From the NCBI RefSeq assembly GCF_020150815.1, contig NZ_CP083723.1, positions 2,294,001 through 2,358,000 of the forward strand: a DNA stretch of 64,000 nt. The letters are read 5' to 3'. Below are positions 1-64,000 of this stretch, piece after piece. Each line of letters begins with the position of its first letter. The first letter of the stretch is position 1. Both the position numbers and the translations under genes were made by a program. This DNA comes from Haloprofundus salilacus. GTDB lineage: Archaea; Halobacteriota; Halobacteria; Halobacteriales; Haloferacaceae. Below the pieces are notes generated by a model. That model saw only the letters and a list, made by a program, of their open reading frames with translations. It searched no databases and was not told the origin of the DNA.

Positions 1-1
1 G

Positions 2-757
2 GGAGCGAGAAACGCGGGGTTCGACTATGCGGACGGCGACATCGTGATCACGCTCGACGACGACGCGATTATCGCCGACGCCGCCGCGACAGATGTCGCC
101 GTCTCGTTGTTCGACGAGCACGACGACGTGGGTGCAATCGCGTTCCAGTGCCGCAACTACCACACACGGGCGGTGAAGTCGAACGAGACTCCGAATCCTC
201 CCCGCTTCGACCTCACGCCGTTGAGCCAGTACCGCGCGACGAACTTCGTCGGCGTCGGCAACGCCATCCGACGCTCGGTGCTGGAGACTGTCGGTGGGTA
301 TCCCGAGGACTTCGTGTACGGGTTCGAGGAGATGGATCTCTCGCTTCGTATCCACGACACCGGGTACGACATCCTCTACACGCCATCCGTCGTCGTCTAC
401 CACAAGAAATCGCCCGCAGCGAGGATATCGGATACGGAAACCCAAGAGCGGATGGTCGAGAACCGAATGAAGGTCGCGATTCGAAATCTCCCCGGACGGT
501 ACGTCGTCTGTTCGTTCCTCATCTGGTCGGTGTACGCCGTCTGGTTGACGGGACAGATTTCGTCGCTGTGGAACATCTACCGCCGACTGTACGAACGACG
601 TACCGACTTACGAGACCATCGCCGCGTCGTCAGTTCCCAGACTATCGCTCGAATCAAATCACGGAACACGATGCTCTTTGCGTGGTGGTACGGGCCGCAT
701 CCGATGCGGATCTTCGGACCCAACGGCGAACTCGAACGTCTCACGTGGGAGCGATAG
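2..757 (+). CDS. Glycosyltransferase family 2, 5'-truncated by window edge
   Basis: This is the C-terminal part of a GT-A fold glycosyltransferase that would move a sugar from a nucleotide donor onto a surface glycan. The frame is open from base 2, and the residues before the first in-window GTG (44) already read as GT2 sequence (an N-x-G stretch, A-D-G-D, then the metal-binding LDDD), so the real start lies upstream. Also visible are the G-N-A-I-R-R segment, the V-G-G-Y-P-E acceptor-loop signature and the F-E-E-M-D-L-S-L-R catalytic region. The C-terminal third has one hydrophobic stretch (V-V-C-S-F-L-I-W-S-V-Y), probably a membrane anchor or re-entrant helix. It is followed by convergent genes of the same polysaccharide locus. 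The substrate cannot be inferred. Confidence 0.88.
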   Translation, partial: GARNAGFDYADGDIVITLDDDAIIADAAATDVAVSLFDEHDDVGAIAFQCRNYHTRAVKSNETPNPPRFDLTPLSQYRATNFVGVGNAIRRSVLETVGGYPEDFVYGFEEMDLSLRIHDTGYDILYTPSVVVYHKKSPAARISDTETQERMVENRMKVAIRNLPGRYVVCSFLIWSVYAVWLTGQISSLWNIYRRLYERRTDLRDHRRVVSSQTIARIKSRNTMLFAWWYGPHPMRIFGPNGELERLTWER

Positions 758-820
758 GGAACTGTGCCGAGAGGAAACAGAGTCGAACCCCTCCCGGAGC
801 ATTCACTCACCGAGTTCGTC

Positions 821-1501
821 TCAGTCGAGCCGCTTGATATCGGCTTGAATCCGTTCGGCGGGAACGCCGCCGACCAGCGTCTTCGAGGCGACATCGTCCG
901 TGACGACGCTGCCGCTGGCGACGACTGCTCCATCACCGACCGTCACACCCTTCTTCACCTCTACGTTGCTTCCGATCCACACTCCGTCGCCGATATTGAT
1001 CGGTGACCGATGAGGGACTTTCTCCCCGTCGATCGCGTAGGGGTGCATGTCGCTATCGCATAGCTCGACGTTCCAGGCGATCATGCAATCGTCACCGATC
1101 GTGATGGAGTCCTTACAGAGAATCTTCCCGTGAGAGTTGAGATAGGAGTCTCCGATTTCGAGGTCCCCTTCGACGTGCGTGACCGAACACGGTCCGATAC
1201 GAGCGCTCCCTCCGGAGACGGTGAGCGTCGCGTTCTCTCCGAGATGGAACTTCGATTTCATGAGGTCGGGGTGCGACGCGCTGGACTCGCCGAGAAAACC
1301 CAACACCAGCCGGCCGTCCAAATCGAGTTCGGCGCCAGGAGAAAGGTCCACGATTACGTTCGGGTGAACGAGTATCGAATCGAGTCGGTCGGTCCAGCGA
1401 AGAGAGTACCACAGCGATTTCAGAAGGCCGTGAGTGCCGAGTTTGTCGGCGACCATCGGTGCCCGAGGATGAATGACAGAAAGGAAATCGATTGTGCTCA
1501 T
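821..1501 (-). CDS. Hexapeptide-repeat (LbH) acyl/acetyltransferase
   Basis: A 226-residue protein with a left-handed beta-helix of hexapeptide repeats in the C-terminal half (I-G-D-D-C-M, I-N-I-G-D-G-V-W-I-G-S-N-V, V-T-V-G-D-G-A-V-V-A-S-G-S-V-V). It ends with the G-G-V-P-A-E-R-I loop typical of the LacA/NodL/WecD-like O-acetyltransferases that decorate sugars with acetyl-CoA. A His in the D-S-D-M-H-P segment is a candidate catalytic residue. The ATG at 1501 is preceded by a strong AGGAGGT about 9 nt upstream (1509-1517 region), unusual among the mostly leaderless neighbours, which settles the start. It probably O-acetylates the locus polysaccharide. Confidence 0.88.
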   Translation of the reverse strand: MSTIDFLSVIHPRAPMVADKLGTHGLLKSLWYSLRWTDRLDSILVHPNVIVDLSPGAELDLDGRLVLGFLGESSASHPDLMKSKFHLGENATLTVSGGSARIGPCSVTHVEGDLEIGDSYLNSHGKILCKDSITIGDDCMIAWNVELCDSDMHPYAIDGEKVPHRSPINIGDGVWIGSNVEVKKGVTVGDGAVVASGSVVTDDVASKTLVGGVPAERIQADIKRLD

Positions 1502-1564
1502 TTTAGGAAGACCTCCTCGGTGTCCACTTACTTTGTCCCATATGTCTCAAAATATCCTCCAATA

Positions 1565-1580
1565 ATAAATAACCGCGCCC
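1565..1580 (-). promoter_or_regulatory. Putative TATA box for the acetyltransferase gene
   Basis: Read on the minus strand, the AT-rich stretch gives a TTATTTATTATT-like element about 65-75 bp before the ATG at 1501. That leaves a leader long enough to carry the AGGAGGT ribosome-binding site. Position-based inference only. Confidence 0.4.
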
Positions 1581-1667
1581 ATATCGAGGATATTGTTTAA
1601 CTATCGTGGTGGTCACGATCTAATCAAACGAGCGTCTCCGTTTTCGCCGAGCAATTCACAGAGATGC

Positions 1668-1712
1668 AAGGAGGAAGTCGCCGGCTTTAGCCGTGGAAGG
1701 AATCTGACTGAC
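1668..1712 (+). mobile_element. Solo right-end remnant of an IS200/IS605 (IS1341-type, TnpB) element
   Basis: The segment reads GGAGGAAGTCGCCGGC, then TTTAGCCGTGGAAGG, then AATCTGAC. It contains a short hairpin (CGGCT/AGCCG). It resembles the conserved 3' end of haloarchaeal IS1341-type elements, where the end of tnpB overlaps a guide-like (omega/sot) RNA. No tnpB reading frame precedes it; the 150 bp upstream is AT-rich and non-coding. The best explanation is a decayed or solo element end left in the intergenic space between the acetyltransferase and sulfatase genes. The identification is from memory of the motif, not from alignment. Confidence 0.5.
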
Positions 1713-1798
1713 TGTGAATTCTGTTCTCCAGCGTCGGTGGGATACTCGTGGAGGGCTGTCCAGCGATTCGGTCAACTGCGGAGGGTGGACTCTCTCGG

Positions 1799-3046
1799 CT
1801 ACGAAAGATAGCCGAGATCGCGCAGCTGTGACCGCTGTTCCTCCGAGAGGTCCCGACTCTCGGCGTCCCCACTGCGCTCCTCGAACGTATCGGGTAACCA
1901 AGTTTTTGCTTCTTCAGCGGAGAATTCGGGCGTTCCGAACACCATCTCGTCCGTGAGCGACTGGGTGACCATGGTGGCTGCATTCGCCATCGAGAAGTTG
2001 TGACGCCACGCTGGTGAGTAACCCCTGAACAGGTTGTCGTACGTCATTCCGGCGAGTCGGTGGAGCGGTGATTTCCGACTGAACACGAACCCTCCGTCGT
2101 CGTTCCACGCAGAGGTTGCGGCGTAGACGGTGAGTTTGACCTCTCTGTCGCGCACCTCGACATCGAGGTGCTGCCAAACGTCGCAACGAACCTTTCGCTC
2201 AGGGTCGGGCGTCCCGCGCCAGAGGTCCGTCCCATCTACGTCGGTTGGAGTGACGTTTCGCTGGGCCGAAAGCGCCGTCGGGGCGATGTCCGTCCCGCTC
2301 AGCAGTTGAGGATAGGTCTCGCCTGCCGGTAGTCCCGCACCCATGAAGACGATGGGTACGTAGACGGTCTCGGGAGAGAGGGGGTGGCCGTGACCGAACC
2401 GCCCACCGTTACCCCACTCACCCAGTGCCTGTCCGTGGTCGCTCGTGAATATCACGAGCGTCTCCTCCAGAAGGTCTCGGTCGACGAGTTGGTCGTATAC
2501 GTCGAGGAATCGTCTCGCCGAGTTTCTGCAGTCTTGGCGGTACAGCGAGACAAGTTGCGGACGACGCTTCTCGTGGTTACGGAAGAACGCCTTCGTCGAC
2601 TCGAACACACCGTTCTCGAAGCCGTACGGAGCGTGCGGACCGACGTCGTGGATGTAATGGGTGAACGGCGGTTCGAGTTCGTCGAGCTGCCTCTCGTGGT
2701 CCACGTGGTTTATCTGAAGCGGCGGCTTGTCGGACGACGGAAGTTCGAGCCAGACGGTCTCAGCGTCGAAGCCAACGTCGGTCCCGTTCGGGGTCAGCAG
2801 TTCGGGTCGTTTCTGGAGTTGGTCGTTAAACATCCACGACCGGTGAGTCGCCGGATACTCTCCCGTAGTTAGCGAGGGAACGGACGACGCCGTGAGGGTA
2901 CTCGGCGCGACGGCCTTCGCAGTCACGCCGAGTTCACGGATGAAGGCCGGAAGAAAATCAAAACGGAGCGCGTCGGAGACGAAAACCACGACGTTCTCCA
3001 CGTCTTCAGTAGTTGCCACCTCCGCGAGCGGGCATACATCTTTCAT
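1799..3046 (-). CDS. Sulfatase / alkaline-phosphatase superfamily protein
   Basis: A 415-residue soluble enzyme of the sulfatase fold. Near the N-terminus is V-V-V-F-V-S-D-A-L-R-F-D, the first metal-binding strand. It is followed by S-S-V-P-S-L-T-T-G-E-Y-P, the position of the nucleophile. I-F-T-S-D-H-G-Q-A-L-G-E-W-G, with the second metal-binding D-H, lies in the middle. The formylglycine motif C-x-P-x-R is not present: Cys is replaced by Ser/Thr-type residues and Arg by Leu. It may therefore act as a phosphotransferase or hydrolase rather than a classical sulfatase. Such genes are common in haloarchaeal glycan loci, where glycans can be sulfated or carry phosphate. ATG 3046 lies about 35 bp after a GTATAACA element. 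Confidence 0.85.
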   Translation of the reverse strand: MKDVCPLAEVATTEDVENVVVFVSDALRFDFLPAFIRELGVTAKAVAPSTLTASSVPSLTTGEYPATHRSWMFNDQLQKRPELLTPNGTDVGFDAETVWLELPSSDKPPLQINHVDHERQLDELEPPFTHYIHDVGPHAPYGFENGVFESTKAFFRNHEKRRPQLVSLYRQDCRNSARRFLDVYDQLVDRDLLEETLVIFTSDHGQALGEWGNGGRFGHGHPLSPETVYVPIVFMGAGLPAGETYPQLLSGTDIAPTALSAQRNVTPTDVDGTDLWRGTPDPERKVRCDVWQHLDVEVRDREVKLTVYAATSAWNDDGGFVFSRKSPLHRLAGMTYDNLFRGYSPAWRHNFSMANAATMVTQSLTDEMVFGTPEFSAEEAKTWLPDTFEERSGDAESRDLSEEQRSQLRDLGYLS

Positions 3047-4001
3047 AGCTCACGGAACAAACCGCGTTCGGGGGCATTGTTATACAGAGACAACCCTCAG
3101 ACATTTCGCGGAAATTCCGAGTTGCGTCGATAAAATGACCAATCGTCCGGTCTCCACCCCCATCGCTCTTGACGAACCGTCGCTCGAACGCTCCCAGTTT
3201 CCATCCGATGTGATGACTGAGAGTAGGAGAAAAAGGAGTTTCCGTGGGTGTTCTGACGTAGTTTCGAAACCGACCGAGCGAACGCTCCGATTGAGAGGAT
3301 GAGCGCGTTCGACTATGAGAGCCGATGTGGAAGAGAGGGTCAGAGCCCGAATTCCGACGGGCGTCCCTGCCGGACAGGCGACGACGGCGGGGACGCAGTG
3401 GGCGGAGACGAACTGTCCGCGCGGGCCGAATCGCGAGTTTGGCCCCTGCGAGTCGTTCGGCGGCGTTGTCGTTCAAGAGCGAGCGGGAGACGCTGTCGTC
3501 GTCGCGGTGAGTCTGGATGTCCGGGCCGGGTAGCGACGGATCGCAGTCGAATCGAGATGACGCGTGTGATAACGGTCCGACGACGGACCCGTCGACGTCG
3601 GTGACGAGTAACGCCGAAGATGCGATGAGTCGCCGTCTGAACGATTCTCTACCGTTCAGAGGGGCCGATAATGTCGCATTTTCACCAACTAGCCGCGTAC
3701 GAGGATTCGATGACGCGCTCGTCGGTCGCTCTCCTCCCCGAAGTCGAAGACCTGTTCGCCGAGCAGGGAAATCGACAACTCCTCCGCAAATCGAACCGAT
3801 CCGAAGTCGCTGTTCGGACGTTCGCACCGCTAATACATCGTCTCCGAGGACAACAGGGAAGACAGAACGCTCCTCGTGAAAGTTTCAACTGAAAATCACG
3901 TCTTACGGGCGGCGGCCGTCGGCGGGCGTCGGCGGGCGTCGTGGCTATGGACTCCATAACAAGATACTCGTCTGCTATTCGAAGCGTGAGGGTCACACGC
4001 G
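3047..4001. other. 955-bp stretch with no supported gene
   Basis: No reading frame here shows a recognisable domain or continuous haloarchaeal codon bias. The longest frames (minus 3006-3827, plus 3315-3533 and 3671-3892) are arginine- and serine-rich and lack family motifs. Small structures are present: a 10-bp unit GTCGGCGGGC repeated two and a half times near 3918-3940, and a perfect 13-bp palindrome TATGGACTCCATA at 3946-3958 just upstream of the next glycosyltransferase. The stretch may be a decayed gene or insertion scar. Confidence 0.5.
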
Positions 4002-5330
4002 ATGGATGGGAGATACGTCGAGAGCAACCACTCCGACTCGATAGCGGTCTCTACGCGCGGGGCGTACGCGCTCGGGGTGGTGATGGGTGAGAGCGAGGAG
4101 CGGCATCTTCTCCGTATTCTCGCCCGTGCGGTACAGCACGGTTGCCCACTGTTTGCGGTCCGGGGGGACGGGTCGATACTGCACGCTATCGGGTCCGGCG
4201 ACGAACCGGTAGAGGTGCGACTGCACGCCGGGTCACTCGTCGCCGACGCGGAGACGGCGCGAGAGACACTCGTCGAACTCGCGCGGTCGTACGGCCTGCG
4301 CGGACTCGTCGTCCAGACGGACCCGGCGACGAAGATCGACTTCGACGCGAGTTTCGACGCGCTCGAGGTCGGAAGCGACTTCACCGTCGAGGCGCAGGCG
4401 CAGGGGGCGGAGGCCGAACCGCTCGAAGCACCGGTCGTCGTCGGTATCCCGGCCTACAACGAGGAACACGCCGTCGGTTCAATCGTCGCCGAGGCGAGGG
4501 AGTATGCCGACATCGTCGTCGTCGTCGACGACGGAAGCGTCGACGAAACCGCAGAACGAGCCGCCGAGGCCGGTGCCGTCGTCGTCGAGCATTCGGAGAA
4601 CCGCGGCTACGGCGCGGCGCTCCGGACGCTGTTCGAAGAGGGGAAACGGCGGAACGCGTCGAGTCTCGTCGTGCTTGACGCGGACGGCCAACACAGCGCC
4701 AGCGACGTTCAGCGACTGCTCCGGCGACAGGAGGAGTGCGGTGCCGACATCGTCATCGGGAGTCGCTTCACCGGTACCGTCACGAGCGACATCCCGTTGT
4801 ATCGCCGGTTCGGCATCTGGGTCATCAACGTCCTCACCAACGTCGGACTCGGAACACTCCGAAAGGAGAACCGGATCGGTGACACGCAGAGCGGCTTTCG
4901 CGCGTACGGTCCGAGAGCCATCGAGTCGCTCGCCGACGACGAGACGCTCGGGTCGAACATGCGAGCGAGCACGGACATCCTGTTCCACGCCCGCGAACGC
5001 GGGTATCACATCGACGAAGTGGGCATCGAAGTGCGCTACGACCTCGAGGATACCTACACCGAGAATCCCATACTGCACGGGTACTCCGTCGTCAACGGCA
5101 TCCTCCGACTCATCGAACGGGACCGCCCGCTGACCGCGCTCGGCGTCCCCGGATTCGTCAGCGCGCTCGCGGGGTTGAGCTTCGGCTACTGGACGATGTT
5201 CGAGTACGGCCAAACCGGAGAGTTCCCGCTCGGAATCGCCGGACTCTCGCTGCTGTTGCTTCTCGTCGGCTTCGTCGCCAGCGTCGTCGCTATCGTCCAC
5301 CAGTCGCTGCGGGACGTGGAGACGGACTGA
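4002..5330 (+). CDS. GT2 glycosyltransferase, dolichyl-phosphate sugar synthase-like, with N-terminal extension and two C-terminal membrane helices
   Basis: This 442-residue protein has three parts. Residues 1-140 form an extra domain that is not recognised. Residues 144-380 are a GT2 domain of the DPM/AglJ type (V-G-I-P-A-Y-N-E-E, V-V-V-D-D-G-S-V-D-E-T, E-N-R-G-Y-G-A-A-L, the D-A-D-G-Q-H metal motif, G-S-R-F and the D-T-Q-S-G-F-R-A-Y acceptor motif). Residues 385-435 contain two hydrophobic helices. The expected activity is transfer of a sugar from UDP/GDP to dolichyl phosphate at the inner face of the membrane. The first ATG at 4002 gives a full-length frame. It converges on the flippase gene. 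Confidence 0.9.
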   Translation: MDGRYVESNHSDSIAVSTRGAYALGVVMGESEERHLLRILARAVQHGCPLFAVRGDGSILHAIGSGDEPVEVRLHAGSLVADAETARETLVELARSYGLRGLVVQTDPATKIDFDASFDALEVGSDFTVEAQAQGAEAEPLEAPVVVGIPAYNEEHAVGSIVAEAREYADIVVVVDDGSVDETAERAAEAGAVVVEHSENRGYGAALRTLFEEGKRRNASSLVVLDADGQHSASDVQRLLRRQEECGADIVIGSRFTGTVTSDIPLYRRFGIWVINVLTNVGLGTLRKENRIGDTQSGFRAYGPRAIESLADDETLGSNMRASTDILFHARERGYHIDEVGIEVRYDLEDTYTENPILHGYSVVNGILRLIERDRPLTALGVPGFVSALAGLSFGYWTMFEYGQTGEFPLGIAGLSLLLLLVGFVASVVAIVHQSLRDVETD

Positions 5331-5350
5331 GCCGAGCAGCTCGTTCGAAC

Positions 5351-5440
5351 TGAACGAACGGGCTCGGCCGAACGACCAGTTTGGGTCGGACGACTAATTT
5401 GGGCAGAACGATCGATTTGGGTCGAACGAACGATTTGAAC
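5351..5440. repeat. Imperfect 18-bp tandem repeat, about five units
   Basis: In the 187-bp gap between the convergent glycosyltransferase and flippase genes, an 18-bp unit of the form CGAACGACNNATTTGGGT is repeated head to tail with 2-6 mismatches: 5369-5386, 5387-5404, 5405-5422 and 5423-5440, with a more diverged unit at 5351-5368. The unit length is a multiple of three, but no gene is believed to cover it. Confidence 0.8.
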
Positions 5441-5517
5441 CGAACGGAGATTGACCACCCCGCCGAGTTCGGTCGGTCGTGTTCGACGTCGGTTTCGGAG
5501 GCCAGAGCGGACTCGCC

Positions 5518-7002
5518 TCACCCGACCGGGAGCATCGTCGAGAGCCGCTGTCGGAATTCGGTCAGCTCCGACCAGTCGATAGCACCGAAGAGAACGGCCG
5601 CCGTCACGTAGACGAGAAAGCCGACCGGGGGAACGACGAAGAGCGCTATCAGGTCGCCCTGCAGGACGAGCGGAAGCCCGTACACCGGCACGGCGGCGAC
5701 CACGGCTGTCGCGACGATACGGCCGAGCCGAAGGTCCGAAATCGGGTCGAAGCCGATGTGCCTCGCGGTCAGTATGTGGAAGAGGAGCATCGACCCGTAT
5801 CCGACGCTCGTCGAGACGGCGGCGCCGACGGTTCCGTAGCGAGGGATGAGCAGGAGGTTGAGAACGAGGTTGAGCGTGGCGGCCGCGCCGGTTGCGATAA
5901 TCAGCAGTCGAAGGTCGCCTTTCCCCTGTCCGACGGCGAAAATCGGTCGAGCGACGGCGAATCCGAGCGTCCCCGGGAGCAACAACAGCAGTGGCGTCAC
6001 CGCCGCCAGATACTCGGTGCCGAAGTACAGCGAGACGAACTGGTTTGCGAGCGCGCCGATGCCGAGACACATGATGGTCGTGATCAGGACGACGTAACGC
6101 ACCGCCCGACTGGTGACGGCGGTAACGGTGTCGACTTTGTCCTGCGACCACCACTCGGAGGTCGACTGCAGCAACACCGTCTGCAGCGCCGTCGGGACGA
6201 ACCAGAGGAACTCGGCGACGATGAGCGCGGCGTTGTAGTACCCTGTCTGTTCGGCACCGGAGATCGTTCGCAAGAGAATCAGGTCGACGTTGTATAGCGA
6301 ACTCGTGAGGAGGATGAGGATGACGCTGAAGGAGTTGTACGAGAGCAGTTCCCGGCGAGGGAACCCCGCCGGCATCCGGCGACGGACCGGATCGAAGGAG
6401 ATGTGTTTCGAGACGAACCAGAAGACGGCGACGGCGACGATTCCGCGGGCAACGATGCGACCGACGAGGACGCCGACGACGCCCCAGCCTATCGCCGCCA
6501 GCGGCACGCCGACCAGGGCGAAGATGATCCACCGAGTGAGTTTAATCGGTTCGGAGATGTGCTCGTAGCCGAGTCCCATCAGCGTCCCGCGGCCGACAGC
6601 CCACAGTTGGCGGATGAGGATCAGCGCCGCGAGCAGGTAGAAGTACACCTCGAAGACGGCGCCGAAGTACTGCCCGACGACGCCGAAATACGCGAGCGCG
6701 ACGACGATGACCGCCGCGGTGAACGCCATGACGAGCGCCACCTGCATGTAGAACCCGAAGACGTTCGAAGACCAGTCCTCGTCGGGGCGCTGCTCGGCGA
6801 TGTACTTGCGTATCCCGTCGAAAATACCGGCGTTGATGACGATCATCGTGATGCTGAGCACGGACATCACGAACGCGTAGTTCCCGTACTCGGCGCTCGT
6901 CAGCACCCGGACGAGAATCGGCGTAATCCCCAGCGAGAGAATCAACACGCCAACGTCGGAGCTAAACACCGATAGAAATCCCCGGAGGACGTTCCGTCCC
7001 AT
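5518..7002 (-). CDS. Wzx-type polysaccharide/lipid-linked oligosaccharide flippase
   Basis: A 494-residue integral membrane protein with 12-14 hydrophobic helices, of the MATE/MOP 'polysaccharide biosynthesis C-terminal domain' superfamily (early segment V-L-T-S-A-E-Y-G-N-Y-A-F, late A-V-S-T-S-V-G-Y-G). It would flip a dolichol-linked glycan to the outside of the cell. The frame extends to 7056, but the extra 18 residues do not look like a flippase N-terminus; M-G-R-N-V-L-R-G-F at 7002 is the expected start (linker then first helix). It is flanked by glycosyltransferases on both sides, so it is likely the exporter for this locus. Confidence 0.9.
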   Translation of the reverse strand: MGRNVLRGFLSVFSSDVGVLILSLGITPILVRVLTSAEYGNYAFVMSVLSITMIVINAGIFDGIRKYIAEQRPDEDWSSNVFGFYMQVALVMAFTAAVIVVALAYFGVVGQYFGAVFEVYFYLLAALILIRQLWAVGRGTLMGLGYEHISEPIKLTRWIIFALVGVPLAAIGWGVVGVLVGRIVARGIVAVAVFWFVSKHISFDPVRRRMPAGFPRRELLSYNSFSVILILLTSSLYNVDLILLRTISGAEQTGYYNAALIVAEFLWFVPTALQTVLLQSTSEWWSQDKVDTVTAVTSRAVRYVVLITTIMCLGIGALANQFVSLYFGTEYLAAVTPLLLLLPGTLGFAVARPIFAVGQGKGDLRLLIIATGAAATLNLVLNLLLIPRYGTVGAAVSTSVGYGSMLLFHILTARHIGFDPISDLRLGRIVATAVVAAVPVYGLPLVLQGDLIALFVVPPVGFLVYVTAAVLFGAIDWSELTEFRQRLSTMLPVG

Positions 7003-7132
7003 CAGGACTACTGTCAGAACCTCTGGGTATAAGCATAGTGTAGAATACACTTTCACCGATACGTTTCACGCGGAAACGTACTCGACGACGGCGTGGAAGA
7101 ACGGTTCGATGCGGTGGTGTTAGCGAGGAGAG

Positions 7133-7200
7133 AGAAATAGTACAGAGCGATGGGAGATGGCGCAGGCGACAGTGCCGGCGAGAAGAAATAGTACAGAGCG
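7133..7200. repeat. 17-bp direct repeat pair with 51-bp period
   Basis: AGAAATAGTACAGAGCG occurs at 7133-7149 and again, identical, at 7184-7200; a degenerate third copy (GTACGGAGCGGC) follows near 7223. The repeats lie in the 300-bp gap between the flippase start and the end of the next glycosyltransferase gene. No gene is seen in this gap. Confidence 0.75.
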
Positions 7201-7306
7201 GCGGTGCCAGCGACGGGGGAGGGTACGGAGCGGCAATACCCGCGAGAAAAATCGACACGAAAACGCGAAACCAGCGCGCGAGTTCACATTCGCTCGTCTC
7301 TCACGT

Positions 7307-8254
7307 TCAGGCCGCGTCGCCGACGCGTCGTTTCGCCGCTCTGATCAGGTGGTACGCCCGCTGTCCGCCCAGCGTCGGGAGCAGGAACTTCGTGAACGAG
7401 GGCTCGAAGGGATAGAGGCGAACGGCCGACGCGAGCAGCGGACGCGCCCGGTCGAACTCGCCGTGCATGACGAGGAGGCGGCCGACCCGGAAGGCGGCCC
7501 ACGCCCGCATCTTCCGACCGAACAGGCGGCCATACTCGCGGGCGAGGGGATCGAACTTCTCGACGAAGAGGCGGTGCGCGACAACTGCGTCGTCGACATC
7601 GTCGGTGATGCGACCCGGCGATTCGACCTGATACCGGATGAGCGGTTCGCGAATCGCCGCGGCCGAGCAGTGTCTCGACAGGCGGACGTACCACTCCAGA
7701 TCCTGCCAGCACGGAAACCGGTTGTCGGGCGTCCCCACCTCCTCGACGAGGTCGCGCCGTACCATCACTTGCGAGAACGTTCCGACGACGTTGTAACAGA
7801 GGAGCGTCTTCGTCAGGTTCCCGTTCGCGTCGGGCGTCACCGTCTCCAGTCGCTCGCCGTCGTCGCCGACGATCTGCGTGCCGGTGTAGACGAACCCCAC
7901 GTCGGGTCGCTCTTCGAGCACCGCGACCTGCTTTTCGAGTTTCGTGGGCAGCCACTCGTCGTCGTCGTCGAGGAACGCGAGATACTCGCCGGCGGCGGCG
8001 CGGATTCCGGTCGTCCGGGCCGCGGAGCCGCCCCTGTTCTCCTCGTGACGGATGACGCGGACGTGAGCCAGACTCTCGGTCTCCATCTCGTCGACAACCG
8101 GCTTGGCCGGCGTTGGCGAACAGTCGTCAACGACGAGGAGTTCGACCGCGTCGTACGTCTGGTCGAGCACCGAGCGGACCGCAGACCTGAGATACGCCGG
8201 CCGATTGTAGGTAGGGATGACGACGCTCACGAGCGGACGAGAAGCCGCAGGCAT
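7307..8254 (-). CDS. Glycosyltransferase family 2
   Basis: A 315-residue soluble GT-A glycosyltransferase. Visible motifs are V-S-V-V-I-P-T-Y-N-R-P at residue 9, L-L-V-V-D-D-C-S, the N-R-G-G-S-A-A-R segment, and the metal-binding F-L-D-D-D-D-E-W, all in the first 100 residues. The C-terminal half is basic and helical. It resembles chain-elongating glycosyltransferases of O-antigen/exopolysaccharide loci. It is divergent from the next gene across a compact double promoter (8313-8353). Acceptor and sugar are unknown. Confidence 0.92.
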   Translation of the reverse strand: MPAASRPLVSVVIPTYNRPAYLRSAVRSVLDQTYDAVELLVVDDCSPTPAKPVVDEMETESLAHVRVIRHEENRGGSAARTTGIRAAAGEYLAFLDDDDEWLPTKLEKQVAVLEERPDVGFVYTGTQIVGDDGERLETVTPDANGNLTKTLLCYNVVGTFSQVMVRRDLVEEVGTPDNRFPCWQDLEWYVRLSRHCSAAAIREPLIRYQVESPGRITDDVDDAVVAHRLFVEKFDPLAREYGRLFGRKMRAWAAFRVGRLLVMHGEFDRARPLLASAVRLYPFEPSFTKFLLPTLGGQRAYHLIRAAKRRVGDAA

Positions 8255-8312
8255 ACCGGTCAGTGCAGCGTGCAGTCAGTTGAAGATTTGCATTGTGGGA
8301 AGAAATTGGCCT

Positions 8313-8353
8313 CATAAAAAGAAAGTCTCAACAGTTGACTGCAACTTTTTATG
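8313..8353. promoter_or_regulatory. Divergent promoter with two TATA boxes forming an inverted repeat
   Basis: CATAAAAAG (8313-8321) and CTTTTTATG (8345-8353) are perfect inverted copies separated by 23 bp. The right copy is a TATA box 25-30 bp before the ATG at 8378, implying a leaderless transcript. The left copy, read on the minus strand, is about 60 bp before the ATG at 8254. Confidence 0.65.
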
Positions 8354-8377
8354 ATTTCGTGAAGTCTAGAATGGTGT

Positions 8378-9544
8378 ATGACTGTCGCAGGGATGACACT
8401 CTTGGTGGTCTTGCTCGTCTGTTCGTTTCTCGTGGTGTACGCCTACGCGCTGTATCCGCTCGCACTGTGGGCGTTAGCGAAGGTCGTTCCGGCTACGCCG
8501 CCCCGGTGGGAGGAGGAAGAGTTGCCGGACGTCGCGCTCATCGTCGCCGCGTACAACGAGGAAGCAGTCATCGGCGAAAAGCTGGAGAACTGCCTCAAAC
8601 TCGACTACCCGGCGTCGAAGTTCGACGTCGTCGTGTTCTCCGACGCCTCCTCCGATGCGACCGACGACATCGTCCGGTCTTACGCCGACCGCGGGGTCGA
8701 ACTCGTCCGTATAGAGGGTCGCGTCGGCAAAACGGCGTGTCAGAACGAGGTCGCCGAGCGAGTCGACGCCGACCTGCTCGTATTCTCGGACGCGAACTCG
8801 ATGTACGAACCCGACGCCGTCCGCAAACTCGTCTCGTCGTTCGCGCCGGACGTCGGGTGCGTCGTCGGCGAACTCCGACACACGCGGCAAGAAGACGACG
8901 TGGAGGGTGAGTCCATCTGGTGGCGCTACACCCGCTTCATCAAGCGTTTCGAGTCGAAACTCGGGTCGGTCGTGAAGGGAAACGGCGCGATTTACGCCGT
9001 TCGGTCGGAGGCATACGTGCCGCTGCCCGCCGACGCCATCAGCGATTTCGCCGAACCGCTCTCTATTCGCAGTGACGGCTGGCGCGTCGTCTACGAACCG
9101 GCCGCCGTCGCGCGCGAACGCACCGCCAGGAGCGTCGACGCGGAACTCTCCCGGAAAGTCCGCATCACGACCCGCTCGTGGCACACGGTCGTCCAGTACC
9201 TCCACCTGCTGAACCCGCTTCGCTACGGTTTCTTCTCGGTGAAGTTCGCCAGTGATACGGTGCTCTGGTGGAGTACGCCGCTGCTGTCGCTCGTGGCGTT
9301 CGTCGCGCTCGGCGCTCTCGCCGCACTGACGCTCTCGCCAGCGTTCGTCGCGCTCTTTCTCGCAGCCGTCGGCTTCCTGCTCCTGGGGGCCGTCGGCTTC
9401 CTGCTCGACGACGGCCGACGACAGGTTCCGACGGTGTTTCACGTGCCGTACTACTTCCTCGTCGGGAACTACAGCCTCCTCGTCGGCGCGTGGAACTTCG
9501 TCAACAGCCGAAACATCGTGACGTGGGAGACGGCCAACGACTGA
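8378..9544 (+). CDS. Membrane-anchored glycosyltransferase family 2 (processive-type)
   Basis: A 388-residue protein. The first hydrophobic helix is at residues 5-30, the GT2 domain at about 48-240, and two or three further helices at 285-380. GT motifs include I-V-A-A-Y-N-E-E, V-V-F-S-D-A-S-S-D-A-T-D, V-F-S-D-A-N-S-M-Y (DxD region) and a late R-S-D-G-W-R. The topology matches the hyaluronan/PGA-synthase-like group, which polymerises and sometimes extrudes a sugar chain. The start is supported by a TATA box at 8345-8353. It converges with the GT4 gene. Confidence 0.9.
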   Translation: MTVAGMTLLVVLLVCSFLVVYAYALYPLALWALAKVVPATPPRWEEEELPDVALIVAAYNEEAVIGEKLENCLKLDYPASKFDVVVFSDASSDATDDIVRSYADRGVELVRIEGRVGKTACQNEVAERVDADLLVFSDANSMYEPDAVRKLVSSFAPDVGCVVGELRHTRQEDDVEGESIWWRYTRFIKRFESKLGSVVKGNGAIYAVRSEAYVPLPADAISDFAEPLSIRSDGWRVVYEPAAVARERTARSVDAELSRKVRITTRSWHTVVQYLHLLNPLRYGFFSVKFASDTVLWWSTPLLSLVAFVALGALAALTLSPAFVALFLAAVGFLLLGAVGFLLDDGRRQVPTVFHVPYYFLVGNYSLLVGAWNFVNSRNIVTWETAND

Positions 9545-9572
9545 CCGCTGCGGCGACGGAGGAGAACGGTCG

Positions 9573-10763
9573 TTATCTGGCGGCGACGCGCCGCCCGGCG
9601 ATGTCGGTGACGAGTTCGTCGTACGCCGAGAGCAGTTCGTCCCACGAGTACCGCTCGCCGAGTTCTCGCGCGTTCGAGGCCAGTCGCTCGGCGAGTTCGG
9701 GCGACGACGAGAGCTGTCGAATCGCCTCTTCGAACTCGGTCACGTCGCGGACGAGCGCCGTCTCGCCGTCGACGATGTCGATGCCCTGTGCGCCCACCGG
9801 CGTCGTCACGATGGGGAGTCCGGCGGCGAGGTAGTCCATCATCTTCAGCTTCGTTCCCGATCCCATCGTCAGCGGGCAGAGCGCGACGTCGGCCATCGCA
9901 AGCGCCCCGGGGAGGTCGTCGACGAATCCGGGCGTGTAGACGTTCTCGCGCGATGTCTTGGGAGGATCGCGGCCGACGATGACGAATTCGACGTCCGAGA
10001 GCGACGGCGCGAGCTCGTCGACGATGCGGCGGGCGGCCTCCTCGTTCGGTTCGTAGTCGCACGCGCCGACGAACAGACAGACCGTCCGGTCGTCGCGGAC
10101 GCCGAGTCGTCGGCGAACCGCCTCCGGGTCGCCGCCGGCGGCGATGTCGTCGTAGTTCGTCCCGTTCGTGATGACCTCGCACCTGACGCCGTCGGGAACG
10201 TCGAACTCCGCGCGGTCGGCGGCGGACTGGAAGACGACGGCGTCGGCGTCGTCGATGCCCGTCTGTTCGTGCGCGCGGAGGTTCGCCACCGCTCGCCGCC
10301 GAATCGGCGCGGGAACCGACCGGGAGCGCAACTGCTGGTCGAGCAGGTCGAACATGGCGTTGTGCTTGTTCAACAACAGCGCCGCGTCGTACTCCTCGGC
10401 GAGCAGTCGCGACGCGCGGAGCATCTGCGGCGACTCGCAGCAGACGACGTCGAACTCGACGGGGCGGCGGCGAACCGCTCGGAGGGTTCGGCGCGTCTGG
10501 AGTCGCTCGACGGCCGTGTTCGCACCGAGTCCGAGAAGCGCGTTCCAGAGGTAGATTCGGGTCGTCTTGTAGTCGAGAAACGGGTTGTCGAGGTCGAGCG
10601 CGTAGACGCCGGGGGGATATTCCGCCCCGTCAGCTCCGGGATGTGCGAGCCACACCCGGCCGGTGTCCGCGAGCGCTTTGGTCGTCTCCCAGATGCGGAC
10701 CTCCTCGCCGTTCGACGGCGGGTACACCGGACCGCGGTGCAACTGTAGAATATCCAACTCCAT
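9573..10763 (-). CDS. Glycosyltransferase family 4
   Basis: A 396-residue GT-B enzyme. The N-terminal domain binds the acceptor (P-P-S-N-G-E-E-V-R near residue 15). The C-terminal domain carries the donor-binding region: C-L-F-V-G-A-C-D-Y, then F-V-I-V-G-R-D-P-P, and M-G-S-G-T-K-L-K-M-M-D-Y-L-A-A-G-L-P-I-V-T-T, the E-x7-E-like loop region of GT4 enzymes. It is followed upstream on the same strand by a second GT4 gene (68-bp gap), so the two may be co-transcribed. Confidence 0.92.
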   Translation of the reverse strand: MELDILQLHRGPVYPPSNGEEVRIWETTKALADTGRVWLAHPGADGAEYPPGVYALDLDNPFLDYKTTRIYLWNALLGLGANTAVERLQTRRTLRAVRRRPVEFDVVCCESPQMLRASRLLAEEYDAALLLNKHNAMFDLLDQQLRSRSVPAPIRRRAVANLRAHEQTGIDDADAVVFQSAADRAEFDVPDGVRCEVITNGTNYDDIAAGGDPEAVRRRLGVRDDRTVCLFVGACDYEPNEEAARRIVDELAPSLSDVEFVIVGRDPPKTSRENVYTPGFVDDLPGALAMADVALCPLTMGSGTKLKMMDYLAAGLPIVTTPVGAQGIDIVDGETALVRDVTEFEEAIRQLSSSPELAERLASNARELGERYSWDELLSAYDELVTDIAGRRVAAR

Positions 10764-10830
10764 CTTGGGATACGTCAGCGTTCTCGAAGATAGTGTTTTG
10801 GTCCGTTTGGCGGGGTAGCGGTCGATTGAC

Positions 10831-11937
10831 TCAGGCGCATTGGGTGACGATGTCTTCGAGCACCGTCTGCATCCGCGGGCCGAGCGACTCGGGTGCGTTG
10901 CGCTCGGCGACTCGCTCGGCGGCGGCGGCGCCGAGGCGGTGGCGTCTCTCGGCGTCGGAGAGCAGGCCGTCGAGGACCGTCACGAGCGCCGTCGTATCCT
11001 CCGGGTCGACCAAGAGACCGGTCTCTCCGTCTTCTACCTGCTCGTCGATACCGTACCCGCCGCTGGCGACGACGGGGAGTCCCGCCCCCTGCGCCTCGAT
11101 GACGACGTTCGGGTAGGCGTCGATGTGCGAGACGTAGGCGAACACGTCGGCGGAGGCGTACAGCCCCGCCACGTCGCTGACGAACCCGAGCGTGTGGACG
11201 CGCGTCCCCAGCGGGTCGTCCTCGACGCGCGATTCGACGTATCGTTCCAACGCGTCGAAGTACAGGCCGTCGCCGGCAATGACGAAACTCACGTCGTCTC
11301 GGCGCTCGCCGAGTTCAACCATCGCGTCGACGAGTCGTCGGGCGCCGAGGTACTTCCCGCGGTACTGGAGATTGGTCACGGTGAGGACGGTCATGCTCCC
11401 GGTATCGGAGTCGGACGCGCCGTCGGCGATCGGGTTGGGGCGGTACTGCGACGGCGTCACCGGCCCGGGGACGACGTGAATCCGCTCGCGCGGACAGCGG
11501 GTCTGCCCGGCGAGCGTCTCCGCGAGCGACTCCGAGACGGCGACGAAGCCGTCGGCGTAGTGGAACGTCACGCGGGTGAGCGCGGCGAGACCGCAGTAGC
11601 CGAGCCACGCCCCCCAGCGTCCGGTTTGGCGGTGCTCGCGCCGTTTCTCGTCGTGCTGTCGGAACAGATCGCCGTTGGCGCGCACGACGAGCGGAACGCC
11701 GTAGACGAGGCTGAGGAAGACGGCGACGATACCCAACATCCCCGACCCGTTGTAGACGACGATGGCGTCGGTGTCGTCCGCGCGCAGCGCCGCGCGCCCC
11801 CGCCTGAGTTGCGAGACGGTCCGTTCGAGCGCGTTCGCGCCGGGGTCCAGCGCGACGACGACGCTGTCGGCGTCCATCGCCGAGAGCGGCGCTTCGAGTT
11901 CGAACGGTCTGAGGTCGGTGAAACCGACGACGCGCAT
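10831..11937 (-). CDS. Glycosyltransferase family 4
   Basis: A 368-residue GT-B fold enzyme. It shows the V-V-P-G-P-V-T hinge segment around residue 160, V-L-T-V-T-N-L-Q-Y-R-G-K-Y, F-V-I-A-G-D-G, and the donor-site block H-I-D-A-Y-P-N-V-V-I-E-A-Q-G-A-G-L-P-V-V-A with its glutamate pair. Family members retain configuration at the transferred sugar. It lies 68 bp upstream of the other GT4 on the same strand. Sugar and acceptor are unknown. Confidence 0.92.
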   Translation of the reverse strand: MRVVGFTDLRPFELEAPLSAMDADSVVVALDPGANALERTVSQLRRGRAALRADDTDAIVVYNGSGMLGIVAVFLSLVYGVPLVVRANGDLFRQHDEKRREHRQTGRWGAWLGYCGLAALTRVTFHYADGFVAVSESLAETLAGQTRCPRERIHVVPGPVTPSQYRPNPIADGASDSDTGSMTVLTVTNLQYRGKYLGARRLVDAMVELGERRDDVSFVIAGDGLYFDALERYVESRVEDDPLGTRVHTLGFVSDVAGLYASADVFAYVSHIDAYPNVVIEAQGAGLPVVASGGYGIDEQVEDGETGLLVDPEDTTALVTVLDGLLSDAERRHRLGAAAAERVAERNAPESLGPRMQTVLEDIVTQCA

Positions 11938-12371
11938 CAGTCGTCTCCCTCGCGTCGGAGACGCGCCGTCGCGCCGCGGTACGGCTCACCGAATCCGCGG
12001 AGTTGTTCGGTAAGTGTTACTTCGACCATCCACGTCACCACTCAGAAGCAGGACAGATAACTGTTCGCTGGACGGTCACGGACCGGTGGCAGTCCGAGCG
12101 AACTGCTGACCGACGTCGAGCGGACGACGAGACGCGTCCGGAACCCTGGAACTCGGCGACGGGTTGTCAAACGGAAACAGAGCGGCCGGAGAGACGACTT
12201 CCACGCCAACGCCCGCCGAGACACGACGGTGAACGGGAAAGTACAGTCTGACGTTCATTCGTTATCGCCTATTTGATTCAAGTGAAAAAATGAGTAGTAT
12301 AATGGCGTCGCTCGCCGAACATGTGTATAACCCGAACGAGAATCACGAGGGTCTACGGAAACGAGAGAGTT
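11938..12371. other. 434-bp intergenic region between divergent genes
   Basis: No coding sequence is supported. GC falls from about 12260 onward. AT-rich elements (TATTTGATTC near 12270 and GTGTATAACCC near 12323) are plausible promoter parts for the membrane-protein gene starting at 12372. Confidence 0.5.
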
Positions 12372-13226
12372 ATGACCGAAAAACAGTCTTCTGACGTGAT
12401 AGATAAGTCGGAACAGAGTCGGGCCAGCGTCTCCTCGGTGAGCACCGAGAGTAGTTCGAGAACGGGAACGGGACTCGGACGACCGGGTCGTGAACGCTCC
12501 TCTCGGTGGGTCGCGGCAGCGGCGGTCGGTGCCGTCGTCGGCGTTCTCTCGGTCGGGGGTGGACTGTTCACGCAACGATGGCTACTGGTTGCACTGGGAG
12601 GAGCAGCGGTGTACGTCGCCGGCCTCACCTACTATCTCGCACCGGAGGAACCGGTCTCGAAGGTCGTCCCCGAACAGATATACCGAGCGTACGCCGACGG
12701 ACGTTCCGCGAGCGACAGAGCGACGAGCCACCTCTACGTACCGACGGCGTCGAACGGCGACGGCGTACCGAGTATCCGCCTCGCGGCGGTCGGTTACGAC
12801 GGGTCGACAACCCGCCTGGCGACTGAGTTGGGGCACGACCCGTCGAGCGAACGGCACCGGCCCATCGGCGCGGGACTACTCGACTCGTTCGTCGCCGACA
12901 TCGACGAGCCGCTCGCCGCGGAGCCGAGCGAACTCTCGGACCAGATGGCGGCGGGCCTCGTCGACGGCTTCGGTCTCGTCGACTCGGTCGACATCGTACG
13001 GCGGACCGACGACAGTGTCAGATTCCGTCTGAAGGGGTGCGCCCTCGGCCCGCTGACCCGCTTCGACCACCCGACCGTCTCGTTTCTCGGGTCGGCGTTC
13101 GCCGCCGGTCTCGACCGACCGGCCCGAGTTGTCGTCGAGCGGAGACGGAGCGACGACAGCTACGTCGTCGACTGTCGCGTCGACGCGGAGACGGCGGCCC
13201 GAGACGCTGACTACTCCTCCGCCTGA
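12372..13226 (+). CDS. Hypothetical membrane-anchored protein
   Basis: A 284-residue protein that I do not recognise. A Ser/Glu-rich N-terminal tail of about 45 residues is followed by two adjacent hydrophobic helices (W-V-A-A-A-A-V-G-A-V-V-G-V-L and W-L-L-V-A-L-G-G-A-A-V-Y-V-A-G-L-T-Y-Y-L). A soluble acidic C-terminal domain of about 190 residues follows. The start at M-T-E-K-Q is chosen over an upstream ATG (12321) whose 17 extra residues look random. It ends 13 bp from a convergent small membrane-protein gene. Its position among glycan genes suggests an envelope role, nothing more. Confidence 0.75.
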   Translation: MTEKQSSDVIDKSEQSRASVSSVSTESSSRTGTGLGRPGRERSSRWVAAAAVGAVVGVLSVGGGLFTQRWLLVALGGAAVYVAGLTYYLAPEEPVSKVVPEQIYRAYADGRSASDRATSHLYVPTASNGDGVPSIRLAAVGYDGSTTRLATELGHDPSSERHRPIGAGLLDSFVADIDEPLAAEPSELSDQMAAGLVDGFGLVDSVDIVRRTDDSVRFRLKGCALGPLTRFDHPTVSFLGSAFAAGLDRPARVVVERRRSDDSYVVDCRVDAETAARDADYSSA

Positions 13227-13239
13227 TTCTGGGGGCCGT

Positions 13240-13509
13240 TCAGAACCCGAAGTAGAGGTCGTACAGCCTGAGCGGAACGTAGACCCCGAACAACGCCAGT
13301 TGAACGTACAGAACGCGCCGCGCTCGGCGGTACCACGCCGGACGGAGGTGCGACGGCGTCGCTAGTTCGAGCGCGACGGCGAACCCCGAGATACCCATCG
13401 CGAAGACGAACCCCGGCGTGAGCGCGTCCACGAGCGCGAGCCAACAGATGGCGAACAGCGTCCACGAGGCGGTGACGACGACGACTCGGTGCGGACCGCG
13501 CGACGTCAC
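13240..13509 (-). CDS. Small membrane protein, 89 residues
   Basis: A short protein with three hydrophobic segments (residues 9-28, 30-48 and 68-86). Its start overlaps the stop of the upstream DUF1616 gene by 4 bp (ATGA-type), so the two are almost certainly translated from one transcript and may form a complex. No family is recognised. Confidence 0.75.
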   Translation of the reverse strand: MTSRGPHRVVVVTASWTLFAICWLALVDALTPGFVFAMGISGFAVALELATPSHLRPAWYRRARRVLYVQLALFGVYVPLRLYDLYFGF

Positions 13510-14522
13510 GCCGAACCTCCCCGGACGGGAGCGGGCGGCGCGCCGTCGAGACTCCGGTTCGTCGCCGCGTCGCCGTTCTCTCGGACCGTGGTCCAGAAGT
13601 GGACGTTCCGGTAGGCGTTCTGTGCGCTCGGGTCCGCGGGCGGCGACCCCTTGTACAGGAGGAACTGTACCCGTAACTGCTCGCCGACGCGTTGTGGTTC
13701 TAACTGGACGGGTTGCACGACGGTTTCGCCGGACGGCACGCTCTCTTCGAACCGGGCGAGTTCCGAGCTCTCGGTGACCGCCCCGGAGTCGGCGTCGACC
13801 TCCTGGAGCGAGACGACGACCGTGTACTCCGTTTGCTGGTTCTCTTCGTTCGCAATTTGGACGAACACCTGCTGGGTTTCGCCGCGGACGAACTCCGTCG
13901 GGTAGTCGCTCGCGGTCAACTGTCCTGAGTCGTTCTGCGTGAGCACGGAGAGTCCCGAGAACGTCTCCCCCTGCTCGGGGGTGACGACCGCGTACCCGAT
14001 GCCACCGAACGCGACGAGCACGCAGAGAACGATGAGGAGGGTGACGACCGCCTCAGCGCCGCTCGACGCGCTGAAGAACCCCGTTCCGCGCGGGACTGTG
14101 ACGCTGAACCGGCGGTCGGGCGGCGTCGAAAAGCGGCGTATCGTCGCGACGAGCAGACCGACGGCGCTCACGCCGCCGACGGCGACGAGGCTCGGCCTGG
14201 CGAAGAGACCGAGCGGCGACGCAGTTAGGACCAGTCCTACGAGCGCGACGACGACGAGACTCATTCCGACCGAGAGGACGACTCGGTGCGTCAGAGTGAG
14301 TCGTCGTGAATCGCCCGTCGCTTCGGCGACGGCGTCAGACCGCGGGAACAGCGCCGAGACAATGGCATACCCGGGGACGAACGCGACGTAGAGACCCCCC
14401 AGAAAGGCGATTCCCGGCGATGGGATGCCGAAGAGCAACGCCAACACCGCGTAGACGACGAGGAACGCGACGCAGACGGCGATGTCGAGAAACTGGGTGA
14501 ACAACGAGTCGCGCACAGACAT
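13506..14522 (-). CDS. DUF1616 family membrane protein
   Basis: A 338-residue protein with four or five N-terminal helices (residues 10-180) and an extracellular beta-rich C-terminal domain (Y-P-T-E-F-V-R-G-E-T-Q-Q-V-F-V-Q-I-A-N and L-L-Y-K-G-S-P-P). This is the layout of DUF1616, which is frequent in archaeal surface-glycan loci and has no known biochemical function. The frame continues to 14564, but M-S-V-R-D at 14522 is preferred because a TTTATGG element (minus strand, 14547-14553) sits 26-31 bp before it, as expected for a leaderless message. It overlaps the following small gene by 4 bp. Confidence 0.88.
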   Translation of the reverse strand: MSVRDSLFTQFLDIAVCVAFLVVYAVLALLFGIPSPGIAFLGGLYVAFVPGYAIVSALFPRSDAVAEATGDSRRLTLTHRVVLSVGMSLVVVALVGLVLTASPLGLFARPSLVAVGGVSAVGLLVATIRRFSTPPDRRFSVTVPRGTGFFSASSGAEAVVTLLIVLCVLVAFGGIGYAVVTPEQGETFSGLSVLTQNDSGQLTASDYPTEFVRGETQQVFVQIANEENQQTEYTVVVSLQEVDADSGAVTESSELARFEESVPSGETVVQPVQLEPQRVGEQLRVQFLLYKGSPPADPSAQNAYRNVHFWTTVRENGDAATNRSLDGAPPAPVRGGSA

Positions 14523-14954
14523 CAGTTCGATTAACTGTGGGCCGAACCATAAATCTACAGTCATGAAAGAGCGTTGACTTAGGGAGAGAGTTCCCGTCGA
14601 GTCACTCCCGTCTCGCCTCGCCCACCTCCGTACTCGCCACCGCTCGTCGACTGTCGTCGACCGACGGGCGTATTTTTCCGAATCGAACGCGACACCTATG
14701 AGAAAATCTAGCTGAAAATACGTGTGCGTGTGAAAAATCAGAAGACTTACTTACGACTGTGTGAACTGCGGTTATGCGTGGGGAGCAGAAGTCTACACGA
14801 GGAAACATATAACTATGAAAGTTGATAGTTCCGGGAGATGGTTCGCGCCGAGTTGGCGTCGCAGACTTCCCCATCGCGCCGCCTCACCGACCGACGGGCA
14901 CGTCGGTGTGGACGGCATAGTCTGAAAAGATACGACGGTGAAATCGAACTAACT
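14523..14954. other. 432-bp intergenic region, divergent promoters
   Basis: No gene is supported. From 14690 to 14830 the DNA is markedly AT-rich. A CATATAACT element near 14805-14812 could drive transcription to the right; it lies 26-33 bp before an ATG at 14838 that is in frame with the next gene. Confidence 0.5.
14547..14553 (-). promoter_or_regulatory. TATA box for the DUF1616 gene
   Basis: TTTATGG on the minus strand lies 26-31 bp upstream of the ATG at 14522. The spacing fits a leaderless haloarchaeal transcript and decides between two possible starts. Confidence 0.5.
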
Positions 14955-16073
14955 ATGACGAAAAACCACGGCTACAACACACCGAAAAAAGGCAGTGCCG
15001 ACTGGAACGTACCTCTAAACGAGAATTTCAAAAAGATTGATAATGACGTCGAGATTCGGGACACGGAGTCGAACCTCGACCAGTACGAGCCAGAGGCGGG
15101 AACCAAGTTCCTCGCGACCGACACGGGCAACCGGTACCTCGGCGACGGCGACGAGTGGACGCTCGCGCCGTTGCCCGAGCGTGGAACGGTCGGAAATCTC
15201 ACGGCGCAGAACCGGTTCCGCGTTCCGACGCGGACGGAGGACCCGGAGAACGCGGTGGTCGGCGACCTGTGGCTTCGAACCGACGAGAACTCGCTGAAGA
15301 TCCAGATGGCCAACGGCGTGCAGACGCTGGCTAGCGGGGAAGCCTCGGGCGACGACGGTGGCAGCGGCGGCGACGCAGACGTCACCATCAACTTCGCGGA
15401 CGGCTCGTATCTCGACCATTTCGACGCTCGGCGCTCGAGTTGGAACTCGATTATCGACGGCGAGAAAGCGCGCACCGACACGGCGCTCAAAGTGCACCTC
15501 GAAGAGGGTGAGCACTACGGCACCGACATGAAGTACTACTTCAGTGACAACGGGATGTCCGAACCGGAGGAACTCTGGACGCGATACTACCTCCGCATCG
15601 ACCCCGGCTTCGAAGTCACCTCCGACGGCGGAAAGCTCCCCGGTCCGGCGGGGACGTACGACGACGGCGGGTGGGGCGGAAAGCCCGCGAACGGCGACAA
15701 CGGCTGGTCCGCGCGGATGTCGTTCATGCCGGCCAGCGACGGCATCAGGCTGTATTACTACTGTTACCACGCCGACATGGGTTCGTGGGGCGACTGGTGG
15801 AGCTGGGACGGCACCATCGAACCCGACCGGTACTACCAGATCGACAGCTACGTCAAACTCAACACGCCGGGCGAGAACGACGGCGTGCTCCGCGGGTGGA
15901 TCGACGGCGAACTCGCCATGGAGAAAGAGGACATCCGGTTCCGCGACACGAGCGACCTGAAGGTGGAGACGCTCTGGTTCAACATCTACCACGGCGGGAG
16001 CGACACGTCGCCCAGCGACAACTATCTCTACTGCGACAGCCTGGAGATGTCGACGAGCGGTCCGCTCGAATAG
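14955..16073 (+). CDS. Phage-tail-like N-module fused to a concanavalin-like (PL14/PL20-type) domain
   Basis: A 372-residue protein. Residues 1-75 (N-T-P-K-K-G-S-A-D-W-N-V-P-L-N-E-N-F, then F-L-A-T-D-T-G-N-R-Y) resemble a module found at the start of phage tail/neck appendage proteins. After a Gly/Asp-rich linker (about 125-145), residues 150-372 are beta-rich and Trp/Tyr-rich (W-T-R-Y-Y-L-R-I-D-P, Y-Y-Y-C-Y-H, W-G-D-W-W-S-W-D-G, G-V-L-R-G-W-I-D-G). They fit a polysaccharide-lyase-14/20-like jelly roll. There is no signal peptide. An in-frame ATG at 14838 follows a TATA-like element and would add 39 Arg-rich residues; 14955 starts at the expected module boundary. Binding or cleavage of the locus polysaccharide is inferred. 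Confidence 0.7.
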   Translation: MTKNHGYNTPKKGSADWNVPLNENFKKIDNDVEIRDTESNLDQYEPEAGTKFLATDTGNRYLGDGDEWTLAPLPERGTVGNLTAQNRFRVPTRTEDPENAVVGDLWLRTDENSLKIQMANGVQTLASGEASGDDGGSGGDADVTINFADGSYLDHFDARRSSWNSIIDGEKARTDTALKVHLEEGEHYGTDMKYYFSDNGMSEPEELWTRYYLRIDPGFEVTSDGGKLPGPAGTYDDGGWGGKPANGDNGWSARMSFMPASDGIRLYYYCYHADMGSWGDWWSWDGTIEPDRYYQIDSYVKLNTPGENDGVLRGWIDGELAMEKEDIRFRDTSDLKVETLWFNIYHGGSDTSPSDNYLYCDSLEMSTSGPLE

Positions 16074-16137
16074 AACAGTTCACGCCGAACGCCGTCGCGT
16101 CTGCGACAGCTACCGACCGTTCTTTTTCGCGCTCGGT

Positions 16138-17082
16138 CTACCGACCGCTCGCCTCCGACCAGACGATTGCGTCAGTGAGCGAGAGCGCGTCGTAGAGGTG
16201 CCGGTAGAAGCGGAGGTTCCACGGCGTGTGGTCCCGCTTCGGCGTCGGGCCGAGTCTGAGCGCCGGATACAGCGGGAGGACGCGGACGAACCGCTCCTCG
16301 TCGATGCCGAGGTTCGAACAGTACGCCGAGACGCACCGACCGACCGTGCGCGAGAAATCGCAGTCGCGGAAGAACGCCCGATTCGTGGCCTCGGTGTAGC
16401 TTCCGAACACGTACAGCCCCGTCTCGACGACGAGTTTCAGCAGGTCGACGAGGGGAACGCCGTCGACGCGGAAGTACTCGAAGTCGATGACCGAGGTGAC
16501 CTCCAACTTCGGCCCGAGGAGGATGTTCGTCCCGTCGTAGTCGCCGTGGACCGGTCCGAGAAAGAGGTCGTCCGCGTCGACGTACCGCCGGGCGTACGCC
16601 TTCGCCTCCGGAAGTACCGATTCTCGGAGTCGCTGTCGCTTCGCGTCGGAGTCGTACGTACGGTAGTCGGCGGTCTCCTGGACGAACTCGATCAACCACT
16701 CCGTCGCGTTCGAGAGAAACCGCTTCGCGCACCGGTCGAACCGCCGGAAGGTGTAGTGGGCGGGCCACCCGCCCAGATACTGCTTGAAGATGACGGGCGT
16801 CCCATCGATGGTCTCGACGGCGACGGGTGTCTCGACGCTCGTCCGAAGCCAGTCGGTCTCGCCGACGACCGCTTGGAGTCGGGTGAGTCGCTCCCACTCC
16901 CCGCGGACCTCGTCGTCGTCCCACCTCGCAAAGCGACAGACTGCGATCGGTTCGTCCCGCTCGTGGACGAACACGGTGATGTAGCCGGTCGGCCCGCGCG
17001 TTCCGCTGTACAAACTGTACGACAGCGCCGACCGGTCAGCGTCGAATCGCTCGGCGACGGCGTCGAGCAGATGCCCTATCAT
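16138..17082 (-). CDS. Aminoglycoside-phosphotransferase/choline-kinase family kinase
   Basis: A 314-residue protein of the APH fold. The catalytic loop is H-G-D-Y-D-G-T-N-I-L-L (about residue 177) and the metal-binding V-I-D-F-E-Y-F follows about 20 residues later. The N-lobe has a plausible ATP-binding Lys in V-I-F-K-Q-Y. Family members phosphorylate small hydroxylated molecules or sugars. Its first four bases overlap the stop of the upstream methyltransferase gene, so the two are translationally coupled. Phosphorylation of a sugar or lipid precursor of the surface glycan is a reasonable guess. Confidence 0.85.
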   Translation of the reverse strand: MIGHLLDAVAERFDADRSALSYSLYSGTRGPTGYITVFVHERDEPIAVCRFARWDDDEVRGEWERLTRLQAVVGETDWLRTSVETPVAVETIDGTPVIFKQYLGGWPAHYTFRRFDRCAKRFLSNATEWLIEFVQETADYRTYDSDAKRQRLRESVLPEAKAYARRYVDADDLFLGPVHGDYDGTNILLGPKLEVTSVIDFEYFRVDGVPLVDLLKLVVETGLYVFGSYTEATNRAFFRDCDFSRTVGRCVSAYCSNLGIDEERFVRVLPLYPALRLGPTPKRDHTPWNLRFYRHLYDALSLTDAIVWSEASGR

Positions 17083-18119
17083 TGTGCGTCGGCCCTGATC
17101 TTGTACGCTGGTGCGAGCAGTCCCGCGAGGCGGTCAGCCCCCGGCGGAAACGGGATGCGCGACAGCAACCCCGGCGAAATCGAAGCGAGCGTGCACGCAC
17201 CAAGTGACACCATCTTCCGCTTCAGGAACGCGGCGAGGAGTCGCTCGTCGGAGAACACGAACGCCGGAGAGCGCCTGTCGGGAATGGCGTAGGAGACGTC
17301 GATACTACGAAAGCCGGCTTCGTCGAGCAGTTTTCGGTACCCTCGTTCGGAGTGAAGTCGCACGCCGGAGTCGGCGAGACGGTGGCGTCCCCCTATCCGG
17401 AGGAGTCGGTCGCGGGCCACGCCGGGGACGGCGGGAGCGACCAGGTGGAGTGGGTCGTATCGGTTCCACTCGCTGAGCAGCAGGCGACCGCCCGGGCGGA
17501 GCCAGCGACGGACTCGTCGGAGGAACGTGAGCTGTGCGCGTCGAGCGTCGGTCGAGGAGCCCTCCGTGCCGACGTGTTTGAGAAGCCCGTTCAGCGTGAC
17601 CGCGTCGAATTGGCCGTCGTCGAACGGTAGCTCCGTCGCGTCGGCGTGGACGAGCGTGAGATTTTCCGTCCCGGTAGCGGTGCGCATCGACGCCGAGAAC
17701 GTCAGCCTGTCGAGGTTGGCGTCGACGGAAACGACGTGGTCGGCTCGCTTCGCGAGCGAGCGCGTGAGACCGCCGTAGCGCCCGCCGAGTTCGAGCACCG
17801 TCTTCCCGGCGAGCGGCTCGACACGGAGCCAGTCGGCTTGGTCGGGGTTGAGCCACGACTCGTACTCGAACGCCGGATAGATGTCGCAGAGTTCCGACTC
17901 GAACTTGTCGGCGCGTTTGAACGGCGTCATCCCGTCGGCGTGTAACGCGGCGATGAGCGCCTCCATCTCCTCGGAGACGTCGGCCGGACCGAGGAGTCGA
18001 ACGATGCCGTCGTCGTCGACCCACCAGTCGACGTCGCACTCGTGGGTCCGCAGCTCCTCGCGCCGACGGAGGCGACTCCCGCAGCGGTCACAGACGAACC
18101 CCAACTCCGATGGCCACAT
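17079..18119 (-). CDS. Class I SAM-dependent methyltransferase with N-terminal zinc-finger segment
   Basis: A 346-residue protein. Residues 10-35 hold C-D-R-C plus H-E-C, a Trm112-like or ribbon metal site. Residues 100-235 form the Rossmann methyltransferase core (V-L-E-L-G-G-R-Y-G-G-L-T for SAM, V-V-S-V-D-A-N as the acidic second strand, then A-T-E-L-P-F-D-D-G-Q-F-D-A-V). It resembles the 'methyltransferase domain 11/25' proteins of O-antigen loci. ATG 18119 lies 26-34 bp after a TATA box (18145-18153). It is coupled to the kinase gene by a 4-bp overlap. The methyl acceptor is unknown. Confidence 0.88.
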   Translation of the reverse strand: MWPSELGFVCDRCGSRLRRREELRTHECDVDWWVDDDGIVRLLGPADVSEEMEALIAALHADGMTPFKRADKFESELCDIYPAFEYESWLNPDQADWLRVEPLAGKTVLELGGRYGGLTRSLAKRADHVVSVDANLDRLTFSASMRTATGTENLTLVHADATELPFDDGQFDAVTLNGLLKHVGTEGSSTDARRAQLTFLRRVRRWLRPGGRLLLSEWNRYDPLHLVAPAVPGVARDRLLRIGGRHRLADSGVRLHSERGYRKLLDEAGFRSIDVSYAIPDRRSPAFVFSDERLLAAFLKRKMVSLGACTLASISPGLLSRIPFPPGADRLAGLLAPAYKIRADAQ

Positions 18120-18144
18120 CCTACGCCATTGTAGTTCGGACTAC

Positions 18145-18153
18145 ATATTATAC
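18145..18153 (-). promoter_or_regulatory. TATA box of the methyltransferase-kinase operon
   Basis: GTATAATAT on the minus strand, centred 30 bp before the ATG at 18119. This fits a leaderless transcript covering both overlapping genes. Confidence 0.6.
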
Positions 18154-18366
18154 GTTGTTCACAATACTGATATATTGGCATTCATTCGTGTATTTCAACT
18201 CTCTTGAACAGTCGGTGTCGGGAGCGTACACTACACTTAGGTTTCTGGCAATCTAGTAATCATTACGTCATGAATGTGTATCCCACCCTCCGCCTCGACG
18301 GAGAGTGGCTACTAAACGCGGGTCGCACCGAGCCCAGAGCGGCAGTCGCGAGCGAGATAGCGACGG

Positions 18367-19902
18367 ATGGTTGAGGACGGACAAGATAGCGAACCCGCGG
18401 ACCCGGACGGCGTCGAGGGCGTAGCGAGACGGGAGTTGTTGACGGCGGTCGCCGGCGTCTCCGGTCTCGCCGGCCTCGCCGGCTGTTTCGGTCTGTTCGA
18501 TTCCGACCAGTCGCAGCCGCAGGTGCAGAACGGAACGGTGAGCGGGGGCGGCGTCAACGGCACGGTGCCGGCTATCGTCGTCTGGCAGGACGACGGCGGC
18601 GTCGTCCGTGCGGACGCGGGGGACGGACAGGTACAGTCCGGCCGACAGCCGGCGGCGGTGATTCAAGCCGCAATCGACATCTCCGCGCAGCGGCCGGGGA
18701 TACAGAGCATCGAGGTGGTCGGAAACTACGCGCTCTCGGAACCGGTCAACCTCAAGCGGCAGACCGTATTGAACCTCAGAGACGCCCACCTCACCGCCGG
18801 CGGTAACCACGCCGTCATCTCGGTGGACGGCGTCTCGAACGCCGCGGTTGTCGGGGGTGTGCTCGACGGGAGCAACCAGACCGACGGCGAGCAGTATCTC
18901 GGGGTCCTCGCGCTCAACGGCGCGGACCACGTCGTCGTCGACGGGTGCGAGGTGAGGAACGGCGGCTACTACGGGGTCAACCTCTACGAGTGCAACAACT
19001 GCCTGCTCAGCGGCATCCGGGCGCGCGACAACTACCGCCACGGCATCCACCCGGGATCGGACACCGAGAACCGGGGGTACTTCAACTGGCTCATCCAGTG
19101 CATCACCGACAACAACGGCGTCGACGGCATCAACGACCGCGGGACGACGGTGGCGGGGGAGTCGCTCAACAACGCTTTCTACAACTGCCTCAGCCGCAAC
19201 AACGGTCGGAGCGGGTTCATCCTCGCGGGCGGCGTCGAGAGCGACCGCGTGACGACACAGTACGACGTCATCGGCTGTCGTTCCTTCGAGAACGAGAGTC
19301 ACGGGATACAGTTCACGAACTGCCGCGCGTCGGCCGTCAACGTGGTCACGCAGTCGAACGGTCACTCGGGTCTCCTGCTCGAAGGTGGCGTCCGCGCGTC
19401 GATACTCAACCCGCGGACCAACGACCATAGCGGCCCCGAATCCGCCGGAATCACGATTCGCGACGGAGTGTCGGCGTCGCCAAGCCACGTCGTCATCTAC
19501 GGCGGCGAGGCGACGAACAACAGTCGGAACGTCCGCATCGAGACGAGTTCCGACGTCGGCCCGATAACCCTCCGCGATATCGACCTGCGCGGCGCCGGCG
19601 AGCAGACGCTCGCGGTCGTCAATAGCTACCCGTCGGCGCTCACTGTCTCGAACACGCCGGGTTATCGGACCTCGAACCGAGGCGACTTGTCGAGAAGCGG
19701 CGACGGGTCGACCACGACGTTCCGCTGGCAGCACTACCTCGCAGAACAACCGCGCTCGGTCACCGTCACGCCCGCGACGGGCGAGGCGGCGAGTCCGTTC
19801 AGCGTGACCGCCGACAACGACAACATCGTCGTCACGTACCGGAACCCGCCAGGACAGGGCAACGAAAACCTCCGCTGGTGGTGGGAGGCGAGCGCGTACT
19901 GA
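18367..19902 (+). CDS. Tat-exported lipoprotein with right-handed parallel beta-helix
   Basis: A 511-residue protein. The N-terminus carries twin arginines (A-R-R-E-L-L, residue 22), a hydrophobic run and a lipobox L-A-G-C at about residue 38, marking a Tat-exported membrane lipoprotein. Residues 90-440 are built of beta-helix coils with asparagine ladders (D-G-C-E-V-R-N-G-G-Y-Y-G, N-N-G-V-D-G-I-N, S-R-N-N-G-R-S-G-F), as in pectate-lyase-like polysaccharide enzymes. The catalytic type cannot be read from the sequence. Its place in the glycan locus suggests trimming, epimerising or binding of the exported polymer on the cell surface. Confidence 0.85.
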   Translation: MVEDGQDSEPADPDGVEGVARRELLTAVAGVSGLAGLAGCFGLFDSDQSQPQVQNGTVSGGGVNGTVPAIVVWQDDGGVVRADAGDGQVQSGRQPAAVIQAAIDISAQRPGIQSIEVVGNYALSEPVNLKRQTVLNLRDAHLTAGGNHAVISVDGVSNAAVVGGVLDGSNQTDGEQYLGVLALNGADHVVVDGCEVRNGGYYGVNLYECNNCLLSGIRARDNYRHGIHPGSDTENRGYFNWLIQCITDNNGVDGINDRGTTVAGESLNNAFYNCLSRNNGRSGFILAGGVESDRVTTQYDVIGCRSFENESHGIQFTNCRASAVNVVTQSNGHSGLLLEGGVRASILNPRTNDHSGPESAGITIRDGVSASPSHVVIYGGEATNNSRNVRIETSSDVGPITLRDIDLRGAGEQTLAVVNSYPSALTVSNTPGYRTSNRGDLSRSGDGSTTTFRWQHYLAEQPRSVTVTPATGEAASPFSVTADNDNIVVTYRNPPGQGNENLRWWWEASAY

Positions 19903-19913
19903 GCGGGGCTTCG

Positions 19914-19919
19914 TTTTAT
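19914..19919 (+). promoter_or_regulatory. TATA box for the 72-residue membrane protein
   Basis: TTTTAT centred 29 bp before the ATG at 19946, directly after the stop of the beta-helix gene. Confidence 0.5.
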
Positions 19920-19945
19920 CTCGCCGCGTTTCGTGAACGTACCTA

Positions 19946-20164
19946 ATGAATCTGAAAAACAGCCTCGGTCGACGGCCGATAGAGGTCGCGACGCTCGCCG
20001 TGTTCATGACCGGCGTCGCGGCGTTTCTACTCGTCCACAGCGTTACACTCGCGACGAGTCGCGGCGGCGAGATGCTCGCGCAGGTACGTTTCGCGTGGGT
20101 CGTCTTCGTTCTCGCAGCCGTCGTCGGTGCGGTGCTCGTCGCCGGGGAGATGTCGTCTCAATAG
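19946..20164 (+). CDS. Small two-helix membrane protein, 72 residues
   Basis: Two hydrophobic helices (residues 13-33 and 48-68) are joined by a short polar loop with twin Arg at the N-terminal cytoplasmic end. It has a well-placed TATA box (19914-19919), and codon use matches the neighbours, so it is probably a real gene. No family is recognised. It precedes a FemAB-like gene with its own promoter. Confidence 0.7.
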   Translation: MNLKNSLGRRPIEVATLAVFMTGVAAFLLVHSVTLATSRGGEMLAQVRFAWVVFVLAAVVGAVLVAGEMSSQ

Positions 20165-20186
20165 GTAAAGGATTGACAAGAACGAT

Positions 20187-20196
20187 GTTTGATAAC
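20187..20196 (+). promoter_or_regulatory. TATA-like element for the first FemAB-like gene
   Basis: GTTTGATAAC lies about 24-33 bp before the ATG at 20220, suggesting a leaderless message. Confidence 0.4.
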
Positions 20197-20219
20197 GTCA
20201 GCTTTCGCACAGAGTACCG

Positions 20220-21227
20220 ATGACGATAGAAGTCTCCAGAGCCACGGGCGAGGACCGCCGCTCGTGGAACGACTACGTCGAGCGCGCACCTCACGCGACG
20301 CCGTTTCACCGACTGGAAGCGTTGGAGGCGCTGCGGGACGTGAGCGACACGAAACTGCACCTCCTCGTCGGACGGGAGGGGGAGGAGGTGTTCGGCATCT
20401 TCCCGCTGTTCGAGGGCACGGTAGGGCCGTTCTCGTCGGTTCGGTGTCCGCCGACCGAACACGACGTGCCGTATCTCGGTCCGGTGTGGCTCAACTTCGA
20501 GCACCTCTCACAGCGGAAGACCGAGATGCGAAACCACCAGTTCGTCGAGGAGAGCTTCCGGTGGATGGACGAACACGTCGACCCCGACCACGTCGACATC
20601 CGTACGGTCGACCGCTACCCGGACGTCCGTCCGTTCATCTGGTCGGAGTACGACGTCAGCCCCGCCTACACGTACGTCCTCGACCTCGAACCGGGCGCAG
20701 AGGAGATAAAGAGCCGGTTCAGCCGAAGCACGAGGCGGTACGTCCGCGACGTCGACGACTACGACATCGGCGAGCGGGGCTACTCGGGAATCGAGTACAC
20801 CGTCCGGCAGTACCACAAGCGATACGAGAACGCCGGCGTCTCGCTTGACCTCTGCAAGGCGCTGTACGACGCGTTGCCCGACGGCTGCGTCCGACCGTAC
20901 GTGATATCGATCGACGGTCGACCCGTCGGCGGCAGGCTCACCGTCGAACTGGGGGACACCATCTACGCGTGGATCAGCGCGGCGGACATCGAAGCTGACG
21001 CGCCGGTGAACGAACTCATCGAGTGGTACGCCATCCGCGACGCCGCCGAGCGGGGACTGTCGCGGTACGACTTCGTCGGCGGGATGGTTCCGAGCCTCTG
21101 TCGCTACAAATCGCAGTTTTCGCCGAAACCCCGGGCGCTGTACCTCGTCCAGCGACAGCAGCCGTGGATGCAGGGGGCATCGATGCTCTACAACAGACTG
21201 CCGGACCGTGTCCGGGCGCTCGTCTGA
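20220..21227 (+). CDS. FemAB/GNAT-like acyltransferase (BioF2-like domain)
   Basis: A 335-residue protein made of a tandem GNAT fold. N-terminal features are H-A-T-P-F-H-R-L-E-A-L-E and a variable substrate-lobe. The central signature is R-F-S-R-S-T-R-R-Y-V-R-D. The C-terminal half has the acyl-donor subdomain (P-V-G-G-R-L-T-V-E-L, Y-A-W-I-S-A, P-V-N-E-L-I-E-W-Y-A-I-R-D-A-A and R-Y-D-F-V-G-G). FemX/FemAB proteins add amino acids from aminoacyl-tRNA to cell-wall peptides, and relatives occur in exopolysaccharide loci. Haloarchaea lack murein, so the acceptor is probably a glycan amino sugar (inference). A second copy lies at 22600-23634. Confidence 0.85.
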   Translation: MTIEVSRATGEDRRSWNDYVERAPHATPFHRLEALEALRDVSDTKLHLLVGREGEEVFGIFPLFEGTVGPFSSVRCPPTEHDVPYLGPVWLNFEHLSQRKTEMRNHQFVEESFRWMDEHVDPDHVDIRTVDRYPDVRPFIWSEYDVSPAYTYVLDLEPGAEEIKSRFSRSTRRYVRDVDDYDIGERGYSGIEYTVRQYHKRYENAGVSLDLCKALYDALPDGCVRPYVISIDGRPVGGRLTVELGDTIYAWISAADIEADAPVNELIEWYAIRDAAERGLSRYDFVGGMVPSLCRYKSQFSPKPRALYLVQRQQPWMQGASMLYNRLPDRVRALV

Positions 21228-21260
21228 CCGGCCTACTCGCGGCGAGTCGCAGCGACGTAC

Positions 21261-22343
21261 TCACAGCGAATCGTAGATACCGATCGCCCAGTGGTCCGGG
21301 CCGAACAGTCGCCCGCCGAGTCCGATGTTGCCGTCGACGGCGCAGCGCCACCCGTCGCCGACGGGCCACGGGTCGAGATGGTGCATCCGTCCCGAGTTCC
21401 AGCCGAGCAGTTTCTCCGCGCCTTCGAGAATCGGCGAGGTCCGGAGTTCGCGGTCCTCGTAAGTCGACGGCGTCAGTCGGTCGATTGCGTACGCTCGAAC
21501 GCGGTTACCGTAGCGGGCCTCACAGTCCTGAAAGAACACAATGACGTCGTCGTTGCGGACGAGCGGCCGACCGCCTGGACGGGCCGCAGACGGTCGCCCA
21601 CGGACGACGGGGTTGTTCTCGTGCGGCGTCCAGTGGTCGGCTTCGAGTTCGTCGTTGTAGAACGCGAAGAGGTCCGCGCTGTGGTCGTCGCTGCCCGCGA
21701 GCGCCCACCACCGACCCCCGTGTCGAAAGACGACGAAGTCGCTCAGAAACCGACTCGGCGCGACCAGTTCGGCGACCGGTTCCCACCCGTCCGGGAGCGA
21801 GTCGGTCCGATAGAGGAGGGCGCTCGCCGGCGTCTCGCGGTTCCAGCGTTCGGGTATCATGTAGTACCGCTCGCCCCACCTGAATAGGTATGGGAACGCG
21901 AGGTGGTCGTCGGGCTCGAGGACGACCCGGTCGTACGACCAGCGCGTACCGCCGTCGTCGCTGACGGCGTGCGCGATGGCGGCGGTCGGCGTCCGGTCGC
22001 GGTTGAACACCTCGAAGAACAGGTGCCAGCGGTCGTCGGGCGTGACGAACAGGAACGGGTCGGCGACGAACTCCGCGTCGCCGAAGTCGGTCACGTCCGC
22101 CGCGGTGACGACGGGGTTTACGACGCCGCGTCCCGGGACAAGCGAGAACGGACCGGGCGACGGTGTCGGCGTCGGCTTCGGTTCGCCGTAGCCGTCCCAG
22201 TTCGACTCGACGGCGGTCATCGCCGTCGACGCCGCCGGGACGCCGACGTCGGCGACGGACGAGCGGTGGAGGCGCTCGCCTACGGACCACGCAGTCTTTC
22301 TGAGGGGCCTGAGGCCGCCGAGTTTGGATCGCATCCGAGTCAT
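21261..22343 (-). CDS. GINT1-like/GH43-like five-bladed beta-propeller protein
   Basis: A 360-residue protein with propeller blades carrying F-V-A-D-P-F-L-F, W-H-L-F-F-E-V-F-N, L-A-F-P-Y-L-F-R-W and Y-Y-M-I-P-E-R. This is the pattern annotated as 'glucosamine inositolphosphorylceramide transferase 1 N-terminal' and found in bacterial and archaeal polysaccharide loci. The acidic residues of the propeller resemble GH43/GH32/GH68-type active sites. No transmembrane segment is seen. It is divergent from the second FemAB-like gene. Whether it transfers or hydrolyses sugar is unknown. Confidence 0.82.
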   Translation of the reverse strand: MTRMRSKLGGLRPLRKTAWSVGERLHRSSVADVGVPAASTAMTAVESNWDGYGEPKPTPTPSPGPFSLVPGRGVVNPVVTAADVTDFGDAEFVADPFLFVTPDDRWHLFFEVFNRDRTPTAAIAHAVSDDGGTRWSYDRVVLEPDDHLAFPYLFRWGERYYMIPERWNRETPASALLYRTDSLPDGWEPVAELVAPSRFLSDFVVFRHGGRWWALAGSDDHSADLFAFYNDELEADHWTPHENNPVVRGRPSAARPGGRPLVRNDDVIVFFQDCEARYGNRVRAYAIDRLTPSTYEDRELRTSPILEGAEKLLGWNSGRMHHLDPWPVGDGWRCAVDGNIGLGGRLFGPDHWAIGIYDSL

Positions 22344-22599
22344 CTACGGTTCGAACGAGCCAGCAGTCGTTCGGATGTGAGATGCTGTTGACAACGTGGT
22401 TTCGCGTCGGGAGGTGGAGGGTAACCTGATACCGAGTTGAGACATACGTTGACGACAGCAGTGGTAACCAAAAAAGATAGCCCCGTTTTCGACAACGTAT
22501 ATGGGGGAGTCTCCTGTTACCTGTCCTATGTGTGTCACAGTGAGAGGGCCGAGTCATCGAGCGTATCGAGAGCGCAAGCGAAGTCGGCACGGGTGAGCG

Positions 22600-23634
22600 A
22601 TGGACGTCGAGATACACCACTCCATCGAGAGCGTCCCGAAGCGACAGTGGAACCACGTCGTCGAGCAGTCGCCGCACGGGAGCGTTTTCCACCGGTATCG
22701 GTGGCTGGCCGCCGTCGAGCGGGGACGAGACGAGACCGTTCGACACGTACTCGTCGTGTCCGACGACGCGCCCGTCGCCGTCTTCCCGAACGTCGTCGAG
22801 TCGATACCGATGACGCCGTTCGAACGCCTCTCGTCGCCGGTGCCGGGGTTCGGCGGCCCGGTCATCGCCACCAACGAGGGTGACGCGCTCGACGCACTCC
22901 TCGACGCCGTCAAGAGCGCCTGCGAGGACGGCATCGTCGCGCACGCGTTCCGCACGCTCGACGAGGAGACGGTTCGGTACCAGCGCCGACTCGAGGAGCG
23001 AGGCTACTGGCAGACGCTCGCGAGCTGTCGGTTCGTCGTCGACCTCGGCGACGGCTGGGAGTCGATCCGCGACGGGATGAGCAGTTCGCGCCAACGGGCC
23101 ATACGTACGGGTCACAAAGCCGACTTCCGGGTTCGAGACGAGGTTCCAGACCGGGAGCGACTCGGGTCGTTCTACCAGGGGTACAGACGAGTCATGGACC
23201 GCGTCGACGGCGACGCCTACCCGCGGTCGTTCTTCGAGGAGTTAGCGTCGATGGACGACCGGCTTCGGCTGTTCTCGCTGGAAGTCGACGACGATCCGGC
23301 CGGGAGCCTGCTCTACCTCGTCGACGAGGAGCAGTCGACGATGCACTACTTCTTCTCGGCGGTCGAGCGTGACCACTTCGAACACAACGCCTCGGAGCTA
23401 CTGCACGAGCACGCGATGAAGTGGGGTATCGAGCGCGGCTATCGGTACTACGACTTCGGCGAGACGAGTCCGGATTTCCGCGACGGGCTGTTCAGATTCA
23501 AGGAGCGCTTCGGCGGTCGGGCGGTGCCGACGCTGTCGTGGGAACGCGGCTGTGCGCCGGTCCGCTGGAACGCCTTTCGGCTCGGTCGGTGGCTGTTTCA
23601 GTCGGCGAATCGGCTGCGAGAGGAGCGGGCCTGA
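22600..23634 (+). CDS. FemAB/GNAT-like acyltransferase, second copy
   Basis: A 344-residue tandem-GNAT protein sharing the layout of the gene at 20220: H-G-S-V-F-H-R-Y-R-W-L near the N-terminus, S-S-R-Q-R-A-I-R-T-G-H-K in the middle, and the C-terminal L-L-H-E-H-A-M-K-W-G, Y-Y-D-F-G-E-T-S, F-K-E-R-F-G-G block typical of FemAB-related proteins of exopolysaccharide loci. Its last 137 bp overlap, on the opposite strand, the 3' end of the next gene. The donor and acceptor are unknown. Confidence 0.85.
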   Translation: MDVEIHHSIESVPKRQWNHVVEQSPHGSVFHRYRWLAAVERGRDETVRHVLVVSDDAPVAVFPNVVESIPMTPFERLSSPVPGFGGPVIATNEGDALDALLDAVKSACEDGIVAHAFRTLDEETVRYQRRLEERGYWQTLASCRFVVDLGDGWESIRDGMSSSRQRAIRTGHKADFRVRDEVPDRERLGSFYQGYRRVMDRVDGDAYPRSFFEELASMDDRLRLFSLEVDDDPAGSLLYLVDEEQSTMHYFFSAVERDHFEHNASELLHEHAMKWGIERGYRYYDFGETSPDFRDGLFRFKERFGGRAVPTLSWERGCAPVRWNAFRLGRWLFQSANRLREERA

Positions 23635-25543
23635 CCGGTTGATTTCTGTCGACTGCGGACGCGTCAGGTGTCGAGTCGTCTATCCCCGACCCGACGGCCG
23701 CCGACGCCTCGTCAGCCGTCTGATTCGTCGTGACGAGATACGACTCGAACTCCCCGTTGTCGTACACTTTGCCGACCGTCGACCGGTTCTCTAAGCTCCG
23801 GAAATCGGTCGGAGTGTACCGCCAGAACTCCTGATAGCCGGGGTAGAACGTCGGATTCGTCTGGCGGCCGAGTTCCGTGACGAGCAGGTACCGCTGTTCG
23901 CTCGGTCCGCTCGGCGGCGGTTCGCCGTAGCCGAAGTGTATCGGCGGCGTCGTGTTCTCCGAGCGGATGTTCGGCGGGTCCTCCACCTCGTATTCGAGCA
24001 TGGACTGGAACCGCGCCTGCGAGGTTCCGTACTCGTCGATGAGCAGCGACTCGTTTCGGTGGTCGAGCGTCCACTGCATCCCGTCGACTTCGCTCTCGGT
24101 TATCTGCCCGCTGTACGAGTTCGAGAGCGGCGACGCGTATACCGAGAACACCGAGATGAAGACGATGGCGGCGAACGCGACGGAGAGCACGCCCACGAGC
24201 GTCGACCGCTGCCACTGCCGGTCGGCGCGGGCCCACAGCAGCGACGCGCCGAAGCCGATGAGTATCGGGGCCGCAAACCGGACGTAGCGGGAGATTCGGG
24301 TGAACCCGATGGTGAGGTCGACGAAGAACGCGACCGTCGACAGTCCGAGAAACGCGGTGAAGACCGCGAGGAAGAAGGCGGCGAAGCCGCTGAGGCGGGC
24401 GTCTCCGCGGTGGAGGCGTACGAGCGAGTAGCCCGCGAAGACGACGGCAAAACTCACCAGCAGACCGAAGACGCCGTAGACGTAGAAGCCGGTCTGTAGC
24501 AGGTCGACGAGTCGGGGCGTGGTGCGGGCGACGGTTCCGCTCAGGCTTCCGAACTCGGAGGACTGGACGGCATCGAAGCCCAGCAGTCGGGCGACTACGA
24601 GGTACGTGCTTCCCGCGATGGACTCGTACGTGTAGTACCACGCGAAAAACAGCGTCCCGGCGATAGTTCCGACTTCCAGCACCGGAACGGAGCGAGACTG
24701 TCGCCGCGCCGCGGCGCGGCCGTAGAGGTCGGGTGCTTTCGCCATTGCGAACAGCGCGAGGAGAAACAGCGTAGTGAGCGGGTGGAAGAACACTACCGCG
24801 ACGACCGAGAGCACCAGCAACGTCGCGTACTGCGTCCGCCGCTCCCACGCGCTCGTCCGAAACAGCAGTGCGAGCACGAAGGGGACGAAGGAGAACGCGA
24901 AGACGCTGGGCGAGAACATGACGTTCTCGAAGCCGAACAGGGGGAGGTACGCGACCGGTAACACGAACAGCACGTCGCGCTTCCGCTCGGCGACGGTGTC
25001 GAGCAGGAAGTAGAGCCCGCCGAGGTAGAACAGCGAGAAAAACGGCGGCAGGAGGTTGACCAGTTCGGTGACGTCGAGTCCGGTCGCGTGCGAGAAGATG
25101 ATCGTTTCGACGTTCAGCCCGGGGTAGTAGTTCTCGGGGTCGAGGCGTCCCGTCTGGGCGAGTTGGTCGAGCATGCCTACGAACGTCAACATGTCCCCCT
25201 TCCCGACGGCGAACAGCGAGTATCGGATGAACGGCAGCAACAACAGGAGCGCGTTCGCGCCGAGGAGCAGACCCACGCCGTAGCGCCACCCGAACCCCGT
25301 CGTGTTCGCCTGCTTTTCGTCGGCGGTGACGGCCCGGAGGACGAGCAGCTGTCCGACGACGAGCGACCCCGAGATGGCGACCCAGAACCAGACGGGGTAG
25401 GCCCCGTAGAGGTTTATCTCGTACCCAGTCGCCTCCGGACTCGTCGCGATGTAGACCGAGCAGACGGCGAGAAGCGCCGTTCCGACGAGAGTGAGGAGCT
25501 TCGTCCGAAGCCGTCTGCGGTCTGTGTTCATCTGTTGAAACAC
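23498..25543 (-). CDS. Large polytopic membrane protein (GT-C-like), 681 residues
   Basis: About 12-13 hydrophobic helices lie in the first 470 residues, followed by an extracellular soluble domain (Q-W-T-L-D-H-R-N-E-S-L-L-I-D-E-Y and H-F-G-Y-G-E-P-P). The topology resembles lipid-linked-sugar-dependent GT-C enzymes and haloarchaeal membrane proteins of glycan loci. No Dxx-type GT-C motif could be confirmed, so the assignment is tentative. The last 60-70 residues (Pro/Ala/Ser/Arg-rich) lie antisense to the FemAB-like gene and look non-native, so the true stop may have been lost by a frameshift near 23640-23720. The start may be at 25543 or four codons later (M-N-T-D). Confidence 0.75.
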   Translation of the reverse strand: MFQQMNTDRRRLRTKLLTLVGTALLAVCSVYIATSPEATGYEINLYGAYPVWFWVAISGSLVVGQLLVLRAVTADEKQANTTGFGWRYGVGLLLGANALLLLLPFIRYSLFAVGKGDMLTFVGMLDQLAQTGRLDPENYYPGLNVETIIFSHATGLDVTELVNLLPPFFSLFYLGGLYFLLDTVAERKRDVLFVLPVAYLPLFGFENVMFSPSVFAFSFVPFVLALLFRTSAWERRTQYATLLVLSVVAVVFFHPLTTLFLLALFAMAKAPDLYGRAAARRQSRSVPVLEVGTIAGTLFFAWYYTYESIAGSTYLVVARLLGFDAVQSSEFGSLSGTVARTTPRLVDLLQTGFYVYGVFGLLVSFAVVFAGYSLVRLHRGDARLSGFAAFFLAVFTAFLGLSTVAFFVDLTIGFTRISRYVRFAAPILIGFGASLLWARADRQWQRSTLVGVLSVAFAAIVFISVFSVYASPLSNSYSGQITESEVDGMQWTLDHRNESLLIDEYGTSQARFQSMLEYEVEDPPNIRSENTTPPIHFGYGEPPPSGPSEQRYLLVTELGRQTNPTFYPGYQEFWRYTPTDFRSLENRSTVGKVYDNGEFESYLVTTNQTADEASAAVGSGIDDSTPDASAVDRNQPVRPAPLAADSPTETATDRAERRSSGPAHSRVPTTASAPPDRRSAP

Positions 25544-25791
25544 CGTGCCACGGCGCGGCGCTTGTATGTTGTGCAGCGTTCATCGACGGTACGCGGGTAG
25601 GTGTGAAGTTTCGACCGGGGAAACTCTCGGTATATGTGGACAGAGTACTAGAATGTCAAGAATTGAGGATTATCGGTGCGTAGCGGACTCCCTTGGTGAT
25701 ACGACGGACACGAGACGCGTTCGCGACGGGGCGCATTGCCGATTGCGAGCGCGAGCGTCAATGTCTCGGCCGGTCGGCGTCGCTTCGGGGA

Positions 25792-26565
25792 CTACTCGGC
25801 GGATGACTGTTCGACCGAGATCTGTTCGACATCTTCGGTCGTCTCCACGTCGGCTTCGTCGCGAAGCAACCGTTCGGCCTTCTCGCGGTCTTCCGGGTAG
25901 CCGACGTCGACGCGCCAGCCCTTGAGACGCAACACGTCGATGGTGCGGCCGCTCTGGATGAGGAGGTTCACCGCGTCGCTTATCTCGTACTCGCCGCGGT
26001 CCGACGGCTGGACGAGGTGACAGGCGTGGAAGATCGCCGGCGTGAACGTGTAGAAGCCGGTCATCACGAGATTCGACGGCGGGTCTTCGGGTTTCTCGAC
26101 GACGTCGGTTATTTCACCGTACGGATTGGTGTTGCAGACGCCGTAGCGACTCGCCTCCTCCCACGGTACCTCCTCGACCAGAAACGCGGCGTCGGCGCGC
26201 TCCTCCCGTTGGCGTCTCACCACGTCGCCGAGGTTCGCCTGGAAGATGTTGTCGCCGAGCATCAGAATGAAGTCGTCGTCGATGTGCTCTTCGACGGTCA
26301 AAAGCGCGTGCGCCAGCCCGTTCTGCTCGCGCTGGTGGGAGTACGTTATGGGAATCCCGTCGAAGGAGTCGCCGTAGTGGCTGATGATGACTTCCTTTTT
26401 GTAGCCGACGACGACGATGAACTCCTCGACGCCGAGTTCGGCGAGCTGTTCGAAACAGTGGGTCAGAATCGGCTTGTCGTTTACCTCGACCATCCCCTTC
26501 GGTTTGTCGTCCGTCAGCGGGCGGAGTCGCGTTCCTTTACCGGCTGCGAGCACTACTGCCTTCAT
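25792..26565 (-). CDS. aglF: Sugar-1-phosphate nucleotidylyltransferase, AglF-like
   Basis: A 257-residue enzyme. The N-terminal [12 protein letters not shown] is the nucleotide-binding signature, with D-K-P-K-G-M-V-E-V and G-D-N-I-F downstream, and V-E-K-P in the sugar-binding half. Haloferax AglF makes UDP-glucose from UTP and glucose-1-phosphate for N-glycosylation. Here the gene is divergent from an AglM-like UDP-glucose dehydrogenase, which supports that role. An RmlA-type dTDP-glucose function is the alternative. A TATAGT element lies about 32 bp before the ATG. Confidence 0.88.
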
Positions 26566-26594
26566 CCCGAAGGGATGCGTGTCGCAGTGACATT

Positions 26595-26600
26595 ACTATA
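26595..26600 (-). promoter_or_regulatory. TATA box of aglF
   Basis: TATAGT on the minus strand, 30-35 bp before the ATG at 26565. It is one half of the divergent aglF/aglM promoter region. Confidence 0.5.
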
Positions 26601-26694
26601 CAGTCGCTACTGCGCGGCAAACGTTCTCTACATCCGATACAATATCCGACAATCGCTCACGACGAGACGGGAGTCGACTGGACGAACAACCCCT

Positions 26695-26700
26695 TTTATA
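26695..26700 (+). promoter_or_regulatory. TATA box of aglM
   Basis: TTTATA centred 29 bp before the ATG at 26727, as expected for a leaderless transcript. Confidence 0.6.
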
Positions 26701-26726
26701 TCCGCGTCTGTCGACAGTTCGCCGTA

Positions 26727-28019
26727 ATGAAGGTCAGCGTCATCGGGAGTGGATATGTCGGGACGACGCTCGCGGCGTGCCTCGCCGACCTCGGACACGA
26801 GGTCACGAACGTCGACATCGACGAGGACGCCGTCGCGGCCATCGAAGACGGCGTCGCCCCAATCCACGAGCGGGGGTTGGACGAACTCGTCGCCGAGTAC
26901 GGCGGTACTCGACTGCGGGCAACGACGGATTACGCAACCGCCTCGAAGGCCAACATCGTTTTTATCGCGCTCCCGACGCCGACGGACGAGCGCGGACGCA
27001 TCGATACGTCGATCATCACGGCGGGCACCGAGCAACTCGGCGAAGTGCTCGGTGAGGCCGAGGAGATGCCGCTGGTCGTCGTCAAGAGTACCGTGACGCC
27101 GGGGACGACGGAGCGAGAGCTGATTCCGGCGCTCGAAGAGACGTCGGGTGCGACAGCCGGCGAGGAGTTCGACGTGGCCGTCAACCCCGAGTTCCTCCGC
27201 GAGGGGAGCGCGGTGAGCGATTTCCTCCACCCGGACAAAGTCGTCTTCGGCGCGACGGCCGACCGCGCGTTCGAGACGCTCGACGAACTGTACGACCCGC
27301 TGGTGGCGCAGACCGACACGACGGTCGTCCGAACCGGCGTCCGGGAGGCGGAGATGATAAAGTACGCCAACAACGCGTTTCTGGCCTCGAAGATCAGCCT
27401 CATCAACGAACTCGGGAACATCTGCAAGGAGTTCGGCGTCGACGCCTACGAGGTGGCCGACGCCATCGGTCTCGACGAGCGAATCGGCTCGCAGTTCCTC
27501 CGCAGCGGCGTCGGGTGGGGCGGGTCGTGCTTCCCGAAGGACGTGGCCGCGCTCATCGCCGCCGCCCGGGAGACGGGCTACGAACCCGAACTGCTCGAAG
27601 CGGTCGTCGGCGTCAACGACCGCCAGCCCGAACGACTGCTCTCGCTTCTGGACGACCACGTCGACGTCGAGGGCGAACGGGTCGCCGTTCTCGGCCTGGC
27701 GTTCAAATCCGGCACCGACGACGTGCGGAGTTCGCGGGCGATACCGACCATCGAGGGCCTGCTCAACCGGGGGGCGGACGTCGTCGGCTACGACCCGGTC
27801 GCCGCCGAGAACATGCGTGCGCAGTTTCCCGACATCGAGTACGCCGAGAGCGCCGCCGACGCGCTTGACGGGGCGATAGCCGCCGTCGTCGTCACCGACT
27901 GGGACGAGTTCGCGGCGCTCGACGGCGAGTTCGACGCGATGAAGCGCCCGGTCGTCGTCGATGGCCGCCGAATCGTCGAACCGCGCGACGGCATCGAGTA
28001 CGAGGGACTCACGTGGTGA
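26727..28019 (+). CDS. aglM: UDP-glucose 6-dehydrogenase, AglM-like
   Basis: A 430-residue NAD-dependent enzyme that oxidises UDP-glucose to UDP-glucuronate in two steps. The Rossmann motif V-I-G-S-G-Y-V-G is at residues 5-12. The central domain has [18 protein letters not shown] and the catalytic cysteine in [10 protein letters not shown] (Cys268). The C-terminal UDP-binding domain has [15 protein letters not shown]. In Haloferax, AglF and AglM act in sequence to supply glucuronate for the S-layer N-glycan, and the divergent pairing here fits that. Confidence 0.93.
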
Positions 28020-28025
28020 ACACAC

Positions 28026-28042
28026 CGATTTCGGTGAAATCG
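28026..28042. terminator. Short hairpin between convergent genes
   Basis: CGATTT-CGGTG-AAATCG gives a 6-bp stem between aglM and the convergent repeat-protein gene. It is too short to be sure it works as a terminator. Confidence 0.3.
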
Positions 28043-28098
28043 ACCGGAAAGACGGAGTAAAAAGAGGCGATGGCAGGCGAAGCGGCGAGCGTTACCGA

Positions 28099-29064
28099 CT
28101 ACGCACCGTACCCGTCGCTGCCGTAGCCACCCTCGCCGTAGAACGTGTCGATGTCGTCGCCTTCGACGACGACGTAGCCGACCGTCTCTGGCTTGTGCCA
28201 CACTTCGTCGTCGCTACTGCGTTCTTCCTCGACGTGAACCTCGACGCTCGTCCGGGTGAGGTTTCGGTAACGGAGCGTGCAGGGTTGGTTCCCCTTGAAC
28301 GTCTCGATGTCCGCGACGACGACGGGGCTCTCGTACGTCCCCTCGAACTCGATGGTCTGCCACTCGTGGTCGACGCCCGTAGCGCGTCCGGCCTCGAACG
28401 GGGCGTCGCCGAGCGTCCCCGTTCCGGGTTCGACGGCGATGTAGCCGACGGACTCGTCGTGGTGCCAGCCGTCGACGCCTTCCTCCTCTTGGAGGCGCGT
28501 CGAAAAGCCCCGCTTGGAGACGCGGCGGTTTCGCGAGACGACGGGATGCCGCCCGTTCGTCGACTGCGGTTGCGTGATGACGACGGGCCGTTCGGCAAAC
28601 CGCTCGTCGAACGAGACGTTCGTCCACGTCGTCCCGGCTTTGGCTTCGCCCGCCTCGATGCGCAGCTCGCCCGCGGTGGACGCGCCGGCCTCCATGACGA
28701 GACTGCCGACCACTTCCTCGATGTGGTTGCCGTCGAGGTAGTCCCACTCCTGGATGCGGTAGTCGAACGAGTCGCCGCCGACGTTCTGTATCCGCGACGT
28801 CGCCGGTTGGTAGCCGTTCTTCGACACGGGGAGCGCGACGACGACGGGGGACGAGTAGGAGCCGTCCAGCGATTGAGTCTCCCACTTGTGCGTCGCCGCG
28901 AGGCGGTGCGCTTCGGCCAGGGGACCGGTGGAGGCAGCACTTACTCGTTTGGAGGCGGCCTGCGTCCCGACGACGCCCAGCACGAGCGAGGCCTGGAGAA
29001 CCCCGCGTCGCGTACAGCGGGTTTCTGAGCGGGCGGATTTCGTCGACTTGTATTGCTTCTGCAT
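28099..29064 (-). CDS. Tat-exported protein with three H-type-lectin-like repeats
   Basis: A 321-residue protein. Residues 19-45 form a Tat signal (T-R-R-G-V-L-Q-A, then a hydrophobic run and A-S-K-R-V-S-A-A-S cleavage region). Three repeats of about 68 residues follow at about 59-127, 147-214 and 233-302. Each has W-x3-x-x-F/L-x-G/E-x-Y/F, P-V-V-V, a central arginine/aromatic strand (S-R-I-Q-N, S-R-N-R-R, L-R-Y-R-N), and ends in H/W-x3-E-x-V-G-Y/S-x-V-x-E. This matches the H-type lectin pattern, which binds sugars in trimers. It lies beside the glycan locus, so a secreted or surface sugar-binding role is likely. The C-terminus is Gly/Tyr-rich. Confidence 0.8.
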   Translation of the reverse strand: MQKQYKSTKSARSETRCTRRGVLQASLVLGVVGTQAASKRVSAASTGPLAEAHRLAATHKWETQSLDGSYSSPVVVALPVSKNGYQPATSRIQNVGGDSFDYRIQEWDYLDGNHIEEVVGSLVMEAGASTAGELRIEAGEAKAGTTWTNVSFDERFAERPVVITQPQSTNGRHPVVSRNRRVSKRGFSTRLQEEEGVDGWHHDESVGYIAVEPGTGTLGDAPFEAGRATGVDHEWQTIEFEGTYESPVVVADIETFKGNQPCTLRYRNLTRTSVEVHVEEERSSDDEVWHKPETVGYVVVEGDDIDTFYGEGGYGSDGYGA

Positions 29065-29104
29065 TTCGGTTTCCCTCTGTTCAGTAGTACAGTCAGGTAA
29101 CCGG

Positions 29105-29112
29105 TTATATAT
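29105..29112 (-). promoter_or_regulatory. TATA box of the H-type-lectin-like gene
   Basis: ATATATAA on the minus strand, centred about 44 bp before the ATG at 29064. This leaves a leader of roughly 15-20 nt. Confidence 0.5.
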
Positions 29113-29681
29113 GTTTCTAATTAATTATGTGTGAGATGAATTACTAGAATCAGTAGACAACAATACCGTTAGAAATCCCCTAGAAATGGCCTGTATTCGG
29201 GGTTTGTGTACAAACAGTCAGAAAACAGAGACAATATGCAAAATGATATATGTTCGTTCTAAACCGTGGCCGTAGCAAGACATATCTACTATAAAATATG
29301 TTCGAACGCGTGTCGACTCGGAGTCGAATCTTCGAAATCAGCGCAACCCACCAACTGAGAAGAACGTAGCGCCCGATTACTGAGAGTAGGCGGAGAAACG
29401 GACGGAAGCGGCGATGGCGGGGACGTACTCTCGAACGTGAAACAGTCCGGTAGCGGGCCGGTAGTACGCGTATCGGAGGACCTAGTCCAGAGAATGAGGC
29501 GATTACCGGTATCGAGAGCGCCACCATCGCCGTCGCAGAACGCCGCTCCGCGGACGACCGGTTTTCGTGTGTCAGACGAATCGGTGAAATCGAAACGCGT
29601 CGGCTGAGAGACACCTACGCTCGGATAGCCAGACAATACTAAACTCCGACAGTTCCGTGGGTTAGCCCGGTGCGAAAGTGC
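29113..29681. other. 570-bp AT-rich region without a supported gene
   Basis: The stretch has much lower GC than the window (especially 29105-29300) and only short, unlikely reading frames on both strands. It separates the divergent lectin-like and repeat-protein genes and may be a horizontally acquired spacer or a decayed gene. No repeat or RNA was recognised. Confidence 0.5.
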
Positions 29682-30950
29682 ATGACACGACAGAATCAGA
29701 CCCGAAGGCGGTTTCTCGCAGGGAGCGTAGCGACACTCAGTTCACTGTCATTAGTGGCGAACGGTGCGGGTGCGCAGACGTCGACGCGGACACTCGCCGT
29801 CGTCAACGCGACCGGTAACGGCCCGGCGAAGTACCGGTTCACCGTTGACGGCGACGTCGAGAAGACGACGGAGACGGGCGGTGCGCCGAAGGCGTTCGCC
29901 TCTCGCAACAACGACGACGCCGTTTCCGACACGACCGTCGAGGGTCGCGTCTACGGCGGCGCGGACGCGTACCGAATCTCCGGGTCGGTGACGAGTCTGG
30001 TCGTCGAAGGCGGCGCGGGCATCTACGTCGACGGCGAAGCGGTCGACCCCGGCGACTACTCGGCGCCGAGCGTCCTCGCGATAACCGGTGACGGCGAATA
30101 CGCGTTCTCCACGGACGACACCGTCGAAAAGACGACGCTGACCGGCGGTGCCGACGTTCCGCCCGCCTCGATCAACGCCGCCGACAGCGTCGACGGGACA
30201 GACGTCTTGGGATCGGTGTTCGGCGGAACCGACGCCTACGTCGTCGACGGTGACCTCACCGAGTTCGACCTCGAAGACGGACTTACCGGCTACCTCGACG
30301 GCGAGGAGTACGCGGGTCCGTCGAACGTTCGCGGCGAAACTGAAGGCGACGACGACAGTACGGCGGCCCCCGAACTGGCGTTCCCGGACTGCACTAGCGT
30401 CGAGATTTCCGGCGCGTTCGAGACGGCGTCGCTGGAGGTGCTCGTCGAAGACGACGACCCCGAGACGACGCCGATGGAGCAGGTGTACGAGTACGAGAAC
30501 GACGGCGACGAGACCGACGTGACCGTCTCGGTGCCTGACGACGAGTTCGGCCCGTATCAGGTCCTCGAGTACGTTTCGGTCACCTACGGCGACGGAGAGA
30601 CCGTCGAGGAGACCAACCCCGACGCGAACGAGTGCCGCGAGGAGACGTTCCCCGCCGACCGGAACGTCGAGTTCGTCGACTGTACGTCCGTCAGCGTGAC
30701 CGGCGAGTTCGAGGAGCTCTCCATCGAGGTGCTCGTCCGCGACGACTACCCGACTACGCCGATGGAACAAGTCTACACCGTCAAGAACGAGGACGGGTCC
30801 GCGGAGACCACCGTAAGTGTTCCGGAGGACGAGTTCGGTACGTATCAGGTCGCCGAGCGAGCGACCGTCATCTACCCCGACGGCGAGACCGTCGACGCGA
30901 CCAACCCCGACGCGGAAACGTGTCGCTCGGAGACGTTCCCGAGCGAGTGA
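29682..30950 (+). CDS. Tat-exported tandem-module protein (paralogue A)
   Basis: A 422-residue acidic protein. Residues 8-31 are a Tat signal (R-R-R-F-L-A-G-S, hydrophobic run, A-G-A-Q). Two related modules follow (about 36-122 and 130-211), each with V-E-K-T-T-x-T-G-G-A, a V-x-G-G-x-D-A-Y segment and a closing Y-x-D-G-E. After an acidic linker come two C-terminal modules (232-324 and 329-420) that start C-T-S-V, contain P-M-E-Q-V-Y, and end with N-P-D-A-x-x-C. Each therefore has a cysteine pair (237/318 and 334/414), possibly a disulfide. No known family is recognised. The ATG at 29682 is preferred to the GTG at 29670 because it sits just before the Tat signal. Confidence 0.8.
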   Translation: MTRQNQTRRRFLAGSVATLSSLSLVANGAGAQTSTRTLAVVNATGNGPAKYRFTVDGDVEKTTETGGAPKAFASRNNDDAVSDTTVEGRVYGGADAYRISGSVTSLVVEGGAGIYVDGEAVDPGDYSAPSVLAITGDGEYAFSTDDTVEKTTLTGGADVPPASINAADSVDGTDVLGSVFGGTDAYVVDGDLTEFDLEDGLTGYLDGEEYAGPSNVRGETEGDDDSTAAPELAFPDCTSVEISGAFETASLEVLVEDDDPETTPMEQVYEYENDGDETDVTVSVPDDEFGPYQVLEYVSVTYGDGETVEETNPDANECREETFPADRNVEFVDCTSVSVTGEFEELSIEVLVRDDYPTTPMEQVYTVKNEDGSAETTVSVPEDEFGTYQVAERATVIYPDGETVDATNPDAETCRSETFPSE

Positions 30951-31213
30951 AAGAAAACGAGACCGAGGCGTAACGCGTCGTTTGTCGGTTACAGCCCCGA
31001 GTTGGAGCGGACACTCGAGGACGGCGGGGCGACGGGTTCACGACGTAACGCCGTCGTTACGGCCGCCGCCCCGAACCTAATAGACGATTGACATCCCAGC
31101 ACGACCATTAACGTTCACGAACGAAAAACAGTCGGATAAATACACAAGTACACCTTCCTGAATAAAACTTAAGATGCAACTCAGTGTGGCCTTAGCCGGA
31201 AGTGGAGAAATCA
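30951..31213. promoter_or_regulatory. Promoter region of paralogue B
   Basis: GC drops sharply from 31090. GGATAAATAC near 31134 and AATAAAACTTAAG near 31160 are candidate TATA/BRE elements. GTGGAG at 31202-31207 is a plausible ribosome-binding site 7 nt before the ATG at 31214. Confidence 0.45.
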
Positions 31214-32215
31214 ATGAAGGAAACACATACAAGCCGCCGAACGTTCCTCGCTGGCAGTCTCACGGCCCTCGGCGCGACCGCGACAACGATGACCGTAGGC
31301 GCACAGGAAACTGAGTGGAAACACGTCGTCGTCTCCGGGACGCCGGGTTCCGGACCGGTTCGCTACGAACTGGAGACGACCGAAGCGCTCGAAAAGACGA
31401 CGGAGACGGGCGGCGCACCGGTCGACGGCGCGTCGATAAACGCGAACGACGTCCTCGACGGGAGTTTCGCGAGCGGCGTCGTCGTTGGCGGCGTCGACGC
31501 GTATCGGTACAGTGGCGACCTGACGCTTTTGACCGTCGACGGCGACGCGAACGTCTATCTCGATGGGTCGCAGATCGACCCCGACAGCGTCGGCGAGAGC
31601 CACGACTACCTCGCTATCGTCGGCGACGGCGACGAGACGACCTACGAGTTCGAGGTCGACGGCGACGTGGCGAAGACGAACGTGACAGGCGGGGCGCCGA
31701 AGCGCTACGCCTCGATACAGAGCGGCGACAGCATCGACGACGGGTCGGTCAGCGGGACGGTGTTCGGCGGCGTCGACGCCTTCCGCGTCGCCGGTGACGT
31801 CACCTCGTTCGACCTCTCGGGCGGGACGGCATACCTCAACGGGCAGGAGTACGCCGGGCCGGGCGACGGCGGCCGCGGCGGAACTGGAAGCTCGGACGCC
31901 GACATCGAGTTCACCGGTTGCACGTCCGTCGAAGTGACCGGGGAGTTCGATGAGGTGTCGCTGGAAGTACTCGCCGCCGACGCCGACTGCGAGATGGGCA
32001 CCCGCTACTACGAACAGACGTTCGTCTACGGACTCGCCGACTCCGAGACCATCGAGGGGACGACGACGGTCAGCCTCCCCGACGGCTACTTCGCCGAGTA
32101 CCAGATAGTCGAGTCGGCCATCGCGGAGGGAGACGAGAGCGTCGAGGTGACGAACCCCGATGCCGACGCCTGCCGCGACCGAATGGAGTCGCAGCTCGAA
32201 TCCGCCTGCAACTGA
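31214..32215 (+). CDS. Tat-exported tandem-module protein (paralogue B)
   Basis: A 333-residue paralogue of the gene just upstream. It has a Tat signal at residues 8-31 (S-R-R-T-F-L-A-G-S, ending V-G-A-Q). The two N-modules are at about 36-123 and 131-213, each with E-K-T-T/A-K-T-N, V-T-G-G-A-P or E-T-G-G-A-P, then V-x-G-G-V-D-A-Y/F-R and Y-L-N/D-G. A single C-terminal module (231-320) starts C-T-S-V and ends with N-P-D-A-D-A-C, again with a cysteine pair (236/320) plus Cys259. It differs from paralogue A by having one rather than two C-modules. The ATG at 31214 is chosen because a GGAG lies 7 nt before it. Function unknown; it is probably a surface or secreted protein. Confidence 0.8.
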   Translation: MKETHTSRRTFLAGSLTALGATATTMTVGAQETEWKHVVVSGTPGSGPVRYELETTEALEKTTETGGAPVDGASINANDVLDGSFASGVVVGGVDAYRYSGDLTLLTVDGDANVYLDGSQIDPDSVGESHDYLAIVGDGDETTYEFEVDGDVAKTNVTGGAPKRYASIQSGDSIDDGSVSGTVFGGVDAFRVAGDVTSFDLSGGTAYLNGQEYAGPGDGGRGGTGSSDADIEFTGCTSVEVTGEFDEVSLEVLAADADCEMGTRYYEQTFVYGLADSETIEGTTTVSLPDGYFAEYQIVESAIAEGDESVEVTNPDADACRDRMESQLESACN

Positions 32216-32221
32216 GTTCGA

Positions 32222-32953
32222 TCAGCCGTTCGACTTTTCTAGCTCCGTCCGGGCGCGGCGGAGGAGTCGCTCCCAGACGCCGAACAGCGCGCTGTCGAGT
32301 CCGTAGCTCCCGTCGATGTCCCGAACCCACACGTCGTCGGCGAACAGCAGCGACTGAAATCGGTGCACGTCCGGCGAGAGCGACGCTCGACGACCTGTGT
32401 AGTACGCGACGGTTTCCCCTCGCGTACGCGACACCAACTCCTGCGGCACCTCGATACCCGACTCGCGCGCGACGTGGACGAACCACTCCAGGTGGAGCAC
32501 CGCGTCCGCGAGGACGAACCGCTCGTCGAACCCCGAAACGTGCGCGAGTGCCGGTCGACCCTCGACCAGCACGTCGTCCGGCGCGCTGAAGTGAGGAACG
32601 GAGACGTGCGACAGGTCGCCGGCGTACGCCCGCGCGAGACGGGTGAGTCGGTAGTCCGCGAGCGCGACCGGTCCCGCCAAGGCGAGTTCGTACCACAGCG
32701 GCAACCACTCGCAGAACGGTTCCGAGAACGCGGCGTCGGCCAGAAGCGTGGCAGCGATCGACCGGGCGATTCGCGGTTCCACGTCGGTTCGGCCCGCTCG
32801 CATCGCTTCGATGCCGATTTCGGCGTCCTCGCTGAACGACCCGCGGTCGAATCCCATCCCGTCGGCCACGTAGTCGACGTACTCGCTGCCGACCCGGTAC
32901 CAGTCGGCGAAATCGTCGGCCGTTCGGAGCGCGAGGAGTCGGAGGACGGTCAC
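32222..32953 (-). CDS. Hypothetical protein, 243 residues
   Basis: An acidic, mostly helical soluble protein with normal haloarchaeal codon use and no signal or membrane segment. Leu/Ala/Trp-rich helices (E-W-L-P-L-W-Y-E-L-A-L-A and H-L-E-W-F-V-H-V-A-R-E) run through the middle. I do not recognise a family. It is convergent with paralogue B and divergent from the aldolase gene. Confidence 0.7.
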   Translation of the reverse strand: MTVLRLLALRTADDFADWYRVGSEYVDYVADGMGFDRGSFSEDAEIGIEAMRAGRTDVEPRIARSIAATLLADAAFSEPFCEWLPLWYELALAGPVALADYRLTRLARAYAGDLSHVSVPHFSAPDDVLVEGRPALAHVSGFDERFVLADAVLHLEWFVHVARESGIEVPQELVSRTRGETVAYYTGRRASLSPDVHRFQSLLFADDVWVRDIDGSYGLDSALFGVWERLLRRARTELEKSNG

Positions 32954-33072
32954 GGTCGAGAGAGGAACCGCAACGTCAAGAGCGCTGCTCTCGCTGAGTG
33001 TCGCAGTTCCGTGAACAGTCGCATAGATGACGGTTGCGCGAAACTATAGCCGAGGTCGTGGCACACACCCCG

Positions 33073-33861
33073 ATGACGAACGCACGAACGAACGCGCTCC
33101 AAGAGACGGTCGATTCCGGCGGCGTCGCCCTCGGCGTGCTCGACGGACTGTACAATCCCGACGTGGTCGAACTCTGCGGCGACCTCGGCGTCGACTTCGT
33201 CTGGCACGACCTCGAACACGCGGGACCGAGTCCGTGGGACGCGACGACGCTGTCGAACCTCCTGCGCGCCGCGGACGCGACGGACACCGAACTGCTGGTT
33301 CGCATCCCAGTCACGGAACCGGCGCTGATGCGCAAGGTGCTGGACGCGGGCGTCCGCAACGTGTTCCTCTCGCGGGTCCGGTCGGCAGCGGAACTCCGCG
33401 AGGCGGTCCGCGCCGCGCGCTTCGAGTACGACGGCGAACCCGGTCAACGGGGACTGGCCGCCCCGCGCGCGAGTCGGTGGGGCCTCGCCGACGATTACCC
33501 GGCGACCGAGGACGAGGAGATTTTCGTCGGCGTCACCGTTGAGAACCAGCGGGCGGTGGACGAGATCGACGAAATCCTCGCGGTTCCGGAGCTCGGCTTC
33601 GTCTTCGTCGGCCCGTACGACCTCTCGGTCGGCACCGGCCACCCCGGCGAGGTTGACCACGAGGAGGTGCAATCGCGCGTGGAGACGATCCGCGACGCGA
33701 CGCTCGACAGCGACGTGGCACTCGGGGGGCTGGGTTTCGGGATGGACGACGTGAACGACAAGGCCGAGCAGGGCTACCAGATCCTGAACGTCGGCAGCAC
33801 CATGGCCGGCGTCTCGGAGATGGTCTCCTCGCGACTCGAGGCGTTCGAGGGCGAGCGGTAG
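33073..33861 (+). CDS. HpcH/HpaI family aldolase
   Basis: A 262-residue TIM-barrel enzyme of the class II 4-hydroxy-2-oxo-acid aldolase/citrate lyase beta family. Visible segments are F-V-W-H-D-L-E-H-A-G-P-S (active-site base region), L-V-R-I-P-V-T-E, D-A-G-V-R-N-V-F-L-S-R, and G-P-Y-D-L-S-V-G near the C-terminus with the metal-binding acidic residues. It splits or joins 2-keto acids such as pyruvate with an aldehyde. The usual position E-x-x-V is present in V-T-V-E-N-Q. The frame extends to 33034, but M-T-N-A-R at 33073 is the better start. Confidence 0.87.
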   Translation: MTNARTNALQETVDSGGVALGVLDGLYNPDVVELCGDLGVDFVWHDLEHAGPSPWDATTLSNLLRAADATDTELLVRIPVTEPALMRKVLDAGVRNVFLSRVRSAAELREAVRAARFEYDGEPGQRGLAAPRASRWGLADDYPATEDEEIFVGVTVENQRAVDEIDEILAVPELGFVFVGPYDLSVGTGHPGEVDHEEVQSRVETIRDATLDSDVALGGLGFGMDDVNDKAEQGYQILNVGSTMAGVSEMVSSRLEAFEGER

Positions 33862-33881
33862 CCGCCGGCCGGTCCGACTCG

Positions 33882-34161
33882 CTACGTGTCGTCGGCCAAC
33901 TGATCGGTCAGTCCCCACCGCTCGGCGCGCTGTTCGGCCTCCGCGCGCGCCTGCTCGCGAATCGCGTCGAGCTTTGAGCACGCCGCGCGTCTCGCCGCCG
34001 AGCAGCAGCGCGTCCTGCGGTTCGATGACGGCGTAGCCGGTCAGTTCGCGCTCCAACGCCGTCGAGAGCGCGGTTCCGACATCGGCGACGACGCGGGACC
34101 GGACGAGGTCGCCGCGCGGGATCGAAAATCGGCCGTCCGAGGAGTCACCCAGCTCGGTCAT
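33882..34161 (-). pseudogene. Frameshifted small protein gene next to the MinD-like remnant
   Basis: From the ATG at 34161 the frame reads M-T-E-L-G-D-S-S-D-G-R-F-S-I-P-R through E-L-T-G-Y-A-V-I-E-P-Q-D-A-L-L-L. Near 33977-33982 it must shift frame to continue as K-L-D-A-I-R-E-Q-A-R-A-E, ending at a TAG (33882). With that one correction it is a protein of about 92 residues. Its ATG overlaps the stop of the MinD-like remnant (ATGA), so the two were once coupled. No family is recognised. It is either a pseudogene or a sequencing error. Confidence 0.65.
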
Positions 34162-34690
34162 GGCGTGTCGGGGACGACCGCGCTGCGGAAGCGGTCCGCC
34201 ACGTCGCCCTCGTCGCCGTGCGAACTTCGATTCGGGCGGCCGCTCTTCGATACGCTTCAGCCGGGACGGAGTCCGGCGCGTGCGCCAGCAGCGGCTCGCC
34301 CGCGCGCCTGGCCGCGCGGATCACGTCGCTGTTGGGCACCGTCGCGAGCGTCTGCCCGCCGAAGTACTCGCTCGCCCGGTCGACGACGCGGTCGATTCCG
34401 GCGTCGTCGTGGACTTTGTTGAACAGCACGCCTGCCGTCTCGGTGCCGTAGGAGCGAGCGTACTCCTGAACCTTCAACCCGTCCGAGAGCGCTGGAACCG
34501 TCGATTGAAGGACGACGACGACGCGGTCCGCGAGGACGACGGGGAGGACGACGCTCCTCGACCCCAGCGCCGCGGCGAGTCCAACAGCAGTACGTCCGTT
34601 CCGCTGGCGAGTTCGACGCTCGAGACGCGTCCACGGAACCTCCCGCCGCCCGAACGCCTATCTCGGCGTCCGCCGAACGACCGCCTATGT
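34158..34690 (-). pseudogene. MinD/ParA-like ATPase remnant, frameshifted and lacking the P-loop
   Basis: Three frames together give a recognisable C-terminal MinD/ParA part: T-D-V-L-L-L-D-S-P (Walker-B-like), then in another frame A-L-G-S-R-S-V-V-L-P-V-V-L-A-D-R, Q-S-T-V-P-A-L-S-D-G, G-T-E-T-A-G-V-L-F-N-K-V and F-G-G-Q-T-L-A-T-V-P-N-S. The last frame ends G-D-V-A-D-R-F-R-S-A-V-V-P-D-T-P before TGA (34158). Shifts are needed near 34580 and 34215, and probably near 34610. No GKGG/GKT P-loop is found up to 34955, so the first 80-90 residues are gone. Such ATPases position proteins or assist metalloenzyme assembly. It lies just before the formate dehydrogenase genes, on the opposite strand. Confidence 0.75.
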
Positions 34691-34887
34691 CCACCGAGAG
34701 AACGGACGACCGGACCCGGAGTCGCCGTATCGCCGCCGCGGCCGCCGCGACGACAGTACTGCTCGTCGGCGCGACCCTCCTCTGGACGTGGCGCGAACAC
34801 GCGCCGCTGTCACGTCACGTTCGACGCAGAGAACGGACGTCGTCCTCGCGCAGGACCCAGAAATCGACGCTCGTATCGCCGTTCTAG
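34687..34887 (+). CDS. Possible small single-helix membrane protein, 66 residues
   Basis: An Arg-rich N-terminus is followed by one Ala/Val/Leu helix (about residues 15-34) and a basic tail. It could be a genuine small protein, but it lies antisense to the degraded MinD-like gene, has no clear promoter and its tail looks random. Listed with low confidence. Confidence 0.25.
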   Translation: MSTERTDDRTRSRRIAAAAAATTVLLVGATLLWTWREHAPLSRHVRRRERTSSSRRTQKSTLVSPF

Positions 34888-34958
34888 TCTGGTCGCTCGC
34901 CGCATAGTCCGCTTTGGTGAAGTAACTCTTTCGTGATGCGCCCACGCACGTACACGTG

Positions 34959-36500
34959 ATGACAGACCACACGGAACCGAGCACCGTCGTCCGCGTCTGC
35001 GTCGGGAGCGCGACAGACGGGGCGAGAGCCACAGCGGACGCCGCACAGGCGGCCGCGGGCGACGTACGCGTCGTCGAAGTCGGCCCAACAGGGGTCGGCG
35101 ACGACGCACCGCTCGTACTGGTGACGCAGGGAGGTGAGACGGCGTTCTACCGCGACTGCGGACCGGAGCGGGCGACGCGCGTCGTCGAAGCGCTCGAAGC
35201 CGGATCCGAGACCGAAGCGGGTGACGTGACGGTCGAACACGACGCCGAGCGTCGGATGCTGCCGGTCCCGGAGACCGGACCGCTGTCGGTCGGCGCGCGA
35301 CGCGTTCTCGGACGCTGCGGCTGGATCGACCCGACCGACATCGGCGCCTCCGACGAGTGGGCGGTCGACGCGGTCGGCGACGACGCCGACGCCGCGATGG
35401 AACGCGTCCGGGAAGTCGGCCTACTGGGCCGCGGCCGCGGCGAGGCGACGCCCGACGAACCCGTCGCGGAGGAGTGGTCCGTCGCCCGCGAGACGGCGGG
35501 CGACCCGGTGCTCGTCGTCAACGCCAACGAGAGCGACCGCCGCAACGACACCGACCGGACGCTCGTCGAGGGCGACCCGGCGTCGGTGCTCGACGGCGCG
35601 CTCGCCGTCGCCGAACTGGTCGGCGTCGAGATATCGGATATCGTGGTCTACCTCAACGAGGCCGACGCGCTCGCGGGCGACCGGCTGAACGCGGCCGTCG
35701 ATTTGCTGGTCGACGCGAGAGGTCTCGACGCGGAACCGCAGGTCGTCGCGGGACCCGACAAATACATCGCGGGCGAACCGACGATGGCGCTCGAATCGCT
35801 GGAGGGGAACGACCGACTGGAGGCGCGGCTCCGCCCGCCCTCGCCCGCGCGACACGGCCTGTACGGACGACCGACGCTAGTCCACACGCCGCGGACGCTC
35901 GCGCAGGTCCGCGAACTCTTGCTCCGTCCCGAGGGGTTCGACGCCGCCGACGCCGACCCCGGAACCCGCCTCGTCACGGTCACCGGCGACGTGGACGCGC
36001 CCGTTACGGTCGAACTCCCGACTGGCGGGTCGCTCTCGACAGCCGTCGACGCCGTCGGGTTCGCGGGGCCGCTGAAGATGGCCTGCGTCGGCGGGCAGTT
36101 CGGCGGCTTCACCCGTACGCTGGACCACACGCCGAGCGCCCCGGCGCTCGCGGGCGCGGAACTCGGCACCGAGGGCGTCGTCGAACTGTTCGACGACTCT
36201 CACTGCGCGCTGGCGATGGCGGGGAGTCGCTCGCGGTTCGCCCGCGACGAGAACTGCGGCCGCTGCGTTCCGTGCCGCGAGGGGTCGAAACAGCTGCTGA
36301 GCAAACTTCGAGGCGTCTACGACGGCGAGTTCGACGACGACGGACTCAGAGAGCTGGCGCGGGTGATGCGGGGGACGAGCACCTGCGCGTTCGGGTCGTC
36401 GGCCGCGCGCACCGTCACGACGGCGATGGACGAGTTCGAGACCGAGTTCCGCGCCCACGTCGACGGGCGCTGTCCGAGCGGCGCGTGCGAGGAGGTCTGA
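34959..36500 (+). CDS. NuoF-like NADH/FMN subunit of formate dehydrogenase
   Basis: A 513-residue protein of the 51-kDa flavoprotein family (NuoF/HoxF/FdhB). N-terminal residues resemble a degenerate thioredoxin-like ferredoxin domain. The middle carries V-L-V-V-N-A-N-E-S-D, matching the NuoF V-C-N-A-D-E FMN/NADH region, and then M-A-C-V-G-G-Q-F-G-G. The 4Fe-4S site is C433-x2-C436-x2-C439 with C476 (N-C-G-R-C-V-P-C-R-E-G and S-T-C-A-F-G). It should pass electrons between NAD and the catalytic subunit encoded next. An ATG one codon after a GTG is taken as the start. It sits 1 bp from the fdhA ATG. Confidence 0.87.
   Translation: MTDHTEPSTVVRVCVGSATDGARATADAAQAAAGDVRVVEVGPTGVGDDAPLVLVTQGGETAFYRDCGPERATRVVEALEAGSETEAGDVTVEHDAERRMLPVPETGPLSVGARRVLGRCGWIDPTDIGASDEWAVDAVGDDADAAMERVREVGLLGRGRGEATPDEPVAEEWSVARETAGDPVLVVNANESDRRNDTDRTLVEGDPASVLDGALAVAELVGVEISDIVVYLNEADALAGDRLNAAVDLLVDARGLDAEPQVVAGPDKYIAGEPTMALESLEGNDRLEARLRPPSPARHGLYGRPTLVHTPRTLAQVRELLLRPEGFDAADADPGTRLVTVTGDVDAPVTVELPTGGSLSTAVDAVGFAGPLKMACVGGQFGGFTRTLDHTPSAPALAGAELGTEGVVELFDDSHCALAMAGSRSRFARDENCGRCVPCREGSKQLLSKLRGVYDGEFDDDGLRELARVMRGTSTCAFGSSAARTVTTAMDEFETEFRAHVDGRCPSGACEEV
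36491..36496 (+). promoter_or_regulatory. Ribosome-binding site for fdhA
   Basis: GGAGGT inside the last codons of the NuoF-like gene, 5 nt before the ATG at 36502. It supports translation of both subunits from one message. Confidence 0.6.
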
Positions 36501-36501
36501 G

Positions 36502-39500
36502 ATGAGCATCGAAAATCCGGAAGATATGAGCAACGAACCGAGTAGACCGGGGCCGGTCGACTCCGCCCCCGGCGAATCGCTACCGGGAGTCCCGAACGTC
36601 GCCGACCCCCGCCCGAAAACGCCGCTGACCGAGGATTTCGTCACCGGCACCGCCAACGACCCCGAGGTTGGGTCGACGGGTTCGGAGATGACCACCGTCA
36701 CCGTCGACGGCGAACCCATCGCGCTGCCGCCGGGATCGACGCTGCTCAACGCCGTCGAGGCGCTGGAGACCGAGAGCGACGTCCCCGCGCTCTGTCACTA
36801 CGACCGCGACACCGAGCAGGGCGAGAACGTCGGTCCCCGCTCGGAGTGTCGGACCTGTATGGTCGACACCGACGAGCACGGTCTTGTCCCCTCGTGCAGC
36901 TTCCCCGCCGAGGACGGCCTGACGGTCCGGACCGACGCGACGGAGGCCGAGGAGGCGCGGGACGTGAACCTCGACCTGGTGCTGTCGAACCATAACCTCC
37001 GGTGTACGACCTGCGGACAGAACGGCCGCTGCGAACTGCAGGACGCCTCCATCGACAACGGCGTCAACGAACCACGGTACGGCGTCTTCGACGACCGCGA
37101 CGAGTACGAACCGCTCGACGACACCTCGTCGGTTATCCAGATAGACCGCAACAAGTGCATCCTCTGTAACCGCTGCGTCGAGGCCTGCAACGACGTGCAG
37201 GTCGAGGGCGTCCTCCGAATCGAGGGGCAGGGACCGGACACCCGAATCGGTTTTCAGAGCGACGCGGAGACGATGGCCGACTCGACGTGCGTCTCCTGTG
37301 GGCACTGCGCGACGGTCTGTCCGACGGGGTCGCTCGTGGAGAAGGGACTCGCCGACACGACGACGATCCCCTTCCCCGGATTCACTCAGAAGAACTCCAT
37401 CGGGAAGGTCATCGAACACCACGACGCGGAGACGACCGACACCTCGCCGTCGCCGAACCGCCGCGTCCCCGGCGAGTTCGAGCATCTCGATGGCGAGTGC
37501 GACGAAGAGATAGCGGAGAGATCCGGCGTCGCGCGGTTCATGGCCAAGGCGAAGCGGGGCGCGCAGTCCGCGGTCAGCCGTGTCACCGACGAGTCGCTGG
37601 AGCGGGTCGAACACGCCGCGGAGGCGACGGCGGCGAACTCGCTGAGAGTCGGCCAACTGTTCGACGTGGCCAAGGTCATAAGCACCGGGCGGATGCAACG
37701 CGTCACGAAGGCCGAGACGACCTGCCAGTACTGCGCCGTCGGCTGTCGATTCGAACTCTACGGCAGGGACGGCGAGGTGCTCGGCGTCCGCCCGGCCGAC
37801 TCGGAGGCGACGCCGGCCAACGACTTCTCGACCTGCGTCAAGGGGAAGTTCGGCTACGAGTTCGTCAACAGTCCGAACCGCCTGAGAACGCCGCTCGTCA
37901 AGGAGGACGGCGAGTTCCGCGAGGCCTCGTGGGACGAGGCGCTCGATCTGGTCGTCAAGCGGCTCTCGGAGGTTCAGGACGAGCACGGCGACGATTCGAT
38001 CGCCGTCACGTCGTCGTCGAAGGCGACGAATGAGGAGAACTTCCTCAACCAGAAGTTCGCCCGGCAGGTGCTCGCGACGCCGCACGTCGACAACTGCGCG
38101 CGCCTCTGTCACTCGTCGACCGTCGCGGGGTTGAAACAGACGCTCGGCTTCGGCGCGATGACCAACCGCATCAACGAGGATATCGGCAAGACCGACTGCT
38201 ATCTCATCACGGGGTCGAACACGACCGAGAGTCACCCCGTGCTGGCGACGCGCATCAAGCAGAACGTCCGCGACGGCGCGGACCTGTTCGTCTTCGACCC
38301 GCGCAAAATCGGTCTCGCCGAGCACGCCACCCAGTACACGCGGACGCAACCCGGACAGGACATCGCGTGGCTCAACGGGATGGTCCGTCACATCATCGAA
38401 GAGGATCTCCACGACCGCGAGTTCATCGAGGAGCGCACGACCGGCTTCGAGGAACTGAAGGAGAAGGTCGAACCGTTCACCCCCGAGAAGGTCGAGGAAC
38501 TGGCGGGCGTCGCCCCCGAGGACCTCGAGCGCGCCGCCGAGACCATCGCGAACGCCGACTCTTGCATCTTCGGCTGGGCGATGGGGATGACCCAGCACGC
38601 TCACGGGACGCGGAACGTGCTCGCAATCACCAACCTCGCGCTCGTTACAGGCCACCTCGGCAAACCCCGGTCAGGCGTCTCGCCGTTCCGCGGGCAGAAC
38701 AACGTGCAGGGCGGCGGCGGCGACATGGGGCCCGCGCCGCACAACCTCCCCGGCTACCAGGACCTCACCGACGATGACGTGCTCGACAAGTTCGAGGACG
38801 CGTGGGGCGTCCGCCCGCCATCACAGATCGGTCTCTACCTGCCCGAACAGTACGAGGCCATCCACGACGGCAACATCCGCGGGATGTACGTAATGGGCGA
38901 GAACCCGGTGCTGTCGGAACCGGACATCCGCGACGCCGAGGAGGCCGTCGAAGAACTCGACTTCCTCGTCGTGCAGGACATCTTCCTCACCGAGACCGCC
39001 GAGCACGCCGACGTGGTGCTGCCCGCGGCGTCCGCCGCCGAGAAGTACGGCACGTTCACGAACACTGAGCGTCGCATCCAGATGGTCCGACCCGCCGTCT
39101 CGCCGCCGGGTGAGGCCCGCACCGACATGGAGATTCTCTCGGATCTCGCCGGACGCTTCGGCTACGAGTGGGAGTACGACGGTCCCGCCGACGTGATGGA
39201 CGAGATCGCGTCGCTCGTCCCCATCTACGGCGGCGTCGGCTACGACCGCCTCGAATCGAAGCCCGACGGTCTCCAGTGGCCCGTCCGGGACGAGGACCAC
39301 GCCGGCACGCCGTATCTCTACGAGGAGGAGTTCAACTTCGACGACGGTCTGGCGCGGTTCGTCCCCGCGGACTACGCCGGCCCCGTCGAGATGCCCGACG
39401 AGGAGTTCCCGCTGATGCTCACCACGGGACGGGTGCTCTACCACTGGCACACGGGGACGATGACCCGGCGTGTCGAGGCGCTGATGCACCACGTCCCCGA

Positions 39501-39849
39501 GAGCTTCGTCACCATCCACCCGAAGATGGCTGAAGACCTCGGCGTCTCCGACGGCGAGTACGTCCGCGTCGCCTCCCGGCGCGGCGACATCGTCGTGAAG
39601 GCGAACGTCGAGGAGACCTCCGACCCCGGCGTCGTTTTCGTCCCGATGCACTTCGCGCAGGGGGCGGTCAACGAACTCACGCAGGCCGAACTCGACTCGA
39701 CGTCGTTCATCCCCGAGTACAAGGTGACGAGCGTCCGCATCGCGCCGCTGGGTACCGACCCCGACGAGGAGCCGCTGACCCACGAACGGCCCGACTTCGG
39801 CGCGGACGCCGATGAGGACCCCGAGCGCGCCGGCGCGGACGACGACTGA
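36502..39849 (+). CDS. fdhA: Formate dehydrogenase catalytic subunit (NuoG-like N-terminus, molybdopterin domains)
   Basis: A 1115-residue iron-sulfur molybdo/tungsto-enzyme that oxidises formate to CO2. In order: a 2Fe-2S domain (Cys98, 116, 119, 132); a NuoG His/Cys cluster (H164, C168, C171, C177); two 4Fe-4S ferredoxin sites (C219-x2-C-x2-C-x3-C229 and C263-x2-C-x2-C-x3-C273); a linker of about 120 residues; then the 4Fe-4S site of the catalytic core (C408, C411, C415, C445). The active-site motif C-A-R-L-C-H-S-S puts cysteine (Cys536) rather than selenocysteine on the metal, followed by His537. The C-terminal dinucleotide-binding domain has L-T-T-G-R-V-L-Y-H-W-H. The first 60 residues are an extra acidic tail. 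The partner is the NuoF-like subunit upstream. Confidence 0.93.
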   Translation: MSIENPEDMSNEPSRPGPVDSAPGESLPGVPNVADPRPKTPLTEDFVTGTANDPEVGSTGSEMTTVTVDGEPIALPPGSTLLNAVEALETESDVPALCHYDRDTEQGENVGPRSECRTCMVDTDEHGLVPSCSFPAEDGLTVRTDATEAEEARDVNLDLVLSNHNLRCTTCGQNGRCELQDASIDNGVNEPRYGVFDDRDEYEPLDDTSSVIQIDRNKCILCNRCVEACNDVQVEGVLRIEGQGPDTRIGFQSDAETMADSTCVSCGHCATVCPTGSLVEKGLADTTTIPFPGFTQKNSIGKVIEHHDAETTDTSPSPNRRVPGEFEHLDGECDEEIAERSGVARFMAKAKRGAQSAVSRVTDESLERVEHAAEATAANSLRVGQLFDVAKVISTGRMQRVTKAETTCQYCAVGCRFELYGRDGEVLGVRPADSEATPANDFSTCVKGKFGYEFVNSPNRLRTPLVKEDGEFREASWDEALDLVVKRLSEVQDEHGDDSIAVTSSSKATNEENFLNQKFARQVLATPHVDNCARLCHSSTVAGLKQTLGFGAMTNRINEDIGKTDCYLITGSNTTESHPVLATRIKQNVRDGADLFVFDPRKIGLAEHATQYTRTQPGQDIAWLNGMVRHIIEEDLHDREFIEERTTGFEELKEKVEPFTPEKVEELAGVAPEDLERAAETIANADSCIFGWAMGMTQHAHGTRNVLAITNLALVTGHLGKPRSGVSPFRGQNNVQGGGGDMGPAPHNLPGYQDLTDDDVLDKFEDAWGVRPPSQIGLYLPEQYEAIHDGNIRGMYVMGENPVLSEPDIRDAEEAVEELDFLVVQDIFLTETAEHADVVLPAASAAEKYGTFTNTERRIQMVRPAVSPPGEARTDMEILSDLAGRFGYEWEYDGPADVMDEIASLVPIYGGVGYDRLESKPDGLQWPVRDEDHAGTPYLYEEEFNFDDGLARFVPADYAGPVEMPDEEFPLMLTTGRVLYHWHTGTMTRRVEALMHHVPESFVTIHPKMAEDLGVSDGEYVRVASRRGDIVVKANVEETSDPGVVFVPMHFAQGAVNELTQAELDSTSFIPEYKVTSVRIAPLGTDPDEEPLTHERPDFGADADEDPERAGADDD

Positions 39850-39863
39850 GCGACGCGTCGCCG

Positions 39864-39879
39864 ACCGCCGGACGGCGGT
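39864..39879. terminator. GC-rich hairpin between convergent fdhA and cbiP
   Basis: ACCGCC-GGAC-GGCGGT forms a perfect 6-bp stem with a 4-nt loop in the 65-bp gap between two converging genes. A terminator role is plausible, but no T-run follows. Confidence 0.35.
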
Positions 39880-39914
39880 GGCAACGGCAGTCCGCCGTCA
39901 ACCGCCGCCGGCGT

Positions 39915-41504
39915 CTACTCCGGCAGTCCGAGCGCCGCGAGGTCGACGTGGTCGGCGACGAGAGCCGCCGCGCGGTCGTACGGCGACCGCGACCCGTCGT
40001 AAATCGCCGCTGGACGCTCTCTCTCGGCCGATTCGAACACCGAATCCACGAACGCCTCCCGCGCGCTCTCGTTCTCGAACAGCCCGTGGAGGTACGTCCC
40101 CAGCACTCGCCCCGACGCCGCGCCGAGCGCTACCGACGCCGCGCCGTCACGCGAGAACGGCGTCTCGACCGCGTCGGTTCCGTCGAGGACGTCGGCCGTC
40201 TCGACGGCGCGCGTCTCCCCGGCGTGAATCTCGTAGCCGGAGACCTCGCCGTCGACGCCCGAGAGCGGTCCGACCCCAGAGAGGCGGAGCGTCGACTGCT
40301 CGACCCGCTTCTCCGTCGAAAAGGTGGTTTCGACCCGCAGTAGGCCGAACCCCGGTATTTCGTCGGCCGTCGCCTCGTCCGCGCTCTCGACGCCAGCGTT
40401 CGTGATCCGCTCGCCGAGTAGTTGATAGCCGCCGCAGAGACCGACGATCGGGCCGTGGAACGCCGCCAGCGCGTCGCCGAAACCCGCCTCACGGAGCGCC
40501 AGCAGGTCGTCGACGGTGTTCTTCGTGCCGGGAAGGACGACGGCGTCGGCGTCGTCAAGGCCGTCCGACGGCGGGACGTAGGCGACGCGCACGCCGGGTT
40601 CGGCCACGAGCGGTTCGAGGTCGGTGAAGTTCGAGATGCGCGGCAGACGCGGGACGGCGACCGTGACCGCGGCGTCGTCGGTGACGCCGTCGCCGTCGCC
40701 GACGACCGTCCGCTCGTCCGCAGGGGGAAGCGAGACGCTGTCTTCCTCGGGCAATCCGGGGTCGTCATACGGGAGGACGCCGAGCACCGGCACTCCCGTG
40801 CGCTTCTCGAAGGCGTCGAGGCCGGGGTCGAGCAGCGAGACGTCGCCGCGGAACTTCGTGATGACCGCGCCGACGACGCGCTCGCGGAGGTCGTCGGGGA
40901 GCAGTTCGAGCGTGCCGACGAGGCTAGCGAAGACGCCGCCGCGCTCGATGTCGGCGACGAGGAGGATATCGGCGTCCGTCAGTCTGGCCGTCTCGACGTT
41001 CGCCAGATCTCGGTGGTGGAGGTTGATTTCAGCGATGGAGCCGGCGCCCTCGGCGACGACTACCTCGCGGTCGGACGCGAGTCGCGCGTGGGCCGCTTTC
41101 GCGGCGTCGCGGGCGCAGCGCCAGTGGTCGTCGTAGTAACTCCCGGCGGCGAAGTGGCCGACGGCGACGCCGTCGACGACGAGTTGCGACTCGCCGTCGC
41201 CGCGGGGTTTCAAGAGCACGGGGTTGTGGTCCGTCGTCGGCGCGACGCGGGCGGCCCGCGCCTGGACGAACTGCGAGACGCCGATTTCGCCGAAGGCGTC
41301 GCACTCGTTCTCCGCGTCGCCTCTGCCGCCCCCGTCGAGGAGAGCGGGCGACCGCGGGACCGCACGCGCGTTGTTGCTCATGTTCTGCGCCTTGAACGGC
41401 GCGACGGCGACGCCGCGGTCGGCGAGGTGGCGGCAGAGACCGGCGGCGACGGTGCTCTTGCCGACGTGGGAGGCGGTTCCGGCGACGAGTAGCGTTCGGG
41501 CCAT
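39915..41504 (-). CDS. cbiP: Cobyric acid synthase (CbiP/CobQ)
   Basis: A 529-residue glutamine amidotransferase that amidates four side chains of adenosylcobyrinic a,c-diamide. The N-terminal dethiobiotin-synthetase-like ATPase domain has [10 protein letters not shown] and F-K-A-Q-N-M-S-N-N. The C-terminal class I amidotransferase domain has the nucleophile in [10 protein letters not shown] and the His in T-Y-L-H-G-L-F-E. An Asp/Gly-rich insertion follows the N-M-S-N-N motif, which may be a halophilic feature. The frame runs to 41609, but M-A-R-T-L-L-V at 41504 is the conserved start. It is divergent from the regulator gene. Confidence 0.93.
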
Positions 41505-41730
41505 CGGTGGACGTCTCGGTCGACGCTCCGACAGCCCAAGAGGATATCTTCCTCGTCGGGAGTCGGTGGGAACGACTGTCGCCCTTCCAGATGCGGTCGT
41601 GAAAGCCACTTTGAGAACCTCTTGCGCGGGAAATCAGCCGTTTAGCCGACCACCGAAATGTGGAGTAGACGATTCGACACTAAACACTTAGGTGGCAGCG
41701 TTAACGGGTTTGGTCACAGAGGGGGATGTA

Positions 41731-42435
41731 ATGAGTTCAGATTCGATCGACCTGTCGGGTTGGAAGAGGGGCGGCAGACCGGATAGTCAGTCCCGAGAGG
41801 CGCTGTTCACGACGCTCGCGAACGGTATCCGACGGGAGACGGTATCGATTCTCCTCGACAATCGAACGTCGATCGCAGTGCGCGAGTTGGCCACGCAGGT
41901 GGCCGAACGAGCGTTCGAGACGCCGGACGCGAGCGAGCGGAAGCAAGTTCACGTCTCGCTCGTCCACCAGCACCTGCCGACGCTCGAAACCGCCGGGTTC
42001 GTGACGTACGACTCCGAGTCGAAGACCGTCGAGGTGAGCGCGGAACTCCTCTCTCACCAGTACGCAGTCGCGACGGTGTTATCGGCGGTCGACGCCCAGT
42101 CGTCCGACACGGTCGACGAGGAGTTGGAAGCGCTTGCAAACCGGCGACGACGGGTCGTGCTCTCGGTGCTTGACGGCTCGCCCGCCCTTTCGCTCGACGA
42201 ACTCGCGGCGCGCGTCGTCGAGCGCGAACTCGAAGCGGAGGCGACAGAGACCGACGCGGTACGAACGGAGCGCGTTAGAGACGACGTTCGCACGATGCTC
42301 CACCACACGCACCTCCCGAAACTGCACGCGTTCGACTTCGTCCGCTACGACTCGGAGACGCAGACGGTCGAACGAGGTCAGAACGGCTTCGCCGACCGCC
42401 TCGGTACGCTCGCCCTCCCGGTCGCCGGACGCTGA
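41731..42435 (+). CDS. Duplicated winged-helix (DUF7344-type) transcription regulator
   Basis: A 234-residue soluble protein with two copies of the same winged helix-turn-helix domain. The first (about residues 22-110) has L-F-T-T-L-A-N-G-I-R-R, then H-Q-H-L-P-T-L-E-T-A-G-F-V-T-Y-D. The second (130-222) has L-E-A-L-A-N-R-R-R-R, then H-T-H-L-P-K-L-H-A-F-D-F-V-R-Y-D. Haloarchaea have many such ArsR-like proteins. It lies divergent from cbiP and could regulate cobalamin genes, but that is only positional. GGGGGATG before the ATG at 41731 supports this start over 41692. Confidence 0.85.
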   Translation: MSSDSIDLSGWKRGGRPDSQSREALFTTLANGIRRETVSILLDNRTSIAVRELATQVAERAFETPDASERKQVHVSLVHQHLPTLETAGFVTYDSESKTVEVSAELLSHQYAVATVLSAVDAQSSDTVDEELEALANRRRRVVLSVLDGSPALSLDELAARVVERELEAEATETDAVRTERVRDDVRTMLHHTHLPKLHAFDFVRYDSETQTVERGQNGFADRLGTLALPVAGR

Positions 42436-42471
42436 CCGCCCAGTGACCGGGAACGAAGGCGTTCGGCCGTC

Positions 42472-43164
42472 TCAGTATTCCGTGCCCCGACGGGCTCGCT
42501 GCCCGGCGTCGATGGGGTGTTTCTCTTTTCCGACGCGCGTCACGAGATCCGCGACATCGTAGACGTACTCGGGTTTCGTGTGGCTCCCCGTTAACACGAG
42601 TTCGAGGTTGTCGGGTTTCGCGTCGACGAGTTCGAGCACGTCCGCCTCGTCGAGCAACCCCTGGTCGACGGCGTACAGCACCTCGTCGAGGATGACCATG
42701 TGAACGCCGTCCTCGGGCGGACCGTCGAGCGGGAGCGGAGAGTCGAGGTCCACCTCGTCCGCAGCGGCGAGGAGCTCCGTCGCGCGTTCGAGCCCGCCCC
42801 GCGCCTTCGCGCGATGGTCGTCGTCGTCGCTGCCGTCTCTGAGACCATGCCAGCCGTAGTGGCCGGTGTTCTCGTAGCTGTACCCGGGCATCGCCGTGAC
42901 GGCGTTGTACTCGCCGCGGACGGCGTCAACGCTGTCCGCGCCGCCCTTCATGAACTGAAGCATGTGGACGCGGAAGCCGTGACCCGCGGCGCGGAAGCCC
43001 ATCCCCATCGCGGCGGTAGTTTTCCCCTTCCCGTCGCCCCACCACACCTGCACGAGGCCGAACTCCTCGGGGGTACTCGGTTCGATGGTGTGGGCCTCGG
43101 GAGTGACGCCGCGGCCGGGGGTGTTCTTGCGTAGTTCCTCGGTCTGTGAGTTATCTTCGGTCAT
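42472..43164 (-). CDS. cobO: Cob(I)yrinic acid a,c-diamide adenosyltransferase (CobA/CobO/BtuR)
   Basis: A 230-residue ATP:corrinoid adenosyltransferase of the CobA/CobO family. It adds the 5'-deoxyadenosyl group to Co(I) corrinoids. The P-loop W-G-D-G-K-G-K-T-T-A-A is at about residues 42-52. V-I-L-D-E-V-L-Y-A and the C-terminal L-V-L-T-G-S-H-T-K-P-E region are characteristic. A polar N-terminal tail of about 35 residues precedes the P-loop. Its ATG overlaps the stop of the upstream glycosidase-like gene by 4 bp, so the set cbiA-glycosidase-cobO reads as one operon. Confidence 0.92.
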   Translation of the reverse strand: MTEDNSQTEELRKNTPGRGVTPEAHTIEPSTPEEFGLVQVWWGDGKGKTTAAMGMGFRAAGHGFRVHMLQFMKGGADSVDAVRGEYNAVTAMPGYSYENTGHYGWHGLRDGSDDDDHRAKARGGLERATELLAAADEVDLDSPLPLDGPPEDGVHMVILDEVLYAVDQGLLDEADVLELVDAKPDNLELVLTGSHTKPEYVYDVADLVTRVGKEKHPIDAGQRARRGTEY

Positions 43165-44480
43165 CGTTCGTCGTCTCGGAAGTCGTCTTGACGGTCGGTC
43201 AGTTCGAGGTACAGCGCCGCGCTCCACGAGAAACGGTCGCTCCCGCGACCCTCGCCCGTCTCCGGGTTGAAGTACTCGCGAAAGCCCTCGCGCTCGACGA
43301 GGCGGCGGCTGTCTCGGTCGATTCGGTCGGCGAGGTCGGTCGCGCCGTAGCGGCGCAGACCGTCGGCGACGAGCCAGTTCGTGTTTATCCACACCGGCCC
43401 GCGCCAGTAGCGGTCGGGGTCGAACGCGTCGCCGACGTAGGAGGGGGCGGCGAACTCGAAGGCGAGAAACTCCTTGCGGAGCGTCCGGCGGTGCCGTTCG
43501 AACCGCTCGTTCGTCGGAATTTCGCCGAACAGGCTCGCGAGTCCCGCCACCGAGTTCGCTCGGAGTTTGCGGTCGCCGACGCGGTCGTAGGAGACGAACG
43601 TCCCCAGTTCGTCGTCCCAGAGTCGGTCGCGAATCGCTTCTCGGGACTGTTCGGCCTGCTCGCGCCACATCGCTGCCGCCGCGTCGTCGCCCCGGGCGGC
43701 GGACAGCACCGCGAAGTCGTCGCAGGCGCGGACGAAGATGGCGTTCGTCAGCGCGTCCTCGACGAGGAACGGACAGGACTCCCGGAGGTCGAACTCGTCC
43801 CAGTCGGCGGCGCGGGCCGCGCGGACGAGCGCGACGTAGCGGTCGTAGTCCCAGTCGGTCGGCCGCTGGTCCGCCAGGTCGTCGGATTTGCGGTCCTCGC
43901 GCTCGTACTCGACCGCGCCGGGGTCGAACGCCTCGAGCGGGTCGGTCCACGCGGGCGAGTCGTCCATCCCCGTCTCCCACGGGTGGCGGACGTAGACCAC
44001 CTTTCGGTCGAACGACCGCTCGCGGATCCACCACTCTAAGTGGCGTTCGAGAGCGGGGTAGACGCGTTCGAGAAACTCGTCGTCGCCGGTCGTCTCGTAG
44101 ACGCGCCGCGCCGCGGGAACGACCATCGGCGGTTGGGTGATGCCGCTGGTGGCGACCTCTTCGACGTCGACGCCCCACTCCTTGGGGCCGGGGAAGTAGC
44201 CCTCGGCGTCGGTGTGGAAGACAATGTGCGGAAGAAGGCCGTTCTCCCACGTCGCCGCGCAGAGCGTCTCCAGTTCCGCTTTCGCTGCTTCAGGCTCGAC
44301 GCCGGCAAGGCCGAGCGCGATGAACGCCGAGTCCCAGTTCCACTGGAACGGATAGAGCGTCGCCGACGGGACGGTGTAGCCCTCGGCGCGGTTCGACTCA
44401 AGCACGTCGAGCGCCTCGGCGCGGCGTTCGGCGGTGGCGGCACGGCCATCCGTCAGGTTCTCGTCGCGTCCGTCGTCCAT
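43161..44480 (-). CDS. GH63-like (alpha/alpha)6-barrel glycoside hydrolase
   Basis: A 439-residue enzyme with the fold of GH63/mannosylglycerate-hydrolase and related trehalase-like families: Q-W-N-W-D-S-A-F near residue 45, Y-V-G-D-A-F-D-P-D-R-Y-W-R-G-P-V-W-I-N-T-N-W, and the C-terminal Y-F-N-P-E-T-G-E-G, then F-S-W-S-A-A-L. The paired acids in these segments are the usual catalytic residues. Substrate may be a compatible-solute glycoside such as mannosylglycerate, or an oligosaccharide (inference). It is inserted between cbiA and cobO in the same orientation with overlapping/abutting ends. Start 44480 follows the cbiA stop directly; an in-frame ATG at 44495 would overlap it. Confidence 0.82.
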   Translation of the reverse strand: MDDGRDENLTDGRAATAERRAEALDVLESNRAEGYTVPSATLYPFQWNWDSAFIALGLAGVEPEAAKAELETLCAATWENGLLPHIVFHTDAEGYFPGPKEWGVDVEEVATSGITQPPMVVPAARRVYETTGDDEFLERVYPALERHLEWWIRERSFDRKVVYVRHPWETGMDDSPAWTDPLEAFDPGAVEYEREDRKSDDLADQRPTDWDYDRYVALVRAARAADWDEFDLRESCPFLVEDALTNAIFVRACDDFAVLSAARGDDAAAAMWREQAEQSREAIRDRLWDDELGTFVSYDRVGDRKLRANSVAGLASLFGEIPTNERFERHRRTLRKEFLAFEFAAPSYVGDAFDPDRYWRGPVWINTNWLVADGLRRYGATDLADRIDRDSRRLVEREGFREYFNPETGEGRGSDRFSWSAALYLELTDRQDDFRDDER

Positions 44481-44481
44481 G

Positions 44482-45876
44482 TCAATGCTGGGCACGCGAA
44501 CTGTCGTGACCGTTTCGGCTCCCGCCGCCGGACTCCGCGACGGCGTCGACGAACCGGTCGAACGCCCCGCTCTCGGGGTGGACGTGCGCGTAGGTTCCGA
44601 GCGTCCGGTGCTCGGTCAGGCCGTCGTGCTCGCCGTCAATGCCCTTCCCGCGAATCACGTCGAACGCGAAGCGGGCGTCGATCGCGGGGTCGGCCTCCGA
44701 GTAGTGGAACTCGTGGCCGCGGAGCGTCCGTCCCTCGGGACAGATGAGCGCCTCCGTTCGCGCCCGGAGTTCGACGTGGTCGAGCGCCTGGTAGCGGTCG
44801 CGCATCGTCACGTCGGCGGGCAGAATGCCCGCCATCTCATGCGTCTCGCCGTCGACGGTGGTCAGCGATTCGGCCAGCGCCATCAGGCCGCCGCACTCGC
44901 CGAAAATCGGCAGACCGTCTGCGGCGCGGTCGGCGAGCGTCGACAGCGCCGGACTCGCCGAGAGTTCGGCGGCGTGCAGTTCGGGGTAGCCGCCGGGGAG
45001 GTAGACGCCGTCGCAGTCGGGGAGGTCGTCGCCCGCCGTCGGCGCGAACGTGACCACCTCGGCGCGCTTGCGGAGGAACTCGCGCGTCGCCGCGTAGACG
45101 AACCGGAACGCGTCGTCCGCGGCGACGGCGACGGTGGGACGGTCGTCGGCGTCGGCGGCGTCGGCGGCGTCGGTGGTGCGGGCGGAAGCGTCGTCCTCGT
45201 CTTCGACCGCTGCGAACCACTCCGGTTCTCGCGCCGCGTCGACTATCGCGTCCACGTCGATGCCGTCCGCCGCCGCGTCGAGCGTCTCGGTCGACAATGG
45301 CGATTCGTCGCCCATCTCCAGTCCGAGGTGCCGCTCGGGGATTTCGAGGTCCTCGCGCGGGGGAATCCGGCCGAAGTACGTCAGTTCGTCGGGGAGCGCC
45401 TCGCGGATGCCGTCCTCGTGTCGTCCTCCGTGCGCGCGTGAGGCGAGCACCCCCGCGACGTCGAGGTCCAGTCCCGAGCGAGCAGCGTACTCGCGGAAGC
45501 CGAGCGCCGTCGCGGCGACGCTCTCCATCCCGGCGCTGGCGTCGACGACGAGGACGACTGGGAGCGAGAGCGCCTCTGCCACGCGGGCGGTGCTCGTCTC
45601 GCCGTCGTACAGCCCCATCATCCCCTCGACGACGCAGACGTCGCCCGACCCGCGGGCGTAGTTGCGGCGCATCCCCGACTCACCTTCGAGCCACGGGTCG
45701 AGGGTTCTCGAGGCACGCCACGTCGCCGCCTCGTGGTGACTCGGGTCGATGAAATCCGGCCCGGCTTTCGCCGGTTGGACGACCCGTCCGGTCCGCTGGA
45801 GCGCCCGACAGACGGCGAGCGTCGCGACGGTCTTTCCGACGCCGGAGGCGACCCCGGCGATGACGACTCCGTTCAT
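44482..45876 (-). CDS. cbiA: Cobyrinic acid a,c-diamide synthase (CbiA)
   Basis: A 464-residue glutamine- and ATP-dependent enzyme amidating the a and c acetate side chains of the corrin ring. Visible are A-S-G-V-G-K-T-V-A-T near the N-terminus, K-A-G-P-D-F-I-D-P, and the amidotransferase part with G-G-Y-P-E-L-H, G-E-C-G-G-L-M-A-L (nucleophilic Cys) and H-E-F-H-Y-S plus a late H-V-H. An Asp/Ala-rich low-complexity insertion (D-A-A-D-A-A-D-A-D-D) separates the two domains. It is the first gene of a three-gene run with the glycosidase and cobO. Confidence 0.93.
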   Translation of the reverse strand: MNGVVIAGVASGVGKTVATLAVCRALQRTGRVVQPAKAGPDFIDPSHHEAATWRASRTLDPWLEGESGMRRNYARGSGDVCVVEGMMGLYDGETSTARVAEALSLPVVLVVDASAGMESVAATALGFREYAARSGLDLDVAGVLASRAHGGRHEDGIREALPDELTYFGRIPPREDLEIPERHLGLEMGDESPLSTETLDAAADGIDVDAIVDAAREPEWFAAVEDEDDASARTTDAADAADADDRPTVAVAADDAFRFVYAATREFLRKRAEVVTFAPTAGDDLPDCDGVYLPGGYPELHAAELSASPALSTLADRAADGLPIFGECGGLMALAESLTTVDGETHEMAGILPADVTMRDRYQALDHVELRARTEALICPEGRTLRGHEFHYSEADPAIDARFAFDVIRGKGIDGEHDGLTEHRTLGTYAHVHPESGAFDRFVDAVAESGGGSRNGHDSSRAQH

Positions 45877-45976
45877 AATCTACTATAGTGGTTTTACTGC
45901 AACTGTATTTGAGTTGTTCGGTGGGTGGCGAACGCGTCTCGATGCGGTTCACGACGAGGAGAGGAGCGGAGAGAGC

Positions 45977-46987
45977 CTACTCGGACGCTGAGTCGGGGTC
46001 GCCGACGTTCATCGCTCCCAGTTCCGGCGCGGAGTCGTCGTCGGTAGCGTTCCGAAGTTTCCCGACTCCGACGGCGACGGCGTAGATTGCGACCGCGACC
46101 AGCACAATGACGCCACCCGCGGTTGCCTCGCCGTAGTAGGAAACGCCGATACCCAAGATGACGGCGAGCTCGGCCAGAACGACCGAGACGAGCAGCGACT
46201 CAGTGAAACTTCGCGAGACCTGTGTCGCGCCCGCGACGGGAACGACAAGCATCGCCGCGACGAGGATGACGCCCATAATCTGCATCGCGCCGACGACGAC
46301 GAGCGCCGTCAGCATTACCATGATGCGGTTGTACCACGCGACGGGGATTCCCGACACCGCCGCGGCTGTCTCGTCGAACGTCACGTAGAGGAGCTGGTTC
46401 CGCGTGAGCGCCACCGTCGCGACGATGACGCCGAACAGCACGAGCAGTATCGCCGCGTTCTCCTTCGAGACGGTCGAGAGGTTGCCGAACAGAAACTGGT
46501 TGACTCCGACCGAGAGGCCGCCCGCGTTGACGCTGATGAGCGTCGACCCCAGCGCGAACCCCGTCGAGAGCACGATAGCCATCGACACGTCGTTGTAGGC
46601 GTCCGTCGCTTCGGAGATGAGTTCGATGAGCAGCGCAGCGAGCACTGCGACGACGACGGCCGTCAGATACGGCGACACGCTCAACTCGAAGACGGCGTTG
46701 GCGAACAGCCCGACCGCGACGCCGGCGAACGCGGTGTGAGCCAGCGCGTCGCCGATAAGCGCTAACTGACGGTGGACGAGGAACGTCCCGATGAGCGGAG
46801 CCATCACGCCGATACAGAGTCCGACCAGCACCGCCCGGTGCATGAACGGGTACTCCAGCAAACCGAGTCCGGTCAGGTCACCGACCCGGTACATGAGTCC
46901 GGACCACAGTTCGAGCAGGAAGTACAGCGGTGCGAGAATCGTCTCTCGCGCGGCCAGCTGGAGCGCTCCGGCCGCCGTCCCGGTCAT
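45977..46987 (-). CDS. znuB: Metal ABC transporter permease (ZnuB/MntB type)
   Basis: A 336-residue membrane protein with about eight helices of the ABC-3 family (F-L-V-H-R-Q-L-A-L-I-G-D-A-L-A-H-T-A-F, the ATPase-coupling region, and A-A-M-L-V-V-P-V-A-G-A). It moves Zn2+ or Mn2+ through the membrane. It overlaps the ATPase gene by 4 bp. The extra N-terminal helix and acidic tail are common in halophiles. The metal cannot be read from the permease. Confidence 0.92.
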   Translation of the reverse strand: MTGTAAGALQLAARETILAPLYFLLELWSGLMYRVGDLTGLGLLEYPFMHRAVLVGLCIGVMAPLIGTFLVHRQLALIGDALAHTAFAGVAVGLFANAVFELSVSPYLTAVVVAVLAALLIELISEATDAYNDVSMAIVLSTGFALGSTLISVNAGGLSVGVNQFLFGNLSTVSKENAAILLVLFGVIVATVALTRNQLLYVTFDETAAAVSGIPVAWYNRIMVMLTALVVVGAMQIMGVILVAAMLVVPVAGATQVSRSFTESLLVSVVLAELAVILGIGVSYYGEATAGGVIVLVAVAIYAVAVGVGKLRNATDDDSAPELGAMNVGDPDSASE

Positions 46988-47778
46988 TGGTCACCTCCGA
47001 CGAGTCTCGCCGTCGTCCCGAACGCGCGAGCGAGTGCGTCGCTCTCGACGAACTCCGCCGTCGGCCCGTCGAAGTATATCTCGCGGTTGAGACAGAGTAC
47101 CCGTTCGGCGTGTTCGGTGACCGCACCCAGGTCGTGTTCGATGAGCAGAATCGTGATGCCCCTCGCGTGCAGCGCGTCGAGTAGCTCGTAGAACGCCTCG
47201 ACCGAGTCGGCGTCGACGCCGACTGTCGGTTCGTCGAGGACTAGCAGCTCAGCTTCGCTCGCCAGCGCACGGGCGATGAACGCCCGTTGTCTCTGACCGC
47301 CGGACAACTGAGTCACTCGGCGGTCCGAGAACGCTTTCATACCGACCGTCTCGAGCGCACGGTCGACGATGCGCCAATCGTCCGCGGAGAGGCGGCCGAA
47401 CCCGACGTGGGGAAATCGTCCCATCTTCACGACTTCGCGGACCGTAATCGGCATCTCCTTTGCGGCACTGGCGTGCTGGGCCACGTAACCGATACGGTCT
47501 CCGCCGTCGAACCGGTGCGACGGCTCTCCGAACAACCGAACGAGACCTTCGTCCGGGCGGAGCAACCCCAGCACGAGTTTCATGAGCGTCGACTTCCCGG
47601 AGCCGTTGGGGCCGACGACGGCCACGTACTCTCCGGGGTCGATTCGGAGCGAGACGTCTTCGACGACGGGCGCGGTCGCGTAGCCGAACTCGACCCCAGA
47701 GAGTTCGACGACCGGACGCTCGGGTCGCTCCGACGCGACGCTCGTCTCGGGAGTACTGCTCACGCGAAGTTTCTCCAT
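46984..47778 (-). CDS. znuC: Metal ABC transporter ATP-binding protein (ZnuC/MntA type)
   Basis: A 264-residue ABC ATPase. It has Walker A G-P-N-G-S-G-K-S-T at about residue 56, the Q-loop in Y-V-A-Q-H-A, signature L-S-G-G-Q-R-Q-R-A-F, and Walker B L-L-V-L-D-E-P-T-V-G-V-D, then H-D-L for the switch histidine. It powers the ZnuB permease. It overlaps znuA by 19 bp and znuB by 4 bp, so the three are one operon. Confidence 0.94.
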   Translation of the reverse strand: MEKLRVSSTPETSVASERPERPVVELSGVEFGYATAPVVEDVSLRIDPGEYVAVVGPNGSGKSTLMKLVLGLLRPDEGLVRLFGEPSHRFDGGDRIGYVAQHASAAKEMPITVREVVKMGRFPHVGFGRLSADDWRIVDRALETVGMKAFSDRRVTQLSGGQRQRAFIARALASEAELLVLDEPTVGVDADSVEAFYELLDALHARGITILLIEHDLGAVTEHAERVLCLNREIYFDGPTAEFVESDALARAFGTTARLVGGDQ

Positions 47779-48839
47779 CGGTCACTCCACCCGTCGGGAC
47801 CTGCGTCTTCGGGCGCCTCGTTTCCGAGGACGATCTCGAAGGTGGGCATGTTCACGTTGTAGGCGATCTCCTCGTATCCCCACTCCTGTTTGACCCACTC
47901 TTCGCGGACGCCGGCGTACGGCGTGACGGGGAAGTACGCTTCGACCGCCGTCTCCGAGAGCAGTTGCTGGGCCGGTCGCCGCGTCTCGAAGACGGCCGCG
48001 CCGATGTACTCGATATCGTTCTCGTCGATGACCCGCTTCGCGTCGGTGATGTCAGAGGGCTTGACGTCGCCGCTGGCGGCGAGGTTCACGACTAGTGGCC
48101 GCATCTCGACGCCGTAGCGGACGCCGACGTACTGAAACGCGTTGTGGGCGGCAAGTTGGATCACGTCGCGGTCGGCCGCGTCGAAGATCGCCTGATACTC
48201 GCGGTCGATGCTGTCGAGAACGTCCGTCTTGTACGCCGACGCGTTCTCGCGGAGCGTCTCCTCGTGGGCGGGCGCGAGTTCGACCAGTCCCTCGGCGATG
48301 TTGTCGACCGACTGTTTAGCGCGCTGTGGGTCCAGCCAGAAGTGCGGGTCCTTGCCGCGGTCCTCACCGACACCCTCCTCTTCGGGGTCGAGACTCGCCG
48401 CGAGGTCGACCAGTTCGACGCCTTCGCGGGCGTTTACGAGCTGCGTGTCGGCACCGTCGTCTTCGACCGTTTGGATGGCCCTGTCGGCCCACGGCTGAAA
48501 GTTCTCGCCCACGTGGACGAACGCGTCCGCGTCGACGATGGCTCTCGTGATGCTGGCGTTCGGCTCCCACCCGTGGCCGTGAAGTCCGGTCGGTACGAGA
48601 TTGCGTACCCGAATCGGAGTTCCGTCGGCAATTTTCCGTGCGAAGTCGTAGAAGCTGAAGAAGGAAATGACGACGACGGGAGCCCCATCGGCTTCATCCT
48701 CTGCAGCGCCAGTAGTCGCTTCGCCGCGTCCGCTATCGATACAGCCCGCGAGACCGGCCGCGAGGAGACTCGACCCTCCGGCGAGGGCTCGTCTGCGGGT
48801 TATCTTCTGTCGCGCTGTCCGTGGTGTCTCGGTATCCAT
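47760..48839 (-). CDS. znuA: Metal-binding lipoprotein of Zn/Mn ABC transporter (ZnuA type)
   Basis: A 359-residue substrate-binding protein of cluster A-I. The N-terminus has twin arginines (T-R-R-R-A-L-A-G-G) and a lipobox L-A-G-C, so it is Tat-exported and lipid-anchored. Metal ligands are suggested by G-L-H-G-H-G-W-E-P, F-V-H-V-G-E-N, D-P-H-F-W-L-D-P and A-A-H-N-A-F. There is no long His-rich loop as in many Zn-specific ZnuA proteins, so Mn2+ is as likely as Zn2+. First gene of the operon; a palindromic operator overlaps its promoter. Confidence 0.92.
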   Translation of the reverse strand: MDTETPRTARQKITRRRALAGGSSLLAAGLAGCIDSGRGEATTGAAEDEADGAPVVVISFFSFYDFARKIADGTPIRVRNLVPTGLHGHGWEPNASITRAIVDADAFVHVGENFQPWADRAIQTVEDDGADTQLVNAREGVELVDLAASLDPEEEGVGEDRGKDPHFWLDPQRAKQSVDNIAEGLVELAPAHEETLRENASAYKTDVLDSIDREYQAIFDAADRDVIQLAAHNAFQYVGVRYGVEMRPLVVNLAASGDVKPSDITDAKRVIDENDIEYIGAAVFETRRPAQQLLSETAVEAYFPVTPYAGVREEWVKQEWGYEEIAYNVNMPTFEIVLGNEAPEDAGPDGWSDRWRNFA

Positions 48840-48876
48840 AGTAGGAATAGACAGCCAAAAGAAGATAATAGTACTG

Positions 48877-48905
48877 GTCTAATATAATAATTAGACAAGT
48901 CTAAT
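48877..48905. promoter_or_regulatory. Triple GTCTAAT operator upstream of znuA
   Basis: Three half-sites alternate in orientation: GTCTAAT (48877-48883), ATTAGAC (48890-48896) and GTCTAAT (48899-48905). The left two form an inverted repeat with a 6-bp spacer; the right two form one with a 2-bp spacer. The left palindrome contains the AT-rich TATA region of znuA. The sequence resembles binding sites of DtxR/SirR-type metal repressors. No repressor gene is in this window. Confidence 0.7.
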
Positions 48906-49073
48906 ACTCCGCAAATTCGCCCGGTAGACATCTACAACGGCAAGATTCGCGGTGGGGAAAAGCCGTACACCGGAGAGCGACTGGTCACCGAGTCGGCAGC
49001 GGCGGCCCGCCGTATTCCGGTTCGGCCGACGTCGGCCCGGAAGATTATGTCGCTTCGTCGCGATTTGGGGGAC

Positions 49074-49835
49074 ATGCAACTCGACGGACGGACCGTCCTC
49101 GTCACCGGCGCGGCATCGGGAATCGGCAGAGCCACCGCCTCGCGACTCGCGGAGGCGGGCGCGCGCGTCGTCGTCACCGACGTCGACACCGGCGGCGGCG
49201 AGGAGACGGTCGACCGAATCGAGAGCGAGGGCGGGAACGCGACCTTCTCGGAACTCGACGTGCGAGACCGCGAGGCGTTCAACTCGGTCGTCGAAGCCGT
49301 CGACGAGGAGTCGGGACTCGACGTGCTCGTCAACAACGCGGGCGTCGGCCACGCGCCGAAACCTGTCGAGGACCTCCCGGAGGCCGAGCGCAATTTCGTC
49401 TTCGACGTGAATATCTCGGGCGTGTGGAACGGCTGCGCCGCGGCCCTGCCGGTGATGAAAGCCCGGGAGTCGGGCGCTATCGTCAACGTCGCCTCGCTCG
49501 CGGGCGTCATCGGGTCGCCGAACCTCGGCGCGTACTCGCTGTCGAAGGGGGCGGTCGTCAACTTCACTCGCACCGTGGCCGTCGAGGCGGGTCGCTACGG
49601 CGTCCGCGCGAACGCGGTCTGCCCCGGATTCGTGGAGGGCGGCCTCGGAACGCAGTATTTCGACTCCTTCGACGACCCCGAAGCGGCGCGCGAGCGGGCG
49701 CGGCAGGGGTACGCGCTCGGTCGCCTCGGCGAACTCGACGAAGTCGCCGACGCCATCGCCTTCCTCGCCAGCGACGAGGCGTCGTTTATCACCGGCGAGT
49801 CGCTGATGGTCGACGGCGGCTTCTCGGTCACGTGA
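49074..49835 (+). CDS. SDR family oxidoreductase (3-oxoacyl-reductase/glucose-dehydrogenase-like)
   Basis: A 253-residue classical short-chain dehydrogenase with cofactor motif T-G-A-A-S-G-I-G, N-N-A-G, catalytic Ser in N-V-A-S-L-A-G, and Y-S-L-S-K. An Asp at the end of the second strand (V-V-T-D-V-D) suggests NAD(H) preference. The C-terminal region D-G-G-F-S-V is typical. Substrate unknown. M-Q-L-D-G at 49074 is chosen, with a GGGGGAC ribosome-binding-like run just before it; an upstream in-frame start (49047) would add nine unlikely residues. Confidence 0.9.
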   Translation: MQLDGRTVLVTGAASGIGRATASRLAEAGARVVVTDVDTGGGEETVDRIESEGGNATFSELDVRDREAFNSVVEAVDEESGLDVLVNNAGVGHAPKPVEDLPEAERNFVFDVNISGVWNGCAAALPVMKARESGAIVNVASLAGVIGSPNLGAYSLSKGAVVNFTRTVAVEAGRYGVRANAVCPGFVEGGLGTQYFDSFDDPEAARERARQGYALGRLGELDEVADAIAFLASDEASFITGESLMVDGGFSVT

Positions 49836-49939
49836 GGCGCCGCCGCGACCTCTCGGTCGCGTAGGGTACACCCGCGGGTGGTCGAAGGAACGAGCGACCG
49901 ATTCGATTAATATCGCTTCGGCCCGTGCGAGCGCCTGGT

Positions 49940-50753
49940 ATGGGGGGACAACGGGAACGGTACGACGGTGACGCGGAGGTCATCCGCGGTCTGGCGGTCA
50001 GAACTCCGCTCCCGGACGAGGACGCGGAGCGTGTGTTCCACGAGAACATGATGAACGTGTCGAGAGCACGGGAACAGAGGGCGGAGCTGCTCGAAGACCC
50101 TGACGTGCCGCTTCTTGCGGCCTACGAGGCGGAGTTCGACCGCGTCGCCAAGAGCTTCGAGCGGCGGCTCCGACGCGTCGCCGGCGACGACTACAGGGAG
50201 GTCGCGCTCGCGTTCAGCCGCGGCGAGCGAGACGACCGGGTCGGCGCGCTCGCGGCGTACTACTTCGAGGGCCTCTGGCGGATACAGCAGCGCACCACCG
50301 TGGTAGACTCGCTCTTCTTCCCGCACATCCTGCGGTATCCCGACAGCTTCACGGTGAACATCAGGTTCGCCAGCGGCTACCGGGCGAGGGAGTCCGTCCT
50401 CTACGAGTCCCCGGAGCATCGACGGAGCAACTGGACGACGAACACCCCGAGACGTATTACGAGGAGAGCAACTACTCACAGCGGCGGACGGCGGCGTACA
50501 TCAGGGAAACGGCGCAGATTATCCGCGAGGAGTTCCCTACCCCGCCGACGCCCCGTTCGAGGAGCGTGCGTACGGGGGCATCGTCTCCGCGGGCGGGCGG
50601 CGCGGTTCGACTTTCTCGTTGATGCTGAAACGCGTCGAACCCGATCCCAACCGGTTCTCGGAGCCGGCGGACGAGCCGATTCTCGTCGAGGCGAGCGAGG
50701 AGGCGCGGCGGACGGAGTAGGAACTGCTGCTCGACAGCGAAGTCGTGCTCTGA
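49940..50753 (+). pseudogene. Frameshifted hypothetical protein gene
   Basis: The first 155-160 residues from the ATG at 49940 read well (L-P-D-E-D-A-E-R-V-F-H-E-N-M-M-N-V and H-I-L-R-Y-P-D-S-F-T-V-N). After about 50415 the sensible reading moves to a second frame (E-Q-L-D-D-E-H-P-E-T-Y-Y-E-E-S-N-Y). Near 50540-50550 it moves to a third (P-F-E-E-R-A-Y-G-G-I-V-S-A-G-G). That frame hits an in-frame TAG at 50718 and ends at TGA 50753. Two frameshifts plus a nonsense codon point to a pseudogene. Corrected, it would be about 270 residues, soluble and acidic. No family is recognised. Confidence 0.75.
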
Positions 50754-50826
50754 GGTGGTATCGAAGAGGTGGCGACGGAGGTGACGGCACGGTGGCAGCC
50801 GACCGCGGGCGCGAGGGGCCGGCCGG

Positions 50827-51582
50827 TCAGAGCCGCGAAACCCTCGCCCGCTCGTCGGTCACGACGCCGTACTTCGCGTCGCCGACGGAGTCCGGCATCG
50901 GGCGTCCGTCGGGATCCGCGTAGCGCGACGCCAGCGACGCACAGACGGCGTCTCGGACGCACGCGCGAGCCGCAGCGCCGACGGTGGTCGCGCTCCCTGA
51001 GAACCGTTCCACCTCCCCGTTCGGGTCGCAGCTGACGACGACGGCGTCAGTCGTCGTCCCGGGGAATCCCGTCCGTGCGAGCAGGGTTGCCGCCTTCGCC
51101 TCGGCGGCGACCGCGAGCAGGTTGGGGAGCGCCCCCGCCGCGAGCGCGCGCGTGGTGCCGACGAAGACGTTGATCGTGCCGGGGTGCGGCGGCGCGTCAC
51201 GGTCGTGTCGTTCGTCAGCCGTCCGTCCGCTCTCCGAGAGCGCGTCCGTCGGGAGCGCCGCCGGGTTCGAGACGCCGGCGGTGACGACCGCCTCGACGGG
51301 ACCGAGCCGCGCCCGCCGGGCGTGCCCCTGCTCGACGCCGGTCAACAGCGTCGGTCCGGGTTCGTCGAAGCCCGCGCGTTCGCGCCGCTCGCGGACGTAG
51401 ACGTCGAGGTCGGTCTCGGACCAGCCATCGGGAACGGTGACGTTGTACGCGACCGGCCCGACGGAGGTCCCGCCGGCGTAGCCCGTCGAGAGCCAGCGCG
51501 TGCCGGGCCGTCGAAGCCGGCAGACGCCGTCGCGAACCGTCGCCTCGAAGACCGCCGCCGCCTCCGCGGCCTCCTCAGACAT
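50827..51582 (-). CDS. cbiZ: Adenosylcobinamide amidohydrolase (CbiZ)
   Basis: A 251-residue enzyme that removes the aminopropanol arm from cobinamide, giving adenosylcobyric acid that can re-enter the archaeal pathway. Conserved stretches are R-W-L-S-T-G-Y-A-G-G, A-Y-N-V-T-V-P, V-T-A-G-V-S-N-P-A-A, then P-G-T-I-N-V-F-V and C-D-P-N-G near the C-terminus. M-S-E-E-A at 51582 is the start; the longer frame to 51738 lies inside cobD. It overlaps cobD by 8 bp, the last gene of the run from the HAD gene. Confidence 0.9.
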   Translation of the reverse strand: MSEEAAEAAAVFEATVRDGVCRLRRPGTRWLSTGYAGGTSVGPVAYNVTVPDGWSETDLDVYVRERRERAGFDEPGPTLLTGVEQGHARRARLGPVEAVVTAGVSNPAALPTDALSESGRTADERHDRDAPPHPGTINVFVGTTRALAAGALPNLLAVAAEAKAATLLARTGFPGTTTDAVVVSCDPNGEVERFSGSATTVGAAARACVRDAVCASLASRYADPDGRPMPDSVGDAKYGVVTDERARVSRL

Positions 51583-52582
51583 CCGCCAGCGCGTCGAGCA
51601 GGCGGTCGTTCTCGTGCTCGCGTTTGACTGCGACGCGGACGTGCGAGTCGAGACCGCGGAACGTCGTGGCGTCGCGGATGGCGATACCCTCAGCGCGCGC
51701 GGCGTCGACGACGTCCGACACCTCGCGTCTACCGACATCGAGCAGGAGATACGGCGCGTCCGAGGGGTACACGTCGAACTGCTCGGAGAGCGACGCGCGC
51801 ATCCGATCGCGCTCGCGGGCGACCCGTCGTCTGGTCTCCTCGACGAACTCGGTCTGTTTCAGACAGTACGTCCCGACCTCCGCGGCGGGCGTCCCGAGCG
51901 ACCACGCCATCCGCGCGGTGTCGAGTCGGTCTCTGAGGTCGCCGGTCGCGGCGGCGAACCCGACGCGGAGGCCCGGCAACCCGTACATCTTCGTCAACGA
52001 GCGGGCGACGACGATGCCGGATTCGCCGGCCATGCTCGGCAACGAGGTGAAGTCGAGAAACGCCTCGTCGATCAGCAGCGTCGTGTCGGTATCCCGGCAG
52101 CGGGCGGCGAACTCGCGGAGTCGGTCGGGGTCGGCCGCCTCGCCGGTCGGGTTGTTCGGCGTACAGACGACGGCGACGGCGTAGTCGACGGGGTCGGCGT
52201 CGAGCAGTTCGTCGTGGTGCAGAAAGCACGGGTCGCCGCCCTGCAGTCGCACCTCGCGGGCGTACTCGCCGAAGCTCGGCGCGGGAACCAGCACCCGGTC
52301 GTTCGGGTGGACGGTCACCGAGAGCGCGAGACGGATCGCGGCGAGACCGCCGGGCGTCGGAATTACCGACCGCGGTTCGCAGTCGACCGTCTCGGCGGCG
52401 GCCGTGCGGAACTCGCAGTAGTCGGAAGGGTAGCGGCGGGCGACCGAGAGCGCGGCGTCGTACACGCCGACGATACCCGACGGCCGCTCCGGGTTCGTGT
52501 TGGCGCTGAAATCCAGCACTGTCGGGTCGTCGACGCCGCCGTGGGGCACCCGTTCGACGGATTCGACGGCCTCAGGGTCCAT
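51575..52582 (-). CDS. cobD: Threonine-phosphate decarboxylase (CobD), class II aminotransferase fold
   Basis: A 335-residue PLP enzyme. In this context it decarboxylates L-threonine-O-3-phosphate to (R)-1-aminopropan-2-ol phosphate, the linker joined by CbiB. The N-terminal D-F-S-A-N-T-N-P, the C-T-P-N-N-P-T-G motif, L-I-D-E-A-F-L-D and the PLP-binding lysine in S-L-T-K-M-Y-G-L-P-G-L-R are visible. Histidinol-phosphate aminotransferase is the related alternative, but the cobalamin context decides. The ATG at 52582 is used; a GTG at 52591 is possible. Confidence 0.88.
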   Translation of the reverse strand: MDPEAVESVERVPHGGVDDPTVLDFSANTNPERPSGIVGVYDAALSVARRYPSDYCEFRTAAAETVDCEPRSVIPTPGGLAAIRLALSVTVHPNDRVLVPAPSFGEYAREVRLQGGDPCFLHHDELLDADPVDYAVAVVCTPNNPTGEAADPDRLREFAARCRDTDTTLLIDEAFLDFTSLPSMAGESGIVVARSLTKMYGLPGLRVGFAAATGDLRDRLDTARMAWSLGTPAAEVGTYCLKQTEFVEETRRRVARERDRMRASLSEQFDVYPSDAPYLLLDVGRREVSDVVDAARAEGIAIRDATTFRGLDSHVRVAVKREHENDRLLDALADV

Positions 52583-53561
52583 GTTCGACACCAGCAGTTT
52601 CGACTACCTTAACGGTTTGTGCGGCGACGTCGTCGAGGACGCCCGCGCGCTCGGCGAGCAACAGCGCGCCGCCCATCCCCGCACCCTCCTTGGCCTCGCC
52701 CGCCGCGTAGCGGGCGAGCGCGTCATCGCGCTCACCGAATCCGGGGTCGGTGACGACGAGGTCGACGTCGAGCGACCGCGCCGCCTCGTCCAGCGCGGGC
52801 ACGTCGGCGGCGAGATAGCTCGTCGTCGCCAGCGTCAGCGGGTCGGCGATACCCTCGTGGCGGACGAGCGCGGCGGCAGTGAGCAGTTGCGTTCCGCCGC
52901 CGAGAATCACCGATTTGTCGGCGCTGAGCGCGCCCGCCGTCAGCCCGGCGACGACGGCTAACACGGGGTCGCCCATCGCCCGCACCGCCAGCAGCGGTTC
53001 GTGGGCGAACTCCCCGGCGTCGATGCCGCTGGCGTCGAGTCCCTCGGCGACGACCGACTCCTTGAGTTCCGTCGGGTTCTCGGGAAACGACGAGGAGACG
53101 GGCCACCCCTCGCCGAGGGCGCGGAGCGTCCCCAGTGCCGTCGTCGTTCCGCCGGGAATCGTCTCGCCGACGACGAGTTCGTCGTCCGGTAGGCTGCGAC
53201 CCAGCTGTCGGGCGGCGAGGAACGCCCCCGGCGCGGTCGGCACAGGGTCAACCTCGCGAATGTCGCGGCCGCGTTTCGCGCCGACGTTCACCGTCGGCGC
53301 GCCCGTCGGCACTGAGAGTCCGGCATCGACGGCGAGGAAGTCGAGCCCCAGCGACTCCCGGACCGCCCGCGTCACCGCCGCGGGCGTCGGGCACCCGGTC
53401 GGACTCACGGGGAGTTCGGGCGCGCGGACGAGCGAGCCGTACTCGACGAGTTCGAGGTCGGCACTCGGCGTGTGTGCCAGGAGGTCCGAATTCGCTCCGG
53501 CGGCGCTGATACCGTCTATCTTCGCGGTGTCGGTCGCGCCGGCGACGAGTATCAGTCGCAC
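52572..53561 (-). CDS. cobT: Archaeal nicotinate-nucleotide:DMB phosphoribosyltransferase-like protein (CobT)
   Basis: A 329-residue protein of the archaeal CobT branch, which makes the alpha-riboside phosphate of the lower ligand base. Visible are N-V-G-A-K-R-G-R-D, E-T-I-P-G-G-T-T-T-A-L-G, M-G-D-P-V-L-A and G-G-G-T-Q-L-L-T-A-A, typical of the family. It overlaps cobD by about 11 bp and cobY by 10 bp. The lower-ligand base itself is not made by any gene seen here. Confidence 0.9.
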   Translation of the reverse strand: MRLILVAGATDTAKIDGISAAGANSDLLAHTPSADLELVEYGSLVRAPELPVSPTGCPTPAAVTRAVRESLGLDFLAVDAGLSVPTGAPTVNVGAKRGRDIREVDPVPTAPGAFLAARQLGRSLPDDELVVGETIPGGTTTALGTLRALGEGWPVSSSFPENPTELKESVVAEGLDASGIDAGEFAHEPLLAVRAMGDPVLAVVAGLTAGALSADKSVILGGGTQLLTAAALVRHEGIADPLTLATTSYLAADVPALDEAARSLDVDLVVTDPGFGERDDALARYAAGEAKEGAGMGGALLLAERAGVLDDVAAQTVKVVETAGVEHGP

Positions 53562-54193
53562 AGCGCCTCCGCGAGAGCGACATCGGGCGGGCGGTTCACG
53601 TTTACGGCGAGTCGGGCGTCGTAGCTCACGTGTACGGTCTCATCTCCGGCGGCGACGACGTTTAGCCCCGTCGGAGCAAGGCGGCGACCCCCTGAGTCGA
53701 ACGTCGTGTCCGAACTCGCCCCGAGACGCCGTTTTAGTACCGCCGGAACGCAGACCGTGACCGAGCGGGCGTCGCCGTCGAGGGCGTCGCGAGCAGATCC
53801 GCCGTCGCCGCCGCACGCGCGTTCGTCGCCGTTCACCGCGACAGCCATGGCCTCGTTCACGAGTTCGGCGCCGAGCAACGGCAAGTCGGCAGCGACGGTG
53901 ACGACCGGCTTTTCGACGCTGTCGAGCGCGACTCCGAGGTCTTCGACGTAGCCGTCGCCTGGCGCGTCGAGAACCGTCACCGCAGACGAACGAGCGTCTG
54001 CGACGGCCGCGAGATGCTCGCGCGTCTCCGGCGCGTGCGGCGAGACGACGGCGTGAATCCCGTCGACTCTGCTTCCCGCGAGCGCCGCGAGAACGCGGTC
54101 GACCATCGGCGTGCCGCCGATCTCCACGAGCGGTTTCTCCGCGTCGCCGCCGAGCCGCGTCCCCCGCCCGCCGCACATCAGAAGAGCGTCCAC
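53552..54193 (-). CDS. cobY: Adenosylcobinamide-phosphate guanylyltransferase (CobY)
   Basis: A 213-residue archaeal NTP:AdoCbi-P transferase, the non-homologous replacement of bacterial CobU. It has the nucleotidyltransferase signature L-M-C-G-G-R-G-T-R-L-G, then E-K-P-L-V-E-I-G-G and V-A-A-D-L-P-L-L-G. It makes AdoCbi-GDP for CobS. It overlaps cobT and cobS on both sides (10 and 16 bp). Confidence 0.92.
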   Translation of the reverse strand: MDALLMCGGRGTRLGGDAEKPLVEIGGTPMVDRVLAALAGSRVDGIHAVVSPHAPETREHLAAVADARSSAVTVLDAPGDGYVEDLGVALDSVEKPVVTVAADLPLLGAELVNEAMAVAVNGDERACGGDGGSARDALDGDARSVTVCVPAVLKRRLGASSDTTFDSGGRRLAPTGLNVVAAGDETVHVSYDARLAVNVNRPPDVALAEALCD

Positions 54194-54945
54194 GCGACCA
54201 CCCCCGCGTGGAGGGCGACGGCGCGCCCGAGTTCGTTCGTCGCGCCGAGCGTATCACCGGAGACGCCGCCGACTGCACCCCGCGCCCACCGCCGGACGAG
54301 CAGCGCAACCGCCGGTCCCGAGAGGAGCGCACAGACGAGCGCTGGTGTCGCTGACGGCGGTGCGGCGATGAGCGCCGGAAGAACCGCGGCGGCAACGGGC
54401 AACAGCCCCGCGGCGTCGTTCTCACCGACGACGGCCGACCCGAGGCCCTCGTGTGGGGGGTTCCCGAGACAGACCAGAAGCGCCATTCCGGCTTTCGCCC
54501 CGACCTCGGCAGCGACAATGATACGAAAAGCGACGACCGGATTCGCGGTAGCCGTCGCGACGCCGAACGCGCCGAGCGCGAGTGCGACGACCGAAAGCAC
54601 GAGGACGAGCGCGCCGCCGACGCCCGTCTGCGAGTCCTTCAGCACGTCGAAGCGGCGCTCGGCATCGCCGTGAACCACCGCGGCGTCGCCGATATCTGCG
54701 AGTCCGTCGGCGTGGGTGATCCCCGTGACGAGGTAGAGCGTGGCGAGGTAGAGCGCGGCAACGGTGCCGGGTTGCGGAACGGCGGACAGCAGCGAAAAGG
54801 GGAGCGCCGCCAGCGCGCCGACGAGGTAGCCGACTAGCGGAAACGTCACCGGCGTCGTTCGGAACGCGTCCCACTCGCGCTCGCCGCCGCCGACCGGGAG
54901 GCGGGTGAGAAACGCGACGCCGCCGCGGAGCGCCGTCAGAACCAT
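54178..54945 (-). CDS. cobS: Adenosylcobinamide-GDP ribazoletransferase (CobS)
   Basis: A 255-residue membrane protein with five to seven helices. It joins AdoCbi-GDP with the alpha-riboside to give adenosylcobalamin (or its 5'-phosphate). The family motif H-A-D-G-L-A-D-I-G-D-A is at about residue 80, with F-L-T-R-L-P-V near the N-terminus. The ATG at 54945 is chosen; the longer frame upstream lies in cbiB. It overlaps cbiB by 10 bp. Confidence 0.92.
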   Translation of the reverse strand: MVLTALRGGVAFLTRLPVGGGEREWDAFRTTPVTFPLVGYLVGALAALPFSLLSAVPQPGTVAALYLATLYLVTGITHADGLADIGDAAVVHGDAERRFDVLKDSQTGVGGALVLVLSVVALALGAFGVATATANPVVAFRIIVAAEVGAKAGMALLVCLGNPPHEGLGSAVVGENDAAGLLPVAAAVLPALIAAPPSATPALVCALLSGPAVALLVRRWARGAVGGVSGDTLGATNELGRAVALHAGVVAWTLF

Positions 54946-55889
54946 GCTAGCGCCTCCGGAACGACAGGGAGAGTCTCGATCTGGCCGACGAGAAGCGCAG
55001 TTACGAGCGCGAGCGCCCACGCCAGCGCGCCCGCGACGGCGACGACGCGGATGCCGTGCTCGGCGTCGGCGGGCGTCGGCAGCGCGACGTTCGGGTTCAG
55101 CACGTAGACACCCGATTTGACGAGGCGAACGTCGAGCGCCGCCGCGAGCGTCGCCATCGGCCACCCCGAGTTCGGCGACGGCGGGTCGCGCACCCACTCT
55201 CGTGCGCGTGCGACGGCACCGAGGTCGCCCGCGGCGACGGCGACGAGGACGGCGCTGACGCGTGCCGGGAGCCACATCACCGCGTCGTCGAGTCGCGCGG
55301 GTGCCCAGCCGACCGGCTTGTGTCGGTAGCCGAGCATCGAGTCGAGCGTGTTGACCGCCTTCACCCACGTGGCCGCCGCCGCCGCGAGCGAGAGCGAGAC
55401 CGGTGCGAGAAGCGAGAACGCCAGCAACGGGGCGACGAGGCCGTCCGAGAGGTTCTCGGCGACGCTCTCAACGGCGGCGCTGCGGAGTTCGCCCGACGAG
55501 AGGTCCGTCGGGTCGCGTCCCGCGAGCGCAGAGAGGTTTCGCCGAGCGGCATCGGGGTCGGCGTCGCTGTCGGCGACGACGCGCCGGGCCGCGTCCAACA
55601 GCATCCGGAGACTCGTCGTCGAGAAGAGGACGAGAGCCACGGCAACGAGCGCGAACGGCGGGTGAAGTGCCGAAGCGGCGCGGACTGTCCCCGCCGCGAC
55701 GCCGCCGGCGACCAGTGGCAACGAGAGCGCGGCGGCGACGCCGACGAGTTTCGGACGGGTCCACTCCCGGTCGAACGGGGCGACAAGGCGACCGAAGAGG
55801 GCGACCGGATGGATTCGAGCGGGCGGTTCGAGGACAATCCAGTCGAGCGCGGCCGCGAGGGCGACGGCCGCGCTCGCAGCGACCGTCAT
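54936..55889 (-). CDS. cbiB: Adenosylcobinamide-phosphate synthase (CbiB)
   Basis: A 317-residue membrane protein with four to five helices that attaches aminopropanol phosphate to adenosylcobyric acid. Characteristic segments are R-I-H-P-V-A-L-F-G near the N-terminus, K-A-V-N-T-L-D-S-M-L-G-Y-R in the middle, and S-P-N-S-G-W-P-M-A in the C-terminal third. The ATG at 55889 shares one base with the stop of the upstream HAD gene. Confidence 0.93.
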   Translation of the reverse strand: MTVAASAAVALAAALDWIVLEPPARIHPVALFGRLVAPFDREWTRPKLVGVAAALSLPLVAGGVAAGTVRAASALHPPFALVAVALVLFSTTSLRMLLDAARRVVADSDADPDAARRNLSALAGRDPTDLSSGELRSAAVESVAENLSDGLVAPLLAFSLLAPVSLSLAAAAATWVKAVNTLDSMLGYRHKPVGWAPARLDDAVMWLPARVSAVLVAVAAGDLGAVARAREWVRDPPSPNSGWPMATLAAALDVRLVKSGVYVLNPNVALPTPADAEHGIRVVAVAGALAWALALVTALLVGQIETLPVVPEALAWF

Positions 55890-56524
55890 CAGTCGTCCTC
55901 CGGTTCCAACGATTCCATCCGCGCGGCGAACGCCGAGAGCGACGTGTCGGTCACGTCGACGAACTCGCCGCCGACGCGCTCGACGCCGCTGTCGGTGCGG
56001 GCGTCGTCGCCGACGTGCAGGAGCGTTTCGGGCGGGACGCCGAGCGCCTCGGAGACGGCTTCGAACGCGCGTGCGTCGGGTTTTCGCCACCCGCAGGCGA
56101 CGCTCGTCACCGTCGCGTCGAAGGCGTCGTTCGAGAGGTTCGAACGGATGAGCGCCCGGCGCGCGAGTTCGGGGACGCTGCAGTTCGAAAGCAGGCCGAC
56201 GGGACCGCGTTCGGCCGCGGCGGCGACGGCGGCCACCGCGCCTGGACGCGTCTGCACCTCTGGGTCGAACGCGTTGACGACGACGCGGCGTGCGGCGTTG
56301 TTCGGCGCGTCGACGCCGCGACTGCCGAGCGCGGCGCTGACGTGCGCCGGGAGCGGGACTTCAGCCCCCTCGGGGGCGTCGATGTGGACCTCCCGGTACG
56401 CGTCGTCCCAGTCGTCGGGGACGGCGACGCCGAGGCCTTCGAGTTCGACGGCGACGGCCGCCGCGGGGTCGGCCGGATACGCCGCGTCGACGAGCGTGCC
56501 GAAGAGGTCAAACGTGACTGCCAC
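55889..56524 (-). CDS. HAD-superfamily phosphatase
   Basis: A 211-residue HAD hydrolase: nucleophile strand V-T-F-D-L-F-G-T-L-V-D, motif II serine in L-L-S-N-C-S, lysine in C-G-W-R-K-P-D, and L-H-V-G-D-D for motif IV. The second Asp of the usual D-x-D is Leu-Phe-Gly-type (D-L-F-G-T), as is common in HAD phosphatases. It is the first gene of the cbiB-cobS-cobY-cobT-cobD-cbiZ run, so dephosphorylation of the alpha-ribazole or cobalamin phosphate is possible (inference). A GTG at 56524 just before the nucleophile strand is used; the frame is open to 56623. Confidence 0.82.
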   Translation of the reverse strand: MAVTFDLFGTLVDAAYPADPAAAVAVELEGLGVAVPDDWDDAYREVHIDAPEGAEVPLPAHVSAALGSRGVDAPNNAARRVVVNAFDPEVQTRPGAVAAVAAAAERGPVGLLSNCSVPELARRALIRSNLSNDAFDATVTSVACGWRKPDARAFEAVSEALGVPPETLLHVGDDARTDSGVERVGGEFVDVTDTSLSAFAARMESLEPEDD

Positions 56525-56697
56525 TGCACTGTGATTAGCGAAAACGGACTTGAAGATACTGATGCGGACGTTTCCGCTCTGTGTGACCCGTCGAAAAGAC
56601 AGACTGGGTGGCCGTACAGACACGCGCGGGGCAATATATTCCGTATTAATACATGTGAATCTTAATCAATGGATGCTCCGATACGTCTACGAGATAG

Positions 56698-58305
56698 ATG
56701 TCTGTGAGAGACAGGACGTACCGAGTGACGACGTGGGCAGTCGTCGTCGCGGTGCTTCTTTCGATGGTTGGTGTAGGAGCGGTGACCGCAGAGACCTCGG
56801 AGCGCCCCGCCGTAGACGGGGCTGAGATATCCTCGTGTACGACGATATCGGACCCCGGAACGTACGTCCTCGGCGACGACCTGAACGCGAACGGTTCCGC
56901 CCCGTGTCTGACCGTACGCGCCGACGACGTGCGACTCGTCGGCGACGGCCGAACGCTGTCGGCTGATGGCCGGGGAACGGGGATACTGGCCGACGGCGCG
57001 ACGAACGTCACCGTCGAGAACCTCACCATCACCGGCTTCGAGACCGGCGTCCGGTTCCGCGGCGTCGACGACGGGTCGCTCCGCGGCGTCGCCGCCGTCG
57101 ACAACGCAGACGACGGAATTCGCCTCGCGTCGACGACGGGCGTCGCCGTCGTCTCGACGCGCGCCGACGGGAACGTCGACGACGGTATCGTCCTCGACGA
57201 TTCGGACGAAAACCGCATCGAGAACGGCGCGTTCCGACGTAACGGCGGCGAGAACGGCGGCGACGGCATCCTGCTGCGAAACGACTCCGACGGGAACGTC
57301 GTCCGCCTCAGCGTCGCCGACGAGAACGCCGACGACGGCATCGATCTCGACTACGCCAGCGGCAATCTGCTCGAGGCGAATCTCGTCCGCGGGAACGAAG
57401 GGTTGGAGAACGCTGACGGCATCGAACTGCGCGATTCGGACGACAACGTCGTCAGGCGGAACACGGTACGCAACAACCTCGACGACGGCATCGACGTGGC
57501 GCGCTCGGACGACAACACCGTGTTCGGGAACACAGTCACAGGGAACCGAAACGACGGCATCCCGGTCGGTGCCGCCGACGATAACCGAATCGTGGAGAAC
57601 GTCGTCAGCGACAGCGGGAGCGACGGAATCTTGCTCCGCGGGGAGGCAGCGAACAACCTCGTTCGCCGCAACACGGTGACCGACAGCGCCCGCGACGGAA
57701 TCCTGGTTCGACTCGGCGCTCGCGAGAACCACATCGTCAGAAACACCGTCGGCGACAGCGGACGCGACGGCATCGTCCTCAGAAACGCGACGCGGAACGT
57801 CGTGCGAGGGAGCGTCGTGCGCGACAACGCCGATGACGGCATCGAAGTCGATTACGGCGGCGACCGGAATTTCGTCCAGCGCAACGACGTGTTCGACAAC
57901 GGCGCGGAGGGTATCCGATTCCACCGTTCGGCGCAGACCCGGCTGCTCGACAACGCCGTGTGGAACAACGGCGCCGACGGCATCAACGTGACCGACGTTC
58001 ACCGCGCGGTGCTGGCGCGCAACGTCGCCAACGAGAACGCCGACAACGGGGTAGAACTCACGCGCGTCACGGCGTCGGCGGTTCTCGAAAGTACGACCCG
58101 AGAGAACGGCGCGAACGGCGTCAGACTCGACCACGTCCGCCGCGTCGTCCTCGCACTCACCGACGGCGACGGCAACGGCGAGGACGACGTGGTGGTCGTC
58201 GAATCGCGCAACGTCTGGACCGTCGACCGCTCTGACCCGCTGTCGAATCCGGTGGCGCTCGAAGCACTGATTCGCCGGGTGACCGGGTTGAACGTGTCGG
58301 TATGA
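56698..58305 (+). CDS. Secreted NosD-like right-handed beta-helix protein
   Basis: A 535-residue exported protein. A Sec-type signal (hydrophobic W-A-V-V-V-A-V-L-L-S at residues 13-30, then A-x-A) is followed by about 18-20 PbH1/NosD coils of 22-24 residues with the repeated core D-D-G-I or D-G-I-x-L (from about 95 to 490). Such proteins bind or cleave carbohydrate, or in NosD itself help copper insertion. No nos genes are nearby, so a polysaccharide role is favoured. It is divergent from the HAD gene. Confidence 0.85.
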   Translation: MSVRDRTYRVTTWAVVVAVLLSMVGVGAVTAETSERPAVDGAEISSCTTISDPGTYVLGDDLNANGSAPCLTVRADDVRLVGDGRTLSADGRGTGILADGATNVTVENLTITGFETGVRFRGVDDGSLRGVAAVDNADDGIRLASTTGVAVVSTRADGNVDDGIVLDDSDENRIENGAFRRNGGENGGDGILLRNDSDGNVVRLSVADENADDGIDLDYASGNLLEANLVRGNEGLENADGIELRDSDDNVVRRNTVRNNLDDGIDVARSDDNTVFGNTVTGNRNDGIPVGAADDNRIVENVVSDSGSDGILLRGEAANNLVRRNTVTDSARDGILVRLGARENHIVRNTVGDSGRDGIVLRNATRNVVRGSVVRDNADDGIEVDYGGDRNFVQRNDVFDNGAEGIRFHRSAQTRLLDNAVWNNGADGINVTDVHRAVLARNVANENADNGVELTRVTASAVLESTTRENGANGVRLDHVRRVVLALTDGDGNGEDDVVVVESRNVWTVDRSDPLSNPVALEALIRRVTGLNVSV

Positions 58306-58348
58306 GAACGTGGAAGAACGGCAAGAGGGGACGGAGAGTCGAGTACGC

Positions 58349-59530
58349 CTACCGAATGACGTTCGATTCGAGGTCGCGCGGGAAGAACGTCAGCCACTCA
58401 GTGCCCCGCTCTGTGACGGCGATAGTGTCGGAGTGGCGGTAGCCGAACTCCTCGGTGTAGATGCCGGGTTCGATGGTGTACACCTGGCCGGGCGCCATTT
58501 CGGCGTCGGCGGGGTCGTCCTGCGCCTCGTCCCATCCGCGGTCGATGTACGGCGGTTCGTGGCCGCCGAGACCGATGTTGTGGCCGACGTGGTGCTGGGC
58601 GTACTCGGTGACGCCCTGCTCCTCGAAGTAGTCCCAGACGAGTTGGTCGACGTGGCTGATGGAGACGCCCGGCCCGAGCGCTTCGATGGCGATAGTCTGG
58701 GCTTCGAGCATGAGTTCGAAGTAGTGCTCCTGCTCGTCGGTCGGGTCGCCGACGAACATCGTCCGCTCCAGTTCGGAGTGGTAGCCGTCGACGTTCGCCG
58801 ACGCGCCGGTGATGAGCACGTCGCCCTCCGAGAGGCGTTCGTTCGGCGTGTGCCCGTGCGGAAGCGACGTCTCCGTGCCGCTGATGTAGCCCGCGTGGAC
58901 CGGCCCGTCGCCGCGGACCCGAACCGAGTACCTGTCGCCGAGCGTGTCGAGCATCGCGCGGGAGGCGTCCGTCGACGCCCGCTGGCTGACCGTCGCCGGG
59001 TGCGCGCCGACTTCGGTGTAGTCGGCGAGGTAGCGGTGGCCGAGGTTCGCCCACTTCGCCGACTCGCGAATCAGGTCGACTTCGGTGTCGGTTTTCTCCC
59101 AGCGCATCCGGTCGACCCAGCGCTGGCTCTCGACGTCGAGGAACTCGGAGAGCTTCGGCCCCTGGTAGCCCATCACGCCGGGCGCGCCGTCGCTGTCGGC
59201 GGCGACGGCGTCGACGCCCATCCCGCGCAGCATCGAGACGGCCGTCTTCAGCGGTTCGCCGCCGGGGTAGTCGAAGTAGTGGTGGACGGCGTCGATTCGG
59301 GGGTTCGGTTCGACGCGCTCGACTTCGAGGCGGGGTACGGTAATCTCGGTGCGGTTCGGCGTCACCGTGAGGACGACGGGTCGCTCCGTCTGGATGTGAT
59401 GAAAGCCGGTGAGATACTCGATGCTCGTCGCGCCGAACCAGACGCCGGCGTCGGCGTCGGTATCGGCGAGCGCGCCGCGGATGCTGTCGAGACGCGCCTC
59501 GAACTCGGAGGGCGGGAGTCTGGTTGCCAT
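58349..59530 (-). CDS. M24 family (Xaa-Pro peptidase/creatinase fold) protein
   Basis: A 393-residue protein with an N-terminal creatinase domain and a C-terminal pita-bread domain. H-H-V-G-H-N-I-G-L-G-G-H-E and E-P-G-I-Y-T-E-E match the family's His and first Glu positions. At the first metal-binding Asp position the sequence reads L-I-T-G-A-S, and the second Asp is Glu in Y-H-S-E-L-E-R-T. The metal centre therefore looks altered. It may be a peptidase with changed metal use or a non-peptidase like creatinase. It is convergent with the beta-helix gene. Confidence 0.85.
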   Translation of the reverse strand: MATRLPPSEFEARLDSIRGALADTDADAGVWFGATSIEYLTGFHHIQTERPVVLTVTPNRTEITVPRLEVERVEPNPRIDAVHHYFDYPGGEPLKTAVSMLRGMGVDAVAADSDGAPGVMGYQGPKLSEFLDVESQRWVDRMRWEKTDTEVDLIRESAKWANLGHRYLADYTEVGAHPATVSQRASTDASRAMLDTLGDRYSVRVRGDGPVHAGYISGTETSLPHGHTPNERLSEGDVLITGASANVDGYHSELERTMFVGDPTDEQEHYFELMLEAQTIAIEALGPGVSISHVDQLVWDYFEEQGVTEYAQHHVGHNIGLGGHEPPYIDRGWDEAQDDPADAEMAPGQVYTIEPGIYTEEFGYRHSDTIAVTERGTEWLTFFPRDLESNVIR

Positions 59531-59650
59531 GAAGCCACCTTCTTCGCGGCCCTCAAAAGCGTGGGGATGGGTGACACCGACTTCCGGAATCCCATCGTTC
59601 GAGGCCGCGCTCGCCGCGCCGGACGGCGCGACCGCTGGCGTTCGGAGGAA

Positions 59651-60055
59651 TCAGTTCCTGCTCGTGTTCGACTCGTCGTCGGTGACCTCTTCGGCGATCT
59701 CCTGTAGCTCTCGCTCGGTGTTGTACTCCTCCTGGCCGCCCGCCTCGCCGGTGAGCTCGCCGTACACTGCCTCTCTGACCTCCGCGGCCGACTCGTACTC
59801 CTCGTCCTGTTCGAGTCGGTCGAAGACGCTCCCGAGCGACTCGGTCTCGTTCGGCATGTCGCCGGGCTGGCCGCCGTACTCCTCGGCGATCTCCTCGCCG
59901 CGGACGGGGAACTTCTGGCCATCGAGGTGGCGGTCGACATCGGCCATGATCTCCTCGACGGTGTCAGCGCGTTCGTCCTTTCGTTGCCGCGAACTCTCGA
60001 TGACGCTCTCGTGACTCGAGTCTGTCTCGTGGTTCTCGTCGGGTTCGTCGGCCAT
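59651..60055 (-). CDS. Small acidic protein, DUF5789-like
   Basis: A 134-residue highly acidic protein with F-P-V-R-G-E-E-I-A-E-E-Y-G-G and a following E-S-L-G-S-V-F-D-R-L, then S-A-A-E-V-R-E-A-V. This resembles the haloarchaeal DUF5789 family of unknown function. No membrane segment. A single gene with its own start (M-A-D-E-P). Confidence 0.7.
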   Translation of the reverse strand: MADEPDENHETDSSHESVIESSRQRKDERADTVEEIMADVDRHLDGQKFPVRGEEIAEEYGGQPGDMPNETESLGSVFDRLEQDEEYESAAEVREAVYGELTGEAGGQEEYNTERELQEIAEEVTDDESNTSRN

Positions 60056-60188
60056 GGCTCACCGTACGGCTCGGAGTCAAAAAGGCGTAGTGGCGATAGG
60101 CGTAGTGGCGACTCGGGTGCGGGAGGAAGAGTCGTGCGGGCGGAGATCCGTTTTCGGTGAGAGATTCGGATTCGAGCGGCCGCGACAG

Positions 60189-61211
60189 TTACAGGTCGAT
60201 GCTCACCCAGTCGCCGTCGCTGCGCGCGGACTCGTACGCCGCCTCGGTGACTGCCGTGACGCGGAGACCGTCCATCGGCGTCGCGGGCGGTTCGGTCCCC
60301 TCGCGGATGGAGCGAATGAACGTCTCGGCCTTGTTGGGGTGCGACCGGCCCCCGAGATACGGGGTGTGCGTCGTACTTTCGGCGTCGATCTCGGAAAGTT
60401 CGCGGTCCTCCCACTCGCGCCCGTCGAGGTACACTGCGCCCTCGTCGTCCCAGATGTGGATGTGTTCGCGGGTGCACGGCGTCTTTCCGTACACCGAGAC
60501 GCTGGCGTTAGCCCCCTCCTCGAACTCTATCCACAGCTCTGCGCGCTCGTCGACGCGCTGTTCGTCGTCGACGAACGTCATGTCCGCGCGGACGGCCGTC
60601 GGCGTGAGGTCCGTCGTCCAGAGGATGGCGTCGAGGATGTGGCTGCCGGTGTCGTAGAGGTAGCCCCCGCCGCTGAGGTCCGGATTCGCGCGCCACGTAC
60701 CGCGGAAGCGGTCGACCCAGTCCTGGCTAATCTCGGCGGTTATCCACTGCGGCGTTCGATCCGTCTCGGTCCACAGTTCCCGCGCTTCGACGAACGCAGG
60801 GTTGAGGTGGCGCTGGTAGCCGACCATCAGTACTTCGTCGGCGTCGCGCGCGCGTTCGTACAGGTCCCGCGCCCGTTCGAGGTCGGTCGTCAGCGGTTTG
60901 TCGCAGAGCACGTGCAGACCCCGCTCCAGCGCGGCGACGACCTGGTCGTAGTGGAGTGTGTGCGGCGTACCGATGAGAACCGCATCGACGTTCTCGCCGT
61001 CGAGCATCTCCTCATACTGTTCGTAGCGCGACTCTGGCGGCACCGAGAACTGCTCGCCCGCGTCGACGCGTGCGGACTCGACGAGGTCGCACACGGCCGT
61101 GACGCGGGCCTGCGGGTGGTGGGCGAACTCGCCGCCGACGGTCGTTCCGATGTAACCGAGACCGACGATACCAACTCTAATCGGGGCGTCGCTGTGTGTT
61201 TTCTCCGACAT
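60189..61211 (-). CDS. Gfo/Idh/MocA family oxidoreductase
   Basis: A 340-residue NAD(P)-dependent dehydrogenase. The Rossmann fold has V-G-I-V-G-L-G-Y-I-G at about residue 13, then V-L-C-D-K-P-L-T-T-D (the E-K-P position with Asp), and V-G-Y-Q-R-H. The C-terminal sugar-binding domain has G-G-G-Y-L-Y-D-T-G-S-H, with catalytic Asp and His. It probably oxidises a cyclic polyol or sugar. M-S-E-K-T at 61211 is the start; the longer frame to 61475 lies in the downstream gap and the aldo/keto reductase gene. Confidence 0.9.
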   Translation of the reverse strand: MSEKTHSDAPIRVGIVGLGYIGTTVGGEFAHHPQARVTAVCDLVESARVDAGEQFSVPPESRYEQYEEMLDGENVDAVLIGTPHTLHYDQVVAALERGLHVLCDKPLTTDLERARDLYERARDADEVLMVGYQRHLNPAFVEARELWTETDRTPQWITAEISQDWVDRFRGTWRANPDLSGGGYLYDTGSHILDAILWTTDLTPTAVRADMTFVDDEQRVDERAELWIEFEEGANASVSVYGKTPCTREHIHIWDDEGAVYLDGREWEDRELSEIDAESTTHTPYLGGRSHPNKAETFIRSIREGTEPPATPMDGLRVTAVTEAAYESARSDGDWVSIDL

Positions 61212-61300
61212 CGTGACCTGATTGGGTACAACGACGACGGTGATAGTCATTGGGTGGGTCGCGACGCCGGCGAGCGGAACCCGGAAAAGCCGTTTGCGGA

Positions 61301-62290
61301 CTACCAGCGGTGGTGGACGTGGTCGCGGACGTGCTCGTCGTACACTTCGTGGACGAGTTCGTGCTGCTGGGCCGTCGGTTCGGGGAGGTCCGCGGCGGCG
61401 ACGTTCTGGCGAATGTGCTCGGGGCTGGTCGAACCCGGGATGACGGTGCTCACGGCGTCGAACGAGAGAATCCACCGGAGCGTGAACTGCGCGAGTGTCG
61501 CGTCGTCGGGCACCGCCGGTTCGAGCGCGTCGGCGGCGCGGACGCCCGTCTCGAACGGGACGCCCGCGAACGTCTCGCCCACGTCGAACGCCTCGCCGTC
61601 GCGATTGTAGTTGCGGTGGTCGTTCTCGGGGAACTCGTCGTCGACGGAGAGCTTCCCCGTAAGCAGCCCCGACGCCAGCGGCACGCGGACGATGACGCCG
61701 ACCTCCCGGCGGATGGCTTCCCGGAAGAACAGCTCGCCGGGGCGCTGGCGGAACGGGTTGAATATTATCTGCACCGTCTCAACGCCGTCGTACTCGATGG
61801 CTTTCAGTCCCTCTTCAACTTTCTCGACGCTGACGCCGTAGTGGTCGAGCTTCCCGGCCGCCTTCAGGTTCTCCAGCGCGTCGAACACCTCGGGTTGGTA
61901 GTACACCTCCGTCGGCGGACAGTGCAGCTGGAGCAGGTCGAGCGAGTCGACGCCGAGGTTCTCGCGACTCCGGTCGACGAACCGTTCGAGGTTCTCACGG
62001 GTGTACCTCTCGGCTTCGTGCGGGTCGAGGCGACGACCCGCCTTGGTCGCGACGGTCACGTCGTCGCGGGCGTCCTCCTCGTCAAGTACCTCCGCGATGC
62101 GTCTCTCGCTCGCACTGTCGCCGTAGACGTCTGCGGTGTCGATGAAGTCTACGCCCGCATCGAGGGCGGTGCGGACGGCTTCGCGGCCCTCCTCCTCGCT
62201 CACGTTACCCCAGTCGCTGCCGATGTTCCACGTGCCGAGGCCGACTTCGGTCACGTCGTAGCCGGTGGTGCCGAGTTCGCGATGTCTCAT
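61301..62290 (-). CDS. Aldo/keto reductase
   Basis: A 329-residue NADPH-dependent carbonyl reductase. It has the catalytic tetrad Asp and Tyr in F-I-D-T-A-D-V-Y-G, Lys in A-T-K-A-G, and His in L-L-Q-L-H-C-P-P. The C-terminal cofactor pocket has V-I-P-G-S-T-S-P. Same strand as the MocA-family dehydrogenase 89 bp downstream, and probably part of one sugar-metabolising unit. Confidence 0.92.
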   Translation of the reverse strand: MRHRELGTTGYDVTEVGLGTWNIGSDWGNVSEEEGREAVRTALDAGVDFIDTADVYGDSASERRIAEVLDEEDARDDVTVATKAGRRLDPHEAERYTRENLERFVDRSRENLGVDSLDLLQLHCPPTEVYYQPEVFDALENLKAAGKLDHYGVSVEKVEEGLKAIEYDGVETVQIIFNPFRQRPGELFFREAIRREVGVIVRVPLASGLLTGKLSVDDEFPENDHRNYNRDGEAFDVGETFAGVPFETGVRAADALEPAVPDDATLAQFTLRWILSFDAVSTVIPGSTSPEHIRQNVAAADLPEPTAQQHELVHEVYDEHVRDHVHHRW

Positions 62291-62461
62291 ATTCTATCGT
62301 ACGCGCGTCCGACTGTAAGTGTCCCCACGTCGGAAGGAATTCCCGGAACCGACGCCGCGAGACGTCCGCGCTGATGCAACTGTTTCGTTCGCTACTACAG
62401 GCGCTGTCGGCCTTCGGGGGCCGCCCCGACGCTTTTCATCCTCTCGACTGACCACACCAAC

Positions 62462-63247
62462 GTGTCAGTAGCTCCCGACCCCGCCGAAATTTTCGAGAGA
62501 GCGGTCGCGGAAGGCGAGCGACGCCTCGACCAGTCGCTGCTCGAACTGGTTTCGACGAGTTTCATCGCGGGATTCACGGTCGTGTTCGGCATCGTCACGC
62601 TCGGATACGTTCACGGGGCGGCCGAACCGCTACTCGGCGAGTTCGCCGAGATCGCTGGCGCGCTCGCGTTCGGCATCGCGGTCGTATTTCTCATCGTCGG
62701 CCGGACGGAGCTTTTCACCGAGAACTTCTTCGACCCGACGGCGAAAGCGGTCAAGTCGGACTCGTGGATGCTCTCGTCGCTCTTTCGTCTGTGGGTCGTC
62801 ACCTTCATGTTCAATCTGCTCGGCGGCGGTCTCTTCGCGCTCGTCTTCTCTGTGGAGGGGGCGCTGTCCGCACACGCCGCGGAGGCGCTGCGATCGTTCG
62901 CCGTGGAATTCGTCCGCCGTGGAGTGTTCACGGAGTTCGCAAACGGCGTCGCGGGCGGTGCGCTCGTCGCACTGCTGTCGTTCCTCTTGGCCGCCGTCAA
63001 CAGCGTCAGAAGCCGTATCACCGTCGCGTACATCGTCGGGTTCTTGTTGGCGCTCGGTCCCTTCGACCACGTCGTCGTCACCATGTTACACGTCTTCTTC
63101 GGCGTTCTCTTCGGCGCCGACATCGGAGTCGCATCGTTCGCCGTCATGACGGCCACCGTCACGCTCGGAAACTTCGTCGGCGGACTCGGGTTGGTGACGT
63201 TTACGCACGTCACTCAGTTCAAGGGTGCGCGCAAGTCGGACAGTTGA
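62462..63247 (+). CDS. Formate/nitrite transporter (FNT) family protein
   Basis: A 261-residue membrane protein with six helices. An N-terminal cytoplasmic helix carries A-E-I-F-E-R-A-V-A-E-G-E-R-R, followed by helices including F-I-A-G-F-T-V-V-F-G, L-I-V-G-R-T-E-L-F-T-E-N-F, and F-V-G-G-L-G-L-V-T-F-T-H near the end. The FNT signature is shared with formate, nitrite and hydrosulfide channels and with the FocA-like group that keeps the F-T-E-N-F motif. Formate transport would fit the formate dehydrogenase at 35-40 kb, but the link is only positional. Start is the GTG at 62462. Confidence 0.85.
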   Translation: MSVAPDPAEIFERAVAEGERRLDQSLLELVSTSFIAGFTVVFGIVTLGYVHGAAEPLLGEFAEIAGALAFGIAVVFLIVGRTELFTENFFDPTAKAVKSDSWMLSSLFRLWVVTFMFNLLGGGLFALVFSVEGALSAHAAEALRSFAVEFVRRGVFTEFANGVAGGALVALLSFLLAAVNSVRSRITVAYIVGFLLALGPFDHVVVTMLHVFFGVLFGADIGVASFAVMTATVTLGNFVGGLGLVTFTHVTQFKGARKSDS

Positions 63248-63311
63248 ACCCGAGTTCCGAACGCTCGAATCGGATGAGAGCTTTCACTGCTCAATTTGTT
63301 CGCAGGAAAAG

Positions 63312-63385
63312 TCCGCTCTCCCCGATTTGAACGGGGGGCAAGCCGATCTACAGTCGGCTGCTCTGCCAGGCTGAGCTAAGAGCGG
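63312..63385 (-). tRNA. tRNA-Tyr (GUA)
   Basis: A 74-nt cloverleaf on the minus strand. The 7-bp acceptor stem pairs CCGCTCT with AGAGCGG, with A as discriminator base. D-arm GCTC...GAGC, anticodon stem GCCGA/TCGGC around loop CTGTAGA (anticodon GTA), and T-arm CCCCG...CGGGG with GTTCAAAT are all visible. No intron and no encoded CCA. A TATAAC/GTTATA element lies 26-31 bp upstream (63411-63416). Confidence 0.95.
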
Positions 63386-63410
63386 TGCCCTCTCGTACCG
63401 CACTCTCGCG

Positions 63411-63416
63411 TATAAC
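63411..63416 (-). promoter_or_regulatory. TATA box of tRNA-Tyr
   Basis: GTTATA on the minus strand, 26-31 bp before the mature tRNA 5' end. Confidence 0.6.
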
Positions 63417-63501
63417 GATTACTGTTCAGCACGTGGTGCGTGAACGAATGACGGAGATTGGGCAAGATTGAAATAGTGTGGCATAAATCCTCTCAACGAA
63501 G

Positions 63502-64000
63502 ATGAGTAAAGTGACGTTCCGCGCGGACGACGACCTCGTCGAGCGGCTGGAGGCGTTAGACGCCTCAAAGAGCGAGGTCATGCGCGAGGCGCTTCGTGCG
63601 TACCTCGACGCGTCGGAACGTGACGACGGGTGGTCGGAGGCGACGCCCAACTTAAGCAAGGAAACGGTCGACCGACTCGTCCGCGAGCGCGTGGACGAAC
63701 TTGTCGACGAACAGCTCCGCGAAATCGGGAGCCGTCGCCCCCAGGACGTCAACGTAAACATCAGTCTCGACGGCTCGAGTGACGACGGTTCGCAGTCGCG
63801 TAATACAACCGTCGCCGAGTCGGAGGCGACCGACGAAAAGTCGTGCAACCAGTGCGGCGAGGAGCTGTCCGACGAGCAGATGTACTGCCCCAACTGCGGC
63901 GAGAAAGCGTCCCGTCGGCTGTTCTGCGACTGCGGCGACGAAGTGCGCTCCGACTGGGCGTTCTGTCCGGGCTGCGGCCGACGGACGCCGGCGGCGGACG
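63502..64000 (+). CDS. Ribbon-helix-helix plus zinc-ribbon protein, 3'-truncated by window edge
   Basis: The first 36 residues (K-V-T-F-R-A-D-D-D-L, then S-K-S-E-V-M-R-E-A-L-R-A-Y-L) form a CopG/MetJ-type DNA-binding ribbon-helix-helix. A helical and Ser/Asp-rich linker follows. From about residue 113 zinc-ribbon knuckles appear (C-N-Q-C-G-E-E-L, Y-C-P-N-C-G, F-C-D-C-G and F-C-P-G-C-G). The frame is open at the window end. It is probably a transcription regulator. ATG 63502 begins the conserved domain. Confidence 0.88.
   Translation, partial: MSKVTFRADDDLVERLEALDASKSEVMREALRAYLDASERDDGWSEATPNLSKETVDRLVRERVDELVDEQLREIGSRRPQDVNVNISLDGSSDDGSQSRNTTVAESEATDEKSCNQCGEELSDEQMYCPNCGEKASRRLFCDCGDEVRSDWAFCPGCGRRTPAAD

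Follow-up and report, generated by a model that had tools for sequence, protein, structure and literature searches.

Two adjacent Haloprofundus genes encode predicted Tat-type secreted proteins built from uncatalogued modules that recur across the Halobacteria

Gene pair and module architecture

Two adjacent genes, here called A and B, are arranged head to tail, separated by about 250 bp, in the window, the 64,000-nucleotide stretch of the Haloprofundus salilacus genome that was analyzed. Gene A (29682–30950, + strand) encodes a predicted secreted protein of 422 aa, arranged as a signal peptide, two N-modules (N1, N2) and two C-modules (C1, C2). Gene B (31202–32215, +) encodes a predicted secreted protein of 337 aa with a signal peptide, two N-modules and a single C-module. 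The start codons were assigned to ATG 29682 for A and GTG 31202 for B, with GTG 29670 and ATG 31214 as possible alternatives. Scans for bacterial promoters and terminators at the locus gave results at shuffle level; the models are bacterial, and archaeal promoters are outside their reach.

Tat-type signals are visible by eye in the two sequences (MTRQNQTRRRFLAGS..., ...HTSRRTFLAGS...), as an earlier sequence-only reading of this DNA had reported; its coordinates and reading frames were also confirmed. The signal of A (29682–29777, +) contains TRRRFLAG and ends in GAGA-Q, and that of B (31202–31306, +) contains SRRTFLAG and ends in VGA-Q. Both combine the twin-arginine signal with a hydrophobic stretch and a signal peptidase I-type, A-x-A-Q-like end, and Pfam TAT_signal matched B below threshold (E = 0.044). 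Neither signal has a lipobox cysteine, and none was found among the first 60 residues of A or B. About half of haloarchaeal Tat substrates (46–65%) carry a lipobox (PMC2945643); A and B fall in the lipobox-free half, so release, not lipid anchoring, is expected for them. No PGF-CTERM (a C-terminal PGF motif followed by a hydrophobic tail) and no transmembrane or hydrophobic segment past the signal was found in either protein.

The N-modules lie at 29811–30056 (HMM score 88 bits) and 30084–30320 (70 bits) in A and at 31343–31588 (91 bits) and 31619–31858 (79 bits) in B, all on the + strand. The count of two per protein agrees with the sequence-only reading, which had put their length at about 85 residues; the modules span about 80, and a tandem of two about 185. 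The motif V-x-G-G-x-D-A-Y given for their middle is otherwise kept, with the second N-module of B reading VFGGVDAF. The C-modules of A lie at 30378–30656 (Cys codons at 30390 and 30633) and 30669–30944 (Cys codons at 30681 and 30921), and that of B at 31907–32194, again on the + strand, with the family-invariant cysteines encoded at 31919 and 32171 and an extra pair at 31988 and 32207. These correspond to C237/C318 and C334/C414 in A, and to C242/C326 and C265/C338 in B (numbered from codon 31196). All cysteines of the mature proteins are inside or directly after C-modules, and the second pair is found in B and its relatives. The other pair, already described as conserved from A and B alone, is invariant across 40 diverse copies; its first cysteine sits where the module starts, its second in the region of the C-terminal helix. 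This points to a disulfide that would close the C-module.

The repeats within and between the two proteins were compared with residue-shuffled controls. N-modules aligned with one another at 14.7–26.5 SD over the controls and C-modules at 19.8–40.5 SD. N versus C alignments mostly gave −1.4 to 2.8 SD, with a single pair at 4.5. The two N-modules of B are 44% identical over 70 residues (E = 1e-15). The idea that N and C are divergent copies of one domain was rejected on these shuffle scores and on an hhalign probability of 0.2%.

Confident models were obtained when the structures were predicted with AlphaFold, a check that had been proposed along with the repeats. The model of the N-N tandem of B (80-row alignment) had a pLDDT of 93.7, and the strands of the second copy repeat those of the first in the same order, shifted by about 93 residues; the likeness of the two copies was judged by strand register in the model and not by RMSD. 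The model of the C-module of B (40 rows) had a pLDDT of 92.0 and consists of seven strands and a C-terminal helix.

Conservation and history of the pair

All five Haloprofundus genomes examined retain both genes intact, and Haloprofundus marisrubri has a homologue of B that is 71% identical. Across the five genomes dN was 0.04–0.20 against a dS of 0.28–0.56, for the most part between a quarter and two fifths of dS, which indicates purifying selection. At their highest, these dN values were about double that of the UDP-glucose dehydrogenase gene nearby.

In a tree of the modules, the second N-modules of A and B grouped together (support 99/99), which indicates that an ancestral N-N-C gene was duplicated as a whole. 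The paralogy of A and B is supported. The C-modules of A fall into a single clade (96/94), and by this tree they multiplied after the gene duplication, in line with the modular duplication suspected from the unequal C-module counts. Gene A carries three C-modules in H. marisrubri and in a second genome of the genus (G004) and two in the remaining genomes. The extra copies of G004 cluster together (89/74) and on this grouping probably arose separately. The tree placement of an N-N-C relative from another genome of the same family (G021) is unsure because of long branches.

Absence from family and structure libraries

The N-modules had been noted as belonging to no recognized family, and the searches bore this out for both module types. 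Nothing in A or B scored above the curated cut-off in Pfam or NCBIfam; the match of A to Fn3-II_PB4 reached 15 bits against a cut-off of 27. When 80 N-N tandems were compared with Pfam, the best matches were scattered, namely RodZ_C (E = 3.6e-4, 12 members) and DUF7713 (4.6e-4, 5 members). RodZ_C and Glug matches in other proteins with N-modules were likewise under the cut-off. Among 40 C-modules, the best-supported family was matched in 3 members only (E = 9.4e-4). Sequence profiles of both modules found nothing significant in the PDB; a BNR/Asp-box protein (6er2-4, E = 0.48) and carbonate dehydratase (0.36) were set aside as chance-level matches. At the level of titles and abstracts, no description of either module was found in the literature.

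Fold searches gave a similar picture. Foldseek found no PDB match at E ≤ 0.001 for the N-N or the C-module model, and no match for the N-N model among viral models at the same threshold, which leaves an origin from a virus or provirus unsupported. Cellulose-binding CBM2 domains appeared in the N-N search at noise level (E 0.33–0.52, probability 0.2). The N query comprised two domains, which lowers query-normalized TM-scores; target-normalized scores of the listed PDB matches were at most 0.29. The best fold matches of the C-module were CsgH/CsgC- and FnIII-like sandwiches at E ≥ 0.01. Judged from the predicted models, a new fold is possible.

The N- and C-modules are uncatalogued, and A and B belong to an accessory-module family that is widespread in haloarchaea and has no name. 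They represent ordinary biology and not a new kind of system, although the family merits an entry of its own.

Distribution and hosts of the N-module

The HMM search suggested by the sequence-only reading found both modules widely, and neither is peculiar to the pair. The N-module was present in 84 of 116 Halobacteria genomes (E ≤ 1e-4), roughly three quarters, and commonly in several copies. Among 197 sampled genomes of the phylum, 22 had a match, all from the same order. The HMM detected 190 domains in 73 ORFs in a first set of loci and later 349 in 133; no reversed-sequence decoy scored below E = 0.05.

A typical host of the N-module has an RR signal, an N-terminal part of 300–530 aa and one to seven tandem N-modules at the very C-terminus, and host signal peptides are mostly of the RR type. 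Among 51 host proteins searched at E ≤ 1e-4, domains were assigned to Beta_helix (11), GH16 (2), polysaccharide deacetylase (1), GH26 (1) and S8 (1), the subtilase protease carrying the GH26 domain in the same chain. The N-modules are behind the right-handed beta-helix or GH16 domain, and ahead of the deacetylase domain or, in the subtilase, the GH26 domain. Hosts with PPC domains were also seen, and in over half of the hosts no catalytic domain was recognized. For two hosts with no Pfam match (L087 and L114), no PDB relative was found either. Three hosts other than A and B carry PGF-CTERM anchors.

Four genes of the H. salilacus genome itself carry nine N-modules in all: besides A and B, these encode a GH16 protein and a 448-codon ORF with two N-modules and no known domain. 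The GH16 protein is endoglucanase-like and is encoded 9 kb before the window (L038:6596–8368, −); it has an RR signal and three C-terminal N-modules. Other arrangements were seen elsewhere. Three adjoining paralogues (L048:4143–9126, −) have one N-module each, PPC domains in at least two of them and a PGF-CTERM tail, and by their sequences are surface-anchored N-module proteins. A giant protein of more than 2900 aa (L131:3195–11999, −) combines four malectin domains, several PKD domains and three N-modules. At the other extreme, small proteins of 107–161 codons from another haloarchaeal family (L117–L124, e.g. L123:461–880, −, and L119:487–810, +) consist of little beyond one shortened N-module and have no obvious signal peptide. 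They fall into two subtypes, LTIIGQGTP... and VTIVGRGVP....

Distribution of the C-module and its partnership with the N-module

A widened profile detected the C-module in 68 of 292 Halobacteria genomes. Almost all of these are outside the family of the window's genome, and most belong to one other family. Small proteins carry the module alone; elsewhere it is paired, follows an unknown domain of about 400 aa or appears once per chain in large proteins. Single C-modules in proteins of 1300–1570 aa (L141:2186–6907, −; L142:235–4701, +) are found in many genomes of one family (f7). One such large protein checked by Pfam contains DUF7282 and CARDB.

N- and C-modules in one chain were seen in Haloprofundus A and B and in the single N-N-C gene of G021. 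A second family has an N-N-C protein with a further 350 aa (G290) and an N-C-N-C protein (G148), and a third has an N...C protein with marginal scores (G260). Because such chains recur across families, the combination probably predates the A/B pair, judging from sequence comparison.

Gene neighbourhood

All five Haloprofundus genomes share the right flank, with HpcH aldolase and formate-dehydrogenase-like genes. The left flank, with genes for an H-lectin-like protein, UDP-glucose dehydrogenase and a nucleotidyltransferase, is constant in four of the five. The lectin-like gene (28099–29064, −) encodes a secreted protein that seems to contain internal repeats and matches H-type lectins below threshold (E = 2.7e-4); it is on the opposite strand from A and about 600 bp away. 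It was not found anywhere in the G004 genome, which retains A and B, and the link to the lectin is therefore dispensable. In G004, A is flanked by genes for a flippase, a DUF2206 membrane protein and a GT2. The N-N-C gene of G021 neighbours Pus10, EamA and FAD-oxidoreductase genes, with no glycan genes near.

The sequence-only reading had suggested that A and B may be a surface-display or adhesion system, given the lectin-like protein and the glycan locus beside them. The conserved left flank, the UDP-glucose dehydrogenase and nucleotidyltransferase genes adjoining the lectin-like gene and the other glycan genes beside A in G004 would fit such a system. The proposal nevertheless fared poorly and is improbable: neither A nor B has an anchor, the lectin-like gene is separate in strand and missing from G004, and the setting of the G021 relative is unrelated. 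A looser link of A and B to glycan loci within the genus is possible.

Glycan binding and alternative roles

The favoured explanation, held with somewhat less than even confidence, is that A and B are secreted, non-catalytic, putatively glycan-binding proteins. They would be exported folded via Tat, the usual route in haloarchaea. The N-N tandem would bind an extracellular or cell-surface polysaccharide, as suggested by the polysaccharide-active hosts, and the tandem copies may raise avidity by analogy with carbohydrate-binding modules. A and B would then coat or cross-link that glycan as enzyme-free variants, with the C-modules as robust disulfide-closed spacers or as a second contact surface. 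The basis for this reading is that polysaccharide-active and beta-helix proteins carry the N-module, among them the GH16 protein of this genome; the mostly RR-type host signals and the conservation of both genes also fit it. Against it are the lack of a confident fold match, and the varied hosts and short signal-less N-module proteins, which fit a structural module equally.

That alternative, in which the N-module is a ligand-free unit for spacing, stability or protein–protein docking that builds up in secreted haloarchaeal proteins, and A and B are structural proteins of the cell envelope or matrix composed solely of such units, is nearly as likely. The hosts are very varied, down to subtilase and PPC proteins, many have no catalytic domain, some are small proteins without a signal peptide, and the C-module also appears in the large secreted DUF7282/CARDB proteins. 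However, a structural unit leaves the association with polysaccharide-active hosts unexplained. The near-invariant positions of the N-module (Y13, D41, D57, Y59 and G63, model numbering) could mark a conserved site, which would count against a purely structural unit, or could be structural instead. A and B could also derive from a modular enzyme whose catalytic domain was lost, and persist without a specific role, given that N-modules elsewhere normally follow a domain of 300–500 aa. This is very unlikely, since purifying selection acts on both genes in five genomes, A gained C-modules later and N-N-C proteins exist in other genera and families, all of which suggests that the architecture is maintained.

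Glycan binding by A and B can be extended to a broader claim, that the N-module is an unrecognized carbohydrate-binding module of unsolved fold found throughout the class Halobacteria and that A and B are enzyme-free matrix or surface glycan binders with a new disulfide-closed partner module. This broader claim is doubtful, and the label "carbohydrate-binding module" is premature. Like the carbohydrate-binding modules of secreted CAZymes, the N-module is a small, all-beta accessory domain that occurs in tandem copies. It is a non-catalytic domain joined to carbohydrate-active enzymes, being found with GH16, GH26, deacetylase and beta-helix proteins of the Tat secretome, although not exclusively. 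Unlike them, it matches no carbohydrate-binding module family by sequence and none confidently by fold, and it is also carried by a subtilase. If the N-module were named, the tails of many secreted haloarchaeal enzymes would be annotated together, and A and B offer small natural N-N-C constructs with which to probe it.

The neighbouring PF09458-like protein shares with A and B its position as an adjoining secreted beta protein, but has no sequence relation to either module. The C-module is, like the Ig/FnIII-like accessory domains (PF24170, Fn3-II_PB4; CsgC/CsgH), predicted to be all-beta. It matches Fn3-II_PB4 weakly (E = 0.03 for A, 9.4e-4 for the best member), as it does CsgH/FnIII structures, but these matches are under the curated cut-off or at E > 0.01, and the C-module has its own invariant cysteine pair. 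The large DUF7282/CARDB proteins have one C-module, as B does, but differ from A and B in their length, in having no N-module and in their other domains.
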